From Pseudovibrio ascidiaceicola (GTDB taxonomy: Bacteria; Pseudomonadota; Alphaproteobacteria; Rhizobiales; Stappiaceae), in assembly GCF_900114245.1 (NCBI RefSeq), contig NZ_FOSK01000004.1, forward strand, positions 186,001 through 250,000: a DNA stretch of 64,000 nucleotides. The letters are read 5' to 3'. Below are positions 1 to 64,000 of this stretch, in pieces. The translations under genes and the position numbers were made by a program. Each line of letters starts with the position of its first letter. Position 1 is the first letter of the stretch. The notes beneath the pieces are model-generated. The model was not told where the DNA came from and ran no database searches. It saw only the letters and a list, made by a program, of their open reading frames with translations.

Positions 1-1197
1 ACCTCTTTTCCCTTCGTGTTGCGGGTATGGTACCTGCGCTGGAAGGGCATGCCGATCACCCTTTACAACGTGCACTACGCCTTGGTTTTGTGGATATTCA
101 TGGCTCTCGCCGTCTTCTTTGCGGTGTTCTATTACTACCCGAAGTCGTTCACTGGCATCGTGCCTTTCAAAACGGTTCCTGTTGTTGCCGAAAACGGCGG
201 AACAGTCACGGAAGTCTTCGTGGAAGGTGGAGATCGCGTCAAAGTAGGCGACCCATTGTTCTCCACTGAAAACGCGATGGAAAAAGCCAAAGTCGAACAC
301 GCCACCCGCAAGATTGATGAAATCAAGAGCGCCATCAAAACAGCGCACCTTGAAGTGGAAACAGCAGATGCCGCCCTGGATGCAGCCAAGACAGGCTTGA
401 ATCAGGCAGAGATGACACTGGCAGACCATGAAGAGCTCAAGATGAAAAACTCTGCAGCATTTCAGCGAGCCCGGTTAGAGCGTGCCATCTCTCAACGAGA
501 CACAAGCGTGGCAGATGTGAAAGCGGCAAAAGCGAAACTGGAAGCAGCTAAAGTTCAGGCTCATTCCACGCTTCCATCCCAGCTGGCCAGTGCGCAAGCC
601 ACATTGGAACAGGCACAAATCGAGTTGAAGAAAACAAAGGTTTACAGTCTGGTTGATGGTGTCGTTGAGCAAGTAACCTTGCATGTTGGAGCACGAGCTG
701 CTCAGGCTGCCATGGCTCCGGCAATGGTGATCATCCCGGATCGCACCAAACGTGAAGGTTCCCGAGTGGTCGCAGGTTTCTCTCAGGTTTCTCGCACCGA
801 ACTTTACGAAGGTATGGCCGCTGAGATCGCTTGTGAAAGTAACTTCAACATCGCGATGTACCACACGGTTCTTCCAGCACGAGTTTCTCGCATCCAGCAG
901 TCTATCTCCTCAGGCCAGATGGCACCGACAGGTCGGCTGATGGAACCAGGAGAACGCGCCAAACGTGGTCAGGTCGTGGCTCACCTCGATCTGGTCTACC
1001 CGGAACACCAGAAGTACCTGGTTCCTGGCAGTGGATGTGTTGTGCAGACCTATACGACAGACCTGAAAGGTGACATGGCAGGCGGTGTAACAGCCCACAT
1101 AATCTCAGCCCTCGGCGTCATCAAAGCAGTCGGCCTTAGAGTGAAAGCATGGCTTGGCCTTGCAATCGGAATTGGCCTTGCAGGATCCACTCACTAA
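1..1197 (+). CDS. HlyD-family membrane fusion (periplasmic adaptor) protein, left-truncated by window
   Basis: The reading frame is open to the left edge, so the true start may lie outside; a GTG at 16 is the first possible start inside. A hydrophobic segment at about residues 20-43 (counted from that GTG) would anchor it in the inner membrane. It is followed by a half-lipoyl motif (ENGGTVTEVFVEGGDRVKVG), a long Ala/Glu/Lys-rich coiled-coil hairpin (about 85-205) and the second lipoyl half (DGVVEQVTLHVGA). This is the classic HlyD/EmrA order: the protein would bridge an inner-membrane pump to an outer-membrane channel. The C-terminus ends in a second hydrophobic stretch (about 360-390), which is less usual. 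The partner transporter would be upstream, outside the window. Family call is confident; substrate unknown. Confidence 0.85.
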   Translation, partial: TSFPFVLRVWYLRWKGMPITLYNVHYALVLWIFMALAVFFAVFYYYPKSFTGIVPFKTVPVVAENGGTVTEVFVEGGDRVKVGDPLFSTENAMEKAKVEHATRKIDEIKSAIKTAHLEVETADAALDAAKTGLNQAEMTLADHEELKMKNSAAFQRARLERAISQRDTSVADVKAAKAKLEAAKVQAHSTLPSQLASAQATLEQAQIELKKTKVYSLVDGVVEQVTLHVGARAAQAAMAPAMVIIPDRTKREGSRVVAGFSQVSRTELYEGMAAEIACESNFNIAMYHTVLPARVSRIQQSISSGQMAPTGRLMEPGERAKRGQVVAHLDLVYPEHQKYLVPGSGCVVQTYTTDLKGDMAGGVTAHIISALGVIKAVGLRVKAWLGLAIGIGLAGSTH

Positions 1198-1428
1198 GAG
1201 CGCAGTTTCAAAAAGTTTCTCCCGATGACGGAAAGCAAACCGATCAAGAACTCAAGGATCCGGACTGGTTCCACTCGGGAGTACCATCGAAGAGAGCAGC
1301 CCTAACTGGCAATCTGAGCAATCCGTTCTCTTCAAAGCAACCCAGTGGTCAGAGCAGTAAGGACCAACGGCGAGAACCCTGAAAGCCGAAGCAAAGCCTT
1401 ACGACCACCAATAAAAAGAAGAAGAAAA

Positions 1429-1740
1429 ATGTCTATCAAAGCCCTGACAATCGCAGCAGTTGCCCTCTCCGTTGGTTACACAGTGGATTATAACCCAAGA
1501 CCTTCGCAGCCTGGCACCAAGTCCATCTCACCAATCTCCTTCAAGATAGGTGAGGCAAATGCCCAGACAGCAGAACGCAACGCAGCCCGCCGGACCGCAC
1601 GCCGCACATCCCGCCGTGTAAATCGTCGCCACGATATCGCAGGCTGTACCCCATACAACGCTTACTACAACTGCGGTGGCGTCTACTATCAGGCCATCGT
1701 CGAAAACGGCACAACAGTTTACGTGGTTGTAAATCCATAA
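1429..1740 (+). CDS. small exported protein with Arg-rich middle and Cys/Tyr-rich C-terminus
   Basis: A 103-residue protein starting at an ATG preceded by an AAGAAGAAG purine run. The first 20 or so residues form a short hydrophobic, signal-like segment (IKALTIAAVALSVGY). A linker ending in AEANAQ-like residues (GEANAQ) could be a signal peptidase site. An Arg-rich stretch (about 50-66) follows, then a compact C-terminal motif with two Cys about 11 apart, CGGVYY, and a Val-rich end (TVYVVVNP). I do not recognise a named domain, though similar small periplasmic proteins occur in alphaproteobacteria. It lies 231 bp behind the HlyD gene on the same strand, with an intrinsic terminator behind it. 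Function unknown. Confidence 0.6.
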   Translation: MSIKALTIAAVALSVGYTVDYNPRPSQPGTKSISPISFKIGEANAQTAERNAARRTARRTSRRVNRRHDIAGCTPYNAYYNCGGVYYQAIVENGTTVYVVVNP

Positions 1741-1800
1741 GGGAGATTACCGTCCCTCCCAGATGTCCCACCGTCCTGACATCATGGATGGACAACCACA

Positions 1801-1831
1801 AAAGGCCTCTCATCACGAGAGGCCTTTTTTC
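1801..1831 (+). terminator. intrinsic terminator after the small exported protein
   Basis: A perfect stem AAAGGCCTCT/AGAGGCCTTT with a CATCACG loop region is followed by a T run. It also lies just downstream of the leftward LysR gene end at 1868, so it could serve both strands. Confidence 0.85.
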
Positions 1832-1867
1832 TGTTTGCGGTTAGTGGTGAGAGTGCAGGATTTCAGA

Positions 1868-2782
1868 TTAAAGCAGCCCCTTGTCCCAATAGGGCTTATC
1901 GCCGCCGATTTCGGTGGAGATGAAATCAATGAAGCTACGGGTTTTGGTGGGGAGGTATTGGCGGTTGGGGTAGACGGCGTACATGTATTGGGTTGGTAAG
2001 GTGTATTCTGGTAAGACTTGACGTAACTCTCCTGATCTTAAGAAGTCACCTGCAGCGAAGGTGGTCAGTCGACCGATCCCGCAACCTCCCAAAACTGCGG
2101 TTGTGAGAGCATCGCCATTGTTGACCTGGAAATTACCGGAGGCTGCAATTTTGACTTGTCCGTCAGGGCCTTCCAGGGTCCATTCTTGCTGATCACTAAA
2201 GTATGCGTAATGCATGCAGTTATGGTGGAGCAGATCTTCCGGTATCACTGGGACTCCGAACTCTTCCAAGTAACTTGCAGAGGCTGCCAAAATGTTGCGG
2301 CACGGCGCTATCTTTCGAGCGATTAAGGACGAGTCCTGAAGGCGCCCTCCTCTGATTGCCAGATCAAATCCACCATCGACCAGATCCACCCGGCGATCAT
2401 CCATGATCATGTCGATGCTGATTTCTGGATTATTCTTGAGGAACTTAGGAATCAGAGGGGCAATGTGAAGTCGGCCAAATGTCATGGGAACGTTTATCTT
2501 TAGTCGCCCCTTTGGTTTGCCCTGTAGCTGTGCGACTGCGCTTTCTGCTTCCTGCGCTGCAGTCAAAGCGTCTACTGCGCGAGCGTAATACAGTTCTCCT
2601 GCTTCCGTAAGGCTGATGTTGCGGGTAGTGCGATGGAGAAGGCGAGCTCCAAGATGCTCCTCCAGCAAGGATATACGCTTGCTGATAGCTGACTTAGAGA
2701 CTCCGAGTTGCCGAGCAGCAGCGGCAAATCCCTTTTGCTCAACCACCGCAACAAAAACGGGTAGTGCACCTATATGTTCCAT
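1868..2782 (-). CDS. LysR-family transcriptional regulator
   Basis: A 304-residue protein starting at the ATG at 2782, preceded by AGGCG; a longer TTG start at 2794 is less likely. The N-terminal winged helix-turn-helix is typical (GFAAAARQLGVSKSAISKRI, about residues 15-35). It is followed by a LysR linker helix and a periplasmic-binding-protein-like effector domain (about 90-295). The sequence resembles the CrgA/AaeR-type LysR subgroup. It is divergent from the glutathionyl-hydroquinone reductase/DMT/SnoaL genes, with about 110 bp between starts. By the usual LysR arrangement it probably controls that operon in response to an electrophile or quinone-like ligand. The target is an inference from position. 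Confidence 0.9.
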   Translation of the reverse strand: MEHIGALPVFVAVVEQKGFAAAARQLGVSKSAISKRISLLEEHLGARLLHRTTRNISLTEAGELYYARAVDALTAAQEAESAVAQLQGKPKGRLKINVPMTFGRLHIAPLIPKFLKNNPEISIDMIMDDRRVDLVDGGFDLAIRGGRLQDSSLIARKIAPCRNILAASASYLEEFGVPVIPEDLLHHNCMHYAYFSDQQEWTLEGPDGQVKIAASGNFQVNNGDALTTAVLGGCGIGRLTTFAAGDFLRSGELRQVLPEYTLPTQYMYAVYPNRQYLPTKTRSFIDFISTEIGGDKPYWDKGLL

Positions 2783-2890
2783 TCGCCTGCTCAATTCGTT
2801 CTCTTTTTCTCACCAACAAGTTTCCATATTAGGTGATTATCGTAAAATGGGAAACTGACTAAGTTCTCTTCAGAAGAAGAGGACAGTCCA

Positions 2891-3868
2891 ATGGCTATGA
2901 TGCTGATCAATGGGCAACTGCATGAAAAACCCAAAAGCAGTGACGGAACCTATCGCCCTATCAGTAGCGATGTTCGTAACTGGATAGAGCCAAATGTGGA
3001 TGCTGAGTTTTCTGTCGAAGAAAACCGCTATCACCTTTACACATCACATGCTTGTCCGTGGTGCCATCGCGTGATGGTTATGCGGTCATTGATGGGCTTG
3101 CAGAGGATCATTTCTGTCAGCGAGATGCATCCAATCATGGAGGATAAGGGATGGCGGATCGACCAAACCTTATTTGACGATACTGCAAGTGTCCCGAGAG
3201 ACACATTTATCTATGAAGTCTATTTACGATCCTTCCCCCAATACACTGGCACGCTTACCGTTCCGCTCTTGGTCGATAAGAAGACAAACAAGATCGTCAG
3301 CAATAACTCAGCAGACATCATGCGGATGCTGAACACGTCTTTTGCTGGTTTGGCCTCCTCAAGCACCAATTATTATCCGGCAGCACTGCGGAGTGAGATT
3401 GATGAGCTTGCTGACTTCATTCAGGAAAACGTAAGTTCTGGTGTCTATCGCGCTGGCTTTGCAACGTCTCAGAGTGCGTATGATGCTGCTGTTTCCAAGT
3501 TGTTTGAAGCTCTCGATCTCTTGGAGGTGCGGCTGAGTGTTCGACGGTATTTGGCGGGTGCTCAAATCACTGAAGTTGATTGGAAGTTTTTTGCCACTCT
3601 CATTCGGTTCGATGCTGTTTACGTAACGCATTTCAAGACTGATCTCTGGCGTATCGCAGATTATCCCAATCTCAGCTCTTATCTCCGTGAGCTCTACCAG
3701 CATCCTGGCATCGCTGAGACAGTGAACTTCCAACGCATGCGGGAGCATTACTTCCGCAGCCACCGTCATCTCAACCCCGCAGGTATCGTTTCAATTGGAC
3801 CGCAGTCGGACCTGCTGAAACCACATGGGCGCGACCAGATCAGGATCTTCCAGAAAGGAGCTGCGTAA
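2891..3868 (+). CDS. yqjG: glutathionyl-hydroquinone reductase (xi-class glutathione transferase)
   Basis: A 325-residue protein of the YqjG/ECM4 family, which reduces glutathionyl-hydroquinones with glutathione in the cytoplasm. The thioredoxin-like domain carries the family's CPWC active site (SHACPWCHRVMVMR, about residues 53-66). The C-terminal all-helical domain has the family signature around RRYLAGAQITEVDW (about 217-230) and the conserved RFDAVYVTHFK stretch. Length fits the family (about 320-330). The start ATG follows AGAAGAGGA. Its stop overlaps the start of the next gene by one base (TAATG), so the two are translationally coupled. The divergent LysR gene probably regulates it. The E. 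coli symbol is used only for the family match. Confidence 0.88.
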   Translation: MAMMLINGQLHEKPKSSDGTYRPISSDVRNWIEPNVDAEFSVEENRYHLYTSHACPWCHRVMVMRSLMGLQRIISVSEMHPIMEDKGWRIDQTLFDDTASVPRDTFIYEVYLRSFPQYTGTLTVPLLVDKKTNKIVSNNSADIMRMLNTSFAGLASSSTNYYPAALRSEIDELADFIQENVSSGVYRAGFATSQSAYDAAVSKLFEALDLLEVRLSVRRYLAGAQITEVDWKFFATLIRFDAVYVTHFKTDLWRIADYPNLSSYLRELYQHPGIAETVNFQRMREHYFRSHRHLNPAGIVSIGPQSDLLKPHGRDQIRIFQKGAA

Positions 3869-4794
3869 TGGATCGGCAGGTAACTTATACAGAAATTGAA
3901 AAACACAAGAATCCAACAGGTTACATCATCCTGATCGGGGCAATTGTTGGCGTTAATTACGCTCTTGCCAAGTTTGTGACGAAAGCTGGGATCACGGCGT
4001 TGAGCGCAACATTTGCGCAGTTACTATTGGCAGGTTTGTTCCTCTACCTCTTGCTTCACCTGAAGCATGAGAGCCTCTCGCTGAAACGCCGCCAAATCAA
4101 GTATTACATCATCAATGGCTTTCTTGGGATCACTGTCCCCTCGCTTGTTGCTTACCTGGTCCTACAGCATATTCCGGCTTGGCTTTTGACTGTTCTGGTA
4201 ACTTTATCGCCTTTGATTACAGCAGGATTCTCATCGATCATTGACCGAAAGCTGATTGCGCTACAGCGGCTTATCGGGATTTTGATTGGGCTTGCCGGGA
4301 TTAGTTTTGTAACGTTCAGCAGTGCTCAAGTCAGTCAGTTTGATCCTATCTGGATTTTGATTGGGGCAGGCATGCCTTTCTCGCTGGCAATTGCAAACAT
4401 CTACCGCAACAAAGCCTATCCTAAAGACGCCTCCTCAGTGGGTACAGCAACTGGAACCATGTTCTCGCAAGTGCTGTTGCTACTGCCACTTCTTCTTCTC
4501 AGTGACAGCACGCCAGCATTTGTTGAACCGATGATGGACATCTGGTGGATCATTCTGGGTATAGGTTTTCTTAGTGCAGCTAGTTATGCGCTGACGTTCT
4601 TTATTCAAGACAGAACGGACAGTGTTGGCTTCAGTCAAGTCGGATACTTCGCAACAGTTTCCGGCATTTTGGTTGCTGCGCTGGTGTTTTCAGAACCCAT
4701 CAGCATGGCCATCTTCGCTGCCATTGCCGTTCTGTTCGTTGGACTGGCACTGACAAACGGGCACATTCAACTCACAAAACCTCAAGCTTCCTGA
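3868..4794 (+). CDS. EamA/DMT-superfamily transporter
   Basis: A 308-residue integral membrane protein with about ten predicted transmembrane helices arranged as two EamA repeats (roughly residues 15-140 and 155-295). Proteins of this family usually export small metabolites or amino acids across the inner membrane. The start overlaps the stop of the upstream hydroquinone reductase gene. Its place between that gene and a SnoaL-like gene suggests export of a compound handled by the same response, but the substrate cannot be read from sequence. Confidence 0.88.
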   Translation: MDRQVTYTEIEKHKNPTGYIILIGAIVGVNYALAKFVTKAGITALSATFAQLLLAGLFLYLLLHLKHESLSLKRRQIKYYIINGFLGITVPSLVAYLVLQHIPAWLLTVLVTLSPLITAGFSSIIDRKLIALQRLIGILIGLAGISFVTFSSAQVSQFDPIWILIGAGMPFSLAIANIYRNKAYPKDASSVGTATGTMFSQVLLLLPLLLLSDSTPAFVEPMMDIWWIILGIGFLSAASYALTFFIQDRTDSVGFSQVGYFATVSGILVAALVFSEPISMAIFAAIAVLFVGLALTNGHIQLTKPQAS

Positions 4795-4854
4795 ACACTG
4801 CGCTTTCAGATGCAGCAACTACTCCCCCAACCTAAAAGAACGATAGGAAAGAAA

Positions 4855-5232
4855 ATGTCATCACTCACTAAGGCACACGTAGATGCACGCGACTTTGCCA
4901 ATAAGCTCTATCAAGCTGTCGACTCTTTGAGCGCTGATGCTGTCGGATCCTTCCTTGCTCAAGACGTAAGGTTCCAGCTGGGAAATTTTGATGAGATTTC
5001 GGGCTACCAGCAGGTTGTCGATGCAAATGCGGCCTTTTTCCAATCCATCGCAGCGATGTCCCACACACTCAAAGACGTCTGTAGTGTTGGCGATACGGTC
5101 ATTTGCACGGGCGCAGTGCATTACACGCGCCATGACGAAAGCACACTACAGATCCCCTTCTCAGCTGTTCTGAAGCTCAAAGATACCCTGATTTATGACT
5201 ATCAAGTCTATGTCGACATTTCTCCGCTTTAA
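4855..5232 (+). CDS. SnoaL/NTF2-like small protein
   Basis: A 125-residue protein starting at an ATG preceded by AGGAAAG; an upstream in-frame ATG at 4810 is less likely. The pattern is that of an NTF2-like cone fold: an N-terminal helix pair (ARDFANKLYQAVDSLSADAV), a strand with VRFQLGN, a G-Y segment (ISGYQQVVDANAAFF), and C-terminal beta strands (ICTGAVHYTR, IPFSAVLKLK). Members range from polyketide cyclases to isomerases and ligand-binding proteins, so the activity is open. It is the third gene of the run that begins with the hydroquinone reductase. Confidence 0.75.
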   Translation: MSSLTKAHVDARDFANKLYQAVDSLSADAVGSFLAQDVRFQLGNFDEISGYQQVVDANAAFFQSIAAMSHTLKDVCSVGDTVICTGAVHYTRHDESTLQIPFSAVLKLKDTLIYDYQVYVDISPL

Positions 5233-5270
5233 GAAAAATACCTGAGCTGGACAGAGAGACTCATTTAAGA

Positions 5271-5303
5271 GCACGGCGTAAAACTTTTGGTTTTGCGCCG
5301 TGC
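5271..5303 (+). terminator. hairpin downstream of the SnoaL-like gene, probable terminator
   Basis: Arms GCACGGCGTAAAAC and GTTTTGCGCCGTGC pair over 14 bp with one G.U pair and a short loop. No strong T tail follows, so it may be a weak or Rho-assisted terminator. Confidence 0.5.
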
Positions 5304-5441
5304 ATTCTGTTGTAAAACACCATGTTTTCTACTGGACTTTACTTAGCTCCCCAAGCTGAGAACATTCGCCAAGAACCTGCACCAGAAAATATTTTAGCCC
5401 TAAGACACTGAATTTTAGTCACTAATTCACCCACCTCTTCG

Positions 5442-5454
5442 ATTGTCAGACAAT
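5442..5454. promoter_or_regulatory. putative GntR/FCD operator 1
   Basis: ATTGTCAGACAAT is a palindrome of the form ATTGT-N3-ACAAT. The same form recurs 57 bp downstream, and a degenerate copy lies upstream of the gntR gene at the far end of the cluster. FCD-type GntR proteins usually bind short palindromes of this kind. Confidence 0.6.
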
Positions 5455-5498
5455 ATTGATTTTTCTCAAGACTTGATATGCATTTTATGCAATAGTCG

Positions 5499-5511
5499 AT
5501 TGTAGGACAAT
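5499..5511. promoter_or_regulatory. putative GntR/FCD operator 2
   Basis: ATTGTAGGACAAT sits inside a longer inverted repeat (GTCGATTGT-AGG-ACAATCGAC, 5495-5515) ending 10 bp before the start codon of the first lyase gene. A repressor bound here would cover the transcription start or ribosome-binding region. Confidence 0.65.
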
Positions 5512-5525
5512 CGACGGAGTACATT

Positions 5526-5861
5526 ATGATCAAGGCACTTCGCCTTAATGCTGCAGACAATGTTGCAACCTTGCTGGAAGATGCCGGCAAGGGTGAGACA
5601 GTTCTGGTGATCTCCGAACAGAACGAAACCTTGGGAGAGCTGGAACTTTTGCAAGCTATTCCCTTCGGCAACAAAGTCGCGCTGCGCCCCATGAAACCAG
5701 AGGACCACCTGATTAAAGGTGGCGTCGCAGTCGGCAAAGCAATCAAACCTGTTCCTCAGGGTCAGCTTGCTCACGTTCAAAATATTCGAAGCTTAAATCT
5801 GGATATCCCTGAGGTAATGATCAACGAAATCATCACCCAAATGGAAATTGAGGTGGACTGA
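5526..5861 (+). CDS. UxaA-family lyase, small (SAF-domain) subunit
   Basis: A 111-residue protein matching the N-terminal SAF domain of altronate/galactarate dehydratases. That domain is a separate subunit in split enzymes such as SuyAB-type sulfolactate lyase. Key stretches are ALRLNAADNVATLLEDAGKG, the IPFGNKVALRPM turn and the KGGVAVGKAI segment. It would form one enzyme with the next gene, whose ATG overlaps its TGA. Two palindromic operators precede it. Reaction class (water or sulfite elimination from a hydroxy acid) follows from the family; the exact substrate does not. Confidence 0.82.
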   Translation: MIKALRLNAADNVATLLEDAGKGETVLVISEQNETLGELELLQAIPFGNKVALRPMKPEDHLIKGGVAVGKAIKPVPQGQLAHVQNIRSLNLDIPEVMINEIITQMEIEVD

Positions 5862-7036
5862 TGCAGACGTTCAGAGGCTATCAGCGAGAAGATGGATCTG
5901 TCGGCATCCGCAATCTCATCATGGTTATCGCTGCTGATGAGTGCGCGGAAGGCATCGCCCGTGCGATCTCCGAGAAGACGCCCGGTACTGTTGTCGTCAC
6001 CAATTACAATACCTGCATGTATGGTGGCAACGAAGAGATGATTGGCACCATGATCAATGCAGCGACCAACCCGAACATCGCCGGGGCGCTGGTGATCAAT
6101 ATGGGTTGTGGCAGCATTACACCCGACCTCGTGGCTGGGCCGATCCGTGCAACCGGGCGTCCCGTAGAGACCCTCACCTGCATAAAAGAGAGCGGAACAG
6201 TTTCGACCATTCGCGAAGGGTTGAAGCGTATTGCCAAGATCGTAGAACATGCAAACGCAACACCGATGGTTGATGCTCCAATTAGCAAACTTCTTGTGGG
6301 CATCAAATGTGGTGGCTCAGACACTAGCTCTGGCATTGCTTCCAACCCAAGTGTTGGTCTTGCTGCAGATAAGCTGATTGATATGGGAGCTTCCGCTGTG
6401 GCGGGAGAGCTGCTGGAGTTGCTTGGCTGTGAGCATATCCTCAAAGAGCGGGCTGTAACCTTAGAAGTCTCTGAGAAAATCAACCAGCTGATCAGTGATG
6501 AAGAAAAGCGCTGGCATGTTGAGGGCACTCAGGTCGAAACCATGAGCGTTGGCAACAGCATCGGCGGTTTGACAACTATTGAAGAGAAGTCGCTCGGAGC
6601 TCTTGCAAAGACCGGTACCAAGCCAATTCAGGATATCTTGCGCATCAATGCGACTAAGCTGGAGAAACCAGAGGCTCCAGGCATGTACATGTCTGAAACG
6701 ACAATGCTTTGTGGCGGGTCAGCAATGCATTTTGCAGCACTCGGCTGTCAGGTGATCCTTTGGACCACTGGTGGGGCCGGGTTCAATAATCCAATTGTTC
6801 CCGTCATCCGCGTCAGTGGCAACAGCCAATTGATCAATGAAGACATTGATATTGATGCAACCGGCGTCATGCGCGGTGAAGACAGCCTTGAGAATGTCTC
6901 TGAGCAAATCCTGAAAACACTTGAAGGCGTGATCAATGGCGAGAAAACCGCCATCGAAGACTTTGGCTACGCTTACTGTTCACTCATTCAGAAAGATCAG
7001 CGCGTCGAGCGTTTGCTTTCCATCCCCGCAGAATAA
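5861..7036 (+). CDS. UxaA-family lyase, large (catalytic) subunit
   Basis: A 391-residue protein corresponding to the C-terminal part of altronate/galactarate dehydratase. It starts with the typical FRGYQREDGSVGIRN motif. It keeps the conserved Cys/Gly stretches of this iron-dependent family: NYNTCMYGG, INMGCGSITPD, VGIKCGGSDTSSGIASNP and, near the C-terminus, TGGAGFNNPIVPVIRVSGN. It overlaps the small subunit gene (ATGA). The split architecture is shared by dehydratases and (R)-sulfolactate sulfo-lyase (SuyB). The neighbouring betaine-type transporter argues against a plain hexonate as substrate. Confidence 0.85.
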   Translation: MQTFRGYQREDGSVGIRNLIMVIAADECAEGIARAISEKTPGTVVVTNYNTCMYGGNEEMIGTMINAATNPNIAGALVINMGCGSITPDLVAGPIRATGRPVETLTCIKESGTVSTIREGLKRIAKIVEHANATPMVDAPISKLLVGIKCGGSDTSSGIASNPSVGLAADKLIDMGASAVAGELLELLGCEHILKERAVTLEVSEKINQLISDEEKRWHVEGTQVETMSVGNSIGGLTTIEEKSLGALAKTGTKPIQDILRINATKLEKPEAPGMYMSETTMLCGGSAMHFAALGCQVILWTTGGAGFNNPIVPVIRVSGNSQLINEDIDIDATGVMRGEDSLENVSEQILKTLEGVINGEKTAIEDFGYAYCSLIQKDQRVERLLSIPAE

Positions 7037-7088
7037 TTAAAACAACGCGCAGGCCTTCTTGGAGGACCGGCGCATCAGGGAGAATAAA

Positions 7089-8231
7089 ATGAAGATCACT
7101 GATGTTGAGGTCATCCATCTTCGCGTCCCGCTGCTCGCACAAAATTGCGAGTGGGGCGAAGATGCACTGATCGTACGCATCCACACCGACACTGGTCTGG
7201 TGGGGCTTGGGGAGTCAGACAGCTCGCCAACCGTGATTGCAGCACTCATTGAAGCACCGCAATCCAACTTGTATTGCACCGGACTCAAGTCCCTGCTGAT
7301 CGGCGAGAACCCGCTTGAAATCAGCCGCTTATGGAACAAGATGTATTGGTCCAGCAACTATGTTGGTCGTCGCGGTGCTGGCATTCATGCCATGAGCGCT
7401 ATCGATATTGCACTGTGGGACATCTCCGCCAAGCACTATGGTGTGCCACTGCATATTCTGCTGGGAGCGAAGTACCGTGACCGGATTCCGGCTTACGGCA
7501 CTTTCATCCCGGCAGATAACCCAGAAGATAACCGCAAGATCGCACAGGATCTGGTCGCGAAAGGCTTCACTAGTCTGAAATTCGGCGGCGGCATTCTGGG
7601 TGATGATCCAGACACTGATTATGAGATTGTACGCGTCGTACGTGAAGCAATCGGTCCAGACATCGAGCTACAGATCGATCTTGCCACCAAGTGGCGAACT
7701 GCCTCTCATGCTTTGCATATGTGTAAGCGTCTGGAACCTTTCAATCTGCATTGGATTGAAGAGCCAGTCATGGCTGACGATGAACGTGGCTATGTGAAAC
7801 TTGGAGCTCAGGCTTCTCAAAAGATTGCGGGCGGTGAGGCTCTGACCACATGCCGTGAGTTCCACGACATGCTGGAGCGTTGTGAGCCAGACATCATTCA
7901 ACCAGACATTACGCGTTGTGGTGGCATCACCGAGATGCGCAAGATTTATGACATGGCGCAGATGCGCGGTGTCCAACTCATTCCTCACGGGTTCAGCACA
8001 GATATTCTGCTCGCTGCATCTGTGCATTTCCTTGCCTCCTGCGAGCAAGGAAACCTGATGGAATACTCCCAGAGCAATAGTCCGCTTGTTGCGGGTAACG
8101 GGCTGGCTAAAGAGCCAGTGGTCTTCGCTGAGGGGCAGCTTGTTGTTCCTGATCGCCCAGGCCTTGGGATCGAGCTGAACGAAGACCTAATCAAAAAATA
8201 TCAAGTGAATGCACAACCTGCTTACGCTTGA
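7089..8231 (+). CDS. mandelate racemase/muconate lactonizing enzyme family protein (enolase superfamily)
   Basis: A 380-residue enzyme starting at an ATG behind GGGAG. The N-terminal capping domain (1-125) and the (beta/alpha)7-barrel are present. Metal ligands are recognisable as D197 (LQIDLAT), E224/E225 (WIEEPV) and E250 (GGEAL). The catalytic Asp273 (QPDITRCGG) and His300 (IPHGFS) form the His-Asp dyad of the mandelate racemase subgroup. The second-strand motif is SLKFGGG with a single lysine (K164) instead of KxK. Such enzymes abstract the alpha-proton of a carboxylate to dehydrate or epimerise hydroxy acids. It lies between the UxaA-like lyase and a CaiT-like transporter. Confidence 0.88.
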   Translation: MKITDVEVIHLRVPLLAQNCEWGEDALIVRIHTDTGLVGLGESDSSPTVIAALIEAPQSNLYCTGLKSLLIGENPLEISRLWNKMYWSSNYVGRRGAGIHAMSAIDIALWDISAKHYGVPLHILLGAKYRDRIPAYGTFIPADNPEDNRKIAQDLVAKGFTSLKFGGGILGDDPDTDYEIVRVVREAIGPDIELQIDLATKWRTASHALHMCKRLEPFNLHWIEEPVMADDERGYVKLGAQASQKIAGGEALTTCREFHDMLERCEPDIIQPDITRCGGITEMRKIYDMAQMRGVQLIPHGFSTDILLAASVHFLASCEQGNLMEYSQSNSPLVAGNGLAKEPVVFAEGQLVVPDRPGLGIELNEDLIKKYQVNAQPAYA

Positions 8232-8248
8232 AGATGGAGGAAAAACAA

Positions 8249-9829
8249 ATGTCTAACACTGGGAAAAGATTAGACACCTTACTGCTTTCAATAAGTCTAG
8301 GGTTTGTCATCGCCATTGTTGCTGGCCTGACAATCTTCCCTGAAAAGGGCAACGAGATAGCCAACTACCTGTTCGCTTCATTCAATGCGATCTTCGGCAC
8401 GCCTGTGCTGCTGCTTGTGTTTGGGTCAGTTATCTTTCTGGCTGCGCTTGGTATCAGTAAATACGGTAATATCCGTCTGGGAGAAGGTAGCCCTGAGTAC
8501 AGCACGTTCGCATGGGTTTCCATGATGATCTGTGCAGGTCTGGGTTCTGCAACAGTATACTGGGCCTTTACTGAGTGGGCATACTACTTCAACGCCCCTC
8601 CTTTGGGAGTTCAGACTGGTACGACTGCTGCTTATGAGCTTGGCACTGCTTACAACCTGTTCCACTGGGGCTTCAGCGCCTGGGCAGCTTACTGCATTGT
8701 CTCTCTGCCAGTTGCTTACCACTTCCACGTTCGTAAGAACCCTGGTCTTAGCCTTTCAGCTGTGTGTACTGCTATCCGTGGTGACAAGCCAGTCACTCCG
8801 CTTTGGCGCTTGATCAGCCGTGTGATTGACGTGATCTTCATCTTCACCATCTTCGGTGCACTTTCCATCACACTTGGTGTGTCTGTGCCGATGGTTTCTG
8901 AGATCTTGTCTTCTCTGATCGGTATTGAGCCTACCTTCAATGTGAATCTGGTTCTGATCCTGATTATCTCCGCATTCTTCTCTCTGAGTTCATATGTGGG
9001 CATTCAGAAGGGTATGGCACGTATCAGCTCCATGAACACATATCTGGCAATCGGCTTCTGTATTGCTGTGTTCCTGGTTGGCCCAACAATGTTCATTGCG
9101 AAATCTACGGTGAATGGTCTTGGCATCATGATCCAGGATTTCATCCGCATGAGCCTTTACACTGATCCGGTCGAAAATGGTGGCTTCCCAGAAGGTTGGA
9201 CAATCTTCTATTGGCTCTACTGGATCACCTACACTCCATTCGTATCCATCTTCGTGACCAAAATCTCCAAGGGTCGTAGTATCCGCGGCGTTATCACGAA
9301 CATGCTGCTGAGCGGTAGTGCAGGTTGCTTCTTCTTCTTCGGTATCCTTGGTGGTCTGTCTCAGTCAGCAAACGTAACCGGTCTTGTTGATGTGGCTGGT
9401 CTTGTAGCTTCCGGCGAAGGAAATCAGGCGATTGTTCAGGTCATGAACACCCTGCCACTCAGCGCGATCTTTATCGTTCTGTTTGCGCTGGTCTCCGTTC
9501 TCTTCCTGGCAACCACTCTGGACTCTGCAGCCTTCACCATGGCAGCGGCTTCTACAAAGGGTATGAAAGAGAACGAAGAGCCATCTCCAATGCTGCGCCT
9601 GTTCTGGTGTGTAATGCTGGCTGCAGTTCCACTTGCGATGATGTTCATTGACGCCCCACTGAACACCATCAAAACATGTGCCATCGTAACCTCTATCCCA
9701 CTGATGTTTATCATCAGCTACATGGTTTACGGATTCATCAAGTGGATGCGTGAGGACTTCGCTTTAACAAGTGGCGAAGATATTCTCCGGCAGTCCCGCG
9801 AAGCAGCTGGTGCTGTTCCTGCGGAATAA
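8249..9829 (+). CDS. BCCT-family transporter, CaiT-like
   Basis: A 526-residue membrane protein with 12 predicted helices; its ATG follows GGAGGAAAAA. It matches the betaine/carnitine/choline transporter family and from memory aligns best with E. coli CaiT (TPPFG-like NAPPLG, FHWG, YTDP..GGFP, GWT..YW). The cation-binding aromatics appear kept: Y112, W140, W145, Y148 and W325. CaiT W323 is Tyr here (Y324), and CaiT Arg262, which replaces sodium in the antiporter, is Asn263. It therefore probably takes up a quaternary-ammonium or similar zwitterion, perhaps with sodium. It is the last gene of the cluster before a terminator. Confidence 0.88.
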   Translation: MSNTGKRLDTLLLSISLGFVIAIVAGLTIFPEKGNEIANYLFASFNAIFGTPVLLLVFGSVIFLAALGISKYGNIRLGEGSPEYSTFAWVSMMICAGLGSATVYWAFTEWAYYFNAPPLGVQTGTTAAYELGTAYNLFHWGFSAWAAYCIVSLPVAYHFHVRKNPGLSLSAVCTAIRGDKPVTPLWRLISRVIDVIFIFTIFGALSITLGVSVPMVSEILSSLIGIEPTFNVNLVLILIISAFFSLSSYVGIQKGMARISSMNTYLAIGFCIAVFLVGPTMFIAKSTVNGLGIMIQDFIRMSLYTDPVENGGFPEGWTIFYWLYWITYTPFVSIFVTKISKGRSIRGVITNMLLSGSAGCFFFFGILGGLSQSANVTGLVDVAGLVASGEGNQAIVQVMNTLPLSAIFIVLFALVSVLFLATTLDSAAFTMAAASTKGMKENEEPSPMLRLFWCVMLAAVPLAMMFIDAPLNTIKTCAIVTSIPLMFIISYMVYGFIKWMREDFALTSGEDILRQSREAAGAVPAE

Positions 9830-9849
9830 GCTTCCTCCTCAGGCAAAGC

Positions 9850-9880
9850 AAAAGGGCGACCTTCGGGCCGCCCTTTTTTA
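9850..9880 (+). terminator. intrinsic terminator, convergent BCCT/gntR
   Basis: The stem AAAGGGCGACC/GGCCGCCCTTT carries a TTCG tetraloop, one mismatch and a T6 tail. It lies between the rightward transporter gene and the leftward gntR gene. Confidence 0.88.
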
Positions 9881-9906
9881 TGACTATCTCAAATCTTCAC
9901 GCACTG

Positions 9907-10581
9907 TCAGTCATCAGTCGCCAGTTTGACATGTTCATGTTTCAGCTTATGGCCCATTTCAGTGAAGGTACTGATATTCTCAATAGCGAGTTTGCGGGCT
10001 TTTTCCGCCTCACCAGAACAAATCGCTTCGACTAAACCAACATGGGTGTTCGCACTGTCTTCAATATCAAAGTCAAAGTGCGTGATACGAATATAGATTG
10101 AAAGCTGGTTGATCACACTCTTGTACATGTGTGCCAAGCGCGCGCTCTCACTCAATTCAATGATCAGTTTGTGAAGCTCAAAGTCATAGAACGTGACTTC
10201 TGTAAGGGATACACCGTCTTGCTGACAGATCTCCTTGAAGACTTCAAGTTCCTTGCGCAGCCGAACGGCCTTTTCCGGCGTGATGGTTTCAGCTGCCATT
10301 TGAGCAGCCTGACTCTCCAACGCAACACGGAGATGGTAGATTTCCCAGATATCATGGTCCGTCAGTGTCGTCACACTCCAACCCGCGTAAGGCTTCTGTG
10401 AAACAAGACCTTCGCTCGAGAGTGTGTTCAACGCCATGCGCACAGTTGTGCGTGAAAGCTCCAGACCTTTCGCGAGCGTACTTTCCGTAAGCTTGTCACC
10501 TGAGACATAATGACCCGCCAAAATCTGCTGCCTCAGAAAATCTGCGGCCTGCTCCTCAAGGCTTTGTTTTGAAATCTTCAT
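9907..10581 (-). CDS. GntR-family regulator with FCD effector domain
   Basis: A 224-residue protein. The N-terminal winged helix includes GDKLTESTLAKGLELSRTTV (about 28-47) and SEGLVSQKPYAGWSV. The C-terminal FCD helical bundle carries conserved Asp/His residues (FYDFELHKLI, NTHVGLVEAI) that bind a metal and carboxylate ligand. FCD-GntR proteins typically repress sugar-acid or organic-acid catabolism. It is convergent with the BCCT gene. Palindromes ATTGT-N3-ACAAT upstream of the lyase genes, and a degenerate copy upstream of this gene, suggest that it controls the whole cluster and possibly itself. Confidence 0.9.
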   Translation of the reverse strand: MKISKQSLEEQAADFLRQQILAGHYVSGDKLTESTLAKGLELSRTTVRMALNTLSSEGLVSQKPYAGWSVTTLTDHDIWEIYHLRVALESQAAQMAAETITPEKAVRLRKELEVFKEICQQDGVSLTEVTFYDFELHKLIIELSESARLAHMYKSVINQLSIYIRITHFDFDIEDSANTHVGLVEAICSGEAEKARKLAIENISTFTEMGHKLKHEHVKLATDD

Positions 10582-10688
10582 TGGAACTCAATTGCGTCCG
10601 TCGTGTTCACTCTCTTAGTTGAGCTGTATCACCATTAGCTTGCTGAATAAATGACGAGTTTCTTGCGCCAGATATTTGCGCTGTGATT

Positions 10689-10701
10689 ATTGTAGGATCA
10701 G
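10689..10701. promoter_or_regulatory. degenerate GntR operator upstream of gntR
   Basis: ATTGTAGGATCAG matches 10 of 13 bases of operator 2 (ATTGTAGGACAAT), including the whole left half and spacer. It lies about 108 bp upstream of the gntR start and may mark autoregulation. The weaker right half makes it uncertain. Confidence 0.35.
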
Positions 10702-10867
10702 TTGGATTTAGATATATTTTGCGCGTGCACTGGCAAAAGGACGGTGTCGGGTTTGTTTTCAGCACCGGCAAAGTTTTTAATGACTCTAAACTAGGAATGG
10801 TTTATTGTTGAGTTAGAGATGCATATTTTTATTGACGACAGACACCGGAAGACGCATAGCTAATATT

Positions 10868-11338
10868 ATGAGACTCACTCAACAAACCAACTATGCTGTA
10901 CGTGCCCTGATGTATTGTGCGGCAAATCCTGGCAAGCCAAGCAAAGTTGCTGAGATCGCGGCTTCGTTTTCCATGTCGGAAACTCACCTTTTCAAAATCA
11001 TGAAGGTGCTCGTTGACGCTGATCTGATGAAAACCATCCGAGGGCGTAACGGTGGTATCGTGTTGCCGCGTCCAGCTGAGCAAATCAGCGTAGGTCAGGT
11101 AGTACGTGCGACTGAAGAGTCATTCCTTCTTGCAGAGTGCTTTGACAGTGGCCGTCAGGACTGCCCACTCGTCAACCATTGCGGTTTCAACTCTGTTCTA
11201 CATGAAGCGCTGGAAGCATTCCTCGGTGTGCTCGACAAGTGCACGATTGCGGATCTTGCTGACAACCGTGCGAGCATTCGCCACCTGTTGCAGATTGAAG
11301 ACCCACTCCTGCCAAAGAATATGGCTGCTGCTGAGTAA
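10868..11338 (+). CDS. rirA: RirA-type Rrf2-family iron-responsive regulator
   Basis: A 156-residue protein from the ATG at 10868; a TTG 36 bp upstream is less likely. The N-terminal winged helix begins MRLTQQTNYAVRALMYCAAN, nearly the form known in rhizobial RirA. The recognition region is MSETHLFKIMKVLVDADLMK and the wing is RGRNGG. Three cysteines in the Rrf2 Fe-S pattern are present (C91, C99, C105: AECFDSG..DCPLVNHC). RirA represses iron-uptake genes when its Fe-S cluster is loaded. It is convergent with a TonB/ExbBD operon and lies 3.6 kb from hemP, which fits that role. NsrR and IscR are less likely because the closest remembered match is RirA. Confidence 0.88.
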   Translation: MRLTQQTNYAVRALMYCAANPGKPSKVAEIAASFSMSETHLFKIMKVLVDADLMKTIRGRNGGIVLPRPAEQISVGQVVRATEESFLLAECFDSGRQDCPLVNHCGFNSVLHEALEAFLGVLDKCTIADLADNRASIRHLLQIEDPLLPKNMAAAE

Positions 11339-11364
11339 GCGCGCCATCAGCGACGAGATAATCA

Positions 11365-11391
11365 GGCAGCGAACATTCGCTGCCTTTTTTG
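11365..11391 (+). terminator. intrinsic terminator between rirA and tonB
   Basis: The stem AGGCAGCGAA/TTCGCTGCCT has a 3-nt loop and a T6 tail. It ends one base before the tonB stop codon on the other strand. Confidence 0.88.
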
Positions 11392-12669
11392 TTATCGTGC
11401 TTTAAAGACTATCGGCGCTGTTCTACTGATCGTATTGTTCCTCATCGAAGTCGGAAATGCTGGGAATGGTGCAGCGGCCTTTAGGGCTTTCAACGCGGCC
11501 TGATCAAATCGCTTATTCCCACTCGATCGAGATAGCTTAATTCCCGTTACAGCCCCATCTCTGTGTACGACAAAACTCACACGGACGATGCCTGACTTCT
11601 TCCGGTTCTTCTCTCGTCTCGGGTACCGTCTATCCGCAGCACGCTGGATCTTCTTTTGCACCTTGCCCCAGTAATTGCTTGTCGCAGCATTGCCAGCGCT
11701 GTCACCGGAGCCCGCAATGTTATTGCCATTCTTCGAGGTATTGGAGCCTTTTCGTGCGACCTTGGAGCCTCGAGCAGAATTGACATCCGAGTTACCTGCT
11801 TTCTTGGCAGGCTCTTTTTTGGCTTTTGCAGGAGCCTTCTTTGCGGTTTTCTTAGGCTTGGTTTTCTGCGGCTGCTTTGGACGTGGCGGCGCTGCTCGCG
11901 GGACTGGAACAGTTACTGCAGCAACTTCAGTCTCAACGGGCTTTGCCTCAAGCTCTTTCTTTTCATCAACGGGTTCAGCAGACTTCTTTTCTACCGGCTT
12001 CAGTTCTTCCGGCGTTTCCTGCTCCACCACTTCCAGTTTTTCTGGTTGAGATGGTTTGGCTTCCTCCGGTTTGATTGGGTCTTGTTGCTCTTTCAGCTTT
12101 ACAGGATCAACGTCCTTGGTTGGCTCTAATGGTTCTTTCTGCTCAACAGGAAGAACTTTTGCAACTTCGACAGGCTTAACCTCCTGCACTTCCGCAGGTT
12201 TGATTTGTTCAGGCTGAAGCTGAAGTTTAAGCGGTTCAATCTCTTCCTTTGGCTTGATTGGCTCAATCTCAGCCTTAATAGTAACACCTTCAGCAACAGG
12301 TACTGGCAGCGGCTTCACAGCCTGCGTTACGATCGGTTCGATTGGTGTAATCTCTGCTTTTGCCAACTCAATTGGCTCAACAGCCTCAATCTCTTTGACT
12401 TGCTCAACCGGCTTTTCAGCTTCTATCTCACGAGGCTCGATTTCATCTGATTGTTCAAGCTCAATCGGTTCGACAACTTCCTTGGAACCTGCAATGAGAT
12501 CCTCAATTGATCCAACGACAGAAAGTGACGTTGACCGGGTTGAGGCAACTTGGACTTCAGGAGCTCTTGTATAGAACCAAGCAAATCCACCTGCGTGAAC
12601 ACTGACTGACACGAGTAAGGCGGTCGTGAGGGCTGAGCCACCGATTTTCCTACGAATTCCCTTCTTCAT
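11392..12669 (-). CDS. tonB: TonB-like energy transducer with very long Pro/Glu/Lys linker
   Basis: A 425-residue protein. A short cytoplasmic N-terminus (MKKGIRRK) and one transmembrane helix (about 12-32, ALTTALLVSVSVHAGGFAWF) carry the Ser-x3-His motif usual in TonB (SVSVH). A periplasmic linker of about 300 residues follows: first Pro/Glu-rich with many EPIE/KPVE units, then Lys/Pro/Ala-rich, then Gly/Ser/Asn-rich. The C-terminal TonB domain (about 335-425) has YPRREKNRKKSGIVRVSFVV and the SSGNKRFDQAALKALKAAAPFP signature. It transmits proton-motive force from ExbB/ExbD to outer-membrane receptors. Its start overlaps exbD by 4 bp. The iron role is inferred from rirA and hemP nearby. Confidence 0.9.
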   Translation of the reverse strand: MKKGIRRKIGGSALTTALLVSVSVHAGGFAWFYTRAPEVQVASTRSTSLSVVGSIEDLIAGSKEVVEPIELEQSDEIEPREIEAEKPVEQVKEIEAVEPIELAKAEITPIEPIVTQAVKPLPVPVAEGVTIKAEIEPIKPKEEIEPLKLQLQPEQIKPAEVQEVKPVEVAKVLPVEQKEPLEPTKDVDPVKLKEQQDPIKPEEAKPSQPEKLEVVEQETPEELKPVEKKSAEPVDEKKELEAKPVETEVAAVTVPVPRAAPPRPKQPQKTKPKKTAKKAPAKAKKEPAKKAGNSDVNSARGSKVARKGSNTSKNGNNIAGSGDSAGNAATSNYWGKVQKKIQRAADRRYPRREKNRKKSGIVRVSFVVHRDGAVTGIKLSRSSGNKRFDQAALKALKAAAPFPAFPTSMRNNTISRTAPIVFKAR

Positions 12670-13052
12670 TGAGCAGCCCTTACGGTGACCAATGTGATAT
12701 CGGAGAATCCTTGCTTTTTCAGCCCCGCAAGGGTTCTAGCAAGTGTCTGACCAGAAAGTGCCTTGTCAGCAACAACCATCAAAGGATCTTTGTTGCCCTC
12801 CAGCGGCATCAGGTCCTCGACAAGAACTGGCTTTTCATTTTGGGTTATCGTTCCATCAGGCGCGATGATCAGCGCTCCGGCAATAAGCTCACGACTAGAT
12901 TGCTCCTGCGTTTCTGCAGGGCTCACGTTTTTTGCATCGTCTCTATCAATTGAACCTGCAAAGAGGAAGAAGATGAGCATCAGAAACACGATATTGATCA
13001 ATGGGATCGTGTTCTCAAATGTCCTCTTTTGTGGTTTTGTCTTCAGACGCAT
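12666..13052 (-). CDS. exbD: ExbD/TolR-family protein (second copy)
   Basis: A 128-residue protein with one N-terminal transmembrane helix (TIPLINIVFLMLIFFLFAGS, about 16-35) and a periplasmic ExbD/TolR domain. The ExbD proton-relay Asp in the helix is replaced by Asn in the corresponding LINIVF motif; the first copy has LIDVIF. It sits between the first exbD and tonB and overlaps tonB by 4 bp. It would form the proton-driven motor with ExbB, probably as a heteromer with the other ExbD, since it lacks the usual Asp. Confidence 0.88.
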   Translation of the reverse strand: MRLKTKPQKRTFENTIPLINIVFLMLIFFLFAGSIDRDDAKNVSPAETQEQSSRELIAGALIIAPDGTITQNEKPVLVEDLMPLEGNKDPLMVVADKALSGQTLARTLAGLKKQGFSDITLVTVRAAQ

Positions 13053-13085
13053 TCTTTAAACTTCTTATTTCGCAATATTCTGAAT

Positions 13086-13469
13086 TCAATTGCCAACGAT
13101 CGTCGCTGACCAGCCTGCTGTTTTAAGCATCTCAAGCGCACTCACGACATCTTGCACCGTGGAATCCTTGGCAGGAATGATCGCCACAGGTCGTATTTTT
13201 TCGATGCCTGCGTCGCTGAGCGTCGCGATCAAAGCCTCAACCTTTACCCGATCACCATTCACCGACAGCTGTCCTTCTCCGAAAACTTGCAGAAGGATTG
13301 GGGACTGCTCCATTTGTCCTGCGCCTTCTGCTCCCGATGTCACATCTAACTTTTGATAGATCGAGAACGTTGAGGCGAGCATGAAGAACATCAGCAAAAG
13401 GAAGATCACATCAATCAGAGATGTGAGGCCAGGTGCACGGCTTCGTTTTGGAGCCTCACTAAGGCGCAT
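13086..13469 (-). CDS. exbD: ExbD/TolR-family protein (first copy)
   Basis: A 127-residue protein with an N-terminal cytoplasmic stretch (MRLSEAPKRSRAPG) and a transmembrane helix with the canonical LIDVIFLLLMFFMLAST motif containing the proton-relay Asp. The rest is a periplasmic domain ending in a VVSALEMLKTAGW-type segment. It overlaps the exbB end by 11 bp, so translation is coupled. The downstream second copy lacks the Asp, so this copy is likely the proton-conducting one. Confidence 0.9.
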   Translation of the reverse strand: MRLSEAPKRSRAPGLTSLIDVIFLLLMFFMLASTFSIYQKLDVTSGAEGAGQMEQSPILLQVFGEGQLSVNGDRVKVEALIATLSDAGIEKIRPVAIIPAKDSTVQDVVSALEMLKTAGWSATIVGN

Positions 13470-14193
13470 CGTGGACTACCTCAAAGCGCGGCTGGGTTCC
13501 AACCTGTTCCGCTTCTTCAGTTTGAGTGGCGATGGACGTGACTGCCCCGGTGAAGAGTTCGGTTACAATCTTTTCCATTGCCCCCTGCTCGCGTTCGATG
13601 CGGCCTTCGAACAATGACAACATCACGGAAGCTGGGATTGCAACGGCCAGACCAACGGCTGTTGTCAGCAGCGCAACCCAGATGCCACCAGCCAGAGTAG
13701 ATGGATCGACCTGCGAACCAGCGTCAGCCATAGCCTGAAACGCCCCGATCATACCAAGCACTGTTCCGAACAGACCGAGTAGAGGAGCAATCTGAGCAAT
13801 CATGTCCAATGCCCGCAGATAACTGCGGAGATCCGCGAGATGCGTGAAGCAAACGCGCTCGACATCTTCCCGGACTCTTTTTTCAGGCACCTGCGGTTTC
13901 ATGAGACCGCGCATCGCATGTGCGAGAACATCGGAGACCGGAGAGCGATCTGTTACCACGATCCTGTAGGCCTGATCACGCTTGCCGACGCGCCAAAAGG
14001 CCACGGCCTGCTCAGCTTTACGATGACGACCAACACCTGCAATCCAGAACTGCCAGAGTTTTGCGATGACAATTGTTAGAGCAAGTACGCTGACAACCAG
14101 CAGCAACCCAACGACCACGCCACCTTTTGCAAGCAGATCCATAACAGGTGTCATTGCTGCGGTCAGGCCCAGGTTTTCAATCATGGCATTCAT
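13459..14193 (-). CDS. exbB: MotA/TolQ/ExbB proton channel family protein
   Basis: A 244-residue protein with three predicted transmembrane helices: about 24-46, then the family-typical pair at about 130-155 (APLLGLFGTVLGMIGAFQAM) and 170-195 (GGIWVALLTTAVGLAVAIPA). The GLFGTVLGM and ALLTTAVGLAVAIP motifs are diagnostic for ExbB/TolQ. It is the first motor gene of the exbB-exbD-exbD-tonB run and would form the pentameric stator that powers TonB. A small exported protein gene lies just upstream on the same strand. Confidence 0.92.
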   Translation of the reverse strand: MNAMIENLGLTAAMTPVMDLLAKGGVVVGLLLVVSVLALTIVIAKLWQFWIAGVGRHRKAEQAVAFWRVGKRDQAYRIVVTDRSPVSDVLAHAMRGLMKPQVPEKRVREDVERVCFTHLADLRSYLRALDMIAQIAPLLGLFGTVLGMIGAFQAMADAGSQVDPSTLAGGIWVALLTTAVGLAVAIPASVMLSLFEGRIEREQGAMEKIVTELFTGAVTSIATQTEEAEQVGTQPRFEVVHDAP

Positions 14194-14235
14194 TCTGGAA
14201 ATCTCGTTGTTTTTCTAATTCGGTTCTGCAGCGGT

Positions 14236-14679
14236 TCAGAGTGTTAGTTCTATCGCAGCGCGAGAGGATACATTCAATGAGTCTAAGCAGCTAGCCGGAG
14301 ATACATTTTCAGCTCCCTCACACTGGCTGACATCATTGATGAGCAATGACGAGATGTCTGCACAACTACTGGATGGGAGGTCATACTGCTGAACTCGCGT
14401 CTTTCCGGAAGGAAGACGACCTGTCTTCATGCTCAGGAAATCAGAGATTCCACCTGTACTATCAAAGACTACCAAGTCCAATGCCAGTTGATTGATCTCA
14501 TCTTTAAGGTGATTGCGAACAAGAAGACTTACACGACACCCGTTCTGAGTGCTCTCAGCTTTGTTCAACTGGAGAGCGATCACTGGTTCTTTTGTCGTGT
14601 TTGCTGCTTCAGCTGCAGTTATTTGCGTTATCCACAAGGCAGCAAGAGCAAGAGAAAACAGCTTAACCAACTTATTCAT
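14236..14679 (-). CDS. small exported protein at the head of the exbB-exbD-tonB operon
   Basis: A 147-residue protein from the ATG at 14679; a TTG at 14694 is a weaker start. A clear signal peptide (MNKLVKLFSLALAALWITQ, cleavage probably near AEA-A) is followed by a domain with four or more Cys (NGCRVSLL, SSSCADISS, SQCEG, ASCLDSL). Strand patterns (LALDLVVFDSTGGI, FLSMKTGRLPSGKTRVQQYD) suggest a small beta fold stabilised by disulfides. No named family recognised. It ends 42 bp before exbB on the same strand, so it is probably co-transcribed and may act in the periplasm with the TonB motor. Confidence 0.7.
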   Translation of the reverse strand: MNKLVKLFSLALAALWITQITAAEAANTTKEPVIALQLNKAESTQNGCRVSLLVRNHLKDEINQLALDLVVFDSTGGISDFLSMKTGRLPSGKTRVQQYDLPSSSCADISSLLINDVSQCEGAENVSPASCLDSLNVSSRAAIELTL

Positions 14680-14878
14680 AGGACCCCAACCCAAAAATTA
14701 AAACTTAGTTGCAAATGCAAATCAGTCGCAGATATCAAGGATATCGTGGGCTGGCTGGCTGTTGAGGGAGAGAGTAACAGCTGGCTTGCGCATCGATACA
14801 AATCCTACTCCAGGACGGTTTGCGGGAGGACGCGATCTCCAGCAATTATTGAGTAGGCATTGCACTTGTAATAAAACA

Positions 14879-14893
14879 TGAATATGAAAGTCA
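14879..14893. promoter_or_regulatory. possible iron-responsive operator (IRO-like) between hemP and the tonB operon
   Basis: TGA-N9-TCA (TGAATATGAAAGTCA) fits the loose IRO consensus reported for RirA. It lies in the divergent region, 87 bp before the hemP start. Only six bases are fixed, so a chance match in this 300-bp gap is possible. The rest of the gap (14680-14979) shows no other clear site. Confidence 0.3.
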
Positions 14894-14979
14894 AGAAATA
14901 AACGCGATAGAGTCCCCCCTAGCTCTTGAGGGTATCGCGACCATCCACGCTAGCCAAAATTGGGGAAAGGCTGAGGCGA

Positions 14980-15147
14980 ATGACTGATATGGAAAAAGCT
15001 CAGGAAAGCTCACAAAGTCAGCCACATGAGCGCACTGTTGATAGCAAGGCACTCTTTGGCGATGAGCGCGAGATCACAATCTCCCATCGCGAGGATAACT
15101 ACCGATTGTCGATCACGAAACTTGGCAAGTTGATTCTTACTAAGTGA
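14980..15147 (+). CDS. hemP: hemin uptake protein HemP
   Basis: A 55-residue protein with the HemP core: SKALFGDEREITISHREDNY, then RLSITKLGKLILTK at the C-terminus. The start is taken at 14980, about 10 bp after a GGGGAAAGG purine run; an ATG 9 bp later is possible. HemP/HmuP proteins accompany haem-uptake genes and in some species act as regulators of the haem receptor. Here no receptor is adjacent, but the divergent tonB operon and nearby rirA place it in an iron/haem module. A terminator follows. Confidence 0.85.
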   Translation: MTDMEKAQESSQSQPHERTVDSKALFGDEREITISHREDNYRLSITKLGKLILTK

Positions 15148-15164
15148 CGAACTTGTCATGAAAA

Positions 15165-15195
15165 AAGCCGGCCTGAGATGAGGCCGGCTCTTTCC
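15165..15195 (+). terminator. bidirectional terminator between hemP and livK
   Basis: The stem AGCCGGCCT/AGGCCGGCT with loop GAGATG is flanked by an A6 run and a CTTTCCTT tail. It lies between convergent genes. Confidence 0.8.
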
Positions 15196-15216
15196 TTATT
15201 TTGACTGTTCTGAACC

Positions 15217-16416
15217 TTAGTTCAGAGCCTGCTGAAGCGCGAATGCATCGCCTTCGACCTTAAACAGGCCGTAGGAACCAGGAACGTCACCTGCATTGTC
15301 GAAGTTTAGGTCGCCAGAAGCGCCCTTGTAGTCGATGTCTTTGCCAGCTGCGATCAGCTCGACTGCTTTCTTCCATTCACCTGGAAGAACAGCTTCGCCC
15401 TGTCCGTTGGACACAGCAGCCATCGCTTCAGAAACCTTCGCAGCCTCGCCACCAGCTTTTTCCAGAGCCAGAGCCATCAGGAATGCAGCATCGTAGGAGT
15501 TGGATACGAAGATTGCATCCGGGTTGCCGCCAACGGACTTGTAAGCTTCGTTGAAGAGCTCAAGGCTGTTGGACTTCTCGCCTACTGGAGAAGAAGCAAT
15601 GAAGGTGGTCAGGTTTTCTGCGCCGAGTTCACGGATGATTGCGTCAGACTTCATGCCGTCGCCGCCAACGAAGTTGGTGAAGAAGCCGTTTTCCAGTGCC
15701 TGACGCAGGATAGTCAGGCCAGTGCCATCACCGTAATCGAAGATTACAAGCGTATCTGCGCCACCACGGGACAACTCAGCAAGGTTGGAACGGTAAGATG
15801 CCTTACCTTCTTCATGTGCTGAATATCCAGCGATCTCACCGCCATTTGCTTCAAATTCAACTTTGAAGGCATTTGCCAGACCGCTGCCATAGTCGTTGTT
15901 GAGGTAAGCAACAGCAACTTTCTTTGTGCCGAGGTTCAACAGCGTACGAGCGAGAGAGCGGCCCTGGAAGTCATCGGAAGGTACTGTACGGAATACCTGA
16001 CCTTTGTCTTCCAGACCTGTGATTTCAGGGGAAGTGCCTGATGGCGTGATCAGAGTAATACCAGCCGGAACGGTCACAGAGTTTGCAACTGCCAGAACTG
16101 AACCGGAGCAATGTGGGCCGATAAGACCTGCAACCTGCTCAATGTTTACTAGCTTGGTAGCGGAATCCACGCCGTTCTGTGGGTTACACGCACTATCGCC
16201 TACAACAGCTTCGAGCTTCTGGCCTCCCAGAATGCCGCCCTGCTCGTTCACCTGCTGAATTGCCAGCTTTGCAGAGTCCAGCATTGGTGGAGCCATAGCC
16301 GCGATTGGGCCAGAAATGCCTCCTAGAAGACCGACTTTTACATCAGCCTGAACAGCGTTGGATGCAAGTGCAGTAGCGCTGAACAAGCCTGCTGCCAATG
16401 CGATTTTCTTAAGCAT
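15217..16416 (-). CDS. LivK-like branched-chain amino-acid ABC transporter substrate-binding protein
   Basis: A 399-residue type-1 periplasmic binding protein. Signal peptide: MLKKIALAAGLFSATALAS with cleavage near VQA-D. The LivK/LivJ fold is recognised from VKVGLLGGISGPIA, GGQKLEAVVGDSACNPQNGV, ITPSGTSPEIT and VAYLNNDYGSGLANAF. It is the last gene of the livG-livF-livH-livM-livK operon, 81 bp after livM. LivK-family proteins bind aliphatic, aromatic or modified amino acids and aromatic acids. Adjacency to kynA/kynU makes tryptophan, kynurenine or anthranilate plausible ligands; this is inference only. Confidence 0.9.
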   Translation of the reverse strand: MLKKIALAAGLFSATALASNAVQADVKVGLLGGISGPIAAMAPPMLDSAKLAIQQVNEQGGILGGQKLEAVVGDSACNPQNGVDSATKLVNIEQVAGLIGPHCSGSVLAVANSVTVPAGITLITPSGTSPEITGLEDKGQVFRTVPSDDFQGRSLARTLLNLGTKKVAVAYLNNDYGSGLANAFKVEFEANGGEIAGYSAHEEGKASYRSNLAELSRGGADTLVIFDYGDGTGLTILRQALENGFFTNFVGGDGMKSDAIIRELGAENLTTFIASSPVGEKSNSLELFNEAYKSVGGNPDAIFVSNSYDAAFLMALALEKAGGEAAKVSEAMAAVSNGQGEAVLPGEWKKAVELIAAGKDIDYKGASGDLNFDNAGDVPGSYGLFKVEGDAFALQQALN

Positions 16417-16497
16417 CAGTTCACCTCCAAAGAGCCCTGCTTCAAATACTATCCGGATTGACCAGGGCGTTAAAATTGATTTCCATGAGTGCTGGCG

Positions 16498-17478
16498 TTA
16501 CTTCGCTGCACTTTCTTGTTTTTGAAAGGTTTTGACTTCTGGACTGCCAGCTGTTCCCTGAGGTTCCGGCAAGATTCCTTCCGGTCTGAACCGGAGGACC
16601 AATTGCAGAAGCAAGCCAATGATGAATACGCGCATGTATTTGGCTTTAATGGCGTATTCTGTTGGCAGTTGATCCGTTACAAACTCTGACGCAGACCAGA
16701 TGATCCAGACAACAGCAACGCCGAGAAGGGCTCCGCGGTTGTTACCTGAACCGCCGAGGATCAACATAATCCAGATCAGGAATGTGGCGATCATCGGATC
16801 AATGGCTTCTGGGGTTATGGACCGGTTAAAGTGAGCAAACAGCGCCCCACCAAGTCCCATCACAGCAGCACCGAAGATGAACGCTTCCAGACGACGAGCC
16901 TTAATATCCTTACCCATCGCAGTTGCCGCGTCTTCGTTGTCACGGATACCGCGCATCATGCGTCCCCAAGGCGCAGAGATCTGACGCTCGATAGCCCAGT
17001 ACACGACGAGCACGATGGCAAAGACGAGAGCGAGATAAGCCAACTGAGAATAGAGATAAGACAGATCACCAAATGGACGTGGGATCTTGTTCACACCACG
17101 TGCGCCACCTGTCATCCAACCTTCTGACTTCACGACAAGACGTATGATCTCCGCCACGCCGATTGTCGCGATTGCAAGATAATCAGAGCGGAAACGCAAG
17201 CATACCTTGCCGATTGGCCATGCAATTGCGCCAGCGGCGATCATCGCGCCGATCCAACCGACAACGACAGGTAGCTGGTAGCCACCCAGATGAACAGCGG
17301 ATTCTGGCGCTGTGAGCAGTGCGGATGAATAAGCTCCAACAGCGAAGAAGCCCGCAATACCTGCGTTAAAGAGACCGGAAAAGCCCCATTGAATGTTAAG
17401 ACCGAGGGCCAGAAGGGAGTAAATGCCGATAAAGATCGCCATGAACACCGCGTAGTTAAGCAGACCGATGAGTTCCAT
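16498..17478 (-). CDS. LivM-like branched-chain amino-acid ABC transporter permease
   Basis: A 326-residue inner-membrane permease with about eight to nine helices. The family signature is clear: LNIQWGFSGLFNAGIAGFFA near residue 30, then RFRSDYLAIATIGVAEIIR and LMLILGGSGNNRG-type sequence (LILGGSGNNRGALLG). It pairs with LivH to form the translocation channel. It lies 14 bp downstream of livH on the same strand. Confidence 0.93.
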   Translation of the reverse strand: MELIGLLNYAVFMAIFIGIYSLLALGLNIQWGFSGLFNAGIAGFFAVGAYSSALLTAPESAVHLGGYQLPVVVGWIGAMIAAGAIAWPIGKVCLRFRSDYLAIATIGVAEIIRLVVKSEGWMTGGARGVNKIPRPFGDLSYLYSQLAYLALVFAIVLVVYWAIERQISAPWGRMMRGIRDNEDAATAMGKDIKARRLEAFIFGAAVMGLGGALFAHFNRSITPEAIDPMIATFLIWIMLILGGSGNNRGALLGVAVVWIIWSASEFVTDQLPTEYAIKAKYMRVFIIGLLLQLVLRFRPEGILPEPQGTAGSPEVKTFQKQESAAK

Positions 17479-17492
17479 AGTTCATCTCCCTC

Positions 17493-18365
17493 CTACAGAA
17501 CTTTACCCTTGAGCAAGCCGGTTGGCCGCACAAGAAGGATGAGCAGGAGGATCGCAAACGCCATAGCGGCCTTGTACTCTCCCGGGATAAACAGAACAGA
17601 TGTTTCTTCAGCTATGCCAACAATTAAGCCACCGATCACGGCACCTTCTACGCGACCAACACCGCCAAGAATTGCAGCTGCGAACATTGGCAGAAGCATT
17701 GTCCAGCCCATGAGCGGTTTCAGCTCTGTGTTGATGCCGAGGAAGAAACCGGAGGCAGCGCACAAGATGCCTACAATACCCCAAGTCAGCATTGTAATTT
17801 TGCGGTTATCGACACCCGAGAGCAACGCAAGGTCAGGGTTGTCAGACATGGCACGCATGGCCTTGCCCCACTTGGTTTTCTGCAGAAACGCCCACAATAC
17901 GCCGACAATCACGAACATTGCTATGATGGTGTAGATCTCACGATCACGGATGCGGATGCCCCAGTAATCGTCAGGTCTGACGATACCACGGGTGTAGGTT
18001 TCCGTATCAACACCCCAAACCACCTGAACCACGGCACGCAGCATCAGAGCGATACCCAGTGAAGACATCACTACGATGATCTTTGGGCGCTCGGAGAGAT
18101 AGTCGTAGAATAGCTTGTCGATGCCGATGGCCATAAACGCGCAAACAACCATAGCAACGGGAAGAGCAACCCAAGGGCTAACTCCGAAGATGGTCACCAC
18201 TCCGAGGGCTGCAAATGCGCCGAGCGTTGCGAGGTCACCGTGCGCAAGGTGCGCAAATCTCAAGATACCGAATACCAGCGTGATACCAACTGCGCCCAAA
18301 GCGTAGATTGAGCCCAGTACGATCCCCGGCATGAGGTAAAAATTGACGAATTCCATGAATGGCAT
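17493..18365 (-). CDS. LivH-like branched-chain amino-acid ABC transporter permease
   Basis: A 290-residue permease with about eight helices. Recognisable family segments are GSIYALGAVGITLVFGILRF, FAHLAHGDLATLGAFAAL, RPKIIVVMSSLGIALMLRAV and AAAILGGVGRVEGAVIGGLI. The ATG at 18365 follows GGGAAAATCC. It lies 14 bp after livF and would dimerise with LivM. Confidence 0.93.
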   Translation of the reverse strand: MPFMEFVNFYLMPGIVLGSIYALGAVGITLVFGILRFAHLAHGDLATLGAFAALGVVTIFGVSPWVALPVAMVVCAFMAIGIDKLFYDYLSERPKIIVVMSSLGIALMLRAVVQVVWGVDTETYTRGIVRPDDYWGIRIRDREIYTIIAMFVIVGVLWAFLQKTKWGKAMRAMSDNPDLALLSGVDNRKITMLTWGIVGILCAASGFFLGINTELKPLMGWTMLLPMFAAAILGGVGRVEGAVIGGLIVGIAEETSVLFIPGEYKAAMAFAILLLILLVRPTGLLKGKVL

Positions 18366-18379
18366 TGGATTTTCCCTTA

Positions 18380-19150
18380 TTACCCGCCGAGGAACATTTC
18401 AGCGACTTCACGATCTGCGAGCAGCTCTTGCCCTGTTCCTTCATGCCGGTTGCTTCCAGCTGCAAGAACGTAGCCTTTGTCAGCAAATGCCAGCGCTTGC
18501 TTGGCGTGCTGCTCTACGAGCAAGATCGAAAGACCTGCATCACGCAGGTTGCGGGTGATCTCAAAAATTTGCTCCATGTATTTTGGAGAGAGACCAGCGG
18601 TCGGCTCATCCAGCAAGAGCAAAGACGGGTTGAGCATCAATGCGCGGCCCATTGCCACCATCTGACGTTGACCGCCAGACAGGTTTCCAGCCAACGCACT
18701 GCGGCGCTCTTTGAGATCAGGGAACAGGGTGTAGACCCTTTCCAAGCTTTCAGAAATGTCACCTTTCCGAAGGAAGGCCCCCATTTCGAGGTTTTCGTGA
18801 ATGGTCATCTCACGGAAGATGTTGTTGACCTGAGGAACGTAACAAACACCGTGTTGTACAATACGGTTTGGCTTCCAGCCTGCGATGTCTGTTCCGTTGA
18901 CGACAATAGAACCGCCACGGACCTTCAGAAGACCAAAGATCGCCTTCATCGCTGTCGACTTGCCAGCTCCATTCGGGCCGACGATTACAACAATTTCCTG
19001 CTCGGTTACTTGCATGTCGACACCCTGTAGGATGTCCGCATCGCCATATCCGCCACGAACACCAGTCATAGTGAGGATTGGTTTGCCGGAGTACTTTTGT
19101 TGCACGGAGTTCTTTGACATTGGTTGCTCTGCAATTGCTTGAGACGTCAT
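18380..19150 (-). CDS. LivF-like ABC transporter ATP-binding protein
   Basis: A 256-residue ATPase. Walker A is GPNGAGKST, the Q-loop region YVPQVNNIFREMT, the ABC signature LSGGQRQMVAMGRAL, Walker B LLLLDEPTAGLSP and the switch His in LLVEQHAKQAL. An N-terminal extension of about 25 residues precedes the ABC domain; a second ATG at residue 11 (MSKNSV) could also start it. Its ATG overlaps the livG stop (TAATG), so LivF and LivG are made together and would form the ATPase heterodimer. Confidence 0.93.
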   Translation of the reverse strand: MTSQAIAEQPMSKNSVQQKYSGKPILTMTGVRGGYGDADILQGVDMQVTEQEIVVIVGPNGAGKSTAMKAIFGLLKVRGGSIVVNGTDIAGWKPNRIVQHGVCYVPQVNNIFREMTIHENLEMGAFLRKGDISESLERVYTLFPDLKERRSALAGNLSGGQRQMVAMGRALMLNPSLLLLDEPTAGLSPKYMEQIFEITRNLRDAGLSILLVEQHAKQALAFADKGYVLAAGSNRHEGTGQELLADREVAEMFLGG

Positions 19151-19923
19151 TAGAGTGCAGCCTCCCCAACCGTTTCACCGAGGTAAGCTTCAAGCACCCG
19201 CGCATCAGAACGAACGGTCTGGAAATCGCCTTCGATCAAGACAGAGCCTTCCGCCATACAGATGACAGGATCGCAGAGCTTCTCAATCATCTCCATATCG
19301 TGCTCAATCAGGACAAATGTGTAGCCGCGTTCCTGGTTCAGGATTTGGATTTTATCTTCAAGGCGGCGTAGCAATGTTCTGTTAACACCAGCGGCTGGCT
19401 CATCCAACAGCACCAGCTTTGCGTCAGTCATCATTGTACGGCCAAGCTCAAGAAGCTTCTTCTGCCCGCCAGACAGATTACCTGCACGCTCATTTACAAC
19501 ATGAGACAGCTCCAGAAAATCCAGTGTCTCCAAAGCTTTCTGGCGTACTTTTTCTTCTTGCTTCTTCACGCTGCCAAAGCTGAGCCAGTTCTGGAATAAG
19601 TTCTCACCTTTTTGAGAGGGCGGAACCAACATGAGGTTTTCGAGAGCTGACAGACGATGAAACTCATGCGGGATCTGAAATGTGCGTACCAAGCCCTTAT
19701 GAAACAGCTGATCAGAGCTGAGGCGCGTTACATCTTCTCCCAAAAATTTAATTTTTCCAGCAGTTGGCTGAAGAGCACCAGCAATCAAATTAAACGTTGT
19801 GGTTTTACCAGCTCCATTTGGACCGACTAAACCTGTGATTGTGCCCTTTTGAACCGAAAATGAGCAATTATTGACGGCTCTAAACCCGCCGAATTGCTTC
19901 GACAGCTGTTCGATTTCCAGCAT
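19150..19923 (-). CDS. LivG-like ABC transporter ATP-binding protein
   Basis: A 257-residue ATPase from the ATG at 19923, which follows GGGGGATAATA. Walker A is GPNGAGKTT. The signature is LSGGQKKLLELGRTM, Walker B LVLLDEPAAGVNR, and the switch region TFVLIEHDMEMIEKLCD. It is the first gene of the liv operon. The 318 bp upstream of it, between livG and kynA, holds the presumed promoter and a long inverted repeat (20134-20185). Confidence 0.93.
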   Translation of the reverse strand: MLEIEQLSKQFGGFRAVNNCSFSVQKGTITGLVGPNGAGKTTTFNLIAGALQPTAGKIKFLGEDVTRLSSDQLFHKGLVRTFQIPHEFHRLSALENLMLVPPSQKGENLFQNWLSFGSVKKQEEKVRQKALETLDFLELSHVVNERAGNLSGGQKKLLELGRTMMTDAKLVLLDEPAAGVNRTLLRRLEDKIQILNQERGYTFVLIEHDMEMIEKLCDPVICMAEGSVLIEGDFQTVRSDARVLEAYLGETVGEAAL

Positions 19924-20133
19924 TATTATCCCCCCAGACTGCAAAGGACTGGCGTTTTATTGTTGTCAAGCACCTACCTAATGCCCTTAGTAGCATATTA
20001 TTTCAAGGCAGGATTCCGCGCCATTTGCAGCCTAATCACTCGATTATTGTGGTTCTATCTGGACAAGTTGAGTGAAACTTTCCAGATTCCACCTCCTAAC
20101 AACCTTCCCATAAGTTGCGAGGAAATAGCTTCG

Positions 20134-20185
20134 ACTGCGCATATATTGCCTGAAACATATAGATAATTCCACTTATATGCGCAGT
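20134..20185. repeat. 12-bp perfect inverted repeat between kynA and livG
   Basis: ACTGCGCATATA (20134-20145) and TATATGCGCAGT (20174-20185) are exact reverse complements 28 bp apart. They lie upstream of the liv operon and downstream of kynA. They could be paired regulator sites or an RNA hairpin. No T run follows in the kynA direction, which argues against a simple terminator. The rest of 19924-20241 shows no gene. Confidence 0.6.
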
Positions 20186-20241
20186 TTGAAGTGTTTTTAG
20201 AACAAAATAATTTCACAAATTAGGTAATTTTCGCAGCAATC

Positions 20242-21084
20242 TTACAGATCGCTGCGTACCTGCCAAAGTTCTGGAAACAGCACAGTATCCAACATTTTTT
20301 TCAGGTATGGTGCACCAGAGGTGCCCCCGGTGCCCATTTTGCTTCCAATAATACGCTCTACGGTTGTGAGATGATTGAATCGCCACCGCCGAAAAAAGTC
20401 CTCAAAGTCGATTAGCTTCTCTGCTAGATCGTAGAAATGCCAATTATCACGTGGATTGCGATATATTATTTCCCAAGCCTTCTGAACTGACGCATCAGTT
20501 GTGTATGGCTTAGTGACGTCCCGGTTGAGTACTTCATCGGATATTTCGAAGCCTGCACGCGCAAGAGCACGCACCATCTGATCATAGATACCTGGAGCCT
20601 CGTAGATCTGATGAAGCCATGCTGAGACCTCCGGCATATGCTCATGTGGTTTCATCAGGGCTGGATTTTTGTTGCCAACCACAAACTCGATGGCACGGTA
20701 CTGGTAGCTCTGAAACCCAGATGACTTACCAAGGCTATCACGAAACGTAGTGTAATCGCTTGGTGTCATAGTGCGCAGAATGTCCCATGCACTGTTGAGC
20801 TGCGCGAAGATCTTGTTGACGCGAGCCATTAGCTTTGAAACCTCAGCAAACTCATCCGCTGCCAAAGCTGAGCAAGCCTCCGACATCTCGCGGATCGCCA
20901 GTTTCATCCAAAGTTCTGCCGTTTGATGCTGAATGATAAACAGTAGTTCATCATGAGCTTCGGTCAACGGAGCTTGCGCACCCAACACGTCAGGAAGACG
21001 AAGGTAATCGCCATAAGACATGTTTTCTTTGAAAGAGAGCTCAGCCCCATGATGCTCTAATTTGCGATCAATACTCTCAACCAT
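20242..21084 (-). CDS. kynA: tryptophan 2,3-dioxygenase
   Basis: A 280-residue haem enzyme that opens the indole ring of L-tryptophan to N-formylkynurenine. Family segments: MSYGDYLRLPDVLGAQ, HDELLFIIQHQTAELWMKL, SFRDSLG-type TTFRDSLGKSSGFQSYQYR and the C-terminal GTGGTSGAPYLKK. By analogy with the Xanthomonas enzyme, the haem ligand is His238 (RFNHLTTVER) and substrate contacts are His53, Tyr111 and Arg115. It lies 2 bp downstream of kynU. The intermediate formamidase is not encoded nearby. Confidence 0.95.
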   Translation of the reverse strand: MVESIDRKLEHHGAELSFKENMSYGDYLRLPDVLGAQAPLTEAHDELLFIIQHQTAELWMKLAIREMSEACSALAADEFAEVSKLMARVNKIFAQLNSAWDILRTMTPSDYTTFRDSLGKSSGFQSYQYRAIEFVVGNKNPALMKPHEHMPEVSAWLHQIYEAPGIYDQMVRALARAGFEISDEVLNRDVTKPYTTDASVQKAWEIIYRNPRDNWHFYDLAEKLIDFEDFFRRWRFNHLTTVERIIGSKMGTGGTSGAPYLKKMLDTVLFPELWQVRSDL

Positions 21085-21086
21085 GC

Positions 21087-22319
21087 TTATGTAACCTTGC
21101 TTTTTTGGTGGTATTCCGGCTTATCCCAGAGATCACCTGCAATAATTTCTTCAAGAATTTCAGCAGCTTTATAAACTTCTGCAAAGGAGAGGTACAAAGG
21201 AGCAAACCCGAAACGGATGATGTTTGGTGCTCGGAAGTCTCCAATCACTCCACGATCAATGAGCGCTTGCATGACCGCATAGCCCTGCTCATGGCGGAAT
21301 GAAACTTGTGAACCGCGCTTAAGCGGATCAATTGGTGACGCAAGTTCCAAATTAGGACAGCGGCGCTTGACCTCGGAAATGAACAACTCACTCAATTCGA
21401 TGGATTTGCCCTGCAATGCCTCCAAAGAGGTTTCATCGAAGACATCCAAAGATGCATCCAGAGCGGTCATGGCAAGAACCTGAGGCGTGCCAACTCGCAT
21501 CTGGTCTGTTTTCGCAGATGGGGTGTATCCCAGATCAAAGGCAAACGGCGCATCGTGCCCCATCCAACCCGTTAGCGGATTGCCTGAATGACTTTGATGT
21601 TCGGGTGCTACATAAACAAATGCCGGAGCGCCGGGACCACCATTCAGATATTTGTAGGAGCAACCAACAGCAAAGTCCGCTTTCGCTTCCTTCAGGTGGA
21701 CCGGGAAAGCACCTGCAGAATGGCAAAGGTCCCACATCGCCAATGCACCAACGGAATGCGCTTTTTCAGTCAGCGCTTTCATGTCGTGTTTGCGGCCCGT
21801 GCGGTAATCTACCTCGGTGAGCATCATGACTGCAACAGTCTCATCAAGAGCGGCTTCAACCTCTTCCGGAGCGGCCAGACGCAACTCTATATCGCCGCCG
21901 GTCAGTTCTTTCAGACCTTGCGCCATATAAAGGTCAGTCGGAAAATTTCCAGTATCGGAGAGGATAACTTTACGGTCTGGGCGCATCTTGATGGCAGTCG
22001 CCAGAACTTTAAAGACATTAAGAGAGGTGCTGTCAGCGCAGATCAAAGTTCCATCATCAGCTCCAACGAGCTTTGCAATTCGGTTTCCAACTTTGCTTGG
22101 CAGGTCAATCCAGCCGTGGCAATTCCAGCCTTTGATGAGACTTTTACCCCATTGCTCTTCGACTGCACTGGCTAAAGCCGTAGACACATTCTTAGGTAAA
22201 GCCCCCAGTGAGTTTCCGTCCAGGTAGATAATCCCATCAGGAATTGAGAAAAGCTGGCGCAAACGAGCGAGCGGGTCAGCTCCATCTCTTTGCTCAATGC
22301 TTACTGCATCCAGTTCCAC
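21087..22319 (-). CDS. kynU: kynureninase
   Basis: A 410-residue PLP enzyme that cleaves kynurenine to anthranilate and alanine. Markers are YLDGNSLG near the N-terminus, NFPTDLYM, the MWDLCHSAGAFPV aspartate stretch, and the PLP lysine K223 in CSYKYLNGGPGAP. Length matches the family (about 410-420). It is the first gene of a kynU-kynA pair. Formation of N-formylkynurenine by KynA upstream in the pathway, but from the downstream gene, implies the operon serves tryptophan catabolism rather than NAD synthesis (no kynurenine monooxygenase here). Confidence 0.95.
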   Translation of the reverse strand: MELDAVSIEQRDGADPLARLRQLFSIPDGIIYLDGNSLGALPKNVSTALASAVEEQWGKSLIKGWNCHGWIDLPSKVGNRIAKLVGADDGTLICADSTSLNVFKVLATAIKMRPDRKVILSDTGNFPTDLYMAQGLKELTGGDIELRLAAPEEVEAALDETVAVMMLTEVDYRTGRKHDMKALTEKAHSVGALAMWDLCHSAGAFPVHLKEAKADFAVGCSYKYLNGGPGAPAFVYVAPEHQSHSGNPLTGWMGHDAPFAFDLGYTPSAKTDQMRVGTPQVLAMTALDASLDVFDETSLEALQGKSIELSELFISEVKRRCPNLELASPIDPLKRGSQVSFRHEQGYAVMQALIDRGVIGDFRAPNIIRFGFAPLYLSFAEVYKAAEILEEIIAGDLWDKPEYHQKSKVT

Positions 22320-22698
22320 TATCAGCCCCCTATTATCGTTTTTATGATCACACTCTTTTTGGCATCAAATCAATACCGAGCTGCGATTCCATTTTTTAAT
22401 ATTTCAAGTTTAAAGTAATTTTAGCAACAGTCTTGCCATGAAGTCTAGGTAAAAAGTATTATCTGGAAATTTCAGAACAAATATTCTAAATATGTAGAAA
22501 AGGAAATAAATCTCGCTCAATCGGGCTGCAATCACAGCGATATCTTGCAATAGCGCTGAAAAAATATAAGCAGTACACTAGATAGTTAGGGGCAGATCCA
22601 ACTTCCTACCAGAAACAAAGGAAAACTCTGCTCACGGCTGAAGATCTGGATCAAACAAAAAATGGAACAAGGCCGGATCACTGTTAAGGAAGAAACCC
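22320..22698. other. 379-bp divergent intergenic region kynU/Nudix
   Basis: AT-rich gap between divergent genes that must hold promoters for kynU and the Nudix gene. I see no repeat, RNA gene or open frame that I can support. Confidence 0.5.
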
Positions 22699-23157
22699 AT
22701 GAAGAGTGCCCTTAGAAAGACAGAGGCACAAGTCTGGCCAGAACCAAAACGCCAGTTTGCTGCACTGCCTTTCAAGAAGAATAAAAAAGGTAAACTACAA
22801 ATTCTTCTGATCACATCCCGCGAAACCAAGCGCTGGGTTCTCCCTAAAGGCTGGCCAATGAAGGATCTCACTGGTGGAGAAGCGGCCGAGCAGGAAGCCT
22901 TCGAAGAAGCTGGCATTAAAGGTGAGCTGACAGATCAAGCTGCGGGCATTTATCATTACCCTAAGCTTCGAGTCACCAAAGAGCCGATTCCTTGCCGCGT
23001 GAAGGTTTTTCCGTTGGAAGTGACTGAAATGCTCGAGGATTGGCCAGAGAAGGACGAACGCACGCGGAAATGGTTCTCCGTGAGCGATGCTGTTCATGCC
23101 GTTGATGAGCCGGAACTGAAGGCTCTGCTGGCAAACTGGTCACCTGAGAAAAACTAG
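22699..23157 (+). CDS. Nudix hydrolase
   Basis: A 152-residue protein of the subgroup with the KGWP lead-in (VLPKGWPMKDLTGGEAA) common to diphosphoinositol-polyphosphate-type Nudix hydrolases. The Nudix box ends in QEAFEEAGI, where the usual Arg of the REUxEE core is Gln. The two metal-binding Glu remain. It would hydrolyse a nucleoside-diphosphate-linked substrate; substrate unknown. It is divergent from kynU and convergent with an ABC permease gene 15 bp away. Confidence 0.85.
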   Translation: MKSALRKTEAQVWPEPKRQFAALPFKKNKKGKLQILLITSRETKRWVLPKGWPMKDLTGGEAAEQEAFEEAGIKGELTDQAAGIYHYPKLRVTKEPIPCRVKVFPLEVTEMLEDWPEKDERTRKWFSVSDAVHAVDEPELKALLANWSPEKN

Positions 23158-23172
23158 GTAACAGCCTGGTTG

Positions 23173-23928
23173 TTAGGCATGCTCAGCCTTAAAGCGACGT
23201 TCCAGCCAACGAACCCCCTGTGAGACAATCAGGATCAACACCAGATACTCCAGCACAAGGACGCTGTAGATTTCGAGTGGTCGATATTCTGTGACGACTA
23301 GCTCATTTGCACGCCTTGTAAGGTCTTGCAGGCCAATCACAGATACCAAACTCGACATTTTCAGCATGTAGACAAGTTGGTTCCCAAGCGGTGGCAGCAT
23401 ACGGCGGATCGCGAGTGGGAGAATGATAAAACGTAAACGCTGAAAATAGCTCAATCCGAGCGAACGGCCCGCTTCGATCTGTCCCTTATCGACTGACTGT
23501 ATACCTGCTCTGAAGATTTCAGCCTGAAATGCACTGTCTGACAAGGCAAGAGCCAGTACACCCGCCCAAAATACGTTGATCGAGATGTTTGCGACAACAG
23601 GCAAGCCGTAATAGACCCAGAAGATTAGCACCAGACTTGGCACTGAGCGCACCACTTCAACGTAAGTTCTGTTAAAGGCAACTCCGTACTTATTCTCTGA
23701 GAGCCCCGGCAGAGCAACAATAAGGCCAACAAACATAGAGATCGCGATTGCAGTGAGCGAGACGCTGACAGTTTCTTGCAGCCCGGCGATCATGAAACCG
23801 AGATTGACTCTTCCTGTCTCAGTATTTGGTGAGACTACATACCAGCCCCACTGATCTCCAGTGCAGCCCGCCAAAACGAATGCCAATGCGACGAGCACTG
23901 CTGCATTTCGGAAATTCAAGGTATCCAC
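23173..23928 (-). CDS. polar amino-acid ABC transporter permease with lipoprotein-like N-terminus
   Basis: A 251-residue permease of the HisM/GlnP family. The EAA loop is SAFQAEIFRAGIQSVDKGQ through EAGRSLGLSYFQ. About five helices follow a first hydrophobic segment. That first segment ends in the lipobox-like LAGC (Cys about 22), followed by TGDQWGWYVVSPN, which would make the mature N-terminus periplasmic. The gene is divergent from a binding-protein gene 245 bp away. No ATPase gene is present in the neighbourhood, so the ATP-binding subunit must be encoded elsewhere. Substrate not predictable. Confidence 0.87.
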   Translation of the reverse strand: MDTLNFRNAAVLVALAFVLAGCTGDQWGWYVVSPNTETGRVNLGFMIAGLQETVSVSLTAIAISMFVGLIVALPGLSENKYGVAFNRTYVEVVRSVPSLVLIFWVYYGLPVVANISINVFWAGVLALALSDSAFQAEIFRAGIQSVDKGQIEAGRSLGLSYFQRLRFIILPLAIRRMLPPLGNQLVYMLKMSSLVSVIGLQDLTRRANELVVTEYRPLEIYSVLVLEYLVLILIVSQGVRWLERRFKAEHA

Positions 23929-24173
23929 CTTCCAAATTTAAGAAGGCTGCCAACGGAAGCAAAACACGTAAGCAGCTCATGTATCTGCCTCAACACAGAT
24001 AGATTGCCGGACACAAAACCTAGAGTGTCGTGCGCTCTTATACAAATCTTATAGGGACTTACCGCACACAATAAGTTGAAGTTGGTTTTCTCTCAAAAAA
24101 CAGCGTTGTAGTTATCGCTAAAATGACTAGGTTTGGACTGGGCCAGATTCCAACTGCGTTTCAAGGAACTTTC

Positions 24174-24956
24174 ATGAAGATGCTACGTTCATTTCTTACT
24201 GTAATTTTCGCCGTGGGCACATTGTTCTCCGGCTCTGCATTCGCGCAATCCGCGCTTAACAAAATTCTGGATTCCGGAGAACTGAAGGTTGGTACAACCG
24301 GAGACTGGAACCCAATGTCTGTTCGTGATCCTGCCAGCAATGGGTATAAGGGGTACGACATCGACATCATGAACGAACTTGCAAGCGATCTTGGCGTGAA
24401 GCTTACCTTTATTCCAACCGATTGGAAAACCTTGGTGAACGGTATCGTTGCAGGCAAGTACAACCTGACTGGGTCTGCCTCAATCTCTCCAAGCCGCATG
24501 AAAGTGGCCGGTTATTCTGAGAGCTACATTTCCGTTGAGATCCTGCCATATACGACCAGCAGTAAACTTGGTGAGTTCAACAGCTGGGACAGCATTAACC
24601 AAAAAGACGTTACGGTCGCAACCACACTTGGCACTACGTTTGAGAAGCTGAGCAAGGAATGGTTCCCGAATGCAACTATCAAGGTTGTTGAGGCCCCTGC
24701 TCGCGGTTATCAGGAAGTGCTGTCAGGTCGCGCTGATGTTTTCATCACCTCCAATATCGAAGGTGCGACGCTGAAAGCGAAGTTCAAGCAGATCACCAAC
24801 GTGCCGGTTGCTGAAAGCAGAAATCCAACCCCAATCGCAATGCTGATGCCACAGACTGATCAGGTTTGGATCAATTACATCAACAACTGGATCAAGATTA
24901 AAAAAATGAATGGTTTCCTTGATGCGACAGCTCAGAAATGGGGACTGGCGCAGTAA
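24174..24956 (+). CDS. polar amino-acid-type (PheC-like) periplasmic substrate-binding protein
   Basis: A 260-residue type-2 periplasmic binding protein. The ATG at 24174 follows AAGGAAC; an upstream ATG at 24123 lacks that support. Signal peptide: MKMLRSFLTVIFAVGTLFSG with cleavage near AFA-Q. Fold markers are LKVGTTGDWNPMSVRD, GYDIDIMNELASDLGVKL, PTDWKTLVNGIVAGKYNL and ISPSRMKVAGYSESY. The pattern resembles the binding proteins related to cyclohexadienyl dehydratase (PheC). It is divergent from the permease and probably its partner. Confidence 0.85.
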   Translation: MKMLRSFLTVIFAVGTLFSGSAFAQSALNKILDSGELKVGTTGDWNPMSVRDPASNGYKGYDIDIMNELASDLGVKLTFIPTDWKTLVNGIVAGKYNLTGSASISPSRMKVAGYSESYISVEILPYTTSSKLGEFNSWDSINQKDVTVATTLGTTFEKLSKEWFPNATIKVVEAPARGYQEVLSGRADVFITSNIEGATLKAKFKQITNVPVAESRNPTPIAMLMPQTDQVWINYINNWIKIKKMNGFLDATAQKWGLAQ

Positions 24957-24969
24957 CAAACTGCTCATA

Positions 24970-25006
24970 AAAAAAATGCGCCTCGATTTGAGGCGCATTT
25001 TCTTTT
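24970..25006 (+). terminator. bidirectional intrinsic terminator
   Basis: The stem AATGCGCCTC/GAGGCGCATT is flanked by an A8 run on one side and TTTTCTTTT on the other. It serves the binding-protein gene and the convergent GST gene. Confidence 0.9.
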
Positions 25007-25021
25007 GGCTTCATTGTACGC

Positions 25022-25681
25022 TTAAGCATCCACCTGAATAAACTTGGCGACCCAATCTTGCATCGCTTTGCGGTTTATATCGATCGATGTTGCCGCATGA
25101 GAAAGAGACTGCATGGCCTGCCACCAGTGTTGGCATTTTGGCTTCAGCATGAGCTCTCCACCGAACATACCTGCAAGCTGCTGAGCTTGAGAAAACGTAG
25201 TGGCATAGGCAACATCAACGAGGGTGACGTGATGACCTACGGCATAAGGCTCAGCGTCAATCATGTCTTCTAAGCGCTCAAACGCAACACTCATATCATT
25301 GATCAACTGCTTGTAGACTTCGTCCCTTGGAGGCTTGCCTGCTTTGATCGGAGCATAAAATGCACGAACAGATGGCTCAATGCGCGTATCGTGCAGGCCC
25401 ATCAGAGCTCTGACTTTAGCTCGCTCGATAGGATGTTCTGGCAGCAGAGCTGGAGACGGTGCGGTTTCCTCGAGATACTCAAGGATCGCGTTTGAATCTG
25501 AAAGAGCGGCTTCACCATCCTTCAGGCCGGGGATAGAACCGGCTGGAACAATCTTCTTGTAGGCTGCTGATCCATACCCATCTGGAGGCGGTAGTTCGGC
25601 GTAATCCAGATCTTTCATGTCCAAAGCAATTCGAACTTTCGCGCAAAATACGGATTCTGGGTAGGCAAAAAATTGTATCAT
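25022..25681 (-). CDS. glutathione S-transferase family protein
   Basis: A 219-residue protein. The N-terminal thioredoxin-like domain has YPESVFCAKVRIALDMKDLD (catalytic Ser or Cys in the YPxSxFC region) and the cis-Pro/SNAIL motif IPGLKDGEAALSDSNAILEY. The C-terminal helical domain ends near residue 215, with the N-capping HVTLVDVAYATTF motif. It is probably cytoplasmic, conjugating or reducing electrophiles with glutathione. It is not obviously tied to either neighbour. Confidence 0.88.
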   Translation of the reverse strand: MIQFFAYPESVFCAKVRIALDMKDLDYAELPPPDGYGSAAYKKIVPAGSIPGLKDGEAALSDSNAILEYLEETAPSPALLPEHPIERAKVRALMGLHDTRIEPSVRAFYAPIKAGKPPRDEVYKQLINDMSVAFERLEDMIDAEPYAVGHHVTLVDVAYATTFSQAQQLAGMFGGELMLKPKCQHWWQAMQSLSHAATSIDINRKAMQDWVAKFIQVDA

Positions 25682-25902
25682 TGGATCACCAGATTGTGCT
25701 TAGCAACGGCGCTGATTTATGCGCACGCTTGGGAACATGCGGCAAACAAGAGCGCCTAGGAAGGAGGACGCAATACAATTTGTGTTGCACTGCAAACGTG
25801 GTGTTTTTAGCAGTCTATGAATTGTTTCGCCACTTCAACCTTTGGGTACGCTGTTTTTGGACGGCAAATTGCTTCGCCGCCGCAAGTGTCATCTTTGATA
25901 AG

Positions 25903-26673
25903 CTAGAGCTGCTTGGCGCTGTCCAAGTTCACCTTGAAGATCATTAGATCATCCCGACGCTCGACTTCACCTTCCAGCGAAATCAAAAGAGCGACCCAAT
26001 CTTCAACCTCAGTGGTCAAAGGCTCACCATTCTCGTCAGCCAACACGAAAAACTCACTTCCCATAAGGGGCGTAGAGGTTACGAAAACGGGAGGAATACC
26101 ACCAATGATGCAGAGATTTGCGCAGGCCTTGTGGGCTAAGCCAACACCTGGACGCATTGCGCCGTTGTAGCATTTGCCGTCACAGATCTCGCCAGTTAAC
26201 CGCCATTTGCCTAAATGCTCTGCTGGTGCTGGTGTAAAGTTCTGAACTGGGTTTTCCGCAGCGCGAAGAGAGACCTTTCCTCCGACCTGCAGCATATCCA
26301 AATCACCACGCTTCAGCAAAATACCACCCGCATCAACCGGTTGCCCATCTAAAGGCCCGGCAAGTTGCTGCATACCCCGTTTGCCAACACCAGAAATCAG
26401 CATGGCATGCGGCTTGTCACGCCCATTTTCTCCGGCGGGAAGCCGGAGAAGTGGGTAAGGTTTTGCATCTACGTAGCCCGTAAACGTTTGATATCCAGCA
26501 CCCCATGCAAAGCGGGCATCACCCGGGTCTGGGATAGACGAACCAACACCAAACGCCACGCCTGCTGCTGCGCCAACGAGGATTGCAGAGATCAGGAACA
26601 AGAAGCCTTGCAGGCTCTTTGGTGGCTTCTTCGCCCAACCGATAAAGAAGGGATCAGGTTTCTTTTTGGCCAT
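25903..26673 (-). CDS. membrane-anchored protein with C-x3-C...C-x3-C motif, last gene of the Rieske/FMN operon
   Basis: A 256-residue protein with one transmembrane helix (about 22-45, GFLFLISAILVGAAAGVAFG) and a C-terminal domain. The domain has a striking conserved-looking stretch, GEICDGKCYNGAMRPG, followed by His181 and CANLCIIGGIPPVF. This gives C164-x3-C168, then C184-x3-C188, a likely metal or disulfide site. I recognise this motif from uncharacterised redox-associated membrane proteins, but no function is known to me. Its ATG overlaps the stop of the Rieske/ferric-reductase gene (TGATG), so the two are translationally coupled. Confidence 0.72.
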   Translation of the reverse strand: MAKKKPDPFFIGWAKKPPKSLQGFLFLISAILVGAAAGVAFGVGSSIPDPGDARFAWGAGYQTFTGYVDAKPYPLLRLPAGENGRDKPHAMLISGVGKRGMQQLAGPLDGQPVDAGGILLKRGDLDMLQVGGKVSLRAAENPVQNFTPAPAEHLGKWRLTGEICDGKCYNGAMRPGVGLAHKACANLCIIGGIPPVFVTSTPLMGSEFFVLADENGEPLTTEVEDWVALLISLEGEVERRDDLMIFKVNLDSAKQL

Positions 26674-27740
26674 CAGCTTCCCTCCATCATTATCGGAGAA
26701 ACAGTAGGTTCAACATACGTTCCAGGTGGCTGAGCTTCTACGTTCAGCCACAAACGACCGTTTTCCAGTTTAAGGCGATATGTGGAAATTTTCTCTGTAA
26801 ATGGTGGTGGAGATTTTCCATCTTCCAGGCGGTACTGATAGCCATGCCAAGGGCAAGTCACGCAGCCATAAACAATTTTGCCTTCTCCCAAAGGCCCATT
26901 CTGGTGGGCACAAACATTGGAGATCGCAGAGAGTTTCTTGCCATTTCTGAAGATCGCGACGCGCTCGTCATCAGTAATGGAGATAATTCTCGCCCGCTTA
27001 TCAGGAACATCTTTTGGATCACCTGCATCCATCCAGGTGCCGCTGTCATCCATCGTATTCTGTTGCGTATCAAAGAGATGCTCTTTTCTTGCAGCAAGCA
27101 GATGCAAGGTAGCGACAAGCGCGACGGACGCCCCGACTGCAGTGGTCATGAAAGGACCAGCAGCGCTTTGCAAAGCGCCTAGTGCGACGTGGGCAACAAC
27201 CAGCGCATACGCCAGATAGATCCCCATATGGAGTGTCTTCCAAAGCGTAGGCTTTAGGAAATGAAGCCAGAAATCATGACTTGTAACTGCGAGAATGGTC
27301 AGGATCAGAAGGGCAAAGACTCCGAGGATTTCGAAAGGGAAACCCAGGAAACGATCAAAGCTGGTATTTACAATGAAGACCGAGACGTAACGATTAATCG
27401 GCGAGAATGCATTGTACCAGCCGAGGATATTGTCGACATGGAAGTACGCGAGAACGCAAGTGATCACGCCTAGGTGACGGCGGTTATACAGAAGCGGCAG
27501 GAAGCGCTTGTCCAACCGTGCTAGCGGTCCGATACATAGAATGAACGTGAGCAGGAAGAAGACACAGGTTCCAAATGCCTGAGCTTTGTAGATGTCCCAA
27601 TCAATCGGTCTTGTGACTGTCTGGAACATCGGCGCAACGTAGATGTAGATTCCCAGATATGCGCCAACAGTTGCCAAGACGACGGCATCATAGACAAATT
27701 TTGTACGGTTCCAGATTACCGGTACATATTTAACACTCAC
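26673..27740 (-). CDS. ferric-reductase-like transmembrane protein with C-terminal Rieske [2Fe-2S] domain
   Basis: A 355-residue protein starting at GTG (27740). The N-terminal part (1-215) has about six helices and several in-helix His (H101, H171, H184) able to bind haem, as in the ferric reductase/YedZ fold. The C-terminal Rieske domain (about 250-345) has C277-x-H279 (NVCAHQNGPLG) and C296-x2-H299 (TCPWHGYQY). This would pass electrons between a membrane haem or quinone site and a Rieske centre. It overlaps the preceding 55-residue gene (GTGA) and the following one, inside a five-gene operon. Confidence 0.85.
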   Translation of the reverse strand: MSVKYVPVIWNRTKFVYDAVVLATVGAYLGIYIYVAPMFQTVTRPIDWDIYKAQAFGTCVFFLLTFILCIGPLARLDKRFLPLLYNRRHLGVITCVLAYFHVDNILGWYNAFSPINRYVSVFIVNTSFDRFLGFPFEILGVFALLILTILAVTSHDFWLHFLKPTLWKTLHMGIYLAYALVVAHVALGALQSAAGPFMTTAVGASVALVATLHLLAARKEHLFDTQQNTMDDSGTWMDAGDPKDVPDKRARIISITDDERVAIFRNGKKLSAISNVCAHQNGPLGEGKIVYGCVTCPWHGYQYRLEDGKSPPPFTEKISTYRLKLENGRLWLNVEAQPPGTYVEPTVSPIMMEGS

Positions 27741-27904
27741 TGGTTTGCCTCCAGAGCCGACTTTGCTGTGTCGTCAAGGGGAACAGGCGGCTGTTCGTGC
27801 GTTCCTGTCGGACGCATCAAAAGCGCTAGTCCCAAAACGAGAGGAATAAGAATGGCCAAAATGAGCCAAATGGTGCGGTGGGCTTTTCTATAGGCGCGCT
27901 GCAT
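27737..27904 (-). CDS. 55-residue single-pass membrane protein
   Basis: A short frame beginning MQRAYRKAHR, with one transmembrane helix (IWLILAILIPLVLGLALLM, about 12-30) and a Pro/acidic tail ending LEANQ. Its ATG overlaps the TAA of the upstream 89-residue gene, and its TGA overlaps the GTG of the ferric-reductase gene. This double coupling strongly supports translation. A basic N-terminus suggests N-in, C-out topology. No family recognised; it may be a small subunit of a membrane redox complex. Confidence 0.75.
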   Translation of the reverse strand: MQRAYRKAHRTIWLILAILIPLVLGLALLMRPTGTHEQPPVPLDDTAKSALEANQ

Positions 27905-28173
27905 TACTTCTTGGCCTCCTGCTCTTCGTGGAGTTCTTTTTCTTCTTTATCGAGCAAGATTTTTTCACCGGAGCGTTCCAGTGCAATCCAACGCACAATG
28001 ACAACTGGCCAAAGAAGGATCAGCCCCGGGATAATCTGTAGGCGGAAGAGATAAGCTCCACGCGCAGCAAGTTCCACACGCCCCAGGCCGAAACTGATAA
28101 AAGCCAGAGCGACGACAAGACCAATCACGCAGTAAACTTGTGCAATCAGAATAATACCTTCAGCAACGATCAT
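27904..28173 (-). CDS. 89-residue membrane protein of the Rieske/FMN operon
   Basis: Two hydrophobic segments (about 4-30, GIILIAQVYCVIGLVVALAF, and 45-62, LQIIPGLILLWPVVIVRWIA) are followed by a charged tail rich in Glu and Lys (LLDKEEKELHEEQEAKK). It lies 45 bp after the FMN/Rieske gene, and its stop overlaps the next start. Its place among redox genes suggests a membrane-complex subunit. No named family recognised. Confidence 0.75.
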   Translation of the reverse strand: MIVAEGIILIAQVYCVIGLVVALAFISFGLGRVELAARGAYLFRLQIIPGLILLWPVVIVRWIALERSGEKILLDKEEKELHEEQEAKK

Positions 28174-28218
28174 TTCTGCACCCTACTGATTTTGTGCTGC
28201 CGTTGTTGGCAGGGAGAA

Positions 28219-29835
28219 TTAGTCATTGGAGCCGTGCCCTGCCCAGTTGATGCCAGCAAGCTCCGCCATATCCTTCTTCCAACTCGTGATGTCATCGATA
28301 GAGAAATCGGAGATATGTGCATGCCCACAGGCCCGGGCCATCACTTTCATCAGTTCAACTGAGGCCGTGAAAAACTTCTCCAAACGCTTTGCGGACTTTT
28401 CAACTTCCAAACGCGCAACCAGATGGTCTTTCTGAGTGGCGATACCGACTGGGCAGTTGTTGGTATGGCACGCTCTCATAGCGATACAGCCGATGGCCTG
28501 CATGGGCGCATTCGCCAAGGCTATTGCATCGGCACCCAAGGCCATTGCTTTCACGAAATCTTCCGGTTTACGAAGTCCACCGGTAATGACAAGCGTTACA
28601 TCCCGTTGACCGCTGCGATCCAGATGACGACGCGCTCGCGCCAACGCCGGAATGGTTGGAACAGAAATATTATCTCTGAACACGAGCGGAGACGCACCAG
28701 TGCCGCCACCGCGTCCATCGAGGATAATATAATCAACGCCAACTTCCAGAGCGGCATCAATGTCTTTTTCGATGTGCTGTGCAGAAAGCTTGAAGCCAAT
28801 TGGGATCCCGCCAGTTTTATCCCGCACTTCATCTGCGAACTTGCGGAAATCTGCAGGCTTCATCCACTCTGGAAATCTTGCAGGCGAGATTGCGCCCTCT
28901 CCCGGTGGCAACCCTCTCACCGCTGCGATTTTCTCAGTCACTTTCGCAGCTGGAAGGTGTCCACCAGTTCCGGTTTTTGCCGCCTGTCCGCCTTTGAAAT
29001 GGAAGGCTTGAACTTTTTCCAGCTGGTCCCATGAAAAGCCGAAGCGCGCAGAAGCTAACTCATAAAAGTAACGCGTATTTTCTGCTTGCTCTTCTGGCAA
29101 CATCCCACCTTCACCGGAGCAGATACCTGTGCCGACGCTCTCCGCTCCGCGAGCAAGTGCTATTTTTGCTGGTTCAGACAATGCACCGAAGCTCATATCT
29201 GAGACGAAGAGCGGGATTTGCAGGTGTAAAGGTTTTTGAGCTTTGGGACCAATAACGATATCTGTTCCAACGGGCTCTTCATCCAAACGCGGCGGCTTCT
29301 GCAGCTGCGCTGTCAGTATCTGGATGTCCTCCCATTGAGGCAGTTCTGTCGTTGGCACCCCCATAGCTTCAATTGCGCCGTGATGGCCCGTCTGCTTCAG
29401 GCCTGCACGTGCGTATGTTTGAATCAGTTTGTTATGGGGTTCTTCTTCCGTGCCATGAAAGTCCGCATACTCACCCAGATAGGCTTTGCGGAAATAAGGT
29501 TGCGGATTGTCCTTTGCCCATGCCTTCACTTCATCTTCATCAACATAGATGTTGCCGTCTTCAACGAAATGCGTGAACTTTCGCAGGCACTCTTTATTGT
29601 CATAGGCGCTGACGCCAGAATTCAGGCGATAATCCCATTGGTGCAGTCCACAAATCAGATTGCGACCTCTGACATATCCATCAGAAAGCAATGCACCGCG
29701 ATGGAGGCAACGGCCGTAGAGGACGGAGATGTCCTCATCAAACTTTACGACAACGAGATCCACCTCGCTAACAAGTGCATGAGCAGGCTTACGATCTTCA
29801 AGTTCATCTAATGCAGCAACTTGCACTTTACGCAT
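28219..29835 (-). CDS. Rieske-domain / glutamate-synthase-type FMN [3Fe-4S] fusion oxidoreductase
   Basis: A 538-residue protein. The N-terminal Rieske domain (about 1-105) has C43-x-H45 (GRCLHRGA) and C62-x2-H65 (ICGLHQWDY). The rest is the FMN-binding barrel of glutamate synthase large subunits: FVSDMSFGALSEPAKIALAR, GICSGEGGMLPEE, GGQAAKTGTGGHLP, DGRGGGTGASP and the cluster motif CIAMRACHTNNCPVGIATQ. The glutaminase domain of true GltB is missing, so ammonia-dependent or unrelated chemistry is likely. It heads the five-gene operon with the Rieske/ferric-reductase protein. Cytoplasmic by lack of a signal. Substrate unknown. Confidence 0.87.
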   Translation of the reverse strand: MRKVQVAALDELEDRKPAHALVSEVDLVVVKFDEDISVLYGRCLHRGALLSDGYVRGRNLICGLHQWDYRLNSGVSAYDNKECLRKFTHFVEDGNIYVDEDEVKAWAKDNPQPYFRKAYLGEYADFHGTEEEPHNKLIQTYARAGLKQTGHHGAIEAMGVPTTELPQWEDIQILTAQLQKPPRLDEEPVGTDIVIGPKAQKPLHLQIPLFVSDMSFGALSEPAKIALARGAESVGTGICSGEGGMLPEEQAENTRYFYELASARFGFSWDQLEKVQAFHFKGGQAAKTGTGGHLPAAKVTEKIAAVRGLPPGEGAISPARFPEWMKPADFRKFADEVRDKTGGIPIGFKLSAQHIEKDIDAALEVGVDYIILDGRGGGTGASPLVFRDNISVPTIPALARARRHLDRSGQRDVTLVITGGLRKPEDFVKAMALGADAIALANAPMQAIGCIAMRACHTNNCPVGIATQKDHLVARLEVEKSAKRLEKFFTASVELMKVMARACGHAHISDFSIDDITSWKKDMAELAGINWAGHGSND

Positions 29836-30359
29836 TAAGCGGATTCCTTACGCTTTGCAGCCCAACAGCTGTTTGAGTGCATTTCAAAATTCAGATCGCC
29901 AAGCTATTCTACGTACTTATCCATATCTGTTCTATTTAGCACAGTTGCAGAGTACATGTCCGAAACATCCCGGCGCATCAAAGTTGTAAGCTGAGAGTGT
30001 CTTAGAATAACTGCACATGACCTTACCCAAAGTTAGTATCTGACTTGCAAGAGACTATTACTGTTACGAGTAAAATGCATCTCAATCTGTTGCAGCTTCT
30101 CCCCCCAGATTACGTAGATAACACCCTAAAAACTTCAGTAATGACGGGATAGTAACGTTTAAACAAAGAAGCGTCAGTCTATCAAAATACACAGTGAGAA
30201 ACACATGGGGGGGTAGAAAACAAACCCTGGAAAGGGGCTGGCTCTCTGAGGGTCTTAAAGAATAAGAGGACAAGGAAAGCCGCAGGCAATTAATGTTTGA
30301 ACCCAAGCATTTCCATGCTTACTCTCACTGGAAATCATCCGTGTCTATGAGAGATATCC
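29836..30359. other. 524-bp intergenic region without a supported gene
   Basis: Divergent gap between the FMN/Rieske operon and the mog-like gene. Short open frames here lack ribosome-binding sites and recognisable sequence. I see no clear hairpin or RNA gene. Confidence 0.5.
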
Positions 30360-30884
30360 ATGAAGATTGCAGCTGTTACCATCTCCGACCGCGCCAGTGA
30401 TGGAACTTACGAAGACAAAAGTGGCCCAGCTATTCTCGCATACCTTGAACAAGCTGTGACCAGCCCATGGGAGCCCATCCATAAGATCATTCCGGATGGA
30501 ATCGAAAGCGTCAGCACTACTTTGAAGCAGTTGGCTGATGAAGATGGTATCGACCTGATCCTGACTACAGGTGGAACAGGCCCCTCTCCTCGTGATCTGA
30601 CGCCAGAAGCTATGGAACTGGTGATGGAGAAAGAACTTCGCGGATTTGGTGAACTGATGCGTCAGCTTTCTTTGAAAGAAGTGCCGACTGCAATTCTTTC
30701 GCGTCAGACAGCAGGAATTCGTGGCAAAAGCCTCATCATCAATCTGCCGGGTAAACCAGCCAGCATCAAGACCTGCCTTGATGCGGTGTTCCAAGCGGTG
30801 CCGTACTGCCTGGACCTGATCGGTGCAGGGCGCATTGAAACAGATCCAAACGTGATCGTGGCGTTTCGTCCAAAGGCGAAGTAA
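30360..30884 (+). CDS. mog: molybdopterin adenylyltransferase (MogA-like)
   Basis: A 174-residue protein of the MogA/MoaB family, which adenylates molybdopterin before molybdenum insertion. Motifs: VTISDRASDGTYEDKSGP at the N-terminus, the nucleotide/MPT-binding TTGGTGPSPRDLTPEA, and INLPGKPASIKTCL near the C-terminus. The N-terminal SDRASDGTYEDKSG form fits MogA better than MoaB. It is cytoplasmic, single gene, and convergent with a nitroreductase gene 5 bp away. Confidence 0.9.
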   Translation: MKIAAVTISDRASDGTYEDKSGPAILAYLEQAVTSPWEPIHKIIPDGIESVSTTLKQLADEDGIDLILTTGGTGPSPRDLTPEAMELVMEKELRGFGELMRQLSLKEVPTAILSRQTAGIRGKSLIINLPGKPASIKTCLDAVFQAVPYCLDLIGAGRIETDPNVIVAFRPKAK

Positions 30885-30889
30885 GTACT

Positions 30890-31474
30890 TTACTCCGGTA
30901 TCCAAGTTGAATGGATTTCCTGGGCTTCTTGTCTACCCTTGGCGGGTCTTGTTTCATCAACTTTGCCAATGGAGATAAAGCACAGGAACTCCTCATTGTC
31001 TGAGAGACCCAGCCCTTTATGGAAGGCAGATGAGCGTGCACTGCTGCCGCTTGTAATCCGGGACGCATATCCCATTGCATGAGCTACAAGCACCATATTT
31101 TGCAAAGCTGTTCCTGCTGAGAGCATTTGCTCATATTGGGGAATGCGGGTCTCATCCGAACCGTGAAAACATCCGATCAAAACCAGAAGCACAGGCCCTT
31201 TGTGCGCTTTTTCCCGTGCACGAGTGAGCGCTTCTTCGGTTGGTTCATCTTGAACCTCTTCAACGGCCTTTACAAAAAGATCTCCCAGATCATTGCGTGC
31301 GTCTGTAGGGATCTCCAAAATCCGGAATGGATGTAGATGCCCGTGATCAGGAGCAGCTGCAGCGGCCTCAATTATCAGCTTCATCTCTTCTCTATTCGGA
31401 CCAGGCGCTTTCATGAGCTTAAGTGATGCTGATGTGCGCGAACGAATGATCTCGACCAGTTGTTGAGCGTTCAT
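30890..31474 (-). CDS. nitroreductase family protein
   Basis: A 194-residue FMN oxidoreductase. The N-terminal IRSRTSASLKLM with the PAPDHGHLHPFRIL-type stretch (AAAPDHGHLHPFRILE) and the central LSAGTALQNMVLVAHAMGYA match the YdjA-like small nitroreductases. The C-terminal ISIGKVDETRPAKGRQ is typical too. Members reduce nitro compounds or quinones with NAD(P)H; the substrate here is unknown. Confidence 0.9.
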   Translation of the reverse strand: MNAQQLVEIIRSRTSASLKLMKAPGPNREEMKLIIEAAAAAPDHGHLHPFRILEIPTDARNDLGDLFVKAVEEVQDEPTEEALTRAREKAHKGPVLLVLIGCFHGSDETRIPQYEQMLSAGTALQNMVLVAHAMGYASRITSGSSARSSAFHKGLGLSDNEEFLCFISIGKVDETRPAKGRQEAQEIHSTWIPE

Positions 31475-31685
31475 GATAACGCCTCTCGCCTTTAACTATT
31501 TATAGAACCGTAGAAATTCGTTTTCATATTACCCAGAAGCTCCTCTCAGTGACAAGGAGATACAAGCTATACCTCCCCTTGAGCGATGACAGCCCATGGT
31601 TGAGGCAACTGGACAAATATGGAATTTACCCTAAGGTAAAGTGATATTTCCCGGTCGGTGACTGCAAACATATTGGGCGTCTATT

Positions 31686-32906
31686 ATGGGTTTCTCTTAT
31701 TTAAAGGTTGGTTTAGGTGCAGTCGTGATCGTAGCTGCAGCGGGATATGGCATCATTCGATCTGGCTATATTGCCCAATATGTTGATCAGTCCCAAAATC
31801 AGATTGTCGAACACACTCCCTATTCCATCAGCGCAGACGCACAGGCTTTGCACGACAAGCTGCGGATTGCAGACCTGCATAATGATGTTTTGCTCTGGGG
31901 CAGGAACATATCTCAGGAGTCAGAGATCGGTCACTCTGATCTGCCACGCTTCAAAAAAGGTAATGTAGGAGTGCAAATCTTCACAAGCGTTACCAAGTCA
32001 CCTCGTGGTCAGAACTACAAGAAGAACTCAGCTGAGGCCTTTGACAACATTACCTTGCTAGGTTGGCTGCAAAGCTGGCCGTCTAACGCATTAAACAAGC
32101 TTTCTGAGCGTGCGCTGTTGCAAGCGCAGCGCCTTTACGATCTGGAGAAGAAGCATCCAGACGAGATTACCGTTGTGCATGATAGAGAAGAACTGGAAGC
32201 TGTCCTGAAAGCCAGAGCCCAAGGCTCCAAGATCATTGCTGGCATTTTAGGTACAGAGGGCGGGCATGCACTGGATGGTGACATCAAGAACTTGGACCGG
32301 CTTTACGAGGGTGGTTTGCGACTGATGGGCCTACAACACTTCTTCGACAACAAACTGGGTGGCTCCCTCCATGGTCAATCAAAGGCAGGCCTCACCGATT
32401 TTGGCAAGGATGTGGTTCGGCTTATGGAGAAGAAGGAGATGATTGTCGATGTTGCTCATTCCTCTCCAGCAGTGGTTGAAGATGTGCTGGCAATGGCTAC
32501 ACGACCAATTGTCGTTTCTCATACAGGTGTAAAGGGGATTTGTGACACTCCTCGCAATCTCACAGATGACCAGGTCAGAGCAATTTCAGCAAAAGGTGGG
32601 TTGATTGGTATCGGTTTTTGGGATGCTGCAGCTTGCGACATTAGCCCAAAGGGCGTTGCAGCTTCAATTGACTATGCTGTTTCAATTGCCGGTATCGACC
32701 ATGTGGCATTGGGATCGGACTTCGACGGCTCTGTTACGACTGCGTTCGATACATCCGAATATGCGGTTTTGACGCAAGAACTTTTGAAAAGAGGTTTCAC
32801 AGAAAAACAGATCGCAGCAGTGATGGGCGAAAACATCATCAGATTTTTGCTCGAGAACCTTCCACAAGGGCAAAGCGAAGAAGAAACTCTCGCCTCAAGC
32901 AATTAA
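31686..32906 (+). CDS. M19 (renal dipeptidase-type) membrane dipeptidase
   Basis: A 406-residue metallohydrolase. An N-terminal hydrophobic segment (about 7-27) would anchor or export it, placing the catalytic domain in the periplasm. Zinc-site motifs of the M19 family are present: IADLHNDVLLW (His-x-Asp form), LGTEGGHALD (bridging Glu), VDVAHSS and VVSHTGVKGI (His ligands), and ALGSDFDGSV near the C-terminus. It would hydrolyse dipeptides, including those with D-residues. The start is an ATG at 31686. Confidence 0.9.
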   Translation: MGFSYLKVGLGAVVIVAAAGYGIIRSGYIAQYVDQSQNQIVEHTPYSISADAQALHDKLRIADLHNDVLLWGRNISQESEIGHSDLPRFKKGNVGVQIFTSVTKSPRGQNYKKNSAEAFDNITLLGWLQSWPSNALNKLSERALLQAQRLYDLEKKHPDEITVVHDREELEAVLKARAQGSKIIAGILGTEGGHALDGDIKNLDRLYEGGLRLMGLQHFFDNKLGGSLHGQSKAGLTDFGKDVVRLMEKKEMIVDVAHSSPAVVEDVLAMATRPIVVSHTGVKGICDTPRNLTDDQVRAISAKGGLIGIGFWDAAACDISPKGVAASIDYAVSIAGIDHVALGSDFDGSVTTAFDTSEYAVLTQELLKRGFTEKQIAAVMGENIIRFLLENLPQGQSEEETLASSN

Positions 32907-32976
32907 GCGCTCGAAGAGTTTAGTAGGCACAATTCACCTATCTGATGAAGCGCATAAATTTTAGGAGAGAGAAAAT

Positions 32977-33053
32977 TGGCGCACCGGGGAGGATTCGAAC
33001 CCCCGACCCCCAGATTCGTAGTCTGGTGCTCTATCCAGCTGAGCTACCGGTGC
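32977..33053 (-). tRNA. tRNA-Arg (anticodon ACG), copy 1
   Basis: A 77-nt cloverleaf read on the minus strand. Acceptor stem GCACCGG/CCGGTGC, D-arm GCTC...GAGC, anticodon stem CCAGA/TCTGG with loop CTACGAA (anticodon ACG, decoded as inosine), T-loop TTCGAAT, and an encoded CCA end. Identical to the copy at 33128-33204. Confidence 0.97.
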
Positions 33054-33127
33054 GCTGTTTCTTGCGAACAAGAATTATATGTTGGCCTAGTGCTATTTAA
33101 ACCATCTACTCTTTATATGAGAGTAAA

Positions 33128-33204
33128 TGGCGCACCGGGGAGGATTCGAACCCCCGACCCCCAGATTCGTAGTCTGGTGCTCTATCCAGCTGAGCTACCG
33201 GTGC
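33128..33204 (-). tRNA. tRNA-Arg (anticodon ACG), copy 2
   Basis: Same 77-nt sequence as the gene at 32977-33053 with the same cloverleaf, anticodon ACG and encoded CCA. It is upstream of the other copy on the minus strand, 74 bp apart, probably in one transcript. Confidence 0.97.
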
Positions 33205-33357
33205 AGGCCGTGTTCCCTGCGGAACGGGGGTCTATGTAGCCGCCTTACTGGACCTTGGCAAGCGCTTTAGAGAAGTTTTTTGAAGTGAATTTGCGTTTTG
33301 GGGATAACAATTTCTGACTATCAGAACAAAGACGTAGGGCGTTGCAGCCTAAACGTG

Positions 33358-33390
33358 AGAAAAGCTGCACTTGCACAGTGCAACTTTTCC
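33358..33390 (-). terminator. probable terminator of the histidine kinase gene
   Basis: Inverted repeat AAAAGCTGCAC/GTGCAACTTTT (one G.U) just past the kinase stop, followed on the minus strand by CTCACGTTT. Moderately convincing. Confidence 0.55.
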
Positions 33391-33395
33391 AGAGA

Positions 33396-34943
33396 TTAGC
33401 CCTTGCTGCTGTCAGCAGGGAATAGTCTCGTAACTTTTTCAGCAGCTTGTACACCATGTTTGTATGGAAGCTGAATTTTGAAACAGGCTCCCGTGGTCAC
33501 ATCTTTTTCCAATGTGATCTTACCACCATGGGCCACAACAATCTCCGCAGCGATCGCAAGGCCCAATCCAGTGCCGCCAACCTTGCCTGAGGTCTGGAAG
33601 GCTTTGAACAGGCCTTCCTGCGCCTTGGCAGGTATGCCCGGTCCTGTATCTGACACATAGATAGAGAGCATATCCTCTTCTACTTCAGAGTGGATCTCGA
33701 TCCGACACACGACCTCAGATGCACCTTTGGATGCTTCCATTGCCTGCACCGAGTTTCGACAGAGATTGAGAAGGACACGGAAGATCTGTTCCGGGTCAGC
33801 TTCCAGCTCTTGCGTCTCCGGCACATTCACATGCATCTCAATGCCCTTGGAATAACTGGAGAGGCCAAGAACCTCCTCCACATCACGCAGGACAGACGCC
33901 AGACGGATAACACGCAACTCTGGCGCAGCCTCCTGAACCTTGCCGTAGGAGAGCACTGCGCTGGTGTAACTGGCCGCCCGGTCAAGTGTCGCAAGGATCT
34001 TAGGTGCAACACGTTGTACGGTCGGGTCTGGCAGCAACTCCAGTCGTTCAAGAAACAGCTGCGCTGATGCCAGCAAATTCCGCATGTCGTGGTTGATCTT
34101 GGAAACAGCTAGTCCCAAGGCTGCCATACGCCGTTGCTGGTTCAATGTCTGGTTCAGAGACTTCTGCATGGACTGCAGCTGAATTTCTGCCTCACCCAAT
34201 TCATCCGCACGCCCGCTTGGTTTGATAATTTCGCGAGCATTTTCCGGAGACTCAGCGAAACGCATCATGGAGCCGGTGAGCCGCTGTAAAGGACGCAACA
34301 GCAAAGAACGAATGGACAGATAAACGAGCGCTGCTGTCAGACATGAGATGAGAAGAGATAATTGCAGAATGTTGAGAGCATATTTCTGCAAATCGTCTCT
34401 CAGCAAAGAGGCTGGGAAAACCATATCCACTCTGCCGCCTGAACGCATATCAATATCGCCGATGACGCGGATCTGGCCGGTTCGCGTCCCAGTCAGGAAC
34501 TGAAGGCTACATCCAATCGCGTCCCATGGAGAATCCTGCGTCATATCAATCGTCTTGGTGATGTTCATTTCGGAACTCTCCATCGCGATCAAATTACGAC
34601 GCTCTCCAACGGCAAGAGAAATCGCCTGAGCGCCTGTTGCATCCAGCAGCTTTTGCTGGACTTGCGGAGACAGTGTCTCACTTTCTGACAACAAAGTTGC
34701 GGCAACACCGCCAACTGCCAAGCGGTCACGCAGCCAAGTGTTTCGATAATTTGCAATTGAAGGGACAAAAATAAGAACTTCACTGAGCATGACAAACAAG
34801 ATTGTCAGCAGCAGAAGTTTGCCAGAGAGGCCCATTCCACCGCCAAATATTTTGCGGTGTCTGCCTTTCGGAGTTTCATCCGAGTTCAGCTTTTTCGGTG
34901 TGACCTCTGTTTCAGAGGCCACTCTCCCATTATTTTGAGCCAT
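33396..34943 (-). CDS. sensor histidine kinase (orphan)
   Basis: A 515-residue protein from the ATG at 34943, preceded by AGGTGG. It has a cytoplasmic N-terminus, a first transmembrane helix (about 45-65), a periplasmic sensor region to about 185, a second helix (about 190-215) and a HAMP-like linker (RSLLLRPLQRLTGSMMRFAE). The dimerisation/phosphoacceptor region is VSKINHDMRNLLASAQ with the phospho-His. The ATPase domain has the N-box LCRNSVQAME and the G-boxes VSDTGPGIP and GGTGLGLAIAAEIV. No response regulator gene is adjacent. The signal is unknown. Confidence 0.9.
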   Translation of the reverse strand: MAQNNGRVASETEVTPKKLNSDETPKGRHRKIFGGGMGLSGKLLLLTILFVMLSEVLIFVPSIANYRNTWLRDRLAVGGVAATLLSESETLSPQVQQKLLDATGAQAISLAVGERRNLIAMESSEMNITKTIDMTQDSPWDAIGCSLQFLTGTRTGQIRVIGDIDMRSGGRVDMVFPASLLRDDLQKYALNILQLSLLISCLTAALVYLSIRSLLLRPLQRLTGSMMRFAESPENAREIIKPSGRADELGEAEIQLQSMQKSLNQTLNQQRRMAALGLAVSKINHDMRNLLASAQLFLERLELLPDPTVQRVAPKILATLDRAASYTSAVLSYGKVQEAAPELRVIRLASVLRDVEEVLGLSSYSKGIEMHVNVPETQELEADPEQIFRVLLNLCRNSVQAMEASKGASEVVCRIEIHSEVEEDMLSIYVSDTGPGIPAKAQEGLFKAFQTSGKVGGTGLGLAIAAEIVVAHGGKITLEKDVTTGACFKIQLPYKHGVQAAEKVTRLFPADSSKG

Positions 34944-35073
34944 CCACCTACCTGATGAGTTGGTACACAATGATCGTGCAGCGCAAATTGTTGTTACGCG
35001 CTATGCCTTACTCATTTTTAGCAGATGACGTGTGCCAAGCAACACACTTCTCTCACAGCTGATCACAACTGCG

Positions 35074-36519
35074 TCATCCAAGCTTTCTTAGAAGCGCCAG
35101 AATTCTGCGGACCCACGGATTTTGGGGGGCATCCGCATAATACGTAAGTGCAGCCCTACGAATTGCTTCATTTAGTGTCGGGTACGGGAGGACCACTCCT
35201 AAGAGAGCACCGACTTTCAACTTCTGAGAGATCATCAAAGCCAGCAGACCAATCTGTTCACCAGCGCCTGGACCCACAATAGATGCTCCAACGAGCTGTC
35301 CTTTTCCGTTAGTCAGGAGCTTAACCTGGCCCTTGCCTTTGCCTTCAGCAAGCGCTCTGTCGTTTCCGGAAAACTCTGCGGTCAAGATTTTCAGTTTATC
35401 GCCCAGCTGTTCACGTGCTTGCTGCTCTGAAAGACCAACCTGTCCGATCTCAGGCTCAGTGTAGGTCACCGCAGGCATTGTTATGTTGTTGTGGTTGACC
35501 GGCATGCGGAACAGGATTGAACGAATGACAAGTGAGGCGTGTGCACCTGCCGCATGTGTAAACTGCGCTCCACCGGCGACATCACCAATCGCATAGACTT
35601 TTCGGTTTGTGGTGCGCAATCCATCATCTGCTTTGATGCCTTTGCGGGTGTATTCGATGCCAGCCGCTTCCAAGCCAAGAGAAGAGACGTTCGGCGCACG
35701 ACCTGCCGCGATCAGAAGATGGGAGCCTTCAACGGTTCCTTCGGCTTCATCATCAACCTTGATGGTAACTTTTACACCAGTGTCAGTGCGTTCGACGCTA
35801 TTCACCTTGGTGTTTGCAAGGATCTCAACACCTTCTGCTTCCATCTTCTCTATGACTTGAGCAGCATGTGCAGGATCGGTCACCGCCAATGGACGCAGCA
35901 CTTCGATGACTGTAACACGGCTTCCCAAACGACGGTGAGCCTGTGCCATCTCCATTCCAATTGGCCCCGCACCAATAATGATCAGGTGCTCTGGGCGTTC
36001 TTTCAGTTCAAACAGATTTTCGTTGATCAGGTAAGGTGTGTTTTCGATACCAGGGATCGGAGGGACCGCAGCGCTGGAGCCAGTGGCAATGACAAACCGG
36101 CGCGCTTTGATGAGTTGCTCTCCGACTTTGACGGTATCTGCGGAGATAAACTCACCCGCGCCTTGAATAACATTTACACCCAAACCCTCGAAGCGCTCAG
36201 CAGAGTCATGTGGCGCTATGGTGGCGATAACGTCATGAACGTGATCATTCACCTTAGAGAAGTCGATCTCAGGCTCCTGAGCACCAACCCCAAATTTTTC
36301 GGATGACCGGAAGGTGGCCGCGGCTTTACCTGCTGCAATAATTGCTTTGGATGGGACGCAGCCATAGTTCAGGCAGTCACCACCCATCTTACCCTTTTCA
36401 ATCAGGACAACATCCACGCCAAAGGCTGCTGCAGCTGCTGCAACTGAGAGGCCGCCTGAACCAGCGCCAATAACACAGATGTCTGGGGTCAATGTTTTTG
36501 CATTATTGTTATTTGTCAT
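35074..36519 (-). CDS. mercuric-reductase/lipoamide-dehydrogenase-like FAD disulfide oxidoreductase
   Basis: A 481-residue flavoprotein from the ATG at 36519; the in-frame extension upstream overlaps the preceding gene and looks non-coding. FAD motif: ICVIGAGSGGLSVAAAAA. The redox-active disulfide is GGDCLNYGCVPSKA. The NAD(P) motif is IIIGAGPIGMEMAQAHRRLG, the second FAD motif VYAIGDVAGG, and the dimerisation domain starts near PAVTYTEPEIGQVG. The C-terminal active-site His/Glu pair of lipoamide dehydrogenase is replaced by a shorter PYPTLNEAIRRAA. This is the mercuric-reductase-like type found beside TVP38 proteins. It is not a true MerA (no N-terminal HMA domain, no C-terminal Cys pair). 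Confidence 0.88.
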   Translation of the reverse strand: MTNNNNAKTLTPDICVIGAGSGGLSVAAAAAAFGVDVVLIEKGKMGGDCLNYGCVPSKAIIAAGKAAATFRSSEKFGVGAQEPEIDFSKVNDHVHDVIATIAPHDSAERFEGLGVNVIQGAGEFISADTVKVGEQLIKARRFVIATGSSAAVPPIPGIENTPYLINENLFELKERPEHLIIIGAGPIGMEMAQAHRRLGSRVTVIEVLRPLAVTDPAHAAQVIEKMEAEGVEILANTKVNSVERTDTGVKVTIKVDDEAEGTVEGSHLLIAAGRAPNVSSLGLEAAGIEYTRKGIKADDGLRTTNRKVYAIGDVAGGAQFTHAAGAHASLVIRSILFRMPVNHNNITMPAVTYTEPEIGQVGLSEQQAREQLGDKLKILTAEFSGNDRALAEGKGKGQVKLLTNGKGQLVGASIVGPGAGEQIGLLALMISQKLKVGALLGVVLPYPTLNEAIRRAALTYYADAPQNPWVRRILALLRKLG

Positions 36520-36559
36520 CGAGAAAGTCCGTAAATTTGAAATTGATCTGTTCTGAGAA

Positions 36560-37336
36560 TTATTTGCCGCGAAAACGCTGAACAATCGGCGGGATGAGCG
36601 CAACCAAGCCAAGCGCTGCAAATGCCCAAATCAGCTCAGGCGTTATGAGTGCGGAGATCTCCACTTCGCATGTCCCAGCAGCTGAACAACCCGGATTTGC
36701 CTGCTCTTGCGCCAGGATCACACTATCCAGACCAGCCCCAACGAAGGCATAGGCGAATGTACCTGGGATGATACCAACGAATGTGGCGATCAAATATGTG
36801 CTCAACGGAACATGGAACAGTGCTGGTGCAATGTTGACGAGCCAGAACGGAAACACTGGAGTAAGACGCAGGAAGAGAAGGTAACTGAACGCGTTCTTGC
36901 GAAAGCCCTCAGACATCTTATCGAGGAACGGCCCTGCCCTTGCTTTGAGCGTTGCACCAACCGATGTTTTTGCAGCAATGAACAGCAATGCAGCACCAAT
37001 TGTTGCTGCGAGAACTGTGAGCAGGCCACCGAAGAACCACCCAAACAAAAAACCACCTGCAATGGTGAGCAAAGATGCACCTGGGAAAGATAGCGCAACA
37101 GCGAGGGTATAGACGACGAAATAGATGAGAGGGGTCAGGATTGGATATTCGGCCAGATAACCAGAAAGCAGTTGCTGGTTTTTGATCAGATTGCTGATTG
37201 TAATTTGTTGATGCCAGCCCTGAGAAATGCCATAGGCAGACACGGCAAGGATAACAAAGAGTAGTCCCCAGCGTTTGATGAAGCCCAAAGCTCCCTCGGC
37301 TGATGACTTGTTATCATTGTGTTCCGTGATTCCCAT
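36560..37336 (-). CDS. TVP38/TMEM64-family (DedA-related, VTT-domain) membrane protein
   Basis: A 258-residue protein from the ATG at 37336 after AGGGAAAAG. About five to six hydrophobic segments. The VTT core is recognised from FPGASLLTIAGGFLFGWFFG, FLRLTPVFPFWLVNIAPALF and STYLIATFVGIIPGTFAYAF. VTT proteins are linked to lipid scrambling or undecaprenyl-phosphate transport. It lies 40 bp before the flavoprotein gene on the same strand. The two genes recur together in many bacteria, suggesting a joint but undefined redox/membrane role. Confidence 0.88.
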   Translation of the reverse strand: MGITEHNDNKSSAEGALGFIKRWGLLFVILAVSAYGISQGWHQQITISNLIKNQQLLSGYLAEYPILTPLIYFVVYTLAVALSFPGASLLTIAGGFLFGWFFGGLLTVLAATIGAALLFIAAKTSVGATLKARAGPFLDKMSEGFRKNAFSYLLFLRLTPVFPFWLVNIAPALFHVPLSTYLIATFVGIIPGTFAYAFVGAGLDSVILAQEQANPGCSAAGTCEVEISALITPELIWAFAALGLVALIPPIVQRFRGK

Positions 37337-37618
37337 GTGCTTTTCCCTAGATGGTTTCAACGTTCAGACCTGAAAAGAACCGAAACCTCAGTGTTCTTGC
37401 CTAGTCTAGACTGAATAGGTTACTATGTTTTTTGCAGGCTCAATCGCCTAATGAATTGATGTCTTACAATTTTCATACAATCAGAAAGACCTCCGGTGTT
37501 ATCACAGGTTCGTGCGTTACCCGTAGTTTCACTCTGTTTTGAATGAGGGGTAACAGCTCTACACGAGGCTGTGAGGCAATAAAGAGTCAGGATATCGTAG
37601 ATTCCGGCACAGCAATTA

Positions 37619-37647
37619 TTGACTTGAAGCACGCACACTAATATAAG
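37619..37647 (+). promoter_or_regulatory. sigma70-type promoter of rpmH-rnpA
   Basis: TTGACT (37619-37624), a 17-bp spacer and TATAAG (37642-37647) match the housekeeping consensus and point to rpmH. The leader would be about 130 nt. The rest of the 445-bp gap (37337-37781) holds no supported gene. Confidence 0.7.
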
Positions 37648-37781
37648 CGCCGACGAATAGGAGTGCGGATCCCCTGCGCAAAGTCCTGCAACTTGAATAA
37701 AGTCGCGGTGACTTCGGGGAGAAGACGCACAATCCAAATTAACGTTTAAGTTGGAGCCAACGGCTCTGCTAGGGTAATAAA

Positions 37782-37916
37782 ATGAAGCGTACTTTCCAAC
37801 CGAGCAACCTTGTTCGCAAGCGTCGCCACGGCTTCCGGGCACGTATGGCAACTAAAAATGGCCGCCAGGTTCTGGCACGTCGTCGTGCTAAAGGCCGTAA
37901 GCGTCTTAGCGCTTAA
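37782..37916 (+). CDS. rpmH: 50S ribosomal protein L34
   Basis: A 44-residue basic protein, [20 protein letters not shown] to GRKRLSA, essentially the canonical L34. It is the first gene of the conserved rpmH-rnpA-yidC-engB run and binds 23S rRNA in the large ribosomal subunit. Confidence 0.98.
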
Positions 37917-37978
37917 TCGCGACGTTGCGCGGCGGCATTCACTTCATATCCATTGAACAAAAGTTCCGCCGCAAAAAC

Positions 37979-38383
37979 ATGAAAACACTCAAAAAGCGCT
38001 CCGAGTTTCTTACCGTCGCAAAAGGCGGAAGGATAGCTCGGCGTGCTTTTGTGCTTCAAGCGGCTAAAACCCGCAGTGATGGCGACCCTCGAATGGGGTA
38101 TACGGTCACCAAGAAAACCGGAAACTCTGTTGAGCGCAGTCGAATAAAGCGCCGACTTCGAGCCGCTGTTGCCTCCCTTGATTTGGATATTGCCCAGATA
38201 GGCGCTGACTATGTTTTGGTTGGCAGACGAGCTGCGCTTTCACAACCTTTCGAGGATCTTTTGAAAGACCTCAAAGGCAGTGTAAAAAATGCGTTCAAGC
38301 CTCGTAAACCTCGCCCTATCCGATCAAAACCGAATTCGCTGGCAAATTCTAAACCTCCACATGATAAAGTTGAGGCCAACTGA
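37979..38383 (+). CDS. rnpA: ribonuclease P protein component
   Basis: A 134-residue basic protein. The start is taken at the ATG giving MKTLKKRSEFLTVAKGGRIA; a TTG at 37925 is possible because rnpA can overlap leader sequence. The RNR motif typical of RnpA is present as NSVERSRIKRRLRAAV, and the FVLQA strand of the central cleft can be seen. The C-terminal tail beyond about residue 105 is Pro/Lys-rich and not conserved. It helps RNase P RNA process tRNA 5' ends. It lies 62 bp after rpmH and 49 bp before yidC. Confidence 0.95.
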   Translation: MKTLKKRSEFLTVAKGGRIARRAFVLQAAKTRSDGDPRMGYTVTKKTGNSVERSRIKRRLRAAVASLDLDIAQIGADYVLVGRRAALSQPFEDLLKDLKGSVKNAFKPRKPRPIRSKPNSLANSKPPHDKVEAN

Positions 38384-38432
38384 CCAGTGATGACTAATAA
38401 TTCCACCCTTTTTGAAATGAGTGATCCAGTCG

Positions 38433-40244
38433 ATGAACGATAATCGCAATATGATCGTAGCGATCGTGCTGTCGCTGGTTGTGCTATTGGGCTGGCAATA
38501 TTTTATTGCCGGACCACAGTTAGAAGCTCAGCAGGACGCGCAACAGGCGCAGCTGGCAAACGATGCACAACAAGCCGGTTCCAGCTCACCCGTTGCACTG
38601 CCTGAAGGTGCATCCGGTCAAGTGGCTGCTCCAGGCACCGACGGCGGGGCTGCTGCGCAATCATTCGTCAGTCGCGCACAAGCACTGGCTGCCTCTCCTC
38701 GCCTGACCATTGACACCCCTAGCCTCTCCGGCTCTGTCAATCTGCAAGGCGCGAAGCTGGATGACCTTCGTCTGAACGACTACCGTCAGACACAGGCTAA
38801 GGACAGTGAAACTGTTGTTCTGTTCTCGCCTAAAGGTAGCCCAGAGCCATACTACGCTGAGCATGGCTGGGTTGCAGATCCGGGTGCACAGGTCAAACTT
38901 CCTAATGCTGAAACTATCTGGACTGCAGAGACTTCCGGTGACCTGACACCATCTTCCCCTATCGTTCTGAGCTGGGACAATGGTGAAGGACTGGTGTTCA
39001 AGCGCACTTTCTCCGTCGACGAGAACTACATGTTCACTGTTGACCAGGAAGTTCAGAACAGCACTGGTCAGAACGTTCAGCTTTACCCTTATGGTTTGAT
39101 TGCACGTAACGGCGAACCAGAAACCGCTGGCTTCTTCGTATTGCATGAAGGCCTCATCGGCGTTATCGGCGACGAAGGCCTCCAGGAAATCAACTATTCC
39201 GACCTGATTGAGGACGGAAGCGTTCGTCCGGGTCGCGCGAACATGGGTTGGCTCGGCTTTACTGATAAGTACTGGGCCGCAACGCTGATCCCAACTCCGG
39301 GCACAGAGTTCCAGCCGAACTTCTCCTACAACGCTAGCACTCAGAACTTCCAGAGTGACTACCTTGGTGATGCTGTTCAGGTTGCTGATGGCTCCAAAAT
39401 CACCAGTTCCTCCCTGCTTTATGCGGGTGCGAAGGTTACCAGTCTGATCGACGGCTATCAGGATTCCTATAATATCCTGAACTTCGACCTGATGATCGAC
39501 TGGGGTTGGTTCTACTTCCTGACTAAGCCAATGTTCTGGACCATTGACTGGCTCTATTCTCTGGTTGGTAACTTCGGTATCGCGATCCTGCTCGTGACCG
39601 TGATTGTGAAGGCAATCTTCTTCCCGCTGGCAAACAAGTCCTACGTCTCCATGAGTAAAATGAAACTCGTGCAGCCGAAGATGACTGAAATCCGCGAGAA
39701 GTATAAGGACGACAAGCAGAAACAGCAGCAAGCCATGATGGAGCTGTATAAGACGGAGAAGATCAATCCGTTGGCAGGCTGTTTGCCGATGTTGATTCAG
39801 ATCCCTGTCTTCTTCTCGCTCTATAAGGTGCTGTTCGTAACCATTGAGATGCGCCATGCGCCATTCTTTGGATGGATTCAGGATCTTTCTGCTCCAGATC
39901 CAACAACCATCTTCAACCTGTTCGGTCTGATTCCATGGGATCCGCCAACATTCCTGATGATTGGTGTCTGGCCTCTGATCATGGGTGTAACCATGTTCCT
40001 GCAGATGAAGATGAACCCAGCACCAGCTGAGCCTGCACAGCAGATGATCTTCAACTGGATGCCTGTTCTGTTCACCTTCATGCTGGCAACCTTCCCAGCA
40101 GGTCTCGTGATCTACTGGGCATGGAACAACACTCTTTCTGTTGCACAGCAGGGAATCATCATGCGTCGTCAGGGCGTGAAGCTTGAGCTGTTTGATAACC
40201 TGAAGAGCACGTTCAAGCGCAAGCCTAAGGAAGAAAGCAAGTAA
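38433..40244 (+). CDS. yidC: membrane protein insertase YidC
   Basis: A 603-residue protein from the ATG giving MNDNRNMIVAIVLSLVVLLG, the usual YidC N-terminus; a GTG 12 bp upstream is less likely. A first helix is followed by a large periplasmic P1 domain (about 60-355) and then five C-terminal helices of the insertase core. Core landmarks are WFYFLTKPMFWTIDWLYSLV, PLANKSYVSMSKMKLVQPKM, INPLAGCLPMLIQIPVFFSL and FPAGLVIYWAWNNTLSVAQQ. It inserts inner-membrane proteins alone or with SecYEG. A terminator follows. Confidence 0.97.
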   Translation: MNDNRNMIVAIVLSLVVLLGWQYFIAGPQLEAQQDAQQAQLANDAQQAGSSSPVALPEGASGQVAAPGTDGGAAAQSFVSRAQALAASPRLTIDTPSLSGSVNLQGAKLDDLRLNDYRQTQAKDSETVVLFSPKGSPEPYYAEHGWVADPGAQVKLPNAETIWTAETSGDLTPSSPIVLSWDNGEGLVFKRTFSVDENYMFTVDQEVQNSTGQNVQLYPYGLIARNGEPETAGFFVLHEGLIGVIGDEGLQEINYSDLIEDGSVRPGRANMGWLGFTDKYWAATLIPTPGTEFQPNFSYNASTQNFQSDYLGDAVQVADGSKITSSSLLYAGAKVTSLIDGYQDSYNILNFDLMIDWGWFYFLTKPMFWTIDWLYSLVGNFGIAILLVTVIVKAIFFPLANKSYVSMSKMKLVQPKMTEIREKYKDDKQKQQQAMMELYKTEKINPLAGCLPMLIQIPVFFSLYKVLFVTIEMRHAPFFGWIQDLSAPDPTTIFNLFGLIPWDPPTFLMIGVWPLIMGVTMFLQMKMNPAPAEPAQQMIFNWMPVLFTFMLATFPAGLVIYWAWNNTLSVAQQGIIMRRQGVKLELFDNLKSTFKRKPKEESK

Positions 40245-40269
40245 GCTTTCGCCTTCGAATAAGACTTCA

Positions 40270-40298
40270 AAAACGCGGCCTTTGGGTCGCGTTTTTTG
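40270..40298 (+). terminator. intrinsic terminator after yidC
   Basis: AAAACGCGGCC/GGTCGCGTTTT stem with a TTTG loop and a T6 tail. Confidence 0.88.
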
Positions 40299-40406
40299 TT
40301 TGGGGTTAGCACCTTTTGTGGTGAAGCTTCACCATGGTAAACATTAGGGCTGTGCTTTGGAAAACAGCACTCGACCAAATCAAGATTGCAGGTTAAAAGG
40401 CAGGGC

Positions 40407-41057
40407 ATGAGCTCAGAAAAAGAATATTCAGCAGAACAACTGGAGGCGGGACGCCTTCTGTTTGCGCGTCCTTGGGATTTTATTACCAGTGTGAAAGAGA
40501 TGCATCAGCTTCCTGAGCTGGATGGTATCGAGATCGCGTTTGCCGGTCGTTCCAATGTTGGCAAGTCCAGTCTGATCAACAAGCTCACTGGCAAGAAAAC
40601 GTTGGCTCGTACATCCAACACACCGGGCCGGACCCAGATGCTGAACTTCTTTGGGGCAGAGCACTCCATCTTAAAGATTGTCGATATGCCGGGCTACGGA
40701 TACGCCGAAGCGCCAAAAGGTATGGTTGATGCGTGGACATCACTTATTTTTGACTATCTGCGTGGTCGAAGCACCTTGCGTCGTGTGTTTTCTTTGATCG
40801 ACTCACGTCATGGCATCAAAAAGAACGATCTTGACGCTATGGCGATTCTGGACAAGTCCGCTGTGCCTTATCAGGTCGTGCTGACCAAGGCTGATAAACT
40901 GAAGCCGGGGCAACTGCAGCGCATGAAAGACGAGACGCTGAAAGTACTCGCGAAGCGTCCAGCTGCACATCCGGAAGTCATTGCCACATCTTCAGAAAAA
41001 GGCAACGGTCTGGATGAATTGCGTGCAGAGATCGCGCAGCTGGTCAGTTACGGCTAG
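40407..41057 (+). CDS. engB: ribosome biogenesis GTP-binding protein YihA/YsxC
   Basis: A 216-residue GTPase from the ATG at 40407 behind AGGCAGGG. G1 is [15 protein letters not shown]3 [12 protein letters not shown]4 [11 protein letters not shown], and the switch I region has [16 protein letters not shown], all typical for EngB. It assists maturation of the 50S subunit. The gene stands behind its own start region after the yidC terminator. Confidence 0.95.
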
Positions 41058-41066
41058 TCAATTGCA

Positions 41067-41102
41067 GGTGCAGGGGGCATATTTCCCTGCACCCTCCTCT
41101 TT
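41067..41102 (+). terminator. probable terminator after engB
   Basis: GGTGCAGGG/CCCTGCACC perfect 9-bp stem followed by CTCCTCTTT, a partly T-rich tail. Confidence 0.6.
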
Positions 41103-41330
41103 CGGATAGCGGCTCTGCAAACATATCCAACACGCCTTGTCCATCCTGCAATTCCCCTGTTCTCACGTTTTGCTGCCTTTTCCCCAGCCCGCCTTAACCC
41201 GTTCTTGACCTAGGGTCAATTTACCCCCCGAATATAGACAGACCGTCGTCGAAGGGGAGGTCGTCGGATGTCTGGAAAAGACAAGCAAGATTACAATCAC
41301 AGTGCTAAAATCAGTCAAAGGGGATGATGT

Positions 41331-42257
41331 ATGTGTGCAACTCCGTCCCTCCGTCACCATTGGGCTCTTGTACCAGAGCATGCCATCACCAATGCGTTGA
41401 CCTATATTTGGCGTTTCATTCATGCGCTACCAGCACTGCTGTTGGCAGGGCTGAATTTGAAGAAGTGGTACAAAGCTCGCCAGCTTGGGCCTAACCCGCT
41501 GGAACGCTCTCTGATTTCTGCCTACCTCCGTGATGAGTTCGTGCTGCACTATCAGCCGATCGTGCGAGTTGCTGATCGCAAGCTGGTTGGGGCTGAGGCT
41601 CTGATCAGATGGGAACACCCTGAGAGCGGCCTACTGCCCCCTTCCCGTTTCATAACCACTTTGTGCCGGAGCTGTCTTGGCAAGGATGTGGGCTACTGGG
41701 TCATTCGAGAAGCCTGTAAAGCACGCAGCGGATGGAGCAATCTTGTTGATCCCAACTTCAAAATCTCCGTGAACATTTGCGGTAGAATGTTTGTTGACCA
41801 ATACATCGTCTCCCGCATCCAAAAGATTCTACAGGACACTGGCACACCCGGGCATTTCTTAGAGCTTGAAGTCACAGAACGAATTGATCTGGACAGAGCT
41901 CCCCATGCCATGGAGAGCATGCGCAAACTGCAAGAGATGGGCATCTCAGTCGCCTTTGACGACTTCGGCACTGGCTTTGCTTCTATGAAGCACTTGTTGG
42001 ATTGCCCGGTGGACCGAATTAAGATCGACCGCAGCTTCCTGTCTGGTGTGCCGACTTCAGCTGTTCACAGCACTGCTTGCGCTCACCTGATTGAACTCGC
42101 TCACTTACTCGACATGGAAGTGACAGCAGAAGGTGTTGAGACGGAAGAGCAGATGAAGCTGCTCGAAAGTAGCGGCTGTACCAATGCTCAGGGCTTCTTA
42201 TTCTCCCCTCCTGCGGGTGAAGACGGTTTTGCGGACTATCTGCGCGAGAGGCATTAG
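41331..42257 (+). CDS. EAL-domain cyclic-di-GMP phosphodiesterase
   Basis: A 308-residue protein with a hydrophobic N-terminal stretch (about 28-45, IWRFIHALPALLLAGL) and an EAL domain (about 58-300). Catalytic and metal motifs all look intact: VGAEALIRWEHP, SVNICGRMF, LELEVTERI, VAFDDFGTGFASMKHL, IKIDRSFL and TAEGVETEEQ. It should hydrolyse c-di-GMP and so favour motility over attachment. It has no GGDEF or sensor domain; the N-terminus may bind the membrane. It interrupts the otherwise conserved engB-argB neighbourhood. Confidence 0.92.
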   Translation: MCATPSLRHHWALVPEHAITNALTYIWRFIHALPALLLAGLNLKKWYKARQLGPNPLERSLISAYLRDEFVLHYQPIVRVADRKLVGAEALIRWEHPESGLLPPSRFITTLCRSCLGKDVGYWVIREACKARSGWSNLVDPNFKISVNICGRMFVDQYIVSRIQKILQDTGTPGHFLELEVTERIDLDRAPHAMESMRKLQEMGISVAFDDFGTGFASMKHLLDCPVDRIKIDRSFLSGVPTSAVHSTACAHLIELAHLLDMEVTAEGVETEEQMKLLESSGCTNAQGFLFSPPAGEDGFADYLRERH

Positions 42258-42403
42258 ACAATTTCCTCGATTACTTGAGTAAATCCACGCAGGTGGGGAT
42301 GACTGAACATTTGTGACGTGCTCATAATGCGGTTATATACTTCACACGCAGTCCGTGTGATTTGCGTATCAGTCCTTTGTCTTCTCCAGGTGTACAAATC
42401 GCT

Positions 42404-43291
42404 ATGAGTTTCTCGGAATCCAGTAATCGTGCGCACGTCATTGCCCAAGCTCTTCCTTATATGCAGCGCTATGATGACCGACGTGTTGTTGTAAAATACG
42501 GCGGCAATGCAATGGGAGATGACTCCCTTTCCCGCGCTTTTGCCCGAGATATCACTCTGTTGCGCCAGTCTGGTGTTCATCCGGTTGTTGTCCACGGTGG
42601 TGGTCCTCAAATCGGCTCCATGCTTGATCGTCTCAACATCAAGAGCGAGTTTAAAGGCGGCCTTCGTGTGACGGATCAGGCAACCGTAGAGGTTGTCGAG
42701 ATGGTGCTGGCTGGCTCCATCAACAAAGGCATTGTGGCGAGTATCAACCGCGAAGGTGGGCGCGCTGTTGGCCTTTGCGGCAAAGATGGCGACATGGTCA
42801 CCGCTCGTAAGCTACATCGCAAGCACCGTGACCCAGATTCCAAGATCGAAGAAGTGCTGGATCTTGGTTTTGTTGGCGAGCCCGAAGCTGTGAATGCAAA
42901 GGTGCTTGAGCTGATCCTTGAGCGTGACCTCATTCCTGTTGTTGCTCCTGTTGCTCCGGGCCGTGATGGTGCGACCTACAACATCAATGCAGACACATTT
43001 GCCGGGGCCATTGCTGGCTCTCTTAATGCTAAGCGCTTGTTGTTCCTGACCGACGTTCCGGGCGTTCTGGACAAAGACGGCAAGCTCATCAAGCAACTGA
43101 CCCGCGCAGGTGCCCGAGCTCTTATTGAAGATGGCACAATCTCCGGCGGCATGATCCCGAAGGTTGAGACTTGCCTTGAGGCCCTTGAACAGGGTGTTGA
43201 AGGTGTTGTTATTGTCGACGGAAAAGTCGCCCATGCTGTTCTTCTGGAACTCTTCACCGACCACGGTGCAGGTACTCTAATCGTACCTTAA
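42404..43291 (+). CDS. argB: acetylglutamate kinase
   Basis: A 295-residue enzyme of arginine biosynthesis (N-acetyl-L-glutamate + ATP to the 5-phosphate). The start giving [20 protein letters not shown] fits the family length; a longer TTG start at 42362 is unlikely. Motifs: [58 protein letters not shown] and [14 protein letters not shown]. The Gly-rich substrate loop and catalytic Lys are in place. A terminator follows 12 bp after the stop. Confidence 0.96.
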
Positions 43292-43302
43292 TAATCAATG
43301 CA

Positions 43303-43340
43303 GGGAGGCGAAAGATACTCGCCTCCCTTGCTATCCTTAT
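43303..43340 (+). terminator. terminator after argB
   Basis: GGGAGGCGA/TCGCCTCCC perfect 9-bp stem, 7-nt loop, then a T-rich TTGCTATCCTTATTCTTT stretch. Confidence 0.7.
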
Positions 43341-43405
43341 TCTTTCCTGTTTTGCTTGGTATCAAACAACACTTATCGGCATAGCTGATAACTGAACGGA
43401 TAAGC

Positions 43406-44104
43406 ATGACCAATTCCCCATTTGCCAGCGTTGAAAGCTGGGTTTTCGATCTGGATAATACTCTCTACCCTCACCATTCAAACCTGTTCGATCAAATCGA
43501 TCAGCGGATGTCTGAGTTTGTACAAAAGCTCACTGGAAAGCCGGCTGAGCAGGCGAGAGAGTTGCAGATCTCCTATTACAAAGAGTATGGAACCACTCTG
43601 CGTGGTTTGATGCTTGAACATAACATTGAACCTGATGAGTTCCTTGAATACGTGCATGACATTGACCACTCCGTGCTGGACCCTAACCCCCAGCTTGCAG
43701 ATGCGATCAACCAACTGCCGGGCAAGTGCTACATCCTGACAAACGGAACGCGAAAACACGCGGAATCCGTTGCTAATCGTCTGGGTATCACACAGCACTT
43801 CGAAGACATCTTCGGGATTATGGAAGCAGATTTGATCCCGAAACCTGCAGAAGAAACCTACCAGCGCTTTTTGGAAAAAAACGGCATTCTTCCGCAGAAA
43901 GCAGCCATGTTTGAGGACCTTTCACGCAATCTGGTTGTTCCTAACTCTCTTGGAATGCGCACTGTGCTTGTTATTCCGGACGGAACACGCGAGGTTTTCC
44001 GCGAAGATTGGGAACTTTCGAGCGGTAGCGAGCCTCACGTGGATTTTGTGACAGATCATCTGGATGGCTTCCTCTATAATATCCTAGGGGAACTCAAGAA
44101 TTAG
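43406..44104 (+). CDS. HAD-family pyrimidine 5'-nucleotidase
   Basis: A 232-residue HAD hydrolase of the SDT1/PHM8-like pyrimidine nucleotidase group. The nucleophile motif is WVFDLDNTLYPHHSNLFDQI; motif II is ILTNGTRKHAE; the C-terminal acidic motif is MFEDLSRNLVVPNSLGMRTV. A helical cap follows the first motif. In alphaproteobacteria this gene sits between argB and dapD, as here. The physiological substrate is probably a pyrimidine nucleoside monophosphate or a related phosphate. Confidence 0.9.
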   Translation: MTNSPFASVESWVFDLDNTLYPHHSNLFDQIDQRMSEFVQKLTGKPAEQARELQISYYKEYGTTLRGLMLEHNIEPDEFLEYVHDIDHSVLDPNPQLADAINQLPGKCYILTNGTRKHAESVANRLGITQHFEDIFGIMEADLIPKPAEETYQRFLEKNGILPQKAAMFEDLSRNLVVPNSLGMRTVLVIPDGTREVFREDWELSSGSEPHVDFVTDHLDGFLYNILGELKN

Positions 44105-44295
44105 AGGAATTCCTTCGAAACACGAAGGTGCCTCTGTTTCGCATCTCAAACTCCTGTAGGGGCAGTTTCGACCAAAAATTGCAATTTTTGCGCATAATAA
44201 GGCGCAAAGAGAAAAAATATCACGATCGTCTAGACGAATGCCTTTTTTCCCTTTATTGAGATTAATTCAAGAACTCATAAGGAAGGGCATTCGTC

Positions 44296-45189
44296 ATGGT
44301 TTCACTGCGCGCGCTACACGCATTTTCACTGTTGGCCAAACACGGCCGAGCAGCTCGTGCCGCAGAGGATCTTGGCGTTACACCATCAGCCCTGACACAC
44401 CTACTCCGATCATTGGAAAACGAACTTGGCGCCGCGCTTGTTATTCGTGATGGCCGCGGGCTTGCGCTGACGGAAGAAGGGCAGCGCCTGTCTTCCAATC
44501 TCGGCAATTCGTTTGACCAGATCGAGCATGCTGTTGAAGCGTTTCGGCGTAGAAGCCGGACTGAGTTGCGCATTTCTACCCTTTCTACAGTTGCAACGCG
44601 CTGGCTTATTCCGCGCCTGCCGGACTTTCAGGAAAAGCATCCGGATATTGAGCTGCTTATCTCGACAAGTATGCGCGTCGTGGACCTTGACCGGGAGTCC
44701 TATGATTGCGCAATCCGGTTGGGGGATGGGGCCTGGCCGCATGTTGAGAGGCACCAGCTCTGGCAGGAAGATCTGGTTGTTGCCTTTGCTCCTCAGCTGA
44801 GCAACGGCGATCCGAACCCTGATATCAAGCTGCTTGATAAACTGAAATTGCTGCATACCTCCTCCAGACGTGAAGACTGGCCGCGTTGGTTGAATGGCAC
44901 TGGCTTGCCGCACCCGGATCAGACCTCTGGTGCGATGTTTGAAAGCCGGAACATGGCTATTCAGGCTGCGGTTGCGGGCATGGGTGCGATTGCGATTGAT
45001 ACCCGCTTTGTTGAACAGGAAGTGGCAGCTGGTCATCTGGTGGTTCCGGACTGGCCGCGTCTTTCTCTGGAAAGTGGCTATTGGTTTGTACGTAATGCGA
45101 ACCGTCCTTTGACCCGTCCGGTAGCTTCCTTCCACAAATGGCTGATGGAACAATCCCAGCAGCCATTCAAGGCACATGAAGCAACCTAA
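44296..45189 (+). CDS. LysR-family regulator, GcvA-like
   Basis: A 297-residue protein. HTH: AHAFSLLAKHGRAARAAEDL then GVTPSALTHLLRSLENELG near the N-terminus. The effector domain (about 88-290) carries the GcvA-type segments STVATRWLIPRLPDFQEKHP and YDCAIRLGDGAWPHVE, plus ESRNMAIQAAVAGMGAIAID. It lies between the nucleotidase and dapD genes on the same strand, and its target cannot be told from position. Confidence 0.92.
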   Translation: MVSLRALHAFSLLAKHGRAARAAEDLGVTPSALTHLLRSLENELGAALVIRDGRGLALTEEGQRLSSNLGNSFDQIEHAVEAFRRRSRTELRISTLSTVATRWLIPRLPDFQEKHPDIELLISTSMRVVDLDRESYDCAIRLGDGAWPHVERHQLWQEDLVVAFAPQLSNGDPNPDIKLLDKLKLLHTSSRREDWPRWLNGTGLPHPDQTSGAMFESRNMAIQAAVAGMGAIAIDTRFVEQEVAAGHLVVPDWPRLSLESGYWFVRNANRPLTRPVASFHKWLMEQSQQPFKAHEAT

Positions 45190-45299
45190 ATTGATACATG
45201 AGACAACCGGAAGTCTGAGAGTATTGACTTCTGGTTGGGGCTTGCGTACCCCTCGGTAGCTCTAATTCGAAACCCATTAATTATGAGAGTCTGCCGCCA

Positions 45300-46151
45300 A
45301 TGAGCCAGATTGATCTTGCTGCCCTTGAGGCCACCATCAACGCTGCATTTGATGACCGTGATAACATCAGCACCGACACCACAGGTGACGTGCGTGATGC
45401 AGTAAACACCGCACTGAACCTTATGGATCACGGCAAGTTGCGCGTTGCGGAAAAAACCTCTGGCGACTGGGTTGTTAATCAGTGGGCCAAGAAGGCAGTT
45501 CTGCTTTCTTTCCGTCTGAACCCAATGCAGATCATCAAAGGTGGTCCGGACCAGGCTCCTTGGTGGGATAAAGTTCCTTCCAAGTTTGACGGCTGGAGCG
45601 CGATCGACTTTGAAGAAGCTGGCTTCCGCGCTGTTCCTGGTTCCATCGTTCGTCGCTCTGCATTCGTTGGCAAGTCCGCTGTTTTGATGCCATCCTTCGT
45701 AAACCTTGGTGCGTTTGTTGACGAAGGCACAATGGTTGACACCTGGGTGACTGTTGGTTCCTGTGCTCAGATCGGTAAAAACGTTCACCTTTCCGGTGGT
45801 GTTGGCATCGGTGGTGTTCTTGAGCCACTTCAGGCAGGCCCGGTTATCATTGAAGACAACTGCTTCATCGGTGCTCGCTCCGAAGTTGTTGAAGGTGTTG
45901 TTGTTCGTGAAGGTGCAGTGCTCTCCATGGGCGTGTTCATCTCCGCAACTACCAAAATTGTGGACCGCACCACCGGTGAAATCTTCTACGGTGAAGTGCC
46001 TGCATACTCTGTTGTTGTTCCGGGCTCTATGCCAGGCAAGCCGCTTCCAGACGGCACTCCAGGTCCAAACCTGGGCTGTGCGGTTATCGTGAAGCGTGTT
46101 GATGCACAGACCCGTGCGAAGACCTCTGTGAACGATCTTCTGCGCGACTAA
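45300..46151 (+). CDS. dapD: 2,3,4,5-tetrahydropyridine-2,6-dicarboxylate N-succinyltransferase
   Basis: A 283-residue left-handed beta-helix acyltransferase of lysine/meso-DAP biosynthesis (succinyl-CoA route). The N-terminal helical domain (about 1-105) includes [14 protein letters not shown] and [16 protein letters not shown]. The hexapeptide repeats run from about 110 to 230 ([56 protein letters not shown]). The C-terminal [20 protein letters not shown] is typical. A terminator follows. Confidence 0.97.
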
Positions 46152-46175
46152 GTTTCCGATCACATCTGATCGATC

Positions 46176-46206
46176 AAAGCCGGGGCAAACGCTCCGGCTT
46201 TTTCTT
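46176..46206 (+). terminator. intrinsic terminator after dapD
   Basis: AAAGCCGGGG/CTCCGGCTTT stem (one G.U) with a T5 tail. Confidence 0.85.
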
Positions 46207-46350
46207 GCTTACTTCCTTCAAATTTCCTCTGTTCTGCAGCTGGGCTTAACCTAAATTGCAGCCCGGTTACGCTATGAACACATTCCCTCAAGATGTCGGT
46301 TGCTTCGCCCGAACGCATGAGTATATTGCGCTTAGAATTTGTGAGGCCCC

Positions 46351-46809
46351 ATGAATAAGAATAGCAATCTGCACAAACTTGTTTTCCAGCTGGATCCACA
46401 TGACTGGCACGGCATTGACAGTGAAACTGTGTGGGTACGCTCGCTCGGTGGCAATCGCTATAAGCTTGAAAACACACCCTTCTTTGCTTGCGGCGTTGCC
46501 AATGGTGATGAGCTGCTTGCCAACCGACAAAAAGGGCAGCTTGTTTTTGACAGGGTCGATAAGGCATCGGGTCATTCAACCTACCGGATCATGGTGGAAG
46601 AGACGACACAGCCAGAAGAATTCTCCAAGCAGTGGTCCAAGTTGGAAAAGCTTGGCTGTACATGCGAGGACATTGACGCTGATCCACCGCTGTTCAGCGT
46701 AGATATTCCGGCAAAGGTCGACATCCATGTCGCCTACTCCATTCTGGAAGAAGGCGAAGGCCTTGGCATCTGGGCTTTTGAAGAAGGTCACTGCGGGCAC
46801 AAGGTCTAG
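46351..46809 (+). CDS. DUF4265-domain protein
   Basis: A 152-residue protein matching the DUF4265 pattern: LHKLVFQLDP..HGIDSETVWV near the start, YKLENTPFFACGVANGDELL in the middle and the closing VAYSILEEGEGLGIWAFEEG. It has no signal or transmembrane segment. The function of this family is unknown to me. The ATG follows a TGAGGCCCC purine-poor leader, and the gene ends before a large inverted-repeat region. Confidence 0.82.
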   Translation: MNKNSNLHKLVFQLDPHDWHGIDSETVWVRSLGGNRYKLENTPFFACGVANGDELLANRQKGQLVFDRVDKASGHSTYRIMVEETTQPEEFSKQWSKLEKLGCTCEDIDADPPLFSVDIPAKVDIHVAYSILEEGEGLGIWAFEEGHCGHKV

Positions 46810-46820
46810 CATTTCAGCCC

Positions 46821-47271
46821 GCTCAAACTGACAAGCACGAATATCACCGCTGGATCATCCCGGCGGTGTTTGTGTTTGAGGTTCCCGCTTAACGGGTGGA
46901 GCAAGGCGAACAGGCTTTGCCTGCGCTACTTGTTAGATATGTTTCTTCGGCAATGGCTGTTCGCCTCGCCCGGGTCTTTTATCATGAACGCGCGGGCTCC
47001 CTCTCGAACAGACGTGAATGACACGTTCCCGTGTCACTGACAGGTTTCCCCGTCATTGGCAGTTTCCTGCCGGTGACAGATAGGAACTATCTGTCATAAC
47101 CGGACGCCCTCCGGAACGACCCCAAGCTCCCTACTACCACTGTGGTCTCAATAGGGTATGGCGCTTCACCGGACCTCCCGACACGATACGTTACCTCATG
47201 CCGGTAGCCCAACCCCGCCCACGCCACGGAATGGGCGGTCCACTCCTGCCCGAATGCGTGGGCACGGGACT
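46821..47271 (-). ncRNA. candidate structured noncoding RNA (or remnant mobile-element end)
   Basis: No supported gene occupies this stretch. On the minus strand it folds into consecutive hairpins with GNRA loops: TGACACG-GGAA-CGTGTCA (47019-47036), TGACGGG-GAAA-CCTGTCA (47038-47055) and GGCAG-GAAA-CTGCC (47058-47071). A further hairpin is GACAGATAG-TTC-CTATCTGTC (47075-47095). There are stems at 47100-47114 and 46884-46896, and a 10-bp helix pairs 46904-46913 with 46957-46966. An outer CTCAAAC/GTTTGAG stem lies at 46822-46880. The one imperfect pair reads as G.U on the minus strand but A.C on the plus strand, favouring a minus-strand RNA. Boundaries are approximate. I recognise neither RNase P RNA, tmRNA nor SRP RNA. 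Confidence 0.4.
47019..47096. repeat. four phased palindromic units of about 19 bp
   Basis: Units start at 47019, 47038, 47057 and 47074 (spacing 19, 19, 17). Each begins TGACA or TGGCA, has TTCC or GGAA at its centre and ends in its own reverse complement. The plus-strand consensus is near TGACAGnTTTCCCnGTCAn. The phasing suggests duplication of one ancestral unit. Confidence 0.65.
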
Positions 47272-47348
47272 AAGAGTAAGCAGGATTTTGGAGAGGGGAA
47301 TAAGTTTTGTAGGCGAAAGTCAGTTGCTCTTTGTCTCAGTCCGCCGCC

Positions 47349-47450
47349 GTCATCCCGCATATGATGCGGGATGTAGCCCAATATTCGCTAATGTCTAAGC
47401 AAGGTACTCTGGATCCCGGGTCTCCGCTACGCTTCGCCCGGGAAGACATC
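47349..47450. repeat. REP-like palindromic element
   Basis: Two hairpins: CATCCCGCAT/ATGCGGGATG (47351-47373, perfect 10 bp) and CCCGGG..CCCGGG around TCTCCGCTACGCTTCG (47415-47442), joined by an AT-rich linker. The CTGGATCCCGGGTCTCCGCT wording is familiar from dispersed intergenic repeats of alphaproteobacteria. It ends just before the HAD gene stop at 47458. Confidence 0.65.
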
Positions 47451-47457
47451 AGTGATC

Positions 47458-48075
47458 TTAAAGTGGCAGGCCGAGTTGCTTCAAGTCTGAGCGAAGTTTG
47501 CCCGCTTCAGAGAAATGCAGTGCCTTCATGCCAACGCCTTGAGCAGCTTCAACGTTCTTCAGCGTGTCATCGATGAAGACGAGGTTGGATGCCTCAAGCT
47601 GGTTTCTTTCCAGTAGCACATTGTAGATGGCAGCATCCGGCTTCAGGAGCTTTTCGTCACCGGAGATCACGGTATCGATGAAACTGTCTGCAAGGAAGGG
47701 GAACAGGCGCTTGGCGTCCTCAAACTTCTCGGTAGAGAAGTTAGTGATGGCATACAGAGAAATGCCCTTATCCTTCAACTCTTTCAGGAGCGTGACATTG
47801 GCCTCAATTGCACCGGCCAGCATTTCTTCCCAGCGCTCGTAATAGGCTTTGATCCATTCTTCATACTGCGGAAACTTGGCAAGCCGTTCGGCGATGGCAT
47901 CGCCCCAAGGACGTCCACGGTCTTGCTCCAGATTCCAGTCGTAAGGGCAAACCTCATTGAGGAAGAACTGGCGCTCTGATGCGTCTGGGATCAGATCCTT
48001 ATACAGGTTCTCCGGATCCCAGGAGATCAAGACATTACCAATATCAAACACGACAGCAGTGACCGGTGAGGACAT
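47458..48075 (-). CDS. HAD-superfamily hydrolase (YihX/haloacid dehalogenase-like)
   Basis: A 205-residue protein from the ATG at 48075, which follows a strong AAAGGAGGGG site; an in-frame start 21 bp upstream is less likely. Motif I is VVFDIGNVLISWDPENLYKD; motif II is YAITNFSTEKFEDA; motif III/IV is LKPDAAIYNVLLER..LVFIDDTLKNVEAAQ. The DIGNV form (Asn at the usual Thr region) is typical of the YihX-like group, which dephosphorylates sugar phosphates such as glucose-1-phosphate. The substrate here is not certain. Confidence 0.9.
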   Translation of the reverse strand: MSSPVTAVVFDIGNVLISWDPENLYKDLIPDASERQFFLNEVCPYDWNLEQDRGRPWGDAIAERLAKFPQYEEWIKAYYERWEEMLAGAIEANVTLLKELKDKGISLYAITNFSTEKFEDAKRLFPFLADSFIDTVISGDEKLLKPDAAIYNVLLERNQLEASNLVFIDDTLKNVEAAQGVGMKALHFSEAGKLRSDLKQLGLPL

Positions 48076-48169
48076 AAGCCCCTCCTTTAGATGCAAAGAT
48101 TGAGTTGGCTCAGTAGTATTTGCTCAGCACCCGGGATGCAATGCGTGGGATTACAAAATGACGTCTGGC

Positions 48170-48640
48170 TTACGCATGCGCGAGCATTGGCAGTGCGGGT
48201 TTCATATCACTTTTTGAGATGTAACTGGCAACCTGCTCACCAATACCAAGCCCGGAAATGGAGACGTCCACTGGCTCAACTTCCTCGACGCTTTCCAGCA
48301 CCTGCAGACCTGAATGGACATTCGCCATAAGCTCATGCTGATGGTCCGTTTCAAGGATCGCTTCCACCAGTGGCTGGGCTTCTTCTTTTGACTGAGGGAC
48401 CTTGCCGCCAAACAGATCAGGAAGGAACACTGCATAGCCTTCTTCTGCGATTTTCGCAGCCTGTAAGATCGCTTCTTCGGTTAATCCTGCCCAGTCATGA
48501 AACAGCACAAGTGCAGGCAGTTTCTTATCTGTCCGAGGCACAATGATGTAGGCTAAATTTCTTTGATGGTATTCCACCAGACGCAGCTCAGCAGCCTGTA
48601 AAGAGGCCGGTAGCGCTAATGTAGTTGCAGCGATGATCAT
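48170..48640 (-). CDS. short dienelactone-hydrolase-like protein, probably degenerate
   Basis: A 156-residue frame from the ATG at 48640; a TTG at 48691 would add a basic N-terminus, and neither start has a clear ribosome site. The first 16 residues (MIIAATTLALPASLQA) look like a signal peptide. VLFHDWAGLTEEAILQAAKI and EEGYAVFLPDLFGGKV match the dienelactone hydrolase fold. At the nucleophile elbow the expected G-x-C/S-x-G reads ISGLGIGEQ, without Cys or Ser, and the frame stops soon after, before the acid and His of the triad. This is therefore a catalytically dead or truncated relative, perhaps a decaying gene. Confidence 0.55.
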   Translation of the reverse strand: MIIAATTLALPASLQAAELRLVEYHQRNLAYIIVPRTDKKLPALVLFHDWAGLTEEAILQAAKIAEEGYAVFLPDLFGGKVPQSKEEAQPLVEAILETDHQHELMANVHSGLQVLESVEEVEPVDVSISGLGIGEQVASYISKSDMKPALPMLAHA

Positions 48641-48773
48641 AGGAATGCCAGTTTTTATTGAAGCTATATATAATAGAGATGCACGCCTCAATATATAACT
48701 TATTTTGATAATTCAACCTATGCAAATATGTTTGGGCAACTATCCCGTCTGCTCTTGTACGTATAGGCAAACA

Positions 48774-48814
48774 AAAGAGAAGCCGCACTTCTCCTTTAAG
48801 AAAAGTGCGGCTTT
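48774..48814 (-). terminator. intrinsic terminator after ackA
   Basis: On the minus strand, AAAGCCGCACTT pairs with AAGTGCGGCTT across a 12-nt loop and is followed by CTCTTTTG. It sits 32 bp beyond the ackA stop. Confidence 0.78.
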
Positions 48815-48845
48815 AACGCTGTGATCAACACCACTTTTAGGTCGA

Positions 48846-50027
48846 TTACGACTCGCAAATCGCGCGGGTCTGGCGGGCAATCATAGCCTCTTCGTTGGTT
48901 GGGATCGCCATGACCTTAACCTTGGAAGATGCTTTAGAGATTGTGATTGCTTCTTTCGCACGCGCCTTGTTGGCTTCTTCGTCGATTTCTACGCCGAGGA
49001 ACTCAAGGCCCTTACAAACACCAGCGCGGGTTTGGGAAGAGTTCTCGCCGATACCACCAGTGAAGACAATTGCGTCCAGACCACCCATGACAGCAACCAG
49101 AGCACCCAGCTCGCGCTTGATGCGGTTGTCGTAGTAGTCGAGGGCACGTTTTGCATCAGGGCTGTCGGAATTTTCCAGATCACGCATGTCCTGCGAGATG
49201 CCGGAAAGACCCTTCATGCCGGATTCTTTGTTCAGCAGGTTCGCGACTTCTTTCACGGACATGCCTTTTTCTTCCATCAGGTAGAAGATGACACCCGGAT
49301 CGATCAGACCGGACCGTGTGCCCATTGCCAATCCGTCAACCGGGGTAAAGCCCATGGTGGTGGTGACAGATTTACCATTTTCGATCGCACACATGGATGC
49401 GCCGTTGCCGAGGTGAGCGACGACGACTTTGCCGTCTGCCACTTCTGGCGCCACGTTGTGCAGCTCTTCCGCGATGAAGTGGAAGGACTGGCCATGCATG
49501 CCATAGCGACGAATGCCTTCATCATAGTACTTGGTCGGAATCGCGTAGGCTTCGTTCTTGAATTCCTGCGTGCGGTGGAACGCTGTATCAAAACACGCAA
49601 CATTCGGCTTGCCCGGGAAGGCCGCTTTGGAGCCAGCAATACCTGCAAGGTTGTGTGGGTTATGCAAAGGTGCAAGCGGATTGAATGTTTCAAGTTCCGC
49701 GGCAACTTCTTCAGTGACCAGCACAGGTGCAGAGTATTTGGAAGAGCCGTGAACCACACGATGACCAATTGCGTCCACTTCGAGGTTCGGGTCGAACTCT
49801 TTCAGCAGTGCAAGGATAACCTGTAGCGCAGTGTTGTGGTTCTGGGCTTCTTCTTCTGAGAGCGCACGATCCATGATCGTTGCGCCTTCAGCGGATTTAC
49901 CTTTTACCCAAGCAGATGCACCCAAGCCGTCGATCTGGCCGGAAAGCACACTTTCTTCGCCTTTGAACAGCTGGAATTTGATGGAGGAAGACCCAGCGTT
50001 CAGTACAAGAATTGTTTCGATTGTCAT
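48846..50027 (-). CDS. ackA: acetate kinase
   Basis: A 393-residue enzyme interconverting acetate + ATP and acetyl phosphate. The start at 50027 gives MTIETILVLNAGSSSIKFQL, the standard N-terminus; the open frame upstream is not coding. Other signatures are GHRVVHGSSKYSAPVLV, PLHNPHNLAGI, CFDTAFHRTQ, RRYGMHGQSFHFIAEEL, HLGNGASMCAIENGKSVTTT and FTGGIGENSSQTR. It lies 25 bp after pta, as a pta-ackA operon. Confidence 0.96.
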   Translation of the reverse strand: MTIETILVLNAGSSSIKFQLFKGEESVLSGQIDGLGASAWVKGKSAEGATIMDRALSEEEAQNHNTALQVILALLKEFDPNLEVDAIGHRVVHGSSKYSAPVLVTEEVAAELETFNPLAPLHNPHNLAGIAGSKAAFPGKPNVACFDTAFHRTQEFKNEAYAIPTKYYDEGIRRYGMHGQSFHFIAEELHNVAPEVADGKVVVAHLGNGASMCAIENGKSVTTTMGFTPVDGLAMGTRSGLIDPGVIFYLMEEKGMSVKEVANLLNKESGMKGLSGISQDMRDLENSDSPDAKRALDYYDNRIKRELGALVAVMGGLDAIVFTGGIGENSSQTRAGVCKGLEFLGVEIDEEANKARAKEAITISKASSKVKVMAIPTNEEAMIARQTRAICES

Positions 50028-50052
50028 TATTGTTTTCTCAGCTATCCCGAAA

Positions 50053-51474
50053 TTACTCTGCGGCTTCTGCCAGATCCTGTTCGCCAACATACGCAGCGCC
50101 GTTGCGCAGGTAGTAGTCGTACATGGATGCCAGAGCACAAGAAACGAGACGAGCACGATCGTTGTCAGCACGGCTGGTGAGGATGATCGGCACGCGTGCA
50201 CCGGTTACAAGGCCAGCTGTTTCTGCGTGGGCAAGGAAGGTCAGCTCTTTCACGACCATGTTGCCAGCTTCGAGATTTGGCACGATCAGCACTTCTGCGC
50301 GACCTGCAACAACGGACTCAATGCCTTTGGTGCGAGCAGCTTCAAGATCAATCGCGTTATCCATCGCCAGAGGACCGTCAACGATACCGCCTTTGATCTG
50401 ACCACGCTCAGCCATCTTGGACAGCACTGCTGCGTCGATGGTGGATGGGATCGCAGGGTTCACGGTTTCAAGAGCGGACAGGATGCCAACTTTTGGTGGC
50501 TCAATGCCGATAGAACGGGCAACGTCGATTGCGTTCTGAGTGATATCAACTTTTGACATCAGGTCTGGTGCAATGTTGATTGCAGCGTCAGAGACAATGA
50601 GCGGTGTTTCACGACCTGGAACATCCATTACGAACGCGTGTGACAGGCGACGTTTGGTGCGCAGACCACCTTCACGCTTCACAACGTGGCGCAGCAGGTC
50701 GTCTGTGTGAAGGTGACCCTTCATGACAGAGCGCACACGGCCTTCGTGAACCAGCGCAACAGCTTTTGCAGCCGCAGAACCTTCATCAGGTGTGTCGATC
50801 AGCTCATAACCAGAGATGTCTGCGCCGATCTTGTCAGCTGCAGCCTGAATGCGTTTTTCCGGACCACACAGGATCGGGATGATCAGACCAGCCTGAGCGG
50901 CCATGACTGCACCACCGAGGGAGTTTGCATCGTCTGGGCACACAACAGAAGTCGGGATCGCTGGTAGCTGGGCAGCCGTTGCAACGAGGCGATCAAAGTG
51001 CTGGTGGCGCTTCATCAGCAGGCCTGGCAGCTCTTCGGCATCGTAAGAGATTGACTTAGTTGGCGCTTCTACCCGAGCTTCACCTTCAGCAACCAAAGTG
51101 CCATCATCGACTTTCACGCTGGTCGCAAGGCGGATGATGTTATCTGGCAGCTTTTCCAGAACGGTTACTGTGACGTCGAGAACCTGATCCACTTTCACCT
51201 TGTTATGGAAGGAAAGTGTCTGATCGCGGTACACGCAGCCAGGCCCTGGGAGGTAGTTGCCGACGACTGCTGAGATCAGAGTGGCGCCCCACATGAACGG
51301 TGCGGATGGGCCATCTTTCTTCTCAATGCCTTCCCACTGCGCGTTTGGCAGATGCAGTGGATTGATGTTGCCAGACGCATGCGCAAAAACGTAAAGATCG
51401 TTTGCTGTGCAGATGCGGGAGCGAGTGACGGAATCTCCGACCTGAATTTGGTCATAGGTCCGATTGGTAGCCAT
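50053..51474 (-). CDS. pta: MaoC-like dehydratase domain fused to phosphate acetyltransferase
   Basis: A 473-residue protein from the ATG at 51474 after AGAGG. The N-terminal MaoC-like hot-dog domain (about 1-150) has RTYDQIQVGDSVTRSR, FAHASGNINPLHL and PFMWGATLISAVVGNYLPGP. The C-terminal Pta domain (about 165-465) has IPILCGPEKRIQAAADKIGA, GHLHTDDLLRHVV, VSDAAINIAPDLMSK and GARVPIILTSRADNDRARLV. The fusion is annotated in many alphaproteobacteria as bifunctional enoyl-CoA hydratase/phosphate acetyltransferase. With AckA it would make or use acetyl phosphate; the role of the hot-dog domain is unproven. Confidence 0.93.
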   Translation of the reverse strand: MATNRTYDQIQVGDSVTRSRICTANDLYVFAHASGNINPLHLPNAQWEGIEKKDGPSAPFMWGATLISAVVGNYLPGPGCVYRDQTLSFHNKVKVDQVLDVTVTVLEKLPDNIIRLATSVKVDDGTLVAEGEARVEAPTKSISYDAEELPGLLMKRHQHFDRLVATAAQLPAIPTSVVCPDDANSLGGAVMAAQAGLIIPILCGPEKRIQAAADKIGADISGYELIDTPDEGSAAAKAVALVHEGRVRSVMKGHLHTDDLLRHVVKREGGLRTKRRLSHAFVMDVPGRETPLIVSDAAINIAPDLMSKVDITQNAIDVARSIGIEPPKVGILSALETVNPAIPSTIDAAVLSKMAERGQIKGGIVDGPLAMDNAIDLEAARTKGIESVVAGRAEVLIVPNLEAGNMVVKELTFLAHAETAGLVTGARVPIILTSRADNDRARLVSCALASMYDYYLRNGAAYVGEQDLAEAAE

Positions 51475-51838
51475 TGATAGCCTCTTTTCATTTTCCACAT
51501 ACCGCACCAGCCCGAGCTCATGAGTATTGCGATAGGGCTCATGAGGGGAGGTCTCAGCCATACTATCGCAGCTCTGTGACTGTTCAGCGATATGTGCGTT
51601 AAATTCTTCGCCAAGCTTGGGGCGCTTATTCAACATTTGAGCTAACAAATCTATCGGTAAAGATCCCAAAACAGCAGTTTTTGGCGATCTGCGAAGTTAT
51701 GACACATCAATCTTTAGATTACAGCGCCAAATCTTACGTAGTTGTTCGTAACGCAATGTAACATTGGCTATTGTGATATTCTAGACAAGGGCTGTCGAGC
51801 AAAATCACGAAGCCCTTGAGTTAGACTGCAAGTTTCGT
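51475..51838. other. 364-bp intergenic region pta/pilus N-domain gene
   Basis: It holds the presumed pta promoter region and one hairpin (CAAGGGCT/AGCCCTTG, 51786-51818) just beyond the stop of the leftward pilus-type gene, a possible weak terminator with little T tail. No gene supported. Confidence 0.45.
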
Positions 51839-52360
51839 TTACTCATCATTGCCTGCCAAAATACCATTCTCTGCCAGTTCATTACGCAAGCTGATGGTTT
51901 CGGCGACATCCTCGATCTTTTTCTTATTGTCACCAAGACGTAGGACTTCATGGCAGTCGGGGTTGCAGGAGTAGGTGAAGCGGTTGTTGTTGCGTTGGAT
52001 GGCGACGTAGCCGGCCATTTCTGCGGTTACGGTGATAAGTTCTTCAACAACGGGCTCGGAGGCGTCGTTCAGGACAACCAGGTTGGTGGTGCCGTAGGAT
52101 TTGCCGGTGATCACGATTGTCAGGCGGTCGTGCACTGTCACATCTGCAATGCTTGGATTTCCAAGAATGATGGTTTCAGCAGGCTCTTCGAGACGGAAGA
52201 CTTTTGCCTGGTCGGCAACCACTTCAACATCTGCATAAGCTGGTGCGATTGAAGTCGCAGCAATGCCCACGGTCATCGCAGTAGAGATTGCGACAGAGGC
52301 AATTTTTGACGAACGATCAGAGACCTGTTTTTGCAGCTTCCAAAACACGGCAAACCCCAC
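51839..52360 (-). CDS. stand-alone CpaC/RcpA-type N-domain protein (pilus assembly N-terminal domain)
   Basis: A 173-residue protein with a GTG start (another GTG 12 bp downstream is possible). A signal peptide runs to about YADVEVVAD. The exported domain has the pattern of the N-terminal region of Tad-pilus secretins: VFRLEEPAETIILGNPSIAD, VTVHDRLTIVITGKSYGTTN and LVVLNDASEPVVEE. It is followed by a short tail with a Cys pair (TYSCNPDCHEVLRLG). No secretin barrel follows, so it cannot form a channel itself. It is 10 kb from the tad operon in this window and may be a pilus accessory or an independent periplasmic protein. Confidence 0.8.
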   Translation of the reverse strand: MGFAVFWKLQKQVSDRSSKIASVAISTAMTVGIAATSIAPAYADVEVVADQAKVFRLEEPAETIILGNPSIADVTVHDRLTIVITGKSYGTTNLVVLNDASEPVVEELITVTAEMAGYVAIQRNNNRFTYSCNPDCHEVLRLGDNKKKIEDVAETISLRNELAENGILAGNDE

Positions 52361-52488
52361 CGAATAACTGTTAAATTTTACCAGTTATTTGTGCGATAAT
52401 TTTAGTGAACGAAAACCTAATTTGCGCGTGTTGATGGGGCAGATATGCCGATAATGCGCTTTATGGTTAAGCACGAGTAAACATCGGC

Positions 52489-53358
52489 TCAACTTAGCCT
52501 CTTCACAGAGGTGAGCTGACCAAATTCGTTCTCGCCAATGCGTTTGAGAGCTGCCTGAATCCCCTCATAAGCAACTGTCATTGTGTAACCGTTGGCATGC
52601 AGCAAGGTCTCAGAATCAGACATTACGCCCACGTGCCCCTTCCAAAACATCAAGTCGCCGCGCTGCAGAGTTGGAAGGTCACCGGAGAGGTCGAGCTGCT
52701 CACCCAGCATAGCTTCCTGCATATCCGCATCACGAGGGGCATTTACACCGCCTGTTTGCAATGCAAGTTGGATAAGGCCTGAGCAATCCAGCCCAAGTGT
52801 TGATCGTCCCCCCCACAGATATGGCGTTCCGACCATAGCTTCAGCTGCTTTCACCCAGTCAACCGCTTTCTCAGCCTGCTCTACCAAGTGTTTTTTGACT
52901 ATAAACGAGCCATCAGCAAGCTTTGCAAACTCCAATCCTCGTGTGGTCTCGTGTCCTACCACGCTTACGAGCGCTCCCATTGAGACCTGCCCTAATACTG
53001 GGCGTTTCATTTCGGCTTCCGGGTAGCGGTAGGTTCTCAGAGCCGTCACTCTGTGGGTTGTTTGCTCAACTGGGCCTAGCGCGTTCGTCGGCAACCAGCC
53101 AACATAGCCGTCTGTTTGCAGCTGACCCCAAGACCATCCTTCTGGCGTTGTCTCGAATACACGAAAGGCTTCGCCGAAATTCAGTTCGGTATCGATCCCG
53201 CACGCAAAGTCTGGCCGAGCGCGTAGTTCAACCTTGTCTGCTTTTACAGAATAGTTTGTCCCCTCAACAAAGCGCTCGGATTGCACCTGACCGCGATAGT
53301 CAGTCGAAGCCAGATCTGGCCTTACCGGATGTAAACGGCGGTCAAGTTGAACAGTCAT
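52489..53358 (-). CDS. NlpC/P60-family cell-wall peptidase with SH3-like domain
   Basis: A 289-residue protein. The N-terminal half contains SH3-like repeats (ALRTYRYPEAEMKRPVLGQV, VSMGALVSVVGHE). The C-terminal catalytic domain has the Cys nucleophile in GLDCSGLIQLALQ, the His in FWKGHVGVMSD and the polar third residue in LLHANGYTMTV. It should cleave gamma-D-Glu-DAP-type bonds in peptidoglycan peptides. No classic signal peptide is visible (MTVQLDRRLHPV start). It lies downstream of marR and the aminopeptidase gene on the same strand, a pairing common in alphaproteobacteria and suggestive of peptide recycling. Confidence 0.9.
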   Translation of the reverse strand: MTVQLDRRLHPVRPDLASTDYRGQVQSERFVEGTNYSVKADKVELRARPDFACGIDTELNFGEAFRVFETTPEGWSWGQLQTDGYVGWLPTNALGPVEQTTHRVTALRTYRYPEAEMKRPVLGQVSMGALVSVVGHETTRGLEFAKLADGSFIVKKHLVEQAEKAVDWVKAAEAMVGTPYLWGGRSTLGLDCSGLIQLALQTGGVNAPRDADMQEAMLGEQLDLSGDLPTLQRGDLMFWKGHVGVMSDSETLLHANGYTMTVAYEGIQAALKRIGENEFGQLTSVKRLS

Positions 53359-53421
53359 GTGGGAGCTCTCTCCAATCAGAATGGCATAGCGGAATGATAA
53401 TGTCTTGGTTCCGCCTTTCGA

Positions 53422-53772
53422 TCAACGCGAAAGGCCTTGAGCTTTTTCTGATACCAGATCACCAAGCTGTTCCAGATACAGCGCCCCTGCAACTGTGCGT
53501 GTGACAACGACATTGCGTCGATCATTTTCATCACGCTTTCTGGAAAGCAGTTTGTTTGTTCCAAGGGTATCCAAGGCACGCGTAATTGCAGGCTTGGTAA
53601 CCCCTAGCTTTTGCGCAAGTCCGCGCACGGTATGTGGTGGAGGCTCAAGATATACAGTTAAAAGAATAGACATTTGGCGAGCAGTCAAATCCTGATCTGC
53701 TGCGCGCACCAATTCCAACACTACATCATGCCATAGCTTAAGCGCCTGCGACGGGCGGATCTCTACGGGCAT
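53422..53772 (-). CDS. small MarR-family transcriptional regulator
   Basis: A 116-residue protein. The winged-helix core is recognisable from LTARQMSILLTVYLEPPPHT, VRGLAQKLGVTKPAITRALD, LGTNKLLSRKRDENDRRNVV and the closing VTRTVAGALYLEQLG. It is shorter than most MarR proteins (about 140) because the dimerisation helices are brief. It sits between the NlpC/P60 and leucyl aminopeptidase genes. Confidence 0.85.
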   Translation of the reverse strand: MPVEIRPSQALKLWHDVVLELVRAADQDLTARQMSILLTVYLEPPPHTVRGLAQKLGVTKPAITRALDTLGTNKLLSRKRDENDRRNVVVTRTVAGALYLEQLGDLVSEKAQGLSR

Positions 53773-53883
53773 ATTTATTCGTCCTAATCCCTATTGCAGG
53801 CTAAAACCTAGCCTGCAAATCATTTCGGGACCCTTACCAGATTGAGGTATTAAGTAATTTTGACAGCGCAATCCGTACTTTGC

Positions 53884-55278
53884 TTAGCCCAATCGGGTCT
53901 TCAACATGTCAAAAAGTGCCCGAATTGCCTGGGCTTCTCCTCCATGGGTCCTAAAATCTTTCTCAATTGGGGTCCAACCGTAGATATCAAGATGTACCCA
54001 GCTGCCTGCGTTTTCAACGAATCTCTGAAGGAACAAAGCTGCAGTGATTGAGCCTGCAAAACCTGCTCCGCTTGTGTTGATGTTTGCCAGATCAGCTGTT
54101 TTGGAGGTGATGTACTTTTTGTATGGCTTCCAGAGCGGCAAGCGCCACAAAGGATCATTCACCGCTTCACTGTGAACAGCGATCGTCTCAGCCAAGTCCT
54201 CATCATCTGTATAGTATGGCGGCAAATCAGGCCCCAGTGCGACACGGGCTGCACCTGTCAGCGTTGCCATATCAACAATCAGCTCCGGGCTCTCTTCATC
54301 AGCCAGCGCAAGTGCATCTGCCAGGACCAGGCGTCCTTCAGCATCTGTGTTGCCGATCTCGACAGAAAGGCCCTTACGACTTGTAAAAATGTCTGACGGG
54401 CGGAATGAGCGGCCCGAGATCGCATTTTCAACTGCAGGAATAATCACGCGCAAGCGCATTGGCAGCTCGGCTTTCATGATCATTGCTGCTAGGCCAAGAA
54501 CATTTGCCGCGCCGCCCATATCCTTTTTCATAAGGATCATGCCGGCAGCTGGTTTCACATCCAACCCACCACTGTCGAAAATTACGCCTTTGCCGACCAA
54601 CGTGATTTTCGGATCAGTCTCTTTACCCCAGGTCGCATCGATCAGACGCGGCGCTCTGTCACTGCCATTGCCGACAGCATGCACAAGCGGAAACTCGTTC
54701 TCCAGAACATCACCCATGATGATTTTTGAGGACCCGCCGTGATCTTCAAAAAGCTGAGAAGCTGCTGCGGCTAGTTCTTCCGGCCCCATATCATTTGCAG
54801 GGGTATTGATGAGATCTTTTGCAAGGTGCGCGCCAGCGATAATTGGTGCCAGCTCTTCCAAAATGCCCGGCTCGCTAATGACTAGCTGAGACTTCGGCGC
54901 AGGAATTTTCTTGTAGGCATCAAAACGGTAGGCTGCGAGAGAGAAACCGAGAGCGATACCAGCTGGATCTTCAAAGCCTTTTGAAAGTTCAAACGCGCCA
55001 GCTGGGAGCTTTTTGTTAAGAGCAGCGCCTGTTTCTAAAGCGTCTCTCTGGCTTTCGCCGTAGCCAAACAGAATAGTTTCAATCTCACCGGCTTCATTTG
55101 GAACTGCCAGAGTTTCTCCAAAAGCAGCTGTAAACTCCTGCGCGTTTGCCCAAGACTTTGCCATGGCACCAGAGGCATCAAGATGTGCGTCCAACTCACT
55201 CGCGGAGAGCGCGACAACCGGGATTGGATTTACTGTTTCATCGGCAGAAATTAACGGACCGTGCACCGGGAGCTCCAT
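53884..55278 (-). CDS. M17 leucyl aminopeptidase family protein
   Basis: A 464-residue metallopeptidase. The N-terminal domain (1-165) is variable. The C-terminal catalytic domain has LINTPANDMGPEELAAAASQ, VGKGVIFDSGGLDVKPAAGM with the metal Lys and Asp, the signature NTDAEGRLVLADALALADEE, and MATLTGAARVALGPDLPPYY. It removes N-terminal amino acids in the cytoplasm. It is the first of a leftward run with marR and the NlpC/P60 gene. Confidence 0.93.
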   Translation of the reverse strand: MELPVHGPLISADETVNPIPVVALSASELDAHLDASGAMAKSWANAQEFTAAFGETLAVPNEAGEIETILFGYGESQRDALETGAALNKKLPAGAFELSKGFEDPAGIALGFSLAAYRFDAYKKIPAPKSQLVISEPGILEELAPIIAGAHLAKDLINTPANDMGPEELAAAASQLFEDHGGSSKIIMGDVLENEFPLVHAVGNGSDRAPRLIDATWGKETDPKITLVGKGVIFDSGGLDVKPAAGMILMKKDMGGAANVLGLAAMIMKAELPMRLRVIIPAVENAISGRSFRPSDIFTSRKGLSVEIGNTDAEGRLVLADALALADEESPELIVDMATLTGAARVALGPDLPPYYTDDEDLAETIAVHSEAVNDPLWRLPLWKPYKKYITSKTADLANINTSGAGFAGSITAALFLQRFVENAGSWVHLDIYGWTPIEKDFRTHGGEAQAIRALFDMLKTRLG

Positions 55279-55478
55279 TTATGAGATGTTTGAAATTTGT
55301 GTTCTGTCCTATACAGACAGCGTTGTGGCAACCTAACGACGTTACTTGTTCTGCGCAAGGCATTCGGCTTGCTGCTCCCCCGTCCAACCAAGGGCTCAGC
55401 CAAGCCAAATTAACCAGAAATTAGGGATAATATTAGATTTTCAAACAATATTTGAATTGCTTCGTTGCTGAGGGTTCC

Positions 55479-56261
55479 ATGGCCGTATTTGACCGCACAC
55501 ACACAACCAAGATGTCTTCTGGCATTTTAAGAAGTGCAACAGCTGTTTCACTGCTGCTGATTTGCGGGCTTGCACTTTCCGGCTGCGCGACCAACAAACC
55601 GCGTGCTCAGGCATCTATCTCACAGAGCCAGCAACTGAAGCCCGGCTCACAAGAGATGCAGCAAGCCCTCGCCTACTGGGGCGGAGTGTATGCCAAGGAC
55701 CAGAAAAGCCCACGTACAATCCTGAACTTTGCAGCAGCTTTGAGAATTGACGGCCAGGGCGAGCAAGCAGAGGCCATTTTGCGGCGTGGCGTCATTGCTA
55801 ATGCAGACAACACCACGATCGCAGCAAGCTATGGCAAAGTGCTGGCTGAAAACGGTAAGCTGCAGGAAGCGCTCAACGTTATTGACAATGCGTTTGACCC
55901 AGCCCAACCGAACTGGAAAATGCTTTCTGCCAAGGCAGCAATTCTGGATCAACTTGGTGAGACAAAGCAGGCACGTACGACTTATCAGCAAGCACTAAAG
56001 CTCTCACCAAATGAGCCATCAGTTTTGAATAATCTGGGAATGTCCTACCTGCTGGGAGGCGACCTGCGCAATGCAGAAACAACTTTGCGAACAGCATTGG
56101 ATACAGGCAAAGCTGCCAGTCAGGTACGCCAGAACCTTGCTCTGACCCTCGGCCTGCAAGGCCGCTTTGACGAAGCCGTTCGCGTCGCCCAATCCGACAT
56201 AGACCCACGCCAAGCCGCCGAGAACGTGGCGTATTTGAAGACGATGTTGGGTAAGGCGTAA
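55479..56261 (+). CDS. tadD: TadD-like TPR lipoprotein of the Tad pilus
   Basis: A 260-residue protein from an ATG after GAGGGTTCC; a later ATG at 55512 is possible. A lipoprotein signal ends in LSGC (about residue 39). Tetratricopeptide repeats follow through about 80-250 (ALRIDGQGEQAEAILRRGVI, ARTTYQQALKLSPNEPSVLN, NNLGMSYLLGGDLRNAETTL). TadD is an outer-membrane-directed lipoprotein thought to help secretin assembly. It is transcribed towards the tad operon, 4 bp from the end of tadC. Confidence 0.88.
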   Translation: MAVFDRTHTTKMSSGILRSATAVSLLLICGLALSGCATNKPRAQASISQSQQLKPGSQEMQQALAYWGGVYAKDQKSPRTILNFAAALRIDGQGEQAEAILRRGVIANADNTTIAASYGKVLAENGKLQEALNVIDNAFDPAQPNWKMLSAKAAILDQLGETKQARTTYQQALKLSPNEPSVLNNLGMSYLLGGDLRNAETTLRTALDTGKAASQVRQNLALTLGLQGRFDEAVRVAQSDIDPRQAAENVAYLKTMLGKA

Positions 56262-56265
56262 CGGG

Positions 56266-57240
56266 TTAGAATGTTTGCATCGCCTGAATTACCGCAGGAC
56301 CGATGATTACGATGAACAACACAGGTAAGAAAAACATTATCATAGGAACTGTTAGTTTCGGAGGCAACGCTGCAGCTTTTCGCTCAGCTTCCTGCATCCG
56401 AGTTTGCCGGTTCTCATCTGACAAAACTCTAAGAGCATTCCCGATTGGCGTACCATACCTTTCAGCCTGAATTAGAGCAATAACAACATTATTGACGCCT
56501 TCAAGGCCAGTCCTCTCTGCTAGGTTTTGGTAGGCCTTCTTTCGCTCATCTAAGTAGGAAAGCTCTGCGTTGGCCAGCACTAGTTCTTCAGCTAGTGCTG
56601 CAGATTGCGCTCCAATTTCTTCCGCAACTTTCTTGAAAGCCGCTTCAATCGACATACCAGATTCAACACAAATAAGCATTAAGTCCATCGCATCTGGCCA
56701 CGCCATGCGAATAGTCTCTTGCCGCTTCGAAATTTGATTCTGCACAAAAATACTTGGGGCATAGAAGCCAACTGCAGAAAATAGGAGGCTGATACAAAGA
56801 GTACCCAAGATCGGAATATCTAACTTTAAAACAATTACTAGATAAGCAAATGCAAGAGCAAAAAAACCTATTGGTAATACAATCTGCAGAAAAAGGTATG
56901 AATAGAGAGGGGATGGCCCTCTATAACCCGCCATCTTGAGTTTTTTTATTACGCCATCATTCGATAAAAGATTCTTCAAGTTATATTTATCGACAAAGTC
57001 TCGCACACTTTCTTTAGGGCTACTCCTAAGCGCTGCACGTTGAAACTCTTTGCTATTGGCAAGGCGATTACGCTCGCGTGTTCTAATTTTCTCTCTCTCA
57101 AGAGCAACTGACTTCATGCGGTTTTTAAGTTCATCGCGCTCAAAAAAAGGCATCAAAAGCGTATAAGCAGTTCCAGATACTGCAAGCAATGTGAGAATGA
57201 CTACAAATAAGTTGTTATTTCCAAGATCTGCAATTGTCAT
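56266..57240 (-). CDS. tadC: Tad pilus inner-membrane platform protein TadC
   Basis: A 324-residue protein from the ATG at 57240 behind AGGAATCC. It has an N-terminal helix, a cytoplasmic stretch and a GspF-type domain (about 165-290) with WPDAMDLMLICVESGMSIEA, AFKKVAEEIG and ALIQAERYGTPIGNALRVLS, plus C-terminal helices. It would pair with TadB to form the platform for the Flp pilus. Last gene of the leftward tad operon. Confidence 0.92.
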   Translation of the reverse strand: MTIADLGNNNLFVVILTLLAVSGTAYTLLMPFFERDELKNRMKSVALEREKIRTRERNRLANSKEFQRAALRSSPKESVRDFVDKYNLKNLLSNDGVIKKLKMAGYRGPSPLYSYLFLQIVLPIGFFALAFAYLVIVLKLDIPILGTLCISLLFSAVGFYAPSIFVQNQISKRQETIRMAWPDAMDLMLICVESGMSIEAAFKKVAEEIGAQSAALAEELVLANAELSYLDERKKAYQNLAERTGLEGVNNVVIALIQAERYGTPIGNALRVLSDENRQTRMQEAERKAAALPPKLTVPMIMFFLPVLFIVIIGPAVIQAMQTF

Positions 57241-57250
57241 CTCTGGATTC

Positions 57251-58270
57251 CTATATCTTGAAGTCAATCATTTTCCGCATGACGAAGATCCCAATAGTCA
57301 TCCAGGTAAGGCCAACAGCTACGAGAATTAGACCAATATCAGTATCCACGAGCAAACGAATATAACTTGGGGCGATTAAGTACAACATGATCGTCACGAT
57401 GAAGGGGAGGGAGCCGATGATTGCTGCCGATGATTTTGCTTCTTGGCTGACCGCTCGAATTTTTCCTTTCATCTCCTTGCGCTGTCGTAATGTCTTTGAA
57501 AGATTGTTGAGCGCATCTGAAAGGCTCCCGCCAGCTTGCGCTTGAATAGCAAAGACAATTGCAAGGAAGTTTGTTTCCTGCAAAGGCACTCTTTTAGGCA
57601 TATTCTGAATTGCTTCAGCCAGCGGTATACCCATTTGCATTTTATCTAAAACCAGTGCGAACTCTAACCCAACTGGATCTTTTGCCTCAGAAGCAGCAAC
57701 ATGCAGACATTCCCCTAATGGCATGCCAGACTTGATGCCACGAACTATGATATCGACTGCATTTGGAAATTCATCAAGGAACTGATTGAAGCGTTTTTTA
57801 CGCCTCCTTGAAACGTAGAATCGCGGTATACCAAAGACTCCTACAAATAAAAGCGCTATTGAAATCCATAAGGACTGTCCTGAAAAAAAACTTACCGCGA
57901 AGACAATGCAACCACAGACCACTGAAATGAAATAGAACTTGGACTTAGACCAAGACAAACCAGCTTGTCCTATCCAATCCGTAAAAATAGGTTTGTCTGC
58001 ATTTTTCTTCTTCGCAGCTTGCGCCGCTTCCATAGCGTTGAGCTGGTCCTGAACAGTTTTCCTACGGGCCGTGACATCAATTTTCTGAGACCGCCCACTT
58101 TGTTGAGTTCCATTTTTCTGAACCAACCCCTCTTTTCGTTTCCCAAGTTTGTCTTTGGAAAACAGAGGCATCAAGAGTGTGAACGTGATTCCGACTACAC
58201 TCACCACAATCAATGCTGAGATCAAATAATCAGCAAGTGGAGAAACCAGAAAACTATTCAAGTCAGCCAT
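57251..58270 (-). CDS. tadB: Tad pilus inner-membrane platform protein TadB
   Basis: A 339-residue protein from the ATG at 58270 after GGAGG; it overlaps the end of tadA by 8 bp. A first helix (about 14-36) is followed by a cytoplasmic stretch, two helices near 100-140, and the GspF-type domain with FPNAVDIIVRGIKSGMPLGE, CLHVAASEAKDPVG and FAIQAQAGGSLSDALNNLSK. It forms the assembly platform with TadC. Confidence 0.93.
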   Translation of the reverse strand: MADLNSFLVSPLADYLISALIVVSVVGITFTLLMPLFSKDKLGKRKEGLVQKNGTQQSGRSQKIDVTARRKTVQDQLNAMEAAQAAKKKNADKPIFTDWIGQAGLSWSKSKFYFISVVCGCIVFAVSFFSGQSLWISIALLFVGVFGIPRFYVSRRRKKRFNQFLDEFPNAVDIIVRGIKSGMPLGECLHVAASEAKDPVGLEFALVLDKMQMGIPLAEAIQNMPKRVPLQETNFLAIVFAIQAQAGGSLSDALNNLSKTLRQRKEMKGKIRAVSQEAKSSAAIIGSLPFIVTIMLYLIAPSYIRLLVDTDIGLILVAVGLTWMTIGIFVMRKMIDFKI

Positions 58271-59744
58271 GTAATCCTCCAGAGACATCTGAAGCATCCA
58301 ACGCACGGGCGAGACGTTCTTCTTCGTTGAAGTATCTTGCTCTTTCCCAGAAGAGCGGTCGGCCAATGCCGGTAGAGCGGTGTTGACCTACAATCTTACC
58401 GTTCGCATCTTCTCCTGTGATGTCATAGGTGAAGAGATCCTGTGTCGTGATGACATCTCCCTCCATTCCAACAACTTCGGTGATGTGAGTAATGCGGCGC
58501 GAACCATCTCTTAGGCGCGCGGCCTGAACAATCACATCAATCGAACCAACAATGATCTCGCGTACTGTTTTAGATGGAAGAGAGAAGCCACCAAGGGCGA
58601 TCATGGATTCAATACGCTTTAGACACTCCCGTGGTGAGTTGGAGTGGATCGTGCCCATTGAGCCATCGTGACCGGTGTTCATCGCCTGAAGCAAATCAAA
58701 TACTTCCGGGCCACGAACCTCACCTACGATGATACGTTCAGGACGCATACGCAGGCAGTTTTTTACGAGATCACGCATTGTGATCTCGCCTTCACCTTCC
58801 AGGTTTGGAGGTCTGGTTTCCAATCTGACAACATGTGGCTGCTGAAGTTGAAGTTCAGCACTGTCTTCGCAAGTGATAATGCGTTCCGTGCTATCGATAT
58901 AGCGTGTCAAACAGTTCAAAAGCGTAGTTTTGCCTGAGCCCGTACCACCTGAAATAACCGTGTTACATTGTACCCGGCCTATGATTTCCAGGATCTCAGC
59001 GCCTTCACGCGAAATCGAACCAAAATTCACCAGCTGATCGAGGGTAAGCTTGTCTTTCTTAAACTTACGAATTGTAAGTGCTGGCCCGTCCAATGACAAC
59101 GGTGGGGCGATCACGTTCACACGAGAGCCATCAGGTAGGCGCGCATCACATATTGGGCTGGCTTCATCAACACGACGGCCAACCTGAGACACAATCCGCT
59201 GACAGATGTTCATCAGCTGACGATTATCGCGAAACTGGATGTTTGTTTGCTCCACCATGCCAGCTGTTTCAATGTAGATGGTGTTCGCCCCGTTCACCAT
59301 GATATCGGCAATGTCATCACGGGCTAATAGCGGCTCAAGTGGTCCGTAGCCCAGCACATCGTTACAAATGTCTTCGAGCAGGTCTTCCTGCTCAGCAATC
59401 GACATGACGAGGTTTTTGAGGGCAATAATGTCATTGACGACATCCCGGATCTCGTCACGTGCATCTTCTTGATCCAACCGGCTCAACTGCGAAAGATCGA
59501 TTGCCTCCACCAATGCATTGAAAATCGATGCTTTGGTTGCATAGTACTCCTGAGTTCTTTTGGTCTCCGGTGCTGTGTCCTTTGGCTTTTCTTGCTGAAC
59601 TTCTACAGCAGGCGATTTAGATCTTATGGCGCTTGGCGTGTCTTGAACAGCAGGCGTTACCGACTGTTTCTGTATCACTGGGTTTACAGGAGCAGACTTT
59701 GGACCTTTATTTCCAAATTCACCGTTGCCACGTCTACCAAACAT
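58263..59744 (-). CDS. cpaF: Tad pilus assembly ATPase TadA/CpaF
   Basis: A 493-residue secretion ATPase. An N-terminal Pro/Lys-rich region (to about 65) precedes the N-domain and the ATPase core. Walker A is [15 protein letters not shown]. The Asp box is [20 protein letters not shown], the Walker B region is [20 protein letters not shown], and the His box is [20 protein letters not shown]. It powers Flp pilus extension, and in some species retraction. Confidence 0.95.
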
Positions 59745-59785
59745 ATTCTTCCGCCTTTGAAATCAGCACAAACTCAACCAGAGGA

Positions 59786-61066
59786 CTATTTGCGGACTTT
59801 TTTAATAAGAGATGCGATGAGCGACTTACTTTTCGTGTGCATTTCAGCCTTGCCCGTGACCTTCGCTGCAATCTCCTCAAACAAACCGGCAACAGCGTGT
59901 CTGCTATCAAACTCTGCAATCATCTGACCATTGTTGGAGGCAGTCCCAAACAATGCTGGTTCAAACGGCATTGCAGCCAAAGAAACAACATCTAAGGCGC
60001 TACTAAATTCATCCGGCTTGATCTCAGGACGCTTCGGAATGCCAACTTTATTCAAGACCAAATATGGTTTTGTGTCATTTGGTCGAAGTTGAGCAATGCT
60101 ATCGACAAGGTTCTTTGCATTTCGAAGATTTGCTAAGTCAGGCTCTGCTACGATCAGAACTTCATCTACATGAGCAAGGATATGCCGGACCCAGCTGTTC
60201 CATGTGTGGGGCAAGTCAAGAACAACGGTCGGCGTTCCTTTCTGCATCACTTCGATTACCTGATCGAACTTGTCAGTATCGAAATCATAGGTCTGTTCAA
60301 GCGTTGCAGGAGCAGCAAGTAAACTTAACCGGTCATTACATTTAGCAAGCAGACGATCCAGCAACGTGTCATCAAGGCGATCTGGAGATGCGATTGCTTC
60401 CATTATACCTTGCAGTGGATCCTGATTGAAATCTAAACCTGCGGTGCCAAATGGTAGATCCAAATCAGCAATTGCAACATCATTGTCGAGCGTTTTTGCA
60501 ATTGACCAGGACAGATTATGAGCGACAGCAGACGCTCCACAACCACCCTTTGCACCCAGAACCGCAATTGTTCGCCCGAATGGCTCCGCATCAATATCAG
60601 AATAAAACTGACCAATCGTATTGATAAGCTGCGCGATATCTATGGGCCCAACAATGTACTCGCCCACACCACGCTGGATCAGCGCGCGATAGAGATTTAC
60701 GTCATTAACACGTCCAATAACCAAAACATTGGTGCCGGCATCACAAACCTCTGCAAGCCGATCGAGCTCTTCAATCATCTCGCTTGAGCTTGCAAGTGAC
60801 TCTACTATGAGAAAATTAGGTGTCGCCGCACTTTGAAATGTCTCAGTAGCTGCCAGGATACCGCCTTGCCGCACCATTGTATGGGTCTTAGACATCCGAC
60901 GATCTGCGCTCGCCTTCTGGATTGTTTCTGCAGTTTGGGCATCCAAGCAAAAGGCTTGTACTGATATCCGAGGGATACTAACAAGATTAAAGTCTGAAGT
61001 TGAAAGCTGACCAGATACATCATGGTTCTGTTCAACATCCAATTTAGAATGTGCAAAATCATTCAT
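59786..61066 (-). CDS. cpaE: Tad pilus localisation ATPase CpaE/TadZ
   Basis: A 426-residue protein from an ATG at 61066; a GTG at 61078 that overlaps the cpaD stop is also possible. The N-terminal receiver-like domain (about 60-150) has TNVLVIGRVNDVNLYRALIQ and RGVGEYIVGPID. The ParA/MinD-like domain has a deviant Walker A, VLGAKGGCGASAVAHNL, with the signature Lys but not the usual GKT. The switch regions AIADLDLPFGTAGLDFNQDP and TPTVVLDLPHTWNSW follow. It marks the pole or site of pilus assembly. Confidence 0.92.
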   Translation of the reverse strand: MNDFAHSKLDVEQNHDVSGQLSTSDFNLVSIPRISVQAFCLDAQTAETIQKASADRRMSKTHTMVRQGGILAATETFQSAATPNFLIVESLASSSEMIEELDRLAEVCDAGTNVLVIGRVNDVNLYRALIQRGVGEYIVGPIDIAQLINTIGQFYSDIDAEPFGRTIAVLGAKGGCGASAVAHNLSWSIAKTLDNDVAIADLDLPFGTAGLDFNQDPLQGIMEAIASPDRLDDTLLDRLLAKCNDRLSLLAAPATLEQTYDFDTDKFDQVIEVMQKGTPTVVLDLPHTWNSWVRHILAHVDEVLIVAEPDLANLRNAKNLVDSIAQLRPNDTKPYLVLNKVGIPKRPEIKPDEFSSALDVVSLAAMPFEPALFGTASNNGQMIAEFDSRHAVAGLFEEIAAKVTGKAEMHTKSKSLIASLIKKVRK

Positions 61067-61077
61067 ATTTTGGCCCA

Positions 61078-61812
61078 CTAATTCTGTCCAATGGCTGAAA
61101 TTGTTGCCCCGACGCCAGTTTTGTATTCGCCTGCTGTTACAGCACCCGAACGGTTGTTTGTCAGGATAACATTTGTCCTAGCTGGGTCGCCCGGCCCCAA
61201 TGGGCGTGGACGCAATAGATCGTTTGGCTTATCGATCATTGCAGCTAAGTTTGCCTGAGTTGCACACCCAAAGTTGTAGTAATCTGCGTTTTGGTTATCG
61301 CCTAACATTGCATTGGGCCAATTGCCGCAATCACGAACAACGCCTTTAACACGCATAAATGAAAGCCGAACGGGAGCAGATGCAGCCATGTCCGATACCG
61401 CATAACTTCTCATGACAATATGATCGGCTGCTACTCCACCTTTTTTCAATGCAGTACGGATCTGCGGCGAGACTGCTCTCACGGCGGCCTCATTCCCGGA
61501 GCCTGATGGAACCAAAACCTCAACAAATCCATTTCCATCTATGCTTGCTTGCTGACCAAAAGCAGCAACAGCCGTTTTCATGGATCCGTTAATTTTGCGC
61601 ATCTCCCCAGCTACGGGAATATCAAAATTTTCAGGCGCTTCTGTAATGACAATTGGATGCCTTTTTCTATAGTCAAAATCCACAATCGACTGCTGTTCGA
61701 CATAGGATGGTTGCGACTGGCATGCCCCGAGCATGACAATAGTACTAAGCACGACAGAGGCTGCTTTCAACTTAGTGACACATTTGAAAGTGGGCGACAG
61801 CAGGGTACTCAT
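61078..61812 (-). CDS. cpaD: Tad pilus lipoprotein CpaD
   Basis: A 244-residue protein from the ATG at 61812 behind AGGACAAG; a GTG at 61827 overlapping cpaC is an alternative. The signal ends in a lipobox LGAC (about residue 31). The rest resembles CpaD: PSYVEQQSIVDFDYRKRHPI near the start, an OmpA/TonB-like central stretch, DCGNWPNAMLGDNQNADYYN and FGCATQANLAAMIDKPNDLL, then GPGDPARTNVI. It is a pilotin-like outer-membrane lipoprotein that helps the CpaC secretin. Confidence 0.92.
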   Translation of the reverse strand: MSTLLSPTFKCVTKLKAASVVLSTIVMLGACQSQPSYVEQQSIVDFDYRKRHPIVITEAPENFDIPVAGEMRKINGSMKTAVAAFGQQASIDGNGFVEVLVPSGSGNEAAVRAVSPQIRTALKKGGVAADHIVMRSYAVSDMAASAPVRLSFMRVKGVVRDCGNWPNAMLGDNQNADYYNFGCATQANLAAMIDKPNDLLRPRPLGPGDPARTNVILTNNRSGAVTAGEYKTGVGATISAIGQN

Positions 61813-61823
61813 TTCACTTGTCC

Positions 61824-63275
61824 TCACTCGTAAATGTAACCAATTTTGCCGTGATAACTTCCTTTCACAGGTGCATCTGTTGTCCTGTAAATACGGCTCA
61901 ATTGATTTAAGAATATTGTAGACTGATCGCTTGGCGCTGCAAAATTTTCATCAGGGCGCACGATCTGAGAGCGTGCAATAGGCCTTACAACATAAGGCGT
62001 TACAAAGATCACAAGTTCAGTTTGGCGATTGATGTAATCACGGCTCTTAAACATTGTGCCAAGAATCGGGATATTCTTTAGTCCAGGTATCCCATCAATT
62101 TCTTGCCCATAATTATGCTTCAGAAGGCCTGCCATAACCAAAGTTCCTCCTGAGGGCAGTTCAAGTGTAGATTCAGCTCTACGTACTTTAAGTGCTGAAA
62201 CTGAAATAGCGCCTGCAATACTTACAGCCCCTTCAGAACTCAATTCACTGACTTCAGTCCTTACACGAAGTTTGATCCGTCCTTCTGACAAAACGACAGG
62301 AGTGAAATCAAGTCCAACACCGAAAGGCTTGAACTCAAGACTAACTTTGTTGTCTTCATAAGCGACAGGGATAGGGAACTCGCCACCAGCCAGGAAGCTG
62401 GCGTTCTCACCGGAAACTGCAACTAATGTTGGTTCCGCCAGCGTTCTCATCACCCCCTCGCGCTCTAGCGCTTTAATTGTAGGATTGAGTGTTCCGCCAT
62501 CAAACCCTAACTTTCCTGCTAGGGTGCCAGCATTCACAACAGAAGGGTTGATGTTATATGCAGGTGACGTGTTGAAACTTGCATCAAGTGCGCCGATTTT
62601 GAGTGAGCCCTGAAGGTTCACACCAAGTTGTTTGATCGTTGTGCGTTCAATTTCAGCTACTGTAACTTTGAGCTGGACTTGATCTTTCTCGGCGACGGCA
62701 ATTGTGTTGACGATCTTTCTTTCATCGTTGCCTACAAACTTCAGCGCAATATCGTAGGCTTGTTGGGCTTCGAGGGCGGAGATTGCTGTTCCTGAGAGGA
62801 CAACGCTTTGATTGACAACATCGGCATTGATCGCAGAATTCGGTAGCAATCGTTGGATGAGTTCCACCAGGCCTGACGGATCAGGTTGTACGCTCAGATT
62901 GAACGATGCCAGTTGGCGGCCACCATTGCCAAACAGAACTAGTGATGCCTGGCCAATTTTGTTTCCGAAGACAAATACGCGGGTTCTGGTGCGGACAACA
63001 GCATCTGCAATTTCTGGATTTGAGACGAGGACGTCACGGACTTCCTCGTTTGTGTTGAGCACGATAGATCTTCCCTCACCAACATTCAGCTGGCGAACTT
63101 TGCCACGGTGCTGAGAGGTGACTTCCACAGTCGCTTCGAAGTTACTCTGAGCGAATGCTATCTGCGGTCCGACTAAAACCAAGGCAAAGACCAGAAGGAA
63201 CTGTAAGAGAGCTCCTTTGAAGCAGTCTTTATGCGGTAAACTTCTCGCCAGACTAATTTGTCGATGAAAAACCAT
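61824..63275 (-). CDS. cpaC: Tad pilus outer-membrane secretin CpaC/RcpA
   Basis: A 483-residue protein with a signal peptide (cleavage near AFA-Q at about 42). The N-domain is VRQLNVGEGRSIVLNTNEEV, followed by a BON-type stretch (NADVVNQSVVLSGTAISALE) and the secretin barrel: KVTVAEIERTTIKQLGVNLQ, REGVMRTLAEPTLVAVSGEN, FLAGGEFPIPVAYEDNKVSL, ESTLELPSGGTLVMAGLLKH and TELVIFVTPYVVRPIARSQI. It forms the channel through which the Flp pilus leaves the cell. Confidence 0.95.
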   Translation of the reverse strand: MVFHRQISLARSLPHKDCFKGALLQFLLVFALVLVGPQIAFAQSNFEATVEVTSQHRGKVRQLNVGEGRSIVLNTNEEVRDVLVSNPEIADAVVRTRTRVFVFGNKIGQASLVLFGNGGRQLASFNLSVQPDPSGLVELIQRLLPNSAINADVVNQSVVLSGTAISALEAQQAYDIALKFVGNDERKIVNTIAVAEKDQVQLKVTVAEIERTTIKQLGVNLQGSLKIGALDASFNTSPAYNINPSVVNAGTLAGKLGFDGGTLNPTIKALEREGVMRTLAEPTLVAVSGENASFLAGGEFPIPVAYEDNKVSLEFKPFGVGLDFTPVVLSEGRIKLRVRTEVSELSSEGAVSIAGAISVSALKVRRAESTLELPSGGTLVMAGLLKHNYGQEIDGIPGLKNIPILGTMFKSRDYINRQTELVIFVTPYVVRPIARSQIVRPDENFAAPSDQSTIFLNQLSRIYRTTDAPVKGSYHGKIGYIYE

Positions 63276-63285
63276 AGTTTACCTA

Positions 63286-64000
63286 CTAATTTCCGTTAAC
63301 AGACTGGGAGGCAATCCCATACTTTACAAACTTCACACCACCTTTGACGCGCGGAGGCTGCTTCACACCGTCTTTGGAGTCTGCTGCGCTGCGCAATGAA
63401 AGTGAGAGAGTTCCCATCTGGGTTGCGCGAGCGATGGTTTCTGCCTCATGAGGGAAGAGTTCCAGTGTGGCTGTCTGGTCCGGAGACATTGCCTTCTCGC
63501 TGTTCTCAGAGGCCGTCGTGGTATCGATAGCGAGCACCTTGATATTCTCAAGGAGCGTTTCACTTATAACGCCATCATCACGTTTCTTGGCTTGCATGGT
63601 AACCAACACATCGACTTTGTCTCCGGGAAGGATGAAACCACCTGCGGTAGAGACTGCGTCAACAGGAACAGCAACGGCGCGTTTTCCTTTTGGGAGGATC
63701 GCTGCCAGGAAGCCTTTCTCCGTATCGATGAGACGCTCTGCGCGAATTGGTTCCCCGCCGAACATCGCTGCTTTGATGATCTGTCCCAAAAACTCGTTGT
63801 CTGCATTTGGACTTGAGCGGCGCAAGATTACACCGTCAGATACAGACTCTTCTGGCCACTTAGCCCAGGCTAAATCACCCTCTGTGAGCGAGGTGCCGAC
63901 TTTGAGGTCCTGCGCTGCAACAAGAATTTCCAGTGACGGTATCTCTTGTTCCTGCACAACAATGGTTGGTGACTGCTCCCGGGAACCGGAAGACAGGTTC
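63286..64000 (-). CDS. cpaB: Flp pilus assembly protein CpaB/RcpC, 5' end beyond window
   Basis: The frame stays open to the right edge, so the N-terminus, probably with a transmembrane segment, is missing here. An SAF domain is visible (LEILVAAQDLKVGTSLTEGD, LAWAKWPEESVSDGVIL), followed by the RcpC region with LPKGKRAVAVPVDAVSTAGG, FILPGDKVDVLVTMQAKKRD and a C-terminal NGTLSLSLRS-like MGTLSLSLRSAADSKDG. CpaB binds peptidoglycan or pilin periplasmically and aids secretin assembly. It is the most upstream tad gene seen; pilin and prepilin peptidase genes probably lie beyond the edge. Confidence 0.92.
   Translation of the reverse strand, partial: NLSSGSREQSPTIVVQEQEIPSLEILVAAQDLKVGTSLTEGDLAWAKWPEESVSDGVILRRSSPNADNEFLGQIIKAAMFGGEPIRAERLIDTEKGFLAAILPKGKRAVAVPVDAVSTAGGFILPGDKVDVLVTMQAKKRDDGVISETLLENIKVLAIDTTTASENSEKAMSPDQTATLELFPHEAETIARATQMGTLSLSLRSAADSKDGVKQPPRVKGGVKFVKYGIASQSVNGN

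Follow-up and report, generated by a model that had tools for sequence, protein, structure and literature searches.

The window that we analysed is a 64,000-nucleotide stretch of the Pseudovibrio ascidiaceicola genome (contig NZ_FOSK01000004.1, positions 186,001 to 250,000). Five open reading frames occupy its minus strand from 29835 down to 25903, and we call them A, B, C, D and E in the order in which they are read (all coordinates below are positions in the window, minus strand). A (28219–29835, 538 aa) is a fusion of a Rieske domain with a glutamate-synthase-type FMN barrel, as judged from Pfam and alignments, and is followed after a spacing of 45 bp by B (27904–28173, 89 aa) and then C (27737–27904, 55 aa). 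Hydropathy predicts two membrane helices in B and one in C, which agrees with an initial sequence-only reading that had taken both for small membrane proteins. D (26673–27740, 355 aa) has a GTG start and combines a ferric-reductase-type membrane domain with a Rieske domain of its own (Pfam and alignment), while E (25903–26673, 256 aa) was modelled with one membrane helix and two barrels. No Pfam family matched B, C or E at E<=1. The sequence-only reading had also claimed that the last four genes overlap. The coordinates and the printed junctions bear this out with overlaps of 1 base for B/C, 4 bases for C/D and 1 base for D/E, so that B, C, D and E each overlap a neighbour. Its two predicted Rieske centres and glutamate-synthase FMN domain were recovered as Pfam matches in A and D.

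Protein A and its relatives

The Rieske domain of A (29599–29826; residues 4–79, Pfam 4.1e-12) has the predicted ligands C43, H45, C62 and H65, which are invariant in an alignment of five sequences. The FMN barrel (28324–29259; residues 193–504) matches Glu_synthase, PF01645, at 7e-91. Within it is a predicted [3Fe-4S] ligand stretch, C450-x5-C456-x4-C461 (28453–28488), and the alignments place its three cysteines on the [3Fe-4S] cysteines of GltB. A thus shares the barrel family and these cysteines with GltB, but it is about a third of the length, has gained a Rieske domain and, as had been proposed from the sequence, lacks the glutaminase domain (no such family in a Pfam search of A). The same genome encodes a separate GltB of its own, in which a loop that reads KTGTGGHLP in A reads KPGEGGQLP. 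In view of the altered loop and the presence of this separate GltB, we disfavour glutamate synthesis as the function of A.

We collected 62 Rieske-A sequences, of which 12 were aligned, and the fusion of Rieske domain and barrel is kept over the whole set. Haloarchaeal relatives are 58–60% identical to A. Some relatives have no Rieske domain, and all four of those that we scanned have CDGSH [2Fe-2S] domains in its place. In A itself there is no Pfam match to zf-CDGSH. The barrels of the four CDGSH-bearing relatives are 66–68% identical to that of A and have the KTGTGGHLP loop in common with it, which puts A in the same barrel subfamily as the Type 5 CISD proteins, with a Rieske domain where they have two CDGSH motifs. 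Type 5 CISD was defined as tandem CDGSH plus a glutamate-synthase FMN domain (Lin et al. 2011, PMC3174974), and the passages of that paper on this architecture name it and give no function. Our full-text literature search found no paper describing A, the B-E genes as a unit, or the protein T that is introduced below.

The membrane core

The genes B-(C)-D-E make up a core that is conserved among alphaproteobacteria. It was found again in the 86 loci that we examined, and because it recurs in this way we consider the arrangement to be more than chance. D is present in 84 of these loci and B homologues in 77, while homologues of C are found in only part of them.

The Ferric_reduct domain of D (27198–27572; residues 57–181, Pfam 1.2e-9) and the Rieske domain behind it (26814–27035; residues 236–309, Pfam 2.4e-13) both have strongly conserved residues: the membrane histidines H89, H101, H171 and H184 and the Rieske ligands C277, H279, C296 and H299 are invariant in the seven sequences aligned. 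D has the Ferric_reduct domain and the paired membrane histidines in common with MsrQ and with ferric reductase and NOX-type cytochromes. In contrast to the latter two, Pfam found no FAD- or NAD(P)H-binding domain in D, and the Rieske domain stands in their stead. D is also distinct from MsrQ, whose model it matches with 33.8 bits where the cut-off is 130, and by Pfam none of the five operon genes is a molybdopterin enzyme such as MsrP.

The structure model of E has a mean pLDDT of 88.7 and a pTM of 0.79. The C-x3-C...C-x3-C pattern that had been picked out from the sequence corresponds to C164-x3-C168 and C184-x3-C188, which belong, together with M173 and H181, to a conserved Cys/Met/His stretch (26110–26190; residues 162–188). 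In a count over 97 sequences the least conserved residue of this set, C164, is present in 94. This conserved set of Cys, His and Met residues might form a copper site of CuA or SCO type, and the C-terminal domain of E is akin to a protein that adjoins SCO1 (hhalign 94%), but Foldseek gave no fold match at E<=1e-3, with weak OB-fold (SSB-like) matches at most. The best result of a profile search against solved structures was 0.013.

Partners of the core across genomes

A adjoins the core in 46 of the 86 loci and is Rieske-fused in every one of them, so the genes do co-occur elsewhere; a lack of such co-occurrence was what the sequence-only reading had named as refuting it, and this check came out in its favour. 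In 45 of these 46 loci A is on the strand of E, and in 30 it lies on the same strand as D and at most 1.2 kb away. The examined stretch has no A in 40 of the 86, some of the contigs being short.

The core has a second enzyme partner, T, which is present in 34 of the 86 loci and is absent from the Pseudovibrio ascidiaceicola genome. T is unrelated to A and also has an N-terminal Rieske domain, here on a pyruvate-oxidase-like protein with three TPP-enzyme domains, in common with its best solved match, PoxB. The alignment to PoxB stops at residue 527 of 572, so T is without the C-terminal stretch that binds PoxB to the membrane. Against the NCBIfam pyruvate oxidase model T scores 388.8 bits, with a cut-off of 742. 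In three haloarchaea A and T are on one plasmid.

In a class sample of 385 alphaproteobacterial genomes, D is present in eight of the nine genomes with full-length Rieske-A and in none of the four with the CDGSH form. A strict rule linking A to D is weakened by an order sample of 249 genomes of the order, where D is present in 8 of 23 Rieske-A genomes versus 14 of 249 overall (Fisher, kinship not corrected for), and we did not retain it. The other 15 of these 23 have no D, nor do 7 of the 13 class-sample genomes with full-length T, and A and T must therefore use another acceptor in those genomes. The order sample also contains eight Rieske-less A proteins, and one of its genomes with a Rieske-less A (G858) has D. 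The independence goes the other way as well, since 10 of the 18 class-sample genomes with D are without both A (E<=1e-100) and T (E<=1e-150), and one D genome (G497) has only two Rieske domains in total; D can therefore do without A and T. Among the listed neighbourhoods of cores without A and T, and the Rieske proteins of eight such genomes, we found no general fixed partner. The sole partner set seen among these is a Rhizobium-type CoA-transferase/TPP/OpgC set.

Since A is found without the core and the core without A, we rejected a single five-subunit complex. The operon is made of two modules, with A a separable partner of the B-(C)-D-E core. The original proposal of a membrane electron-transfer complex therefore survives in part: electron transfer at the membrane is well supported by the predicted domains and conserved ligands, while an obligate complex of five gene products conflicts with the 40 loci and the 15 genomes just described.

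A possible electron conduit

Our preferred reading, to which we give slightly less than even weight, is that B-C-D-E form a membrane electron conduit and that A is a soluble cytoplasmic flavoenzyme feeding D through its Rieske domain. The FMN barrel of A would oxidise (or, less likely, reduce) a small substrate, and electrons would go from FMN to the [3Fe-4S] cluster and on to A's own Rieske domain. This domain would dock on D, which would stand where glutamate synthase has its NADPH or ferredoxin partner, and the Rieske domain of D, on the cytoplasmic side, would take the electrons and pass them to two b haems in the membrane part. From these haems they may reach the periplasmic barrel of E, with a Cys3-His-Met site at its far end, or quinone. 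B and C would be small subunits of the conduit, and in related genomes T could plug into it in the same manner as A. The chemistry of A had been left as amination, reduction or oxidation; we favour oxidation by inference only and saw no sign of amination in this analysis. If this reading is right, there would be a further entry point into bacterial electron-transport chains, and Rieske domains would act as plugs through which soluble enzymes dock to the membrane. The Rieske form would also offer a handle on the CDGSH-glutamate-synthase proteins, since in many cases it is accompanied by a defined membrane partner open to deletion and purification.

A broader proposal is rather unlikely in our judgement, and it has two parts. 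B-E might represent a class of membrane oxidoreductase not described before, namely a cytochrome of the ferric-reductase type that has a Rieske domain instead of the flavin-NAD(P)H arm and hands electrons to a periplasmic copper-type Cys3-His-Met site. The Rieske domain, in turn, might be an interchangeable plug that joins unrelated enzymes (FMN barrel, TPP oxidase) to B-E or, in haloarchaea and in genomes that lack D, to a different acceptor.

Alternative explanations

A and the core could instead have separate stress functions under common regulation and share no electrons, with A, T and an antiporter acting in redox or ion stress and B-E being an MsrQ-like conduit whose electrons would serve repair or detoxification in the periplasm. 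We find this possible but doubtful. It would fit the separate occurrence of A and the core, and also the other neighbours: besides T, A is partnered by a K+/H+-antiporter-like gene, which is directly before it in 18 of the 46 core-A loci, and six A loci have a pair of ECF sigma and zf-HC2 anti-sigma genes close to A. Likewise, the core of Rhizobium leguminosarum WSM1689 is adjoined by ECF sigma, DUF1109, chlorite-dismutase-family and NrsF genes, and one further genome (L061/L146) has a chlorite-dismutase-like gene close to its core; reactive-chlorine stress as a role of the core is only a lead. However, neither the antiporter nor the sigma pair was recognised beside A within the window, and the presence of a Rieske domain in both A and D, the order of the genes and the co-occurrence in eight of nine class-sample genomes suggest that electrons are shared.

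It is improbable, in our opinion, that the flow is reversed, from quinol or E through D to A, with A acting in the manner of glutamate synthase, by reductive amination or by reducing an imine. The FMN of glutamate synthase is described as reducing 2-iminoglutarate (PMC8097209), and A has kept the barrel and the [3Fe-4S] cysteines, but the missing glutaminase domain, the changed loop and the separate GltB all count against this direction, as does the fact that T, the other Rieske-fused partner, comes from an oxidising family.

Proteins of the A type are publicly annotated as 'glutamate synthase-related protein', but the idea that A is just a fragment of glutamate synthase, whether ordinary or degenerate, is very hard to reconcile with the fusion kept throughout the collected sequences, the identity to haloarchaeal relatives, the conserved gene neighbourhood and A's own loop signature. 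Genes of the A/CDGSH barrel subfamily that have this label are probably not glutamate synthases.

The operon and protein A

The five genes (A to E) sit on the minus strand where the sequence-only reading had placed them, as ORF coordinates confirm. A (29835 to 28219, minus strand) is separated from B by 45 bp, and the junctions B/C, C/D and D/E overlap by 1, 4 and 1 bases. Pfam placed Rieske and Glu_synthase domains on A and Ferric_reduct and Rieske domains on D, and a Pfam scan gave no family for the small membrane proteins B and C or for E. No NCBIfam model was above cut-off for any operon protein (0/5). The assembly that contains the window is 5.85 Mb.

In alignments, all three glutamate synthase [3Fe-4S] cysteines are conserved in A's barrel. 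The KPGEGGQLP loop of the genome's own GltB is KTGTGGHLP in A and its aligned relatives, Rieske or not (12 Rieske, 5 other and 1 haloarchaeal sequence), so that A falls in a subfamily separate from GltB. Among 385 alphaproteobacterial genomes (the class sample), 14 have an A-like barrel: nine are full-length and Rieske-fused, in four the match starts only at residue 127-129, and the one in G617, which starts at residue 92 at the edge of a contig, was set aside. Those four Rieske-less proteins have two CDGSH motifs in place of the Rieske domain. In Lin et al. 2011 (PMC3174974), CDGSH plus an A-like barrel is 'type 5 CISD', an architecture on which PMC5859297 also bears. It differs from A in having two CDGSH motifs where A has a Rieske domain, and A is its Rieske counterpart.

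The membrane core

We refer to the B-(C)-D-E set as the core, and to loci with an E relative as core loci. A scan of GTDB contigs with the E alignment found 344 relatives, and we took the best 80 of these plus six of eight further fetched loci, leaving out two in which the sole E-like match was a distant one, for 86 core loci. The nearest named loci among the best 80 of 344 are from Pseudovibrio, with E identity of up to 98%. D is present in 84/86 core loci and B in 77/86, some contigs being short. Many have a short B with a C-like gene next to it, others have a longer B with three predicted helices, and among the core loci listed an extra small membrane gene is often found 3' of E. Four histidines of D (H89, H101, H171 and H184) are invariant in seven divergent sequences and would suit two haems.

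The model of E, built from 54 sequences (mean pLDDT 88.7, pTM 0.79), has one helix and two barrels, and Foldseek found no PDB match at E<=1e-3. C168, M173, H181 and C184 are present in 97/97 sequences, C188 in 96/97 (one gap) and C164 in 94/97. In one genome (G047), a 155-aa protein related to the last domain of E (hhalign probability 94, E 1.1e-7) adjoins SCO1 and has an N terminus resembling an export signal; another relative adjoins an SCO1-like gene in G297. Because of these neighbours and the signal-like N terminus, we infer that E may have a periplasmic, copper-related role, and the window's E has a lysine-rich N terminus, consistent with a periplasmic topology. Relatives of the last domain at L021:8532-10334 and L020:8286-10077 lie by SCO1-type genes and have the same Cys-Met-His-Cys-Cys residues.

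The window's ORF listing has no ORF of at least 40 aa on E's strand before the gene that follows E. A GST-family gene (25022-25681) follows E on its strand after 221 bp; it is kept in 6/7 Pseudovibrio loci listed with A, and the neighbourhood listing did not have it in core loci of other genera.

Partners of the core

A occurs in 46/86 core loci, with a Rieske domain in all 46 (a count of 47 takes in a fragment in L036). It is on E's strand in 45/46, and in 30/46 it is on D's strand and at most 1.2 kb away. T, a Rieske-fused pyruvate-oxidase-like TPP enzyme, occurs in 34/86 core loci, 26 of them with A; this fusion was not found in the present genome. T has a Rieske domain and three TPP-enzyme domains, its closest solved structure is PoxB, and its top NCBIfam model is pyruvate oxidase (388.8 bits vs a cut-off of 742). 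Three longer T proteins (3/3 scanned) carry CDGSH, Fer4_19 and CDGSH ahead of the Rieske domain. These single proteins (L119:8488-11148, L120:8090-10705, L121:7557-10190) combine four iron-sulfur modules with a pyruvate-oxidase-like enzyme. In Rhizobium-type core loci, CoA-transferase III, an OpgC-domain protein and a Rieske-less TPP enzyme replace A and T (L152:704-4685; also L064, L073, L077, L082 and L104).

Co-occurrence

In the class sample D is present in 18/385 genomes. It accompanies full-length Rieske-A in 8/9 genomes (the ninth is 67% complete), CDGSH-A in 0/4, and full-length T in 6/13, not counting the cut T of G617; the same six have Rieske-A. In 249 genomes of the order (the order sample), D is found in 14 and A in 32: 23 are Rieske-fused (8/23 with D), eight match only from residue 121-129 (1/8 with D), and one partial A was omitted. 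T is present in 11/23 Rieske-A genomes of this sample vs 1/7 other A genomes, the eighth not being included. Ignoring phylogeny, Fisher tests of Rieske-A with D gave 3.5e-11 (class) and 3.2e-6 (order), and 0.015 for D with Rieske vs non-Rieske A in the pooled samples. At the limits used, 10/18 class-sample D genomes have neither A nor T, and one D genome (G497) has two Rieske domains in total. From these counts, A, T and D attract one another and none requires another.

Proposed mechanism

The reading we favour is that A and T would be cytoplasmic donors whose Rieske domains link to the membrane via D, in genomes that have D. T's family oxidises 2-oxo acids. The C-terminal end of PoxB is its membrane anchor; since T aligns to PoxB without this end, its Rieske plug could stand in for direct membrane docking. 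The chief evidence against a link to D is how often A and T occur without it. The main rival is that A and the core have regulation in common but not electrons. Reverse electron flow for amination is less likely than either. A full-text search, judged by titles and abstract openings and mostly outside subscription papers, found no description of the Rieske-glutamate-synthase fusion, the Rieske-TPP fusion or the core.

Some neighbours hint at stress regulation. A is directly 3' of a K+/H+-antiporter-like gene in 18 of the 46 bacterial core loci with A, and an ECF sigma and zf-HC2 anti-sigma pair is close to A in six A loci (by antiporter-A genes at L135:303-1129, similarly in L136, L140, L142, L148 and L017). 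The Rhizobium leguminosarum WSM1689 core adjoins ECF sigma, DUF1109, chlorite-dismutase-family and NrsF genes. No antiporter, ECF sigma/anti-sigma, chlorite-dismutase-family or NrsF neighbours were recognised in the window. Near D-less Rieske-A (13 of 15 such order-sample genomes covered), an antiporter-like gene is found in 9/13 and T in 5/13.

Plasmids

Three haloarchaea have full-length Rieske-A (58-60% identity) and T on the same plasmid, at a distance of 1.4 kb in Salinirubellus, 4 kb in Halorarius (with a sodium:proton antiporter in between) and about 17 kb in Halorubrum. The Salinirubellus T has Rieske and TPP domains by Pfam and is 58% identical to bacterial T; for the other two, alignment to it starts at residues 8 and 16. 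One Haloferax plasmid and one Mycobacteroides plasmid also have T, and no A was found on either. The latter (Mycobacteroides abscessus, T at L157:7001-8902) has a cation:proton antiporter and a flavodoxin gene close to T. Haloarchaeal plasmids with Rieske-A/T (L150, L151, L154, L156) also carry merA-annotated, DsrE, TauE/SafE, DHFR and M20 hydrolase genes, a set suggestive of a mobile island for redox or metal stress.
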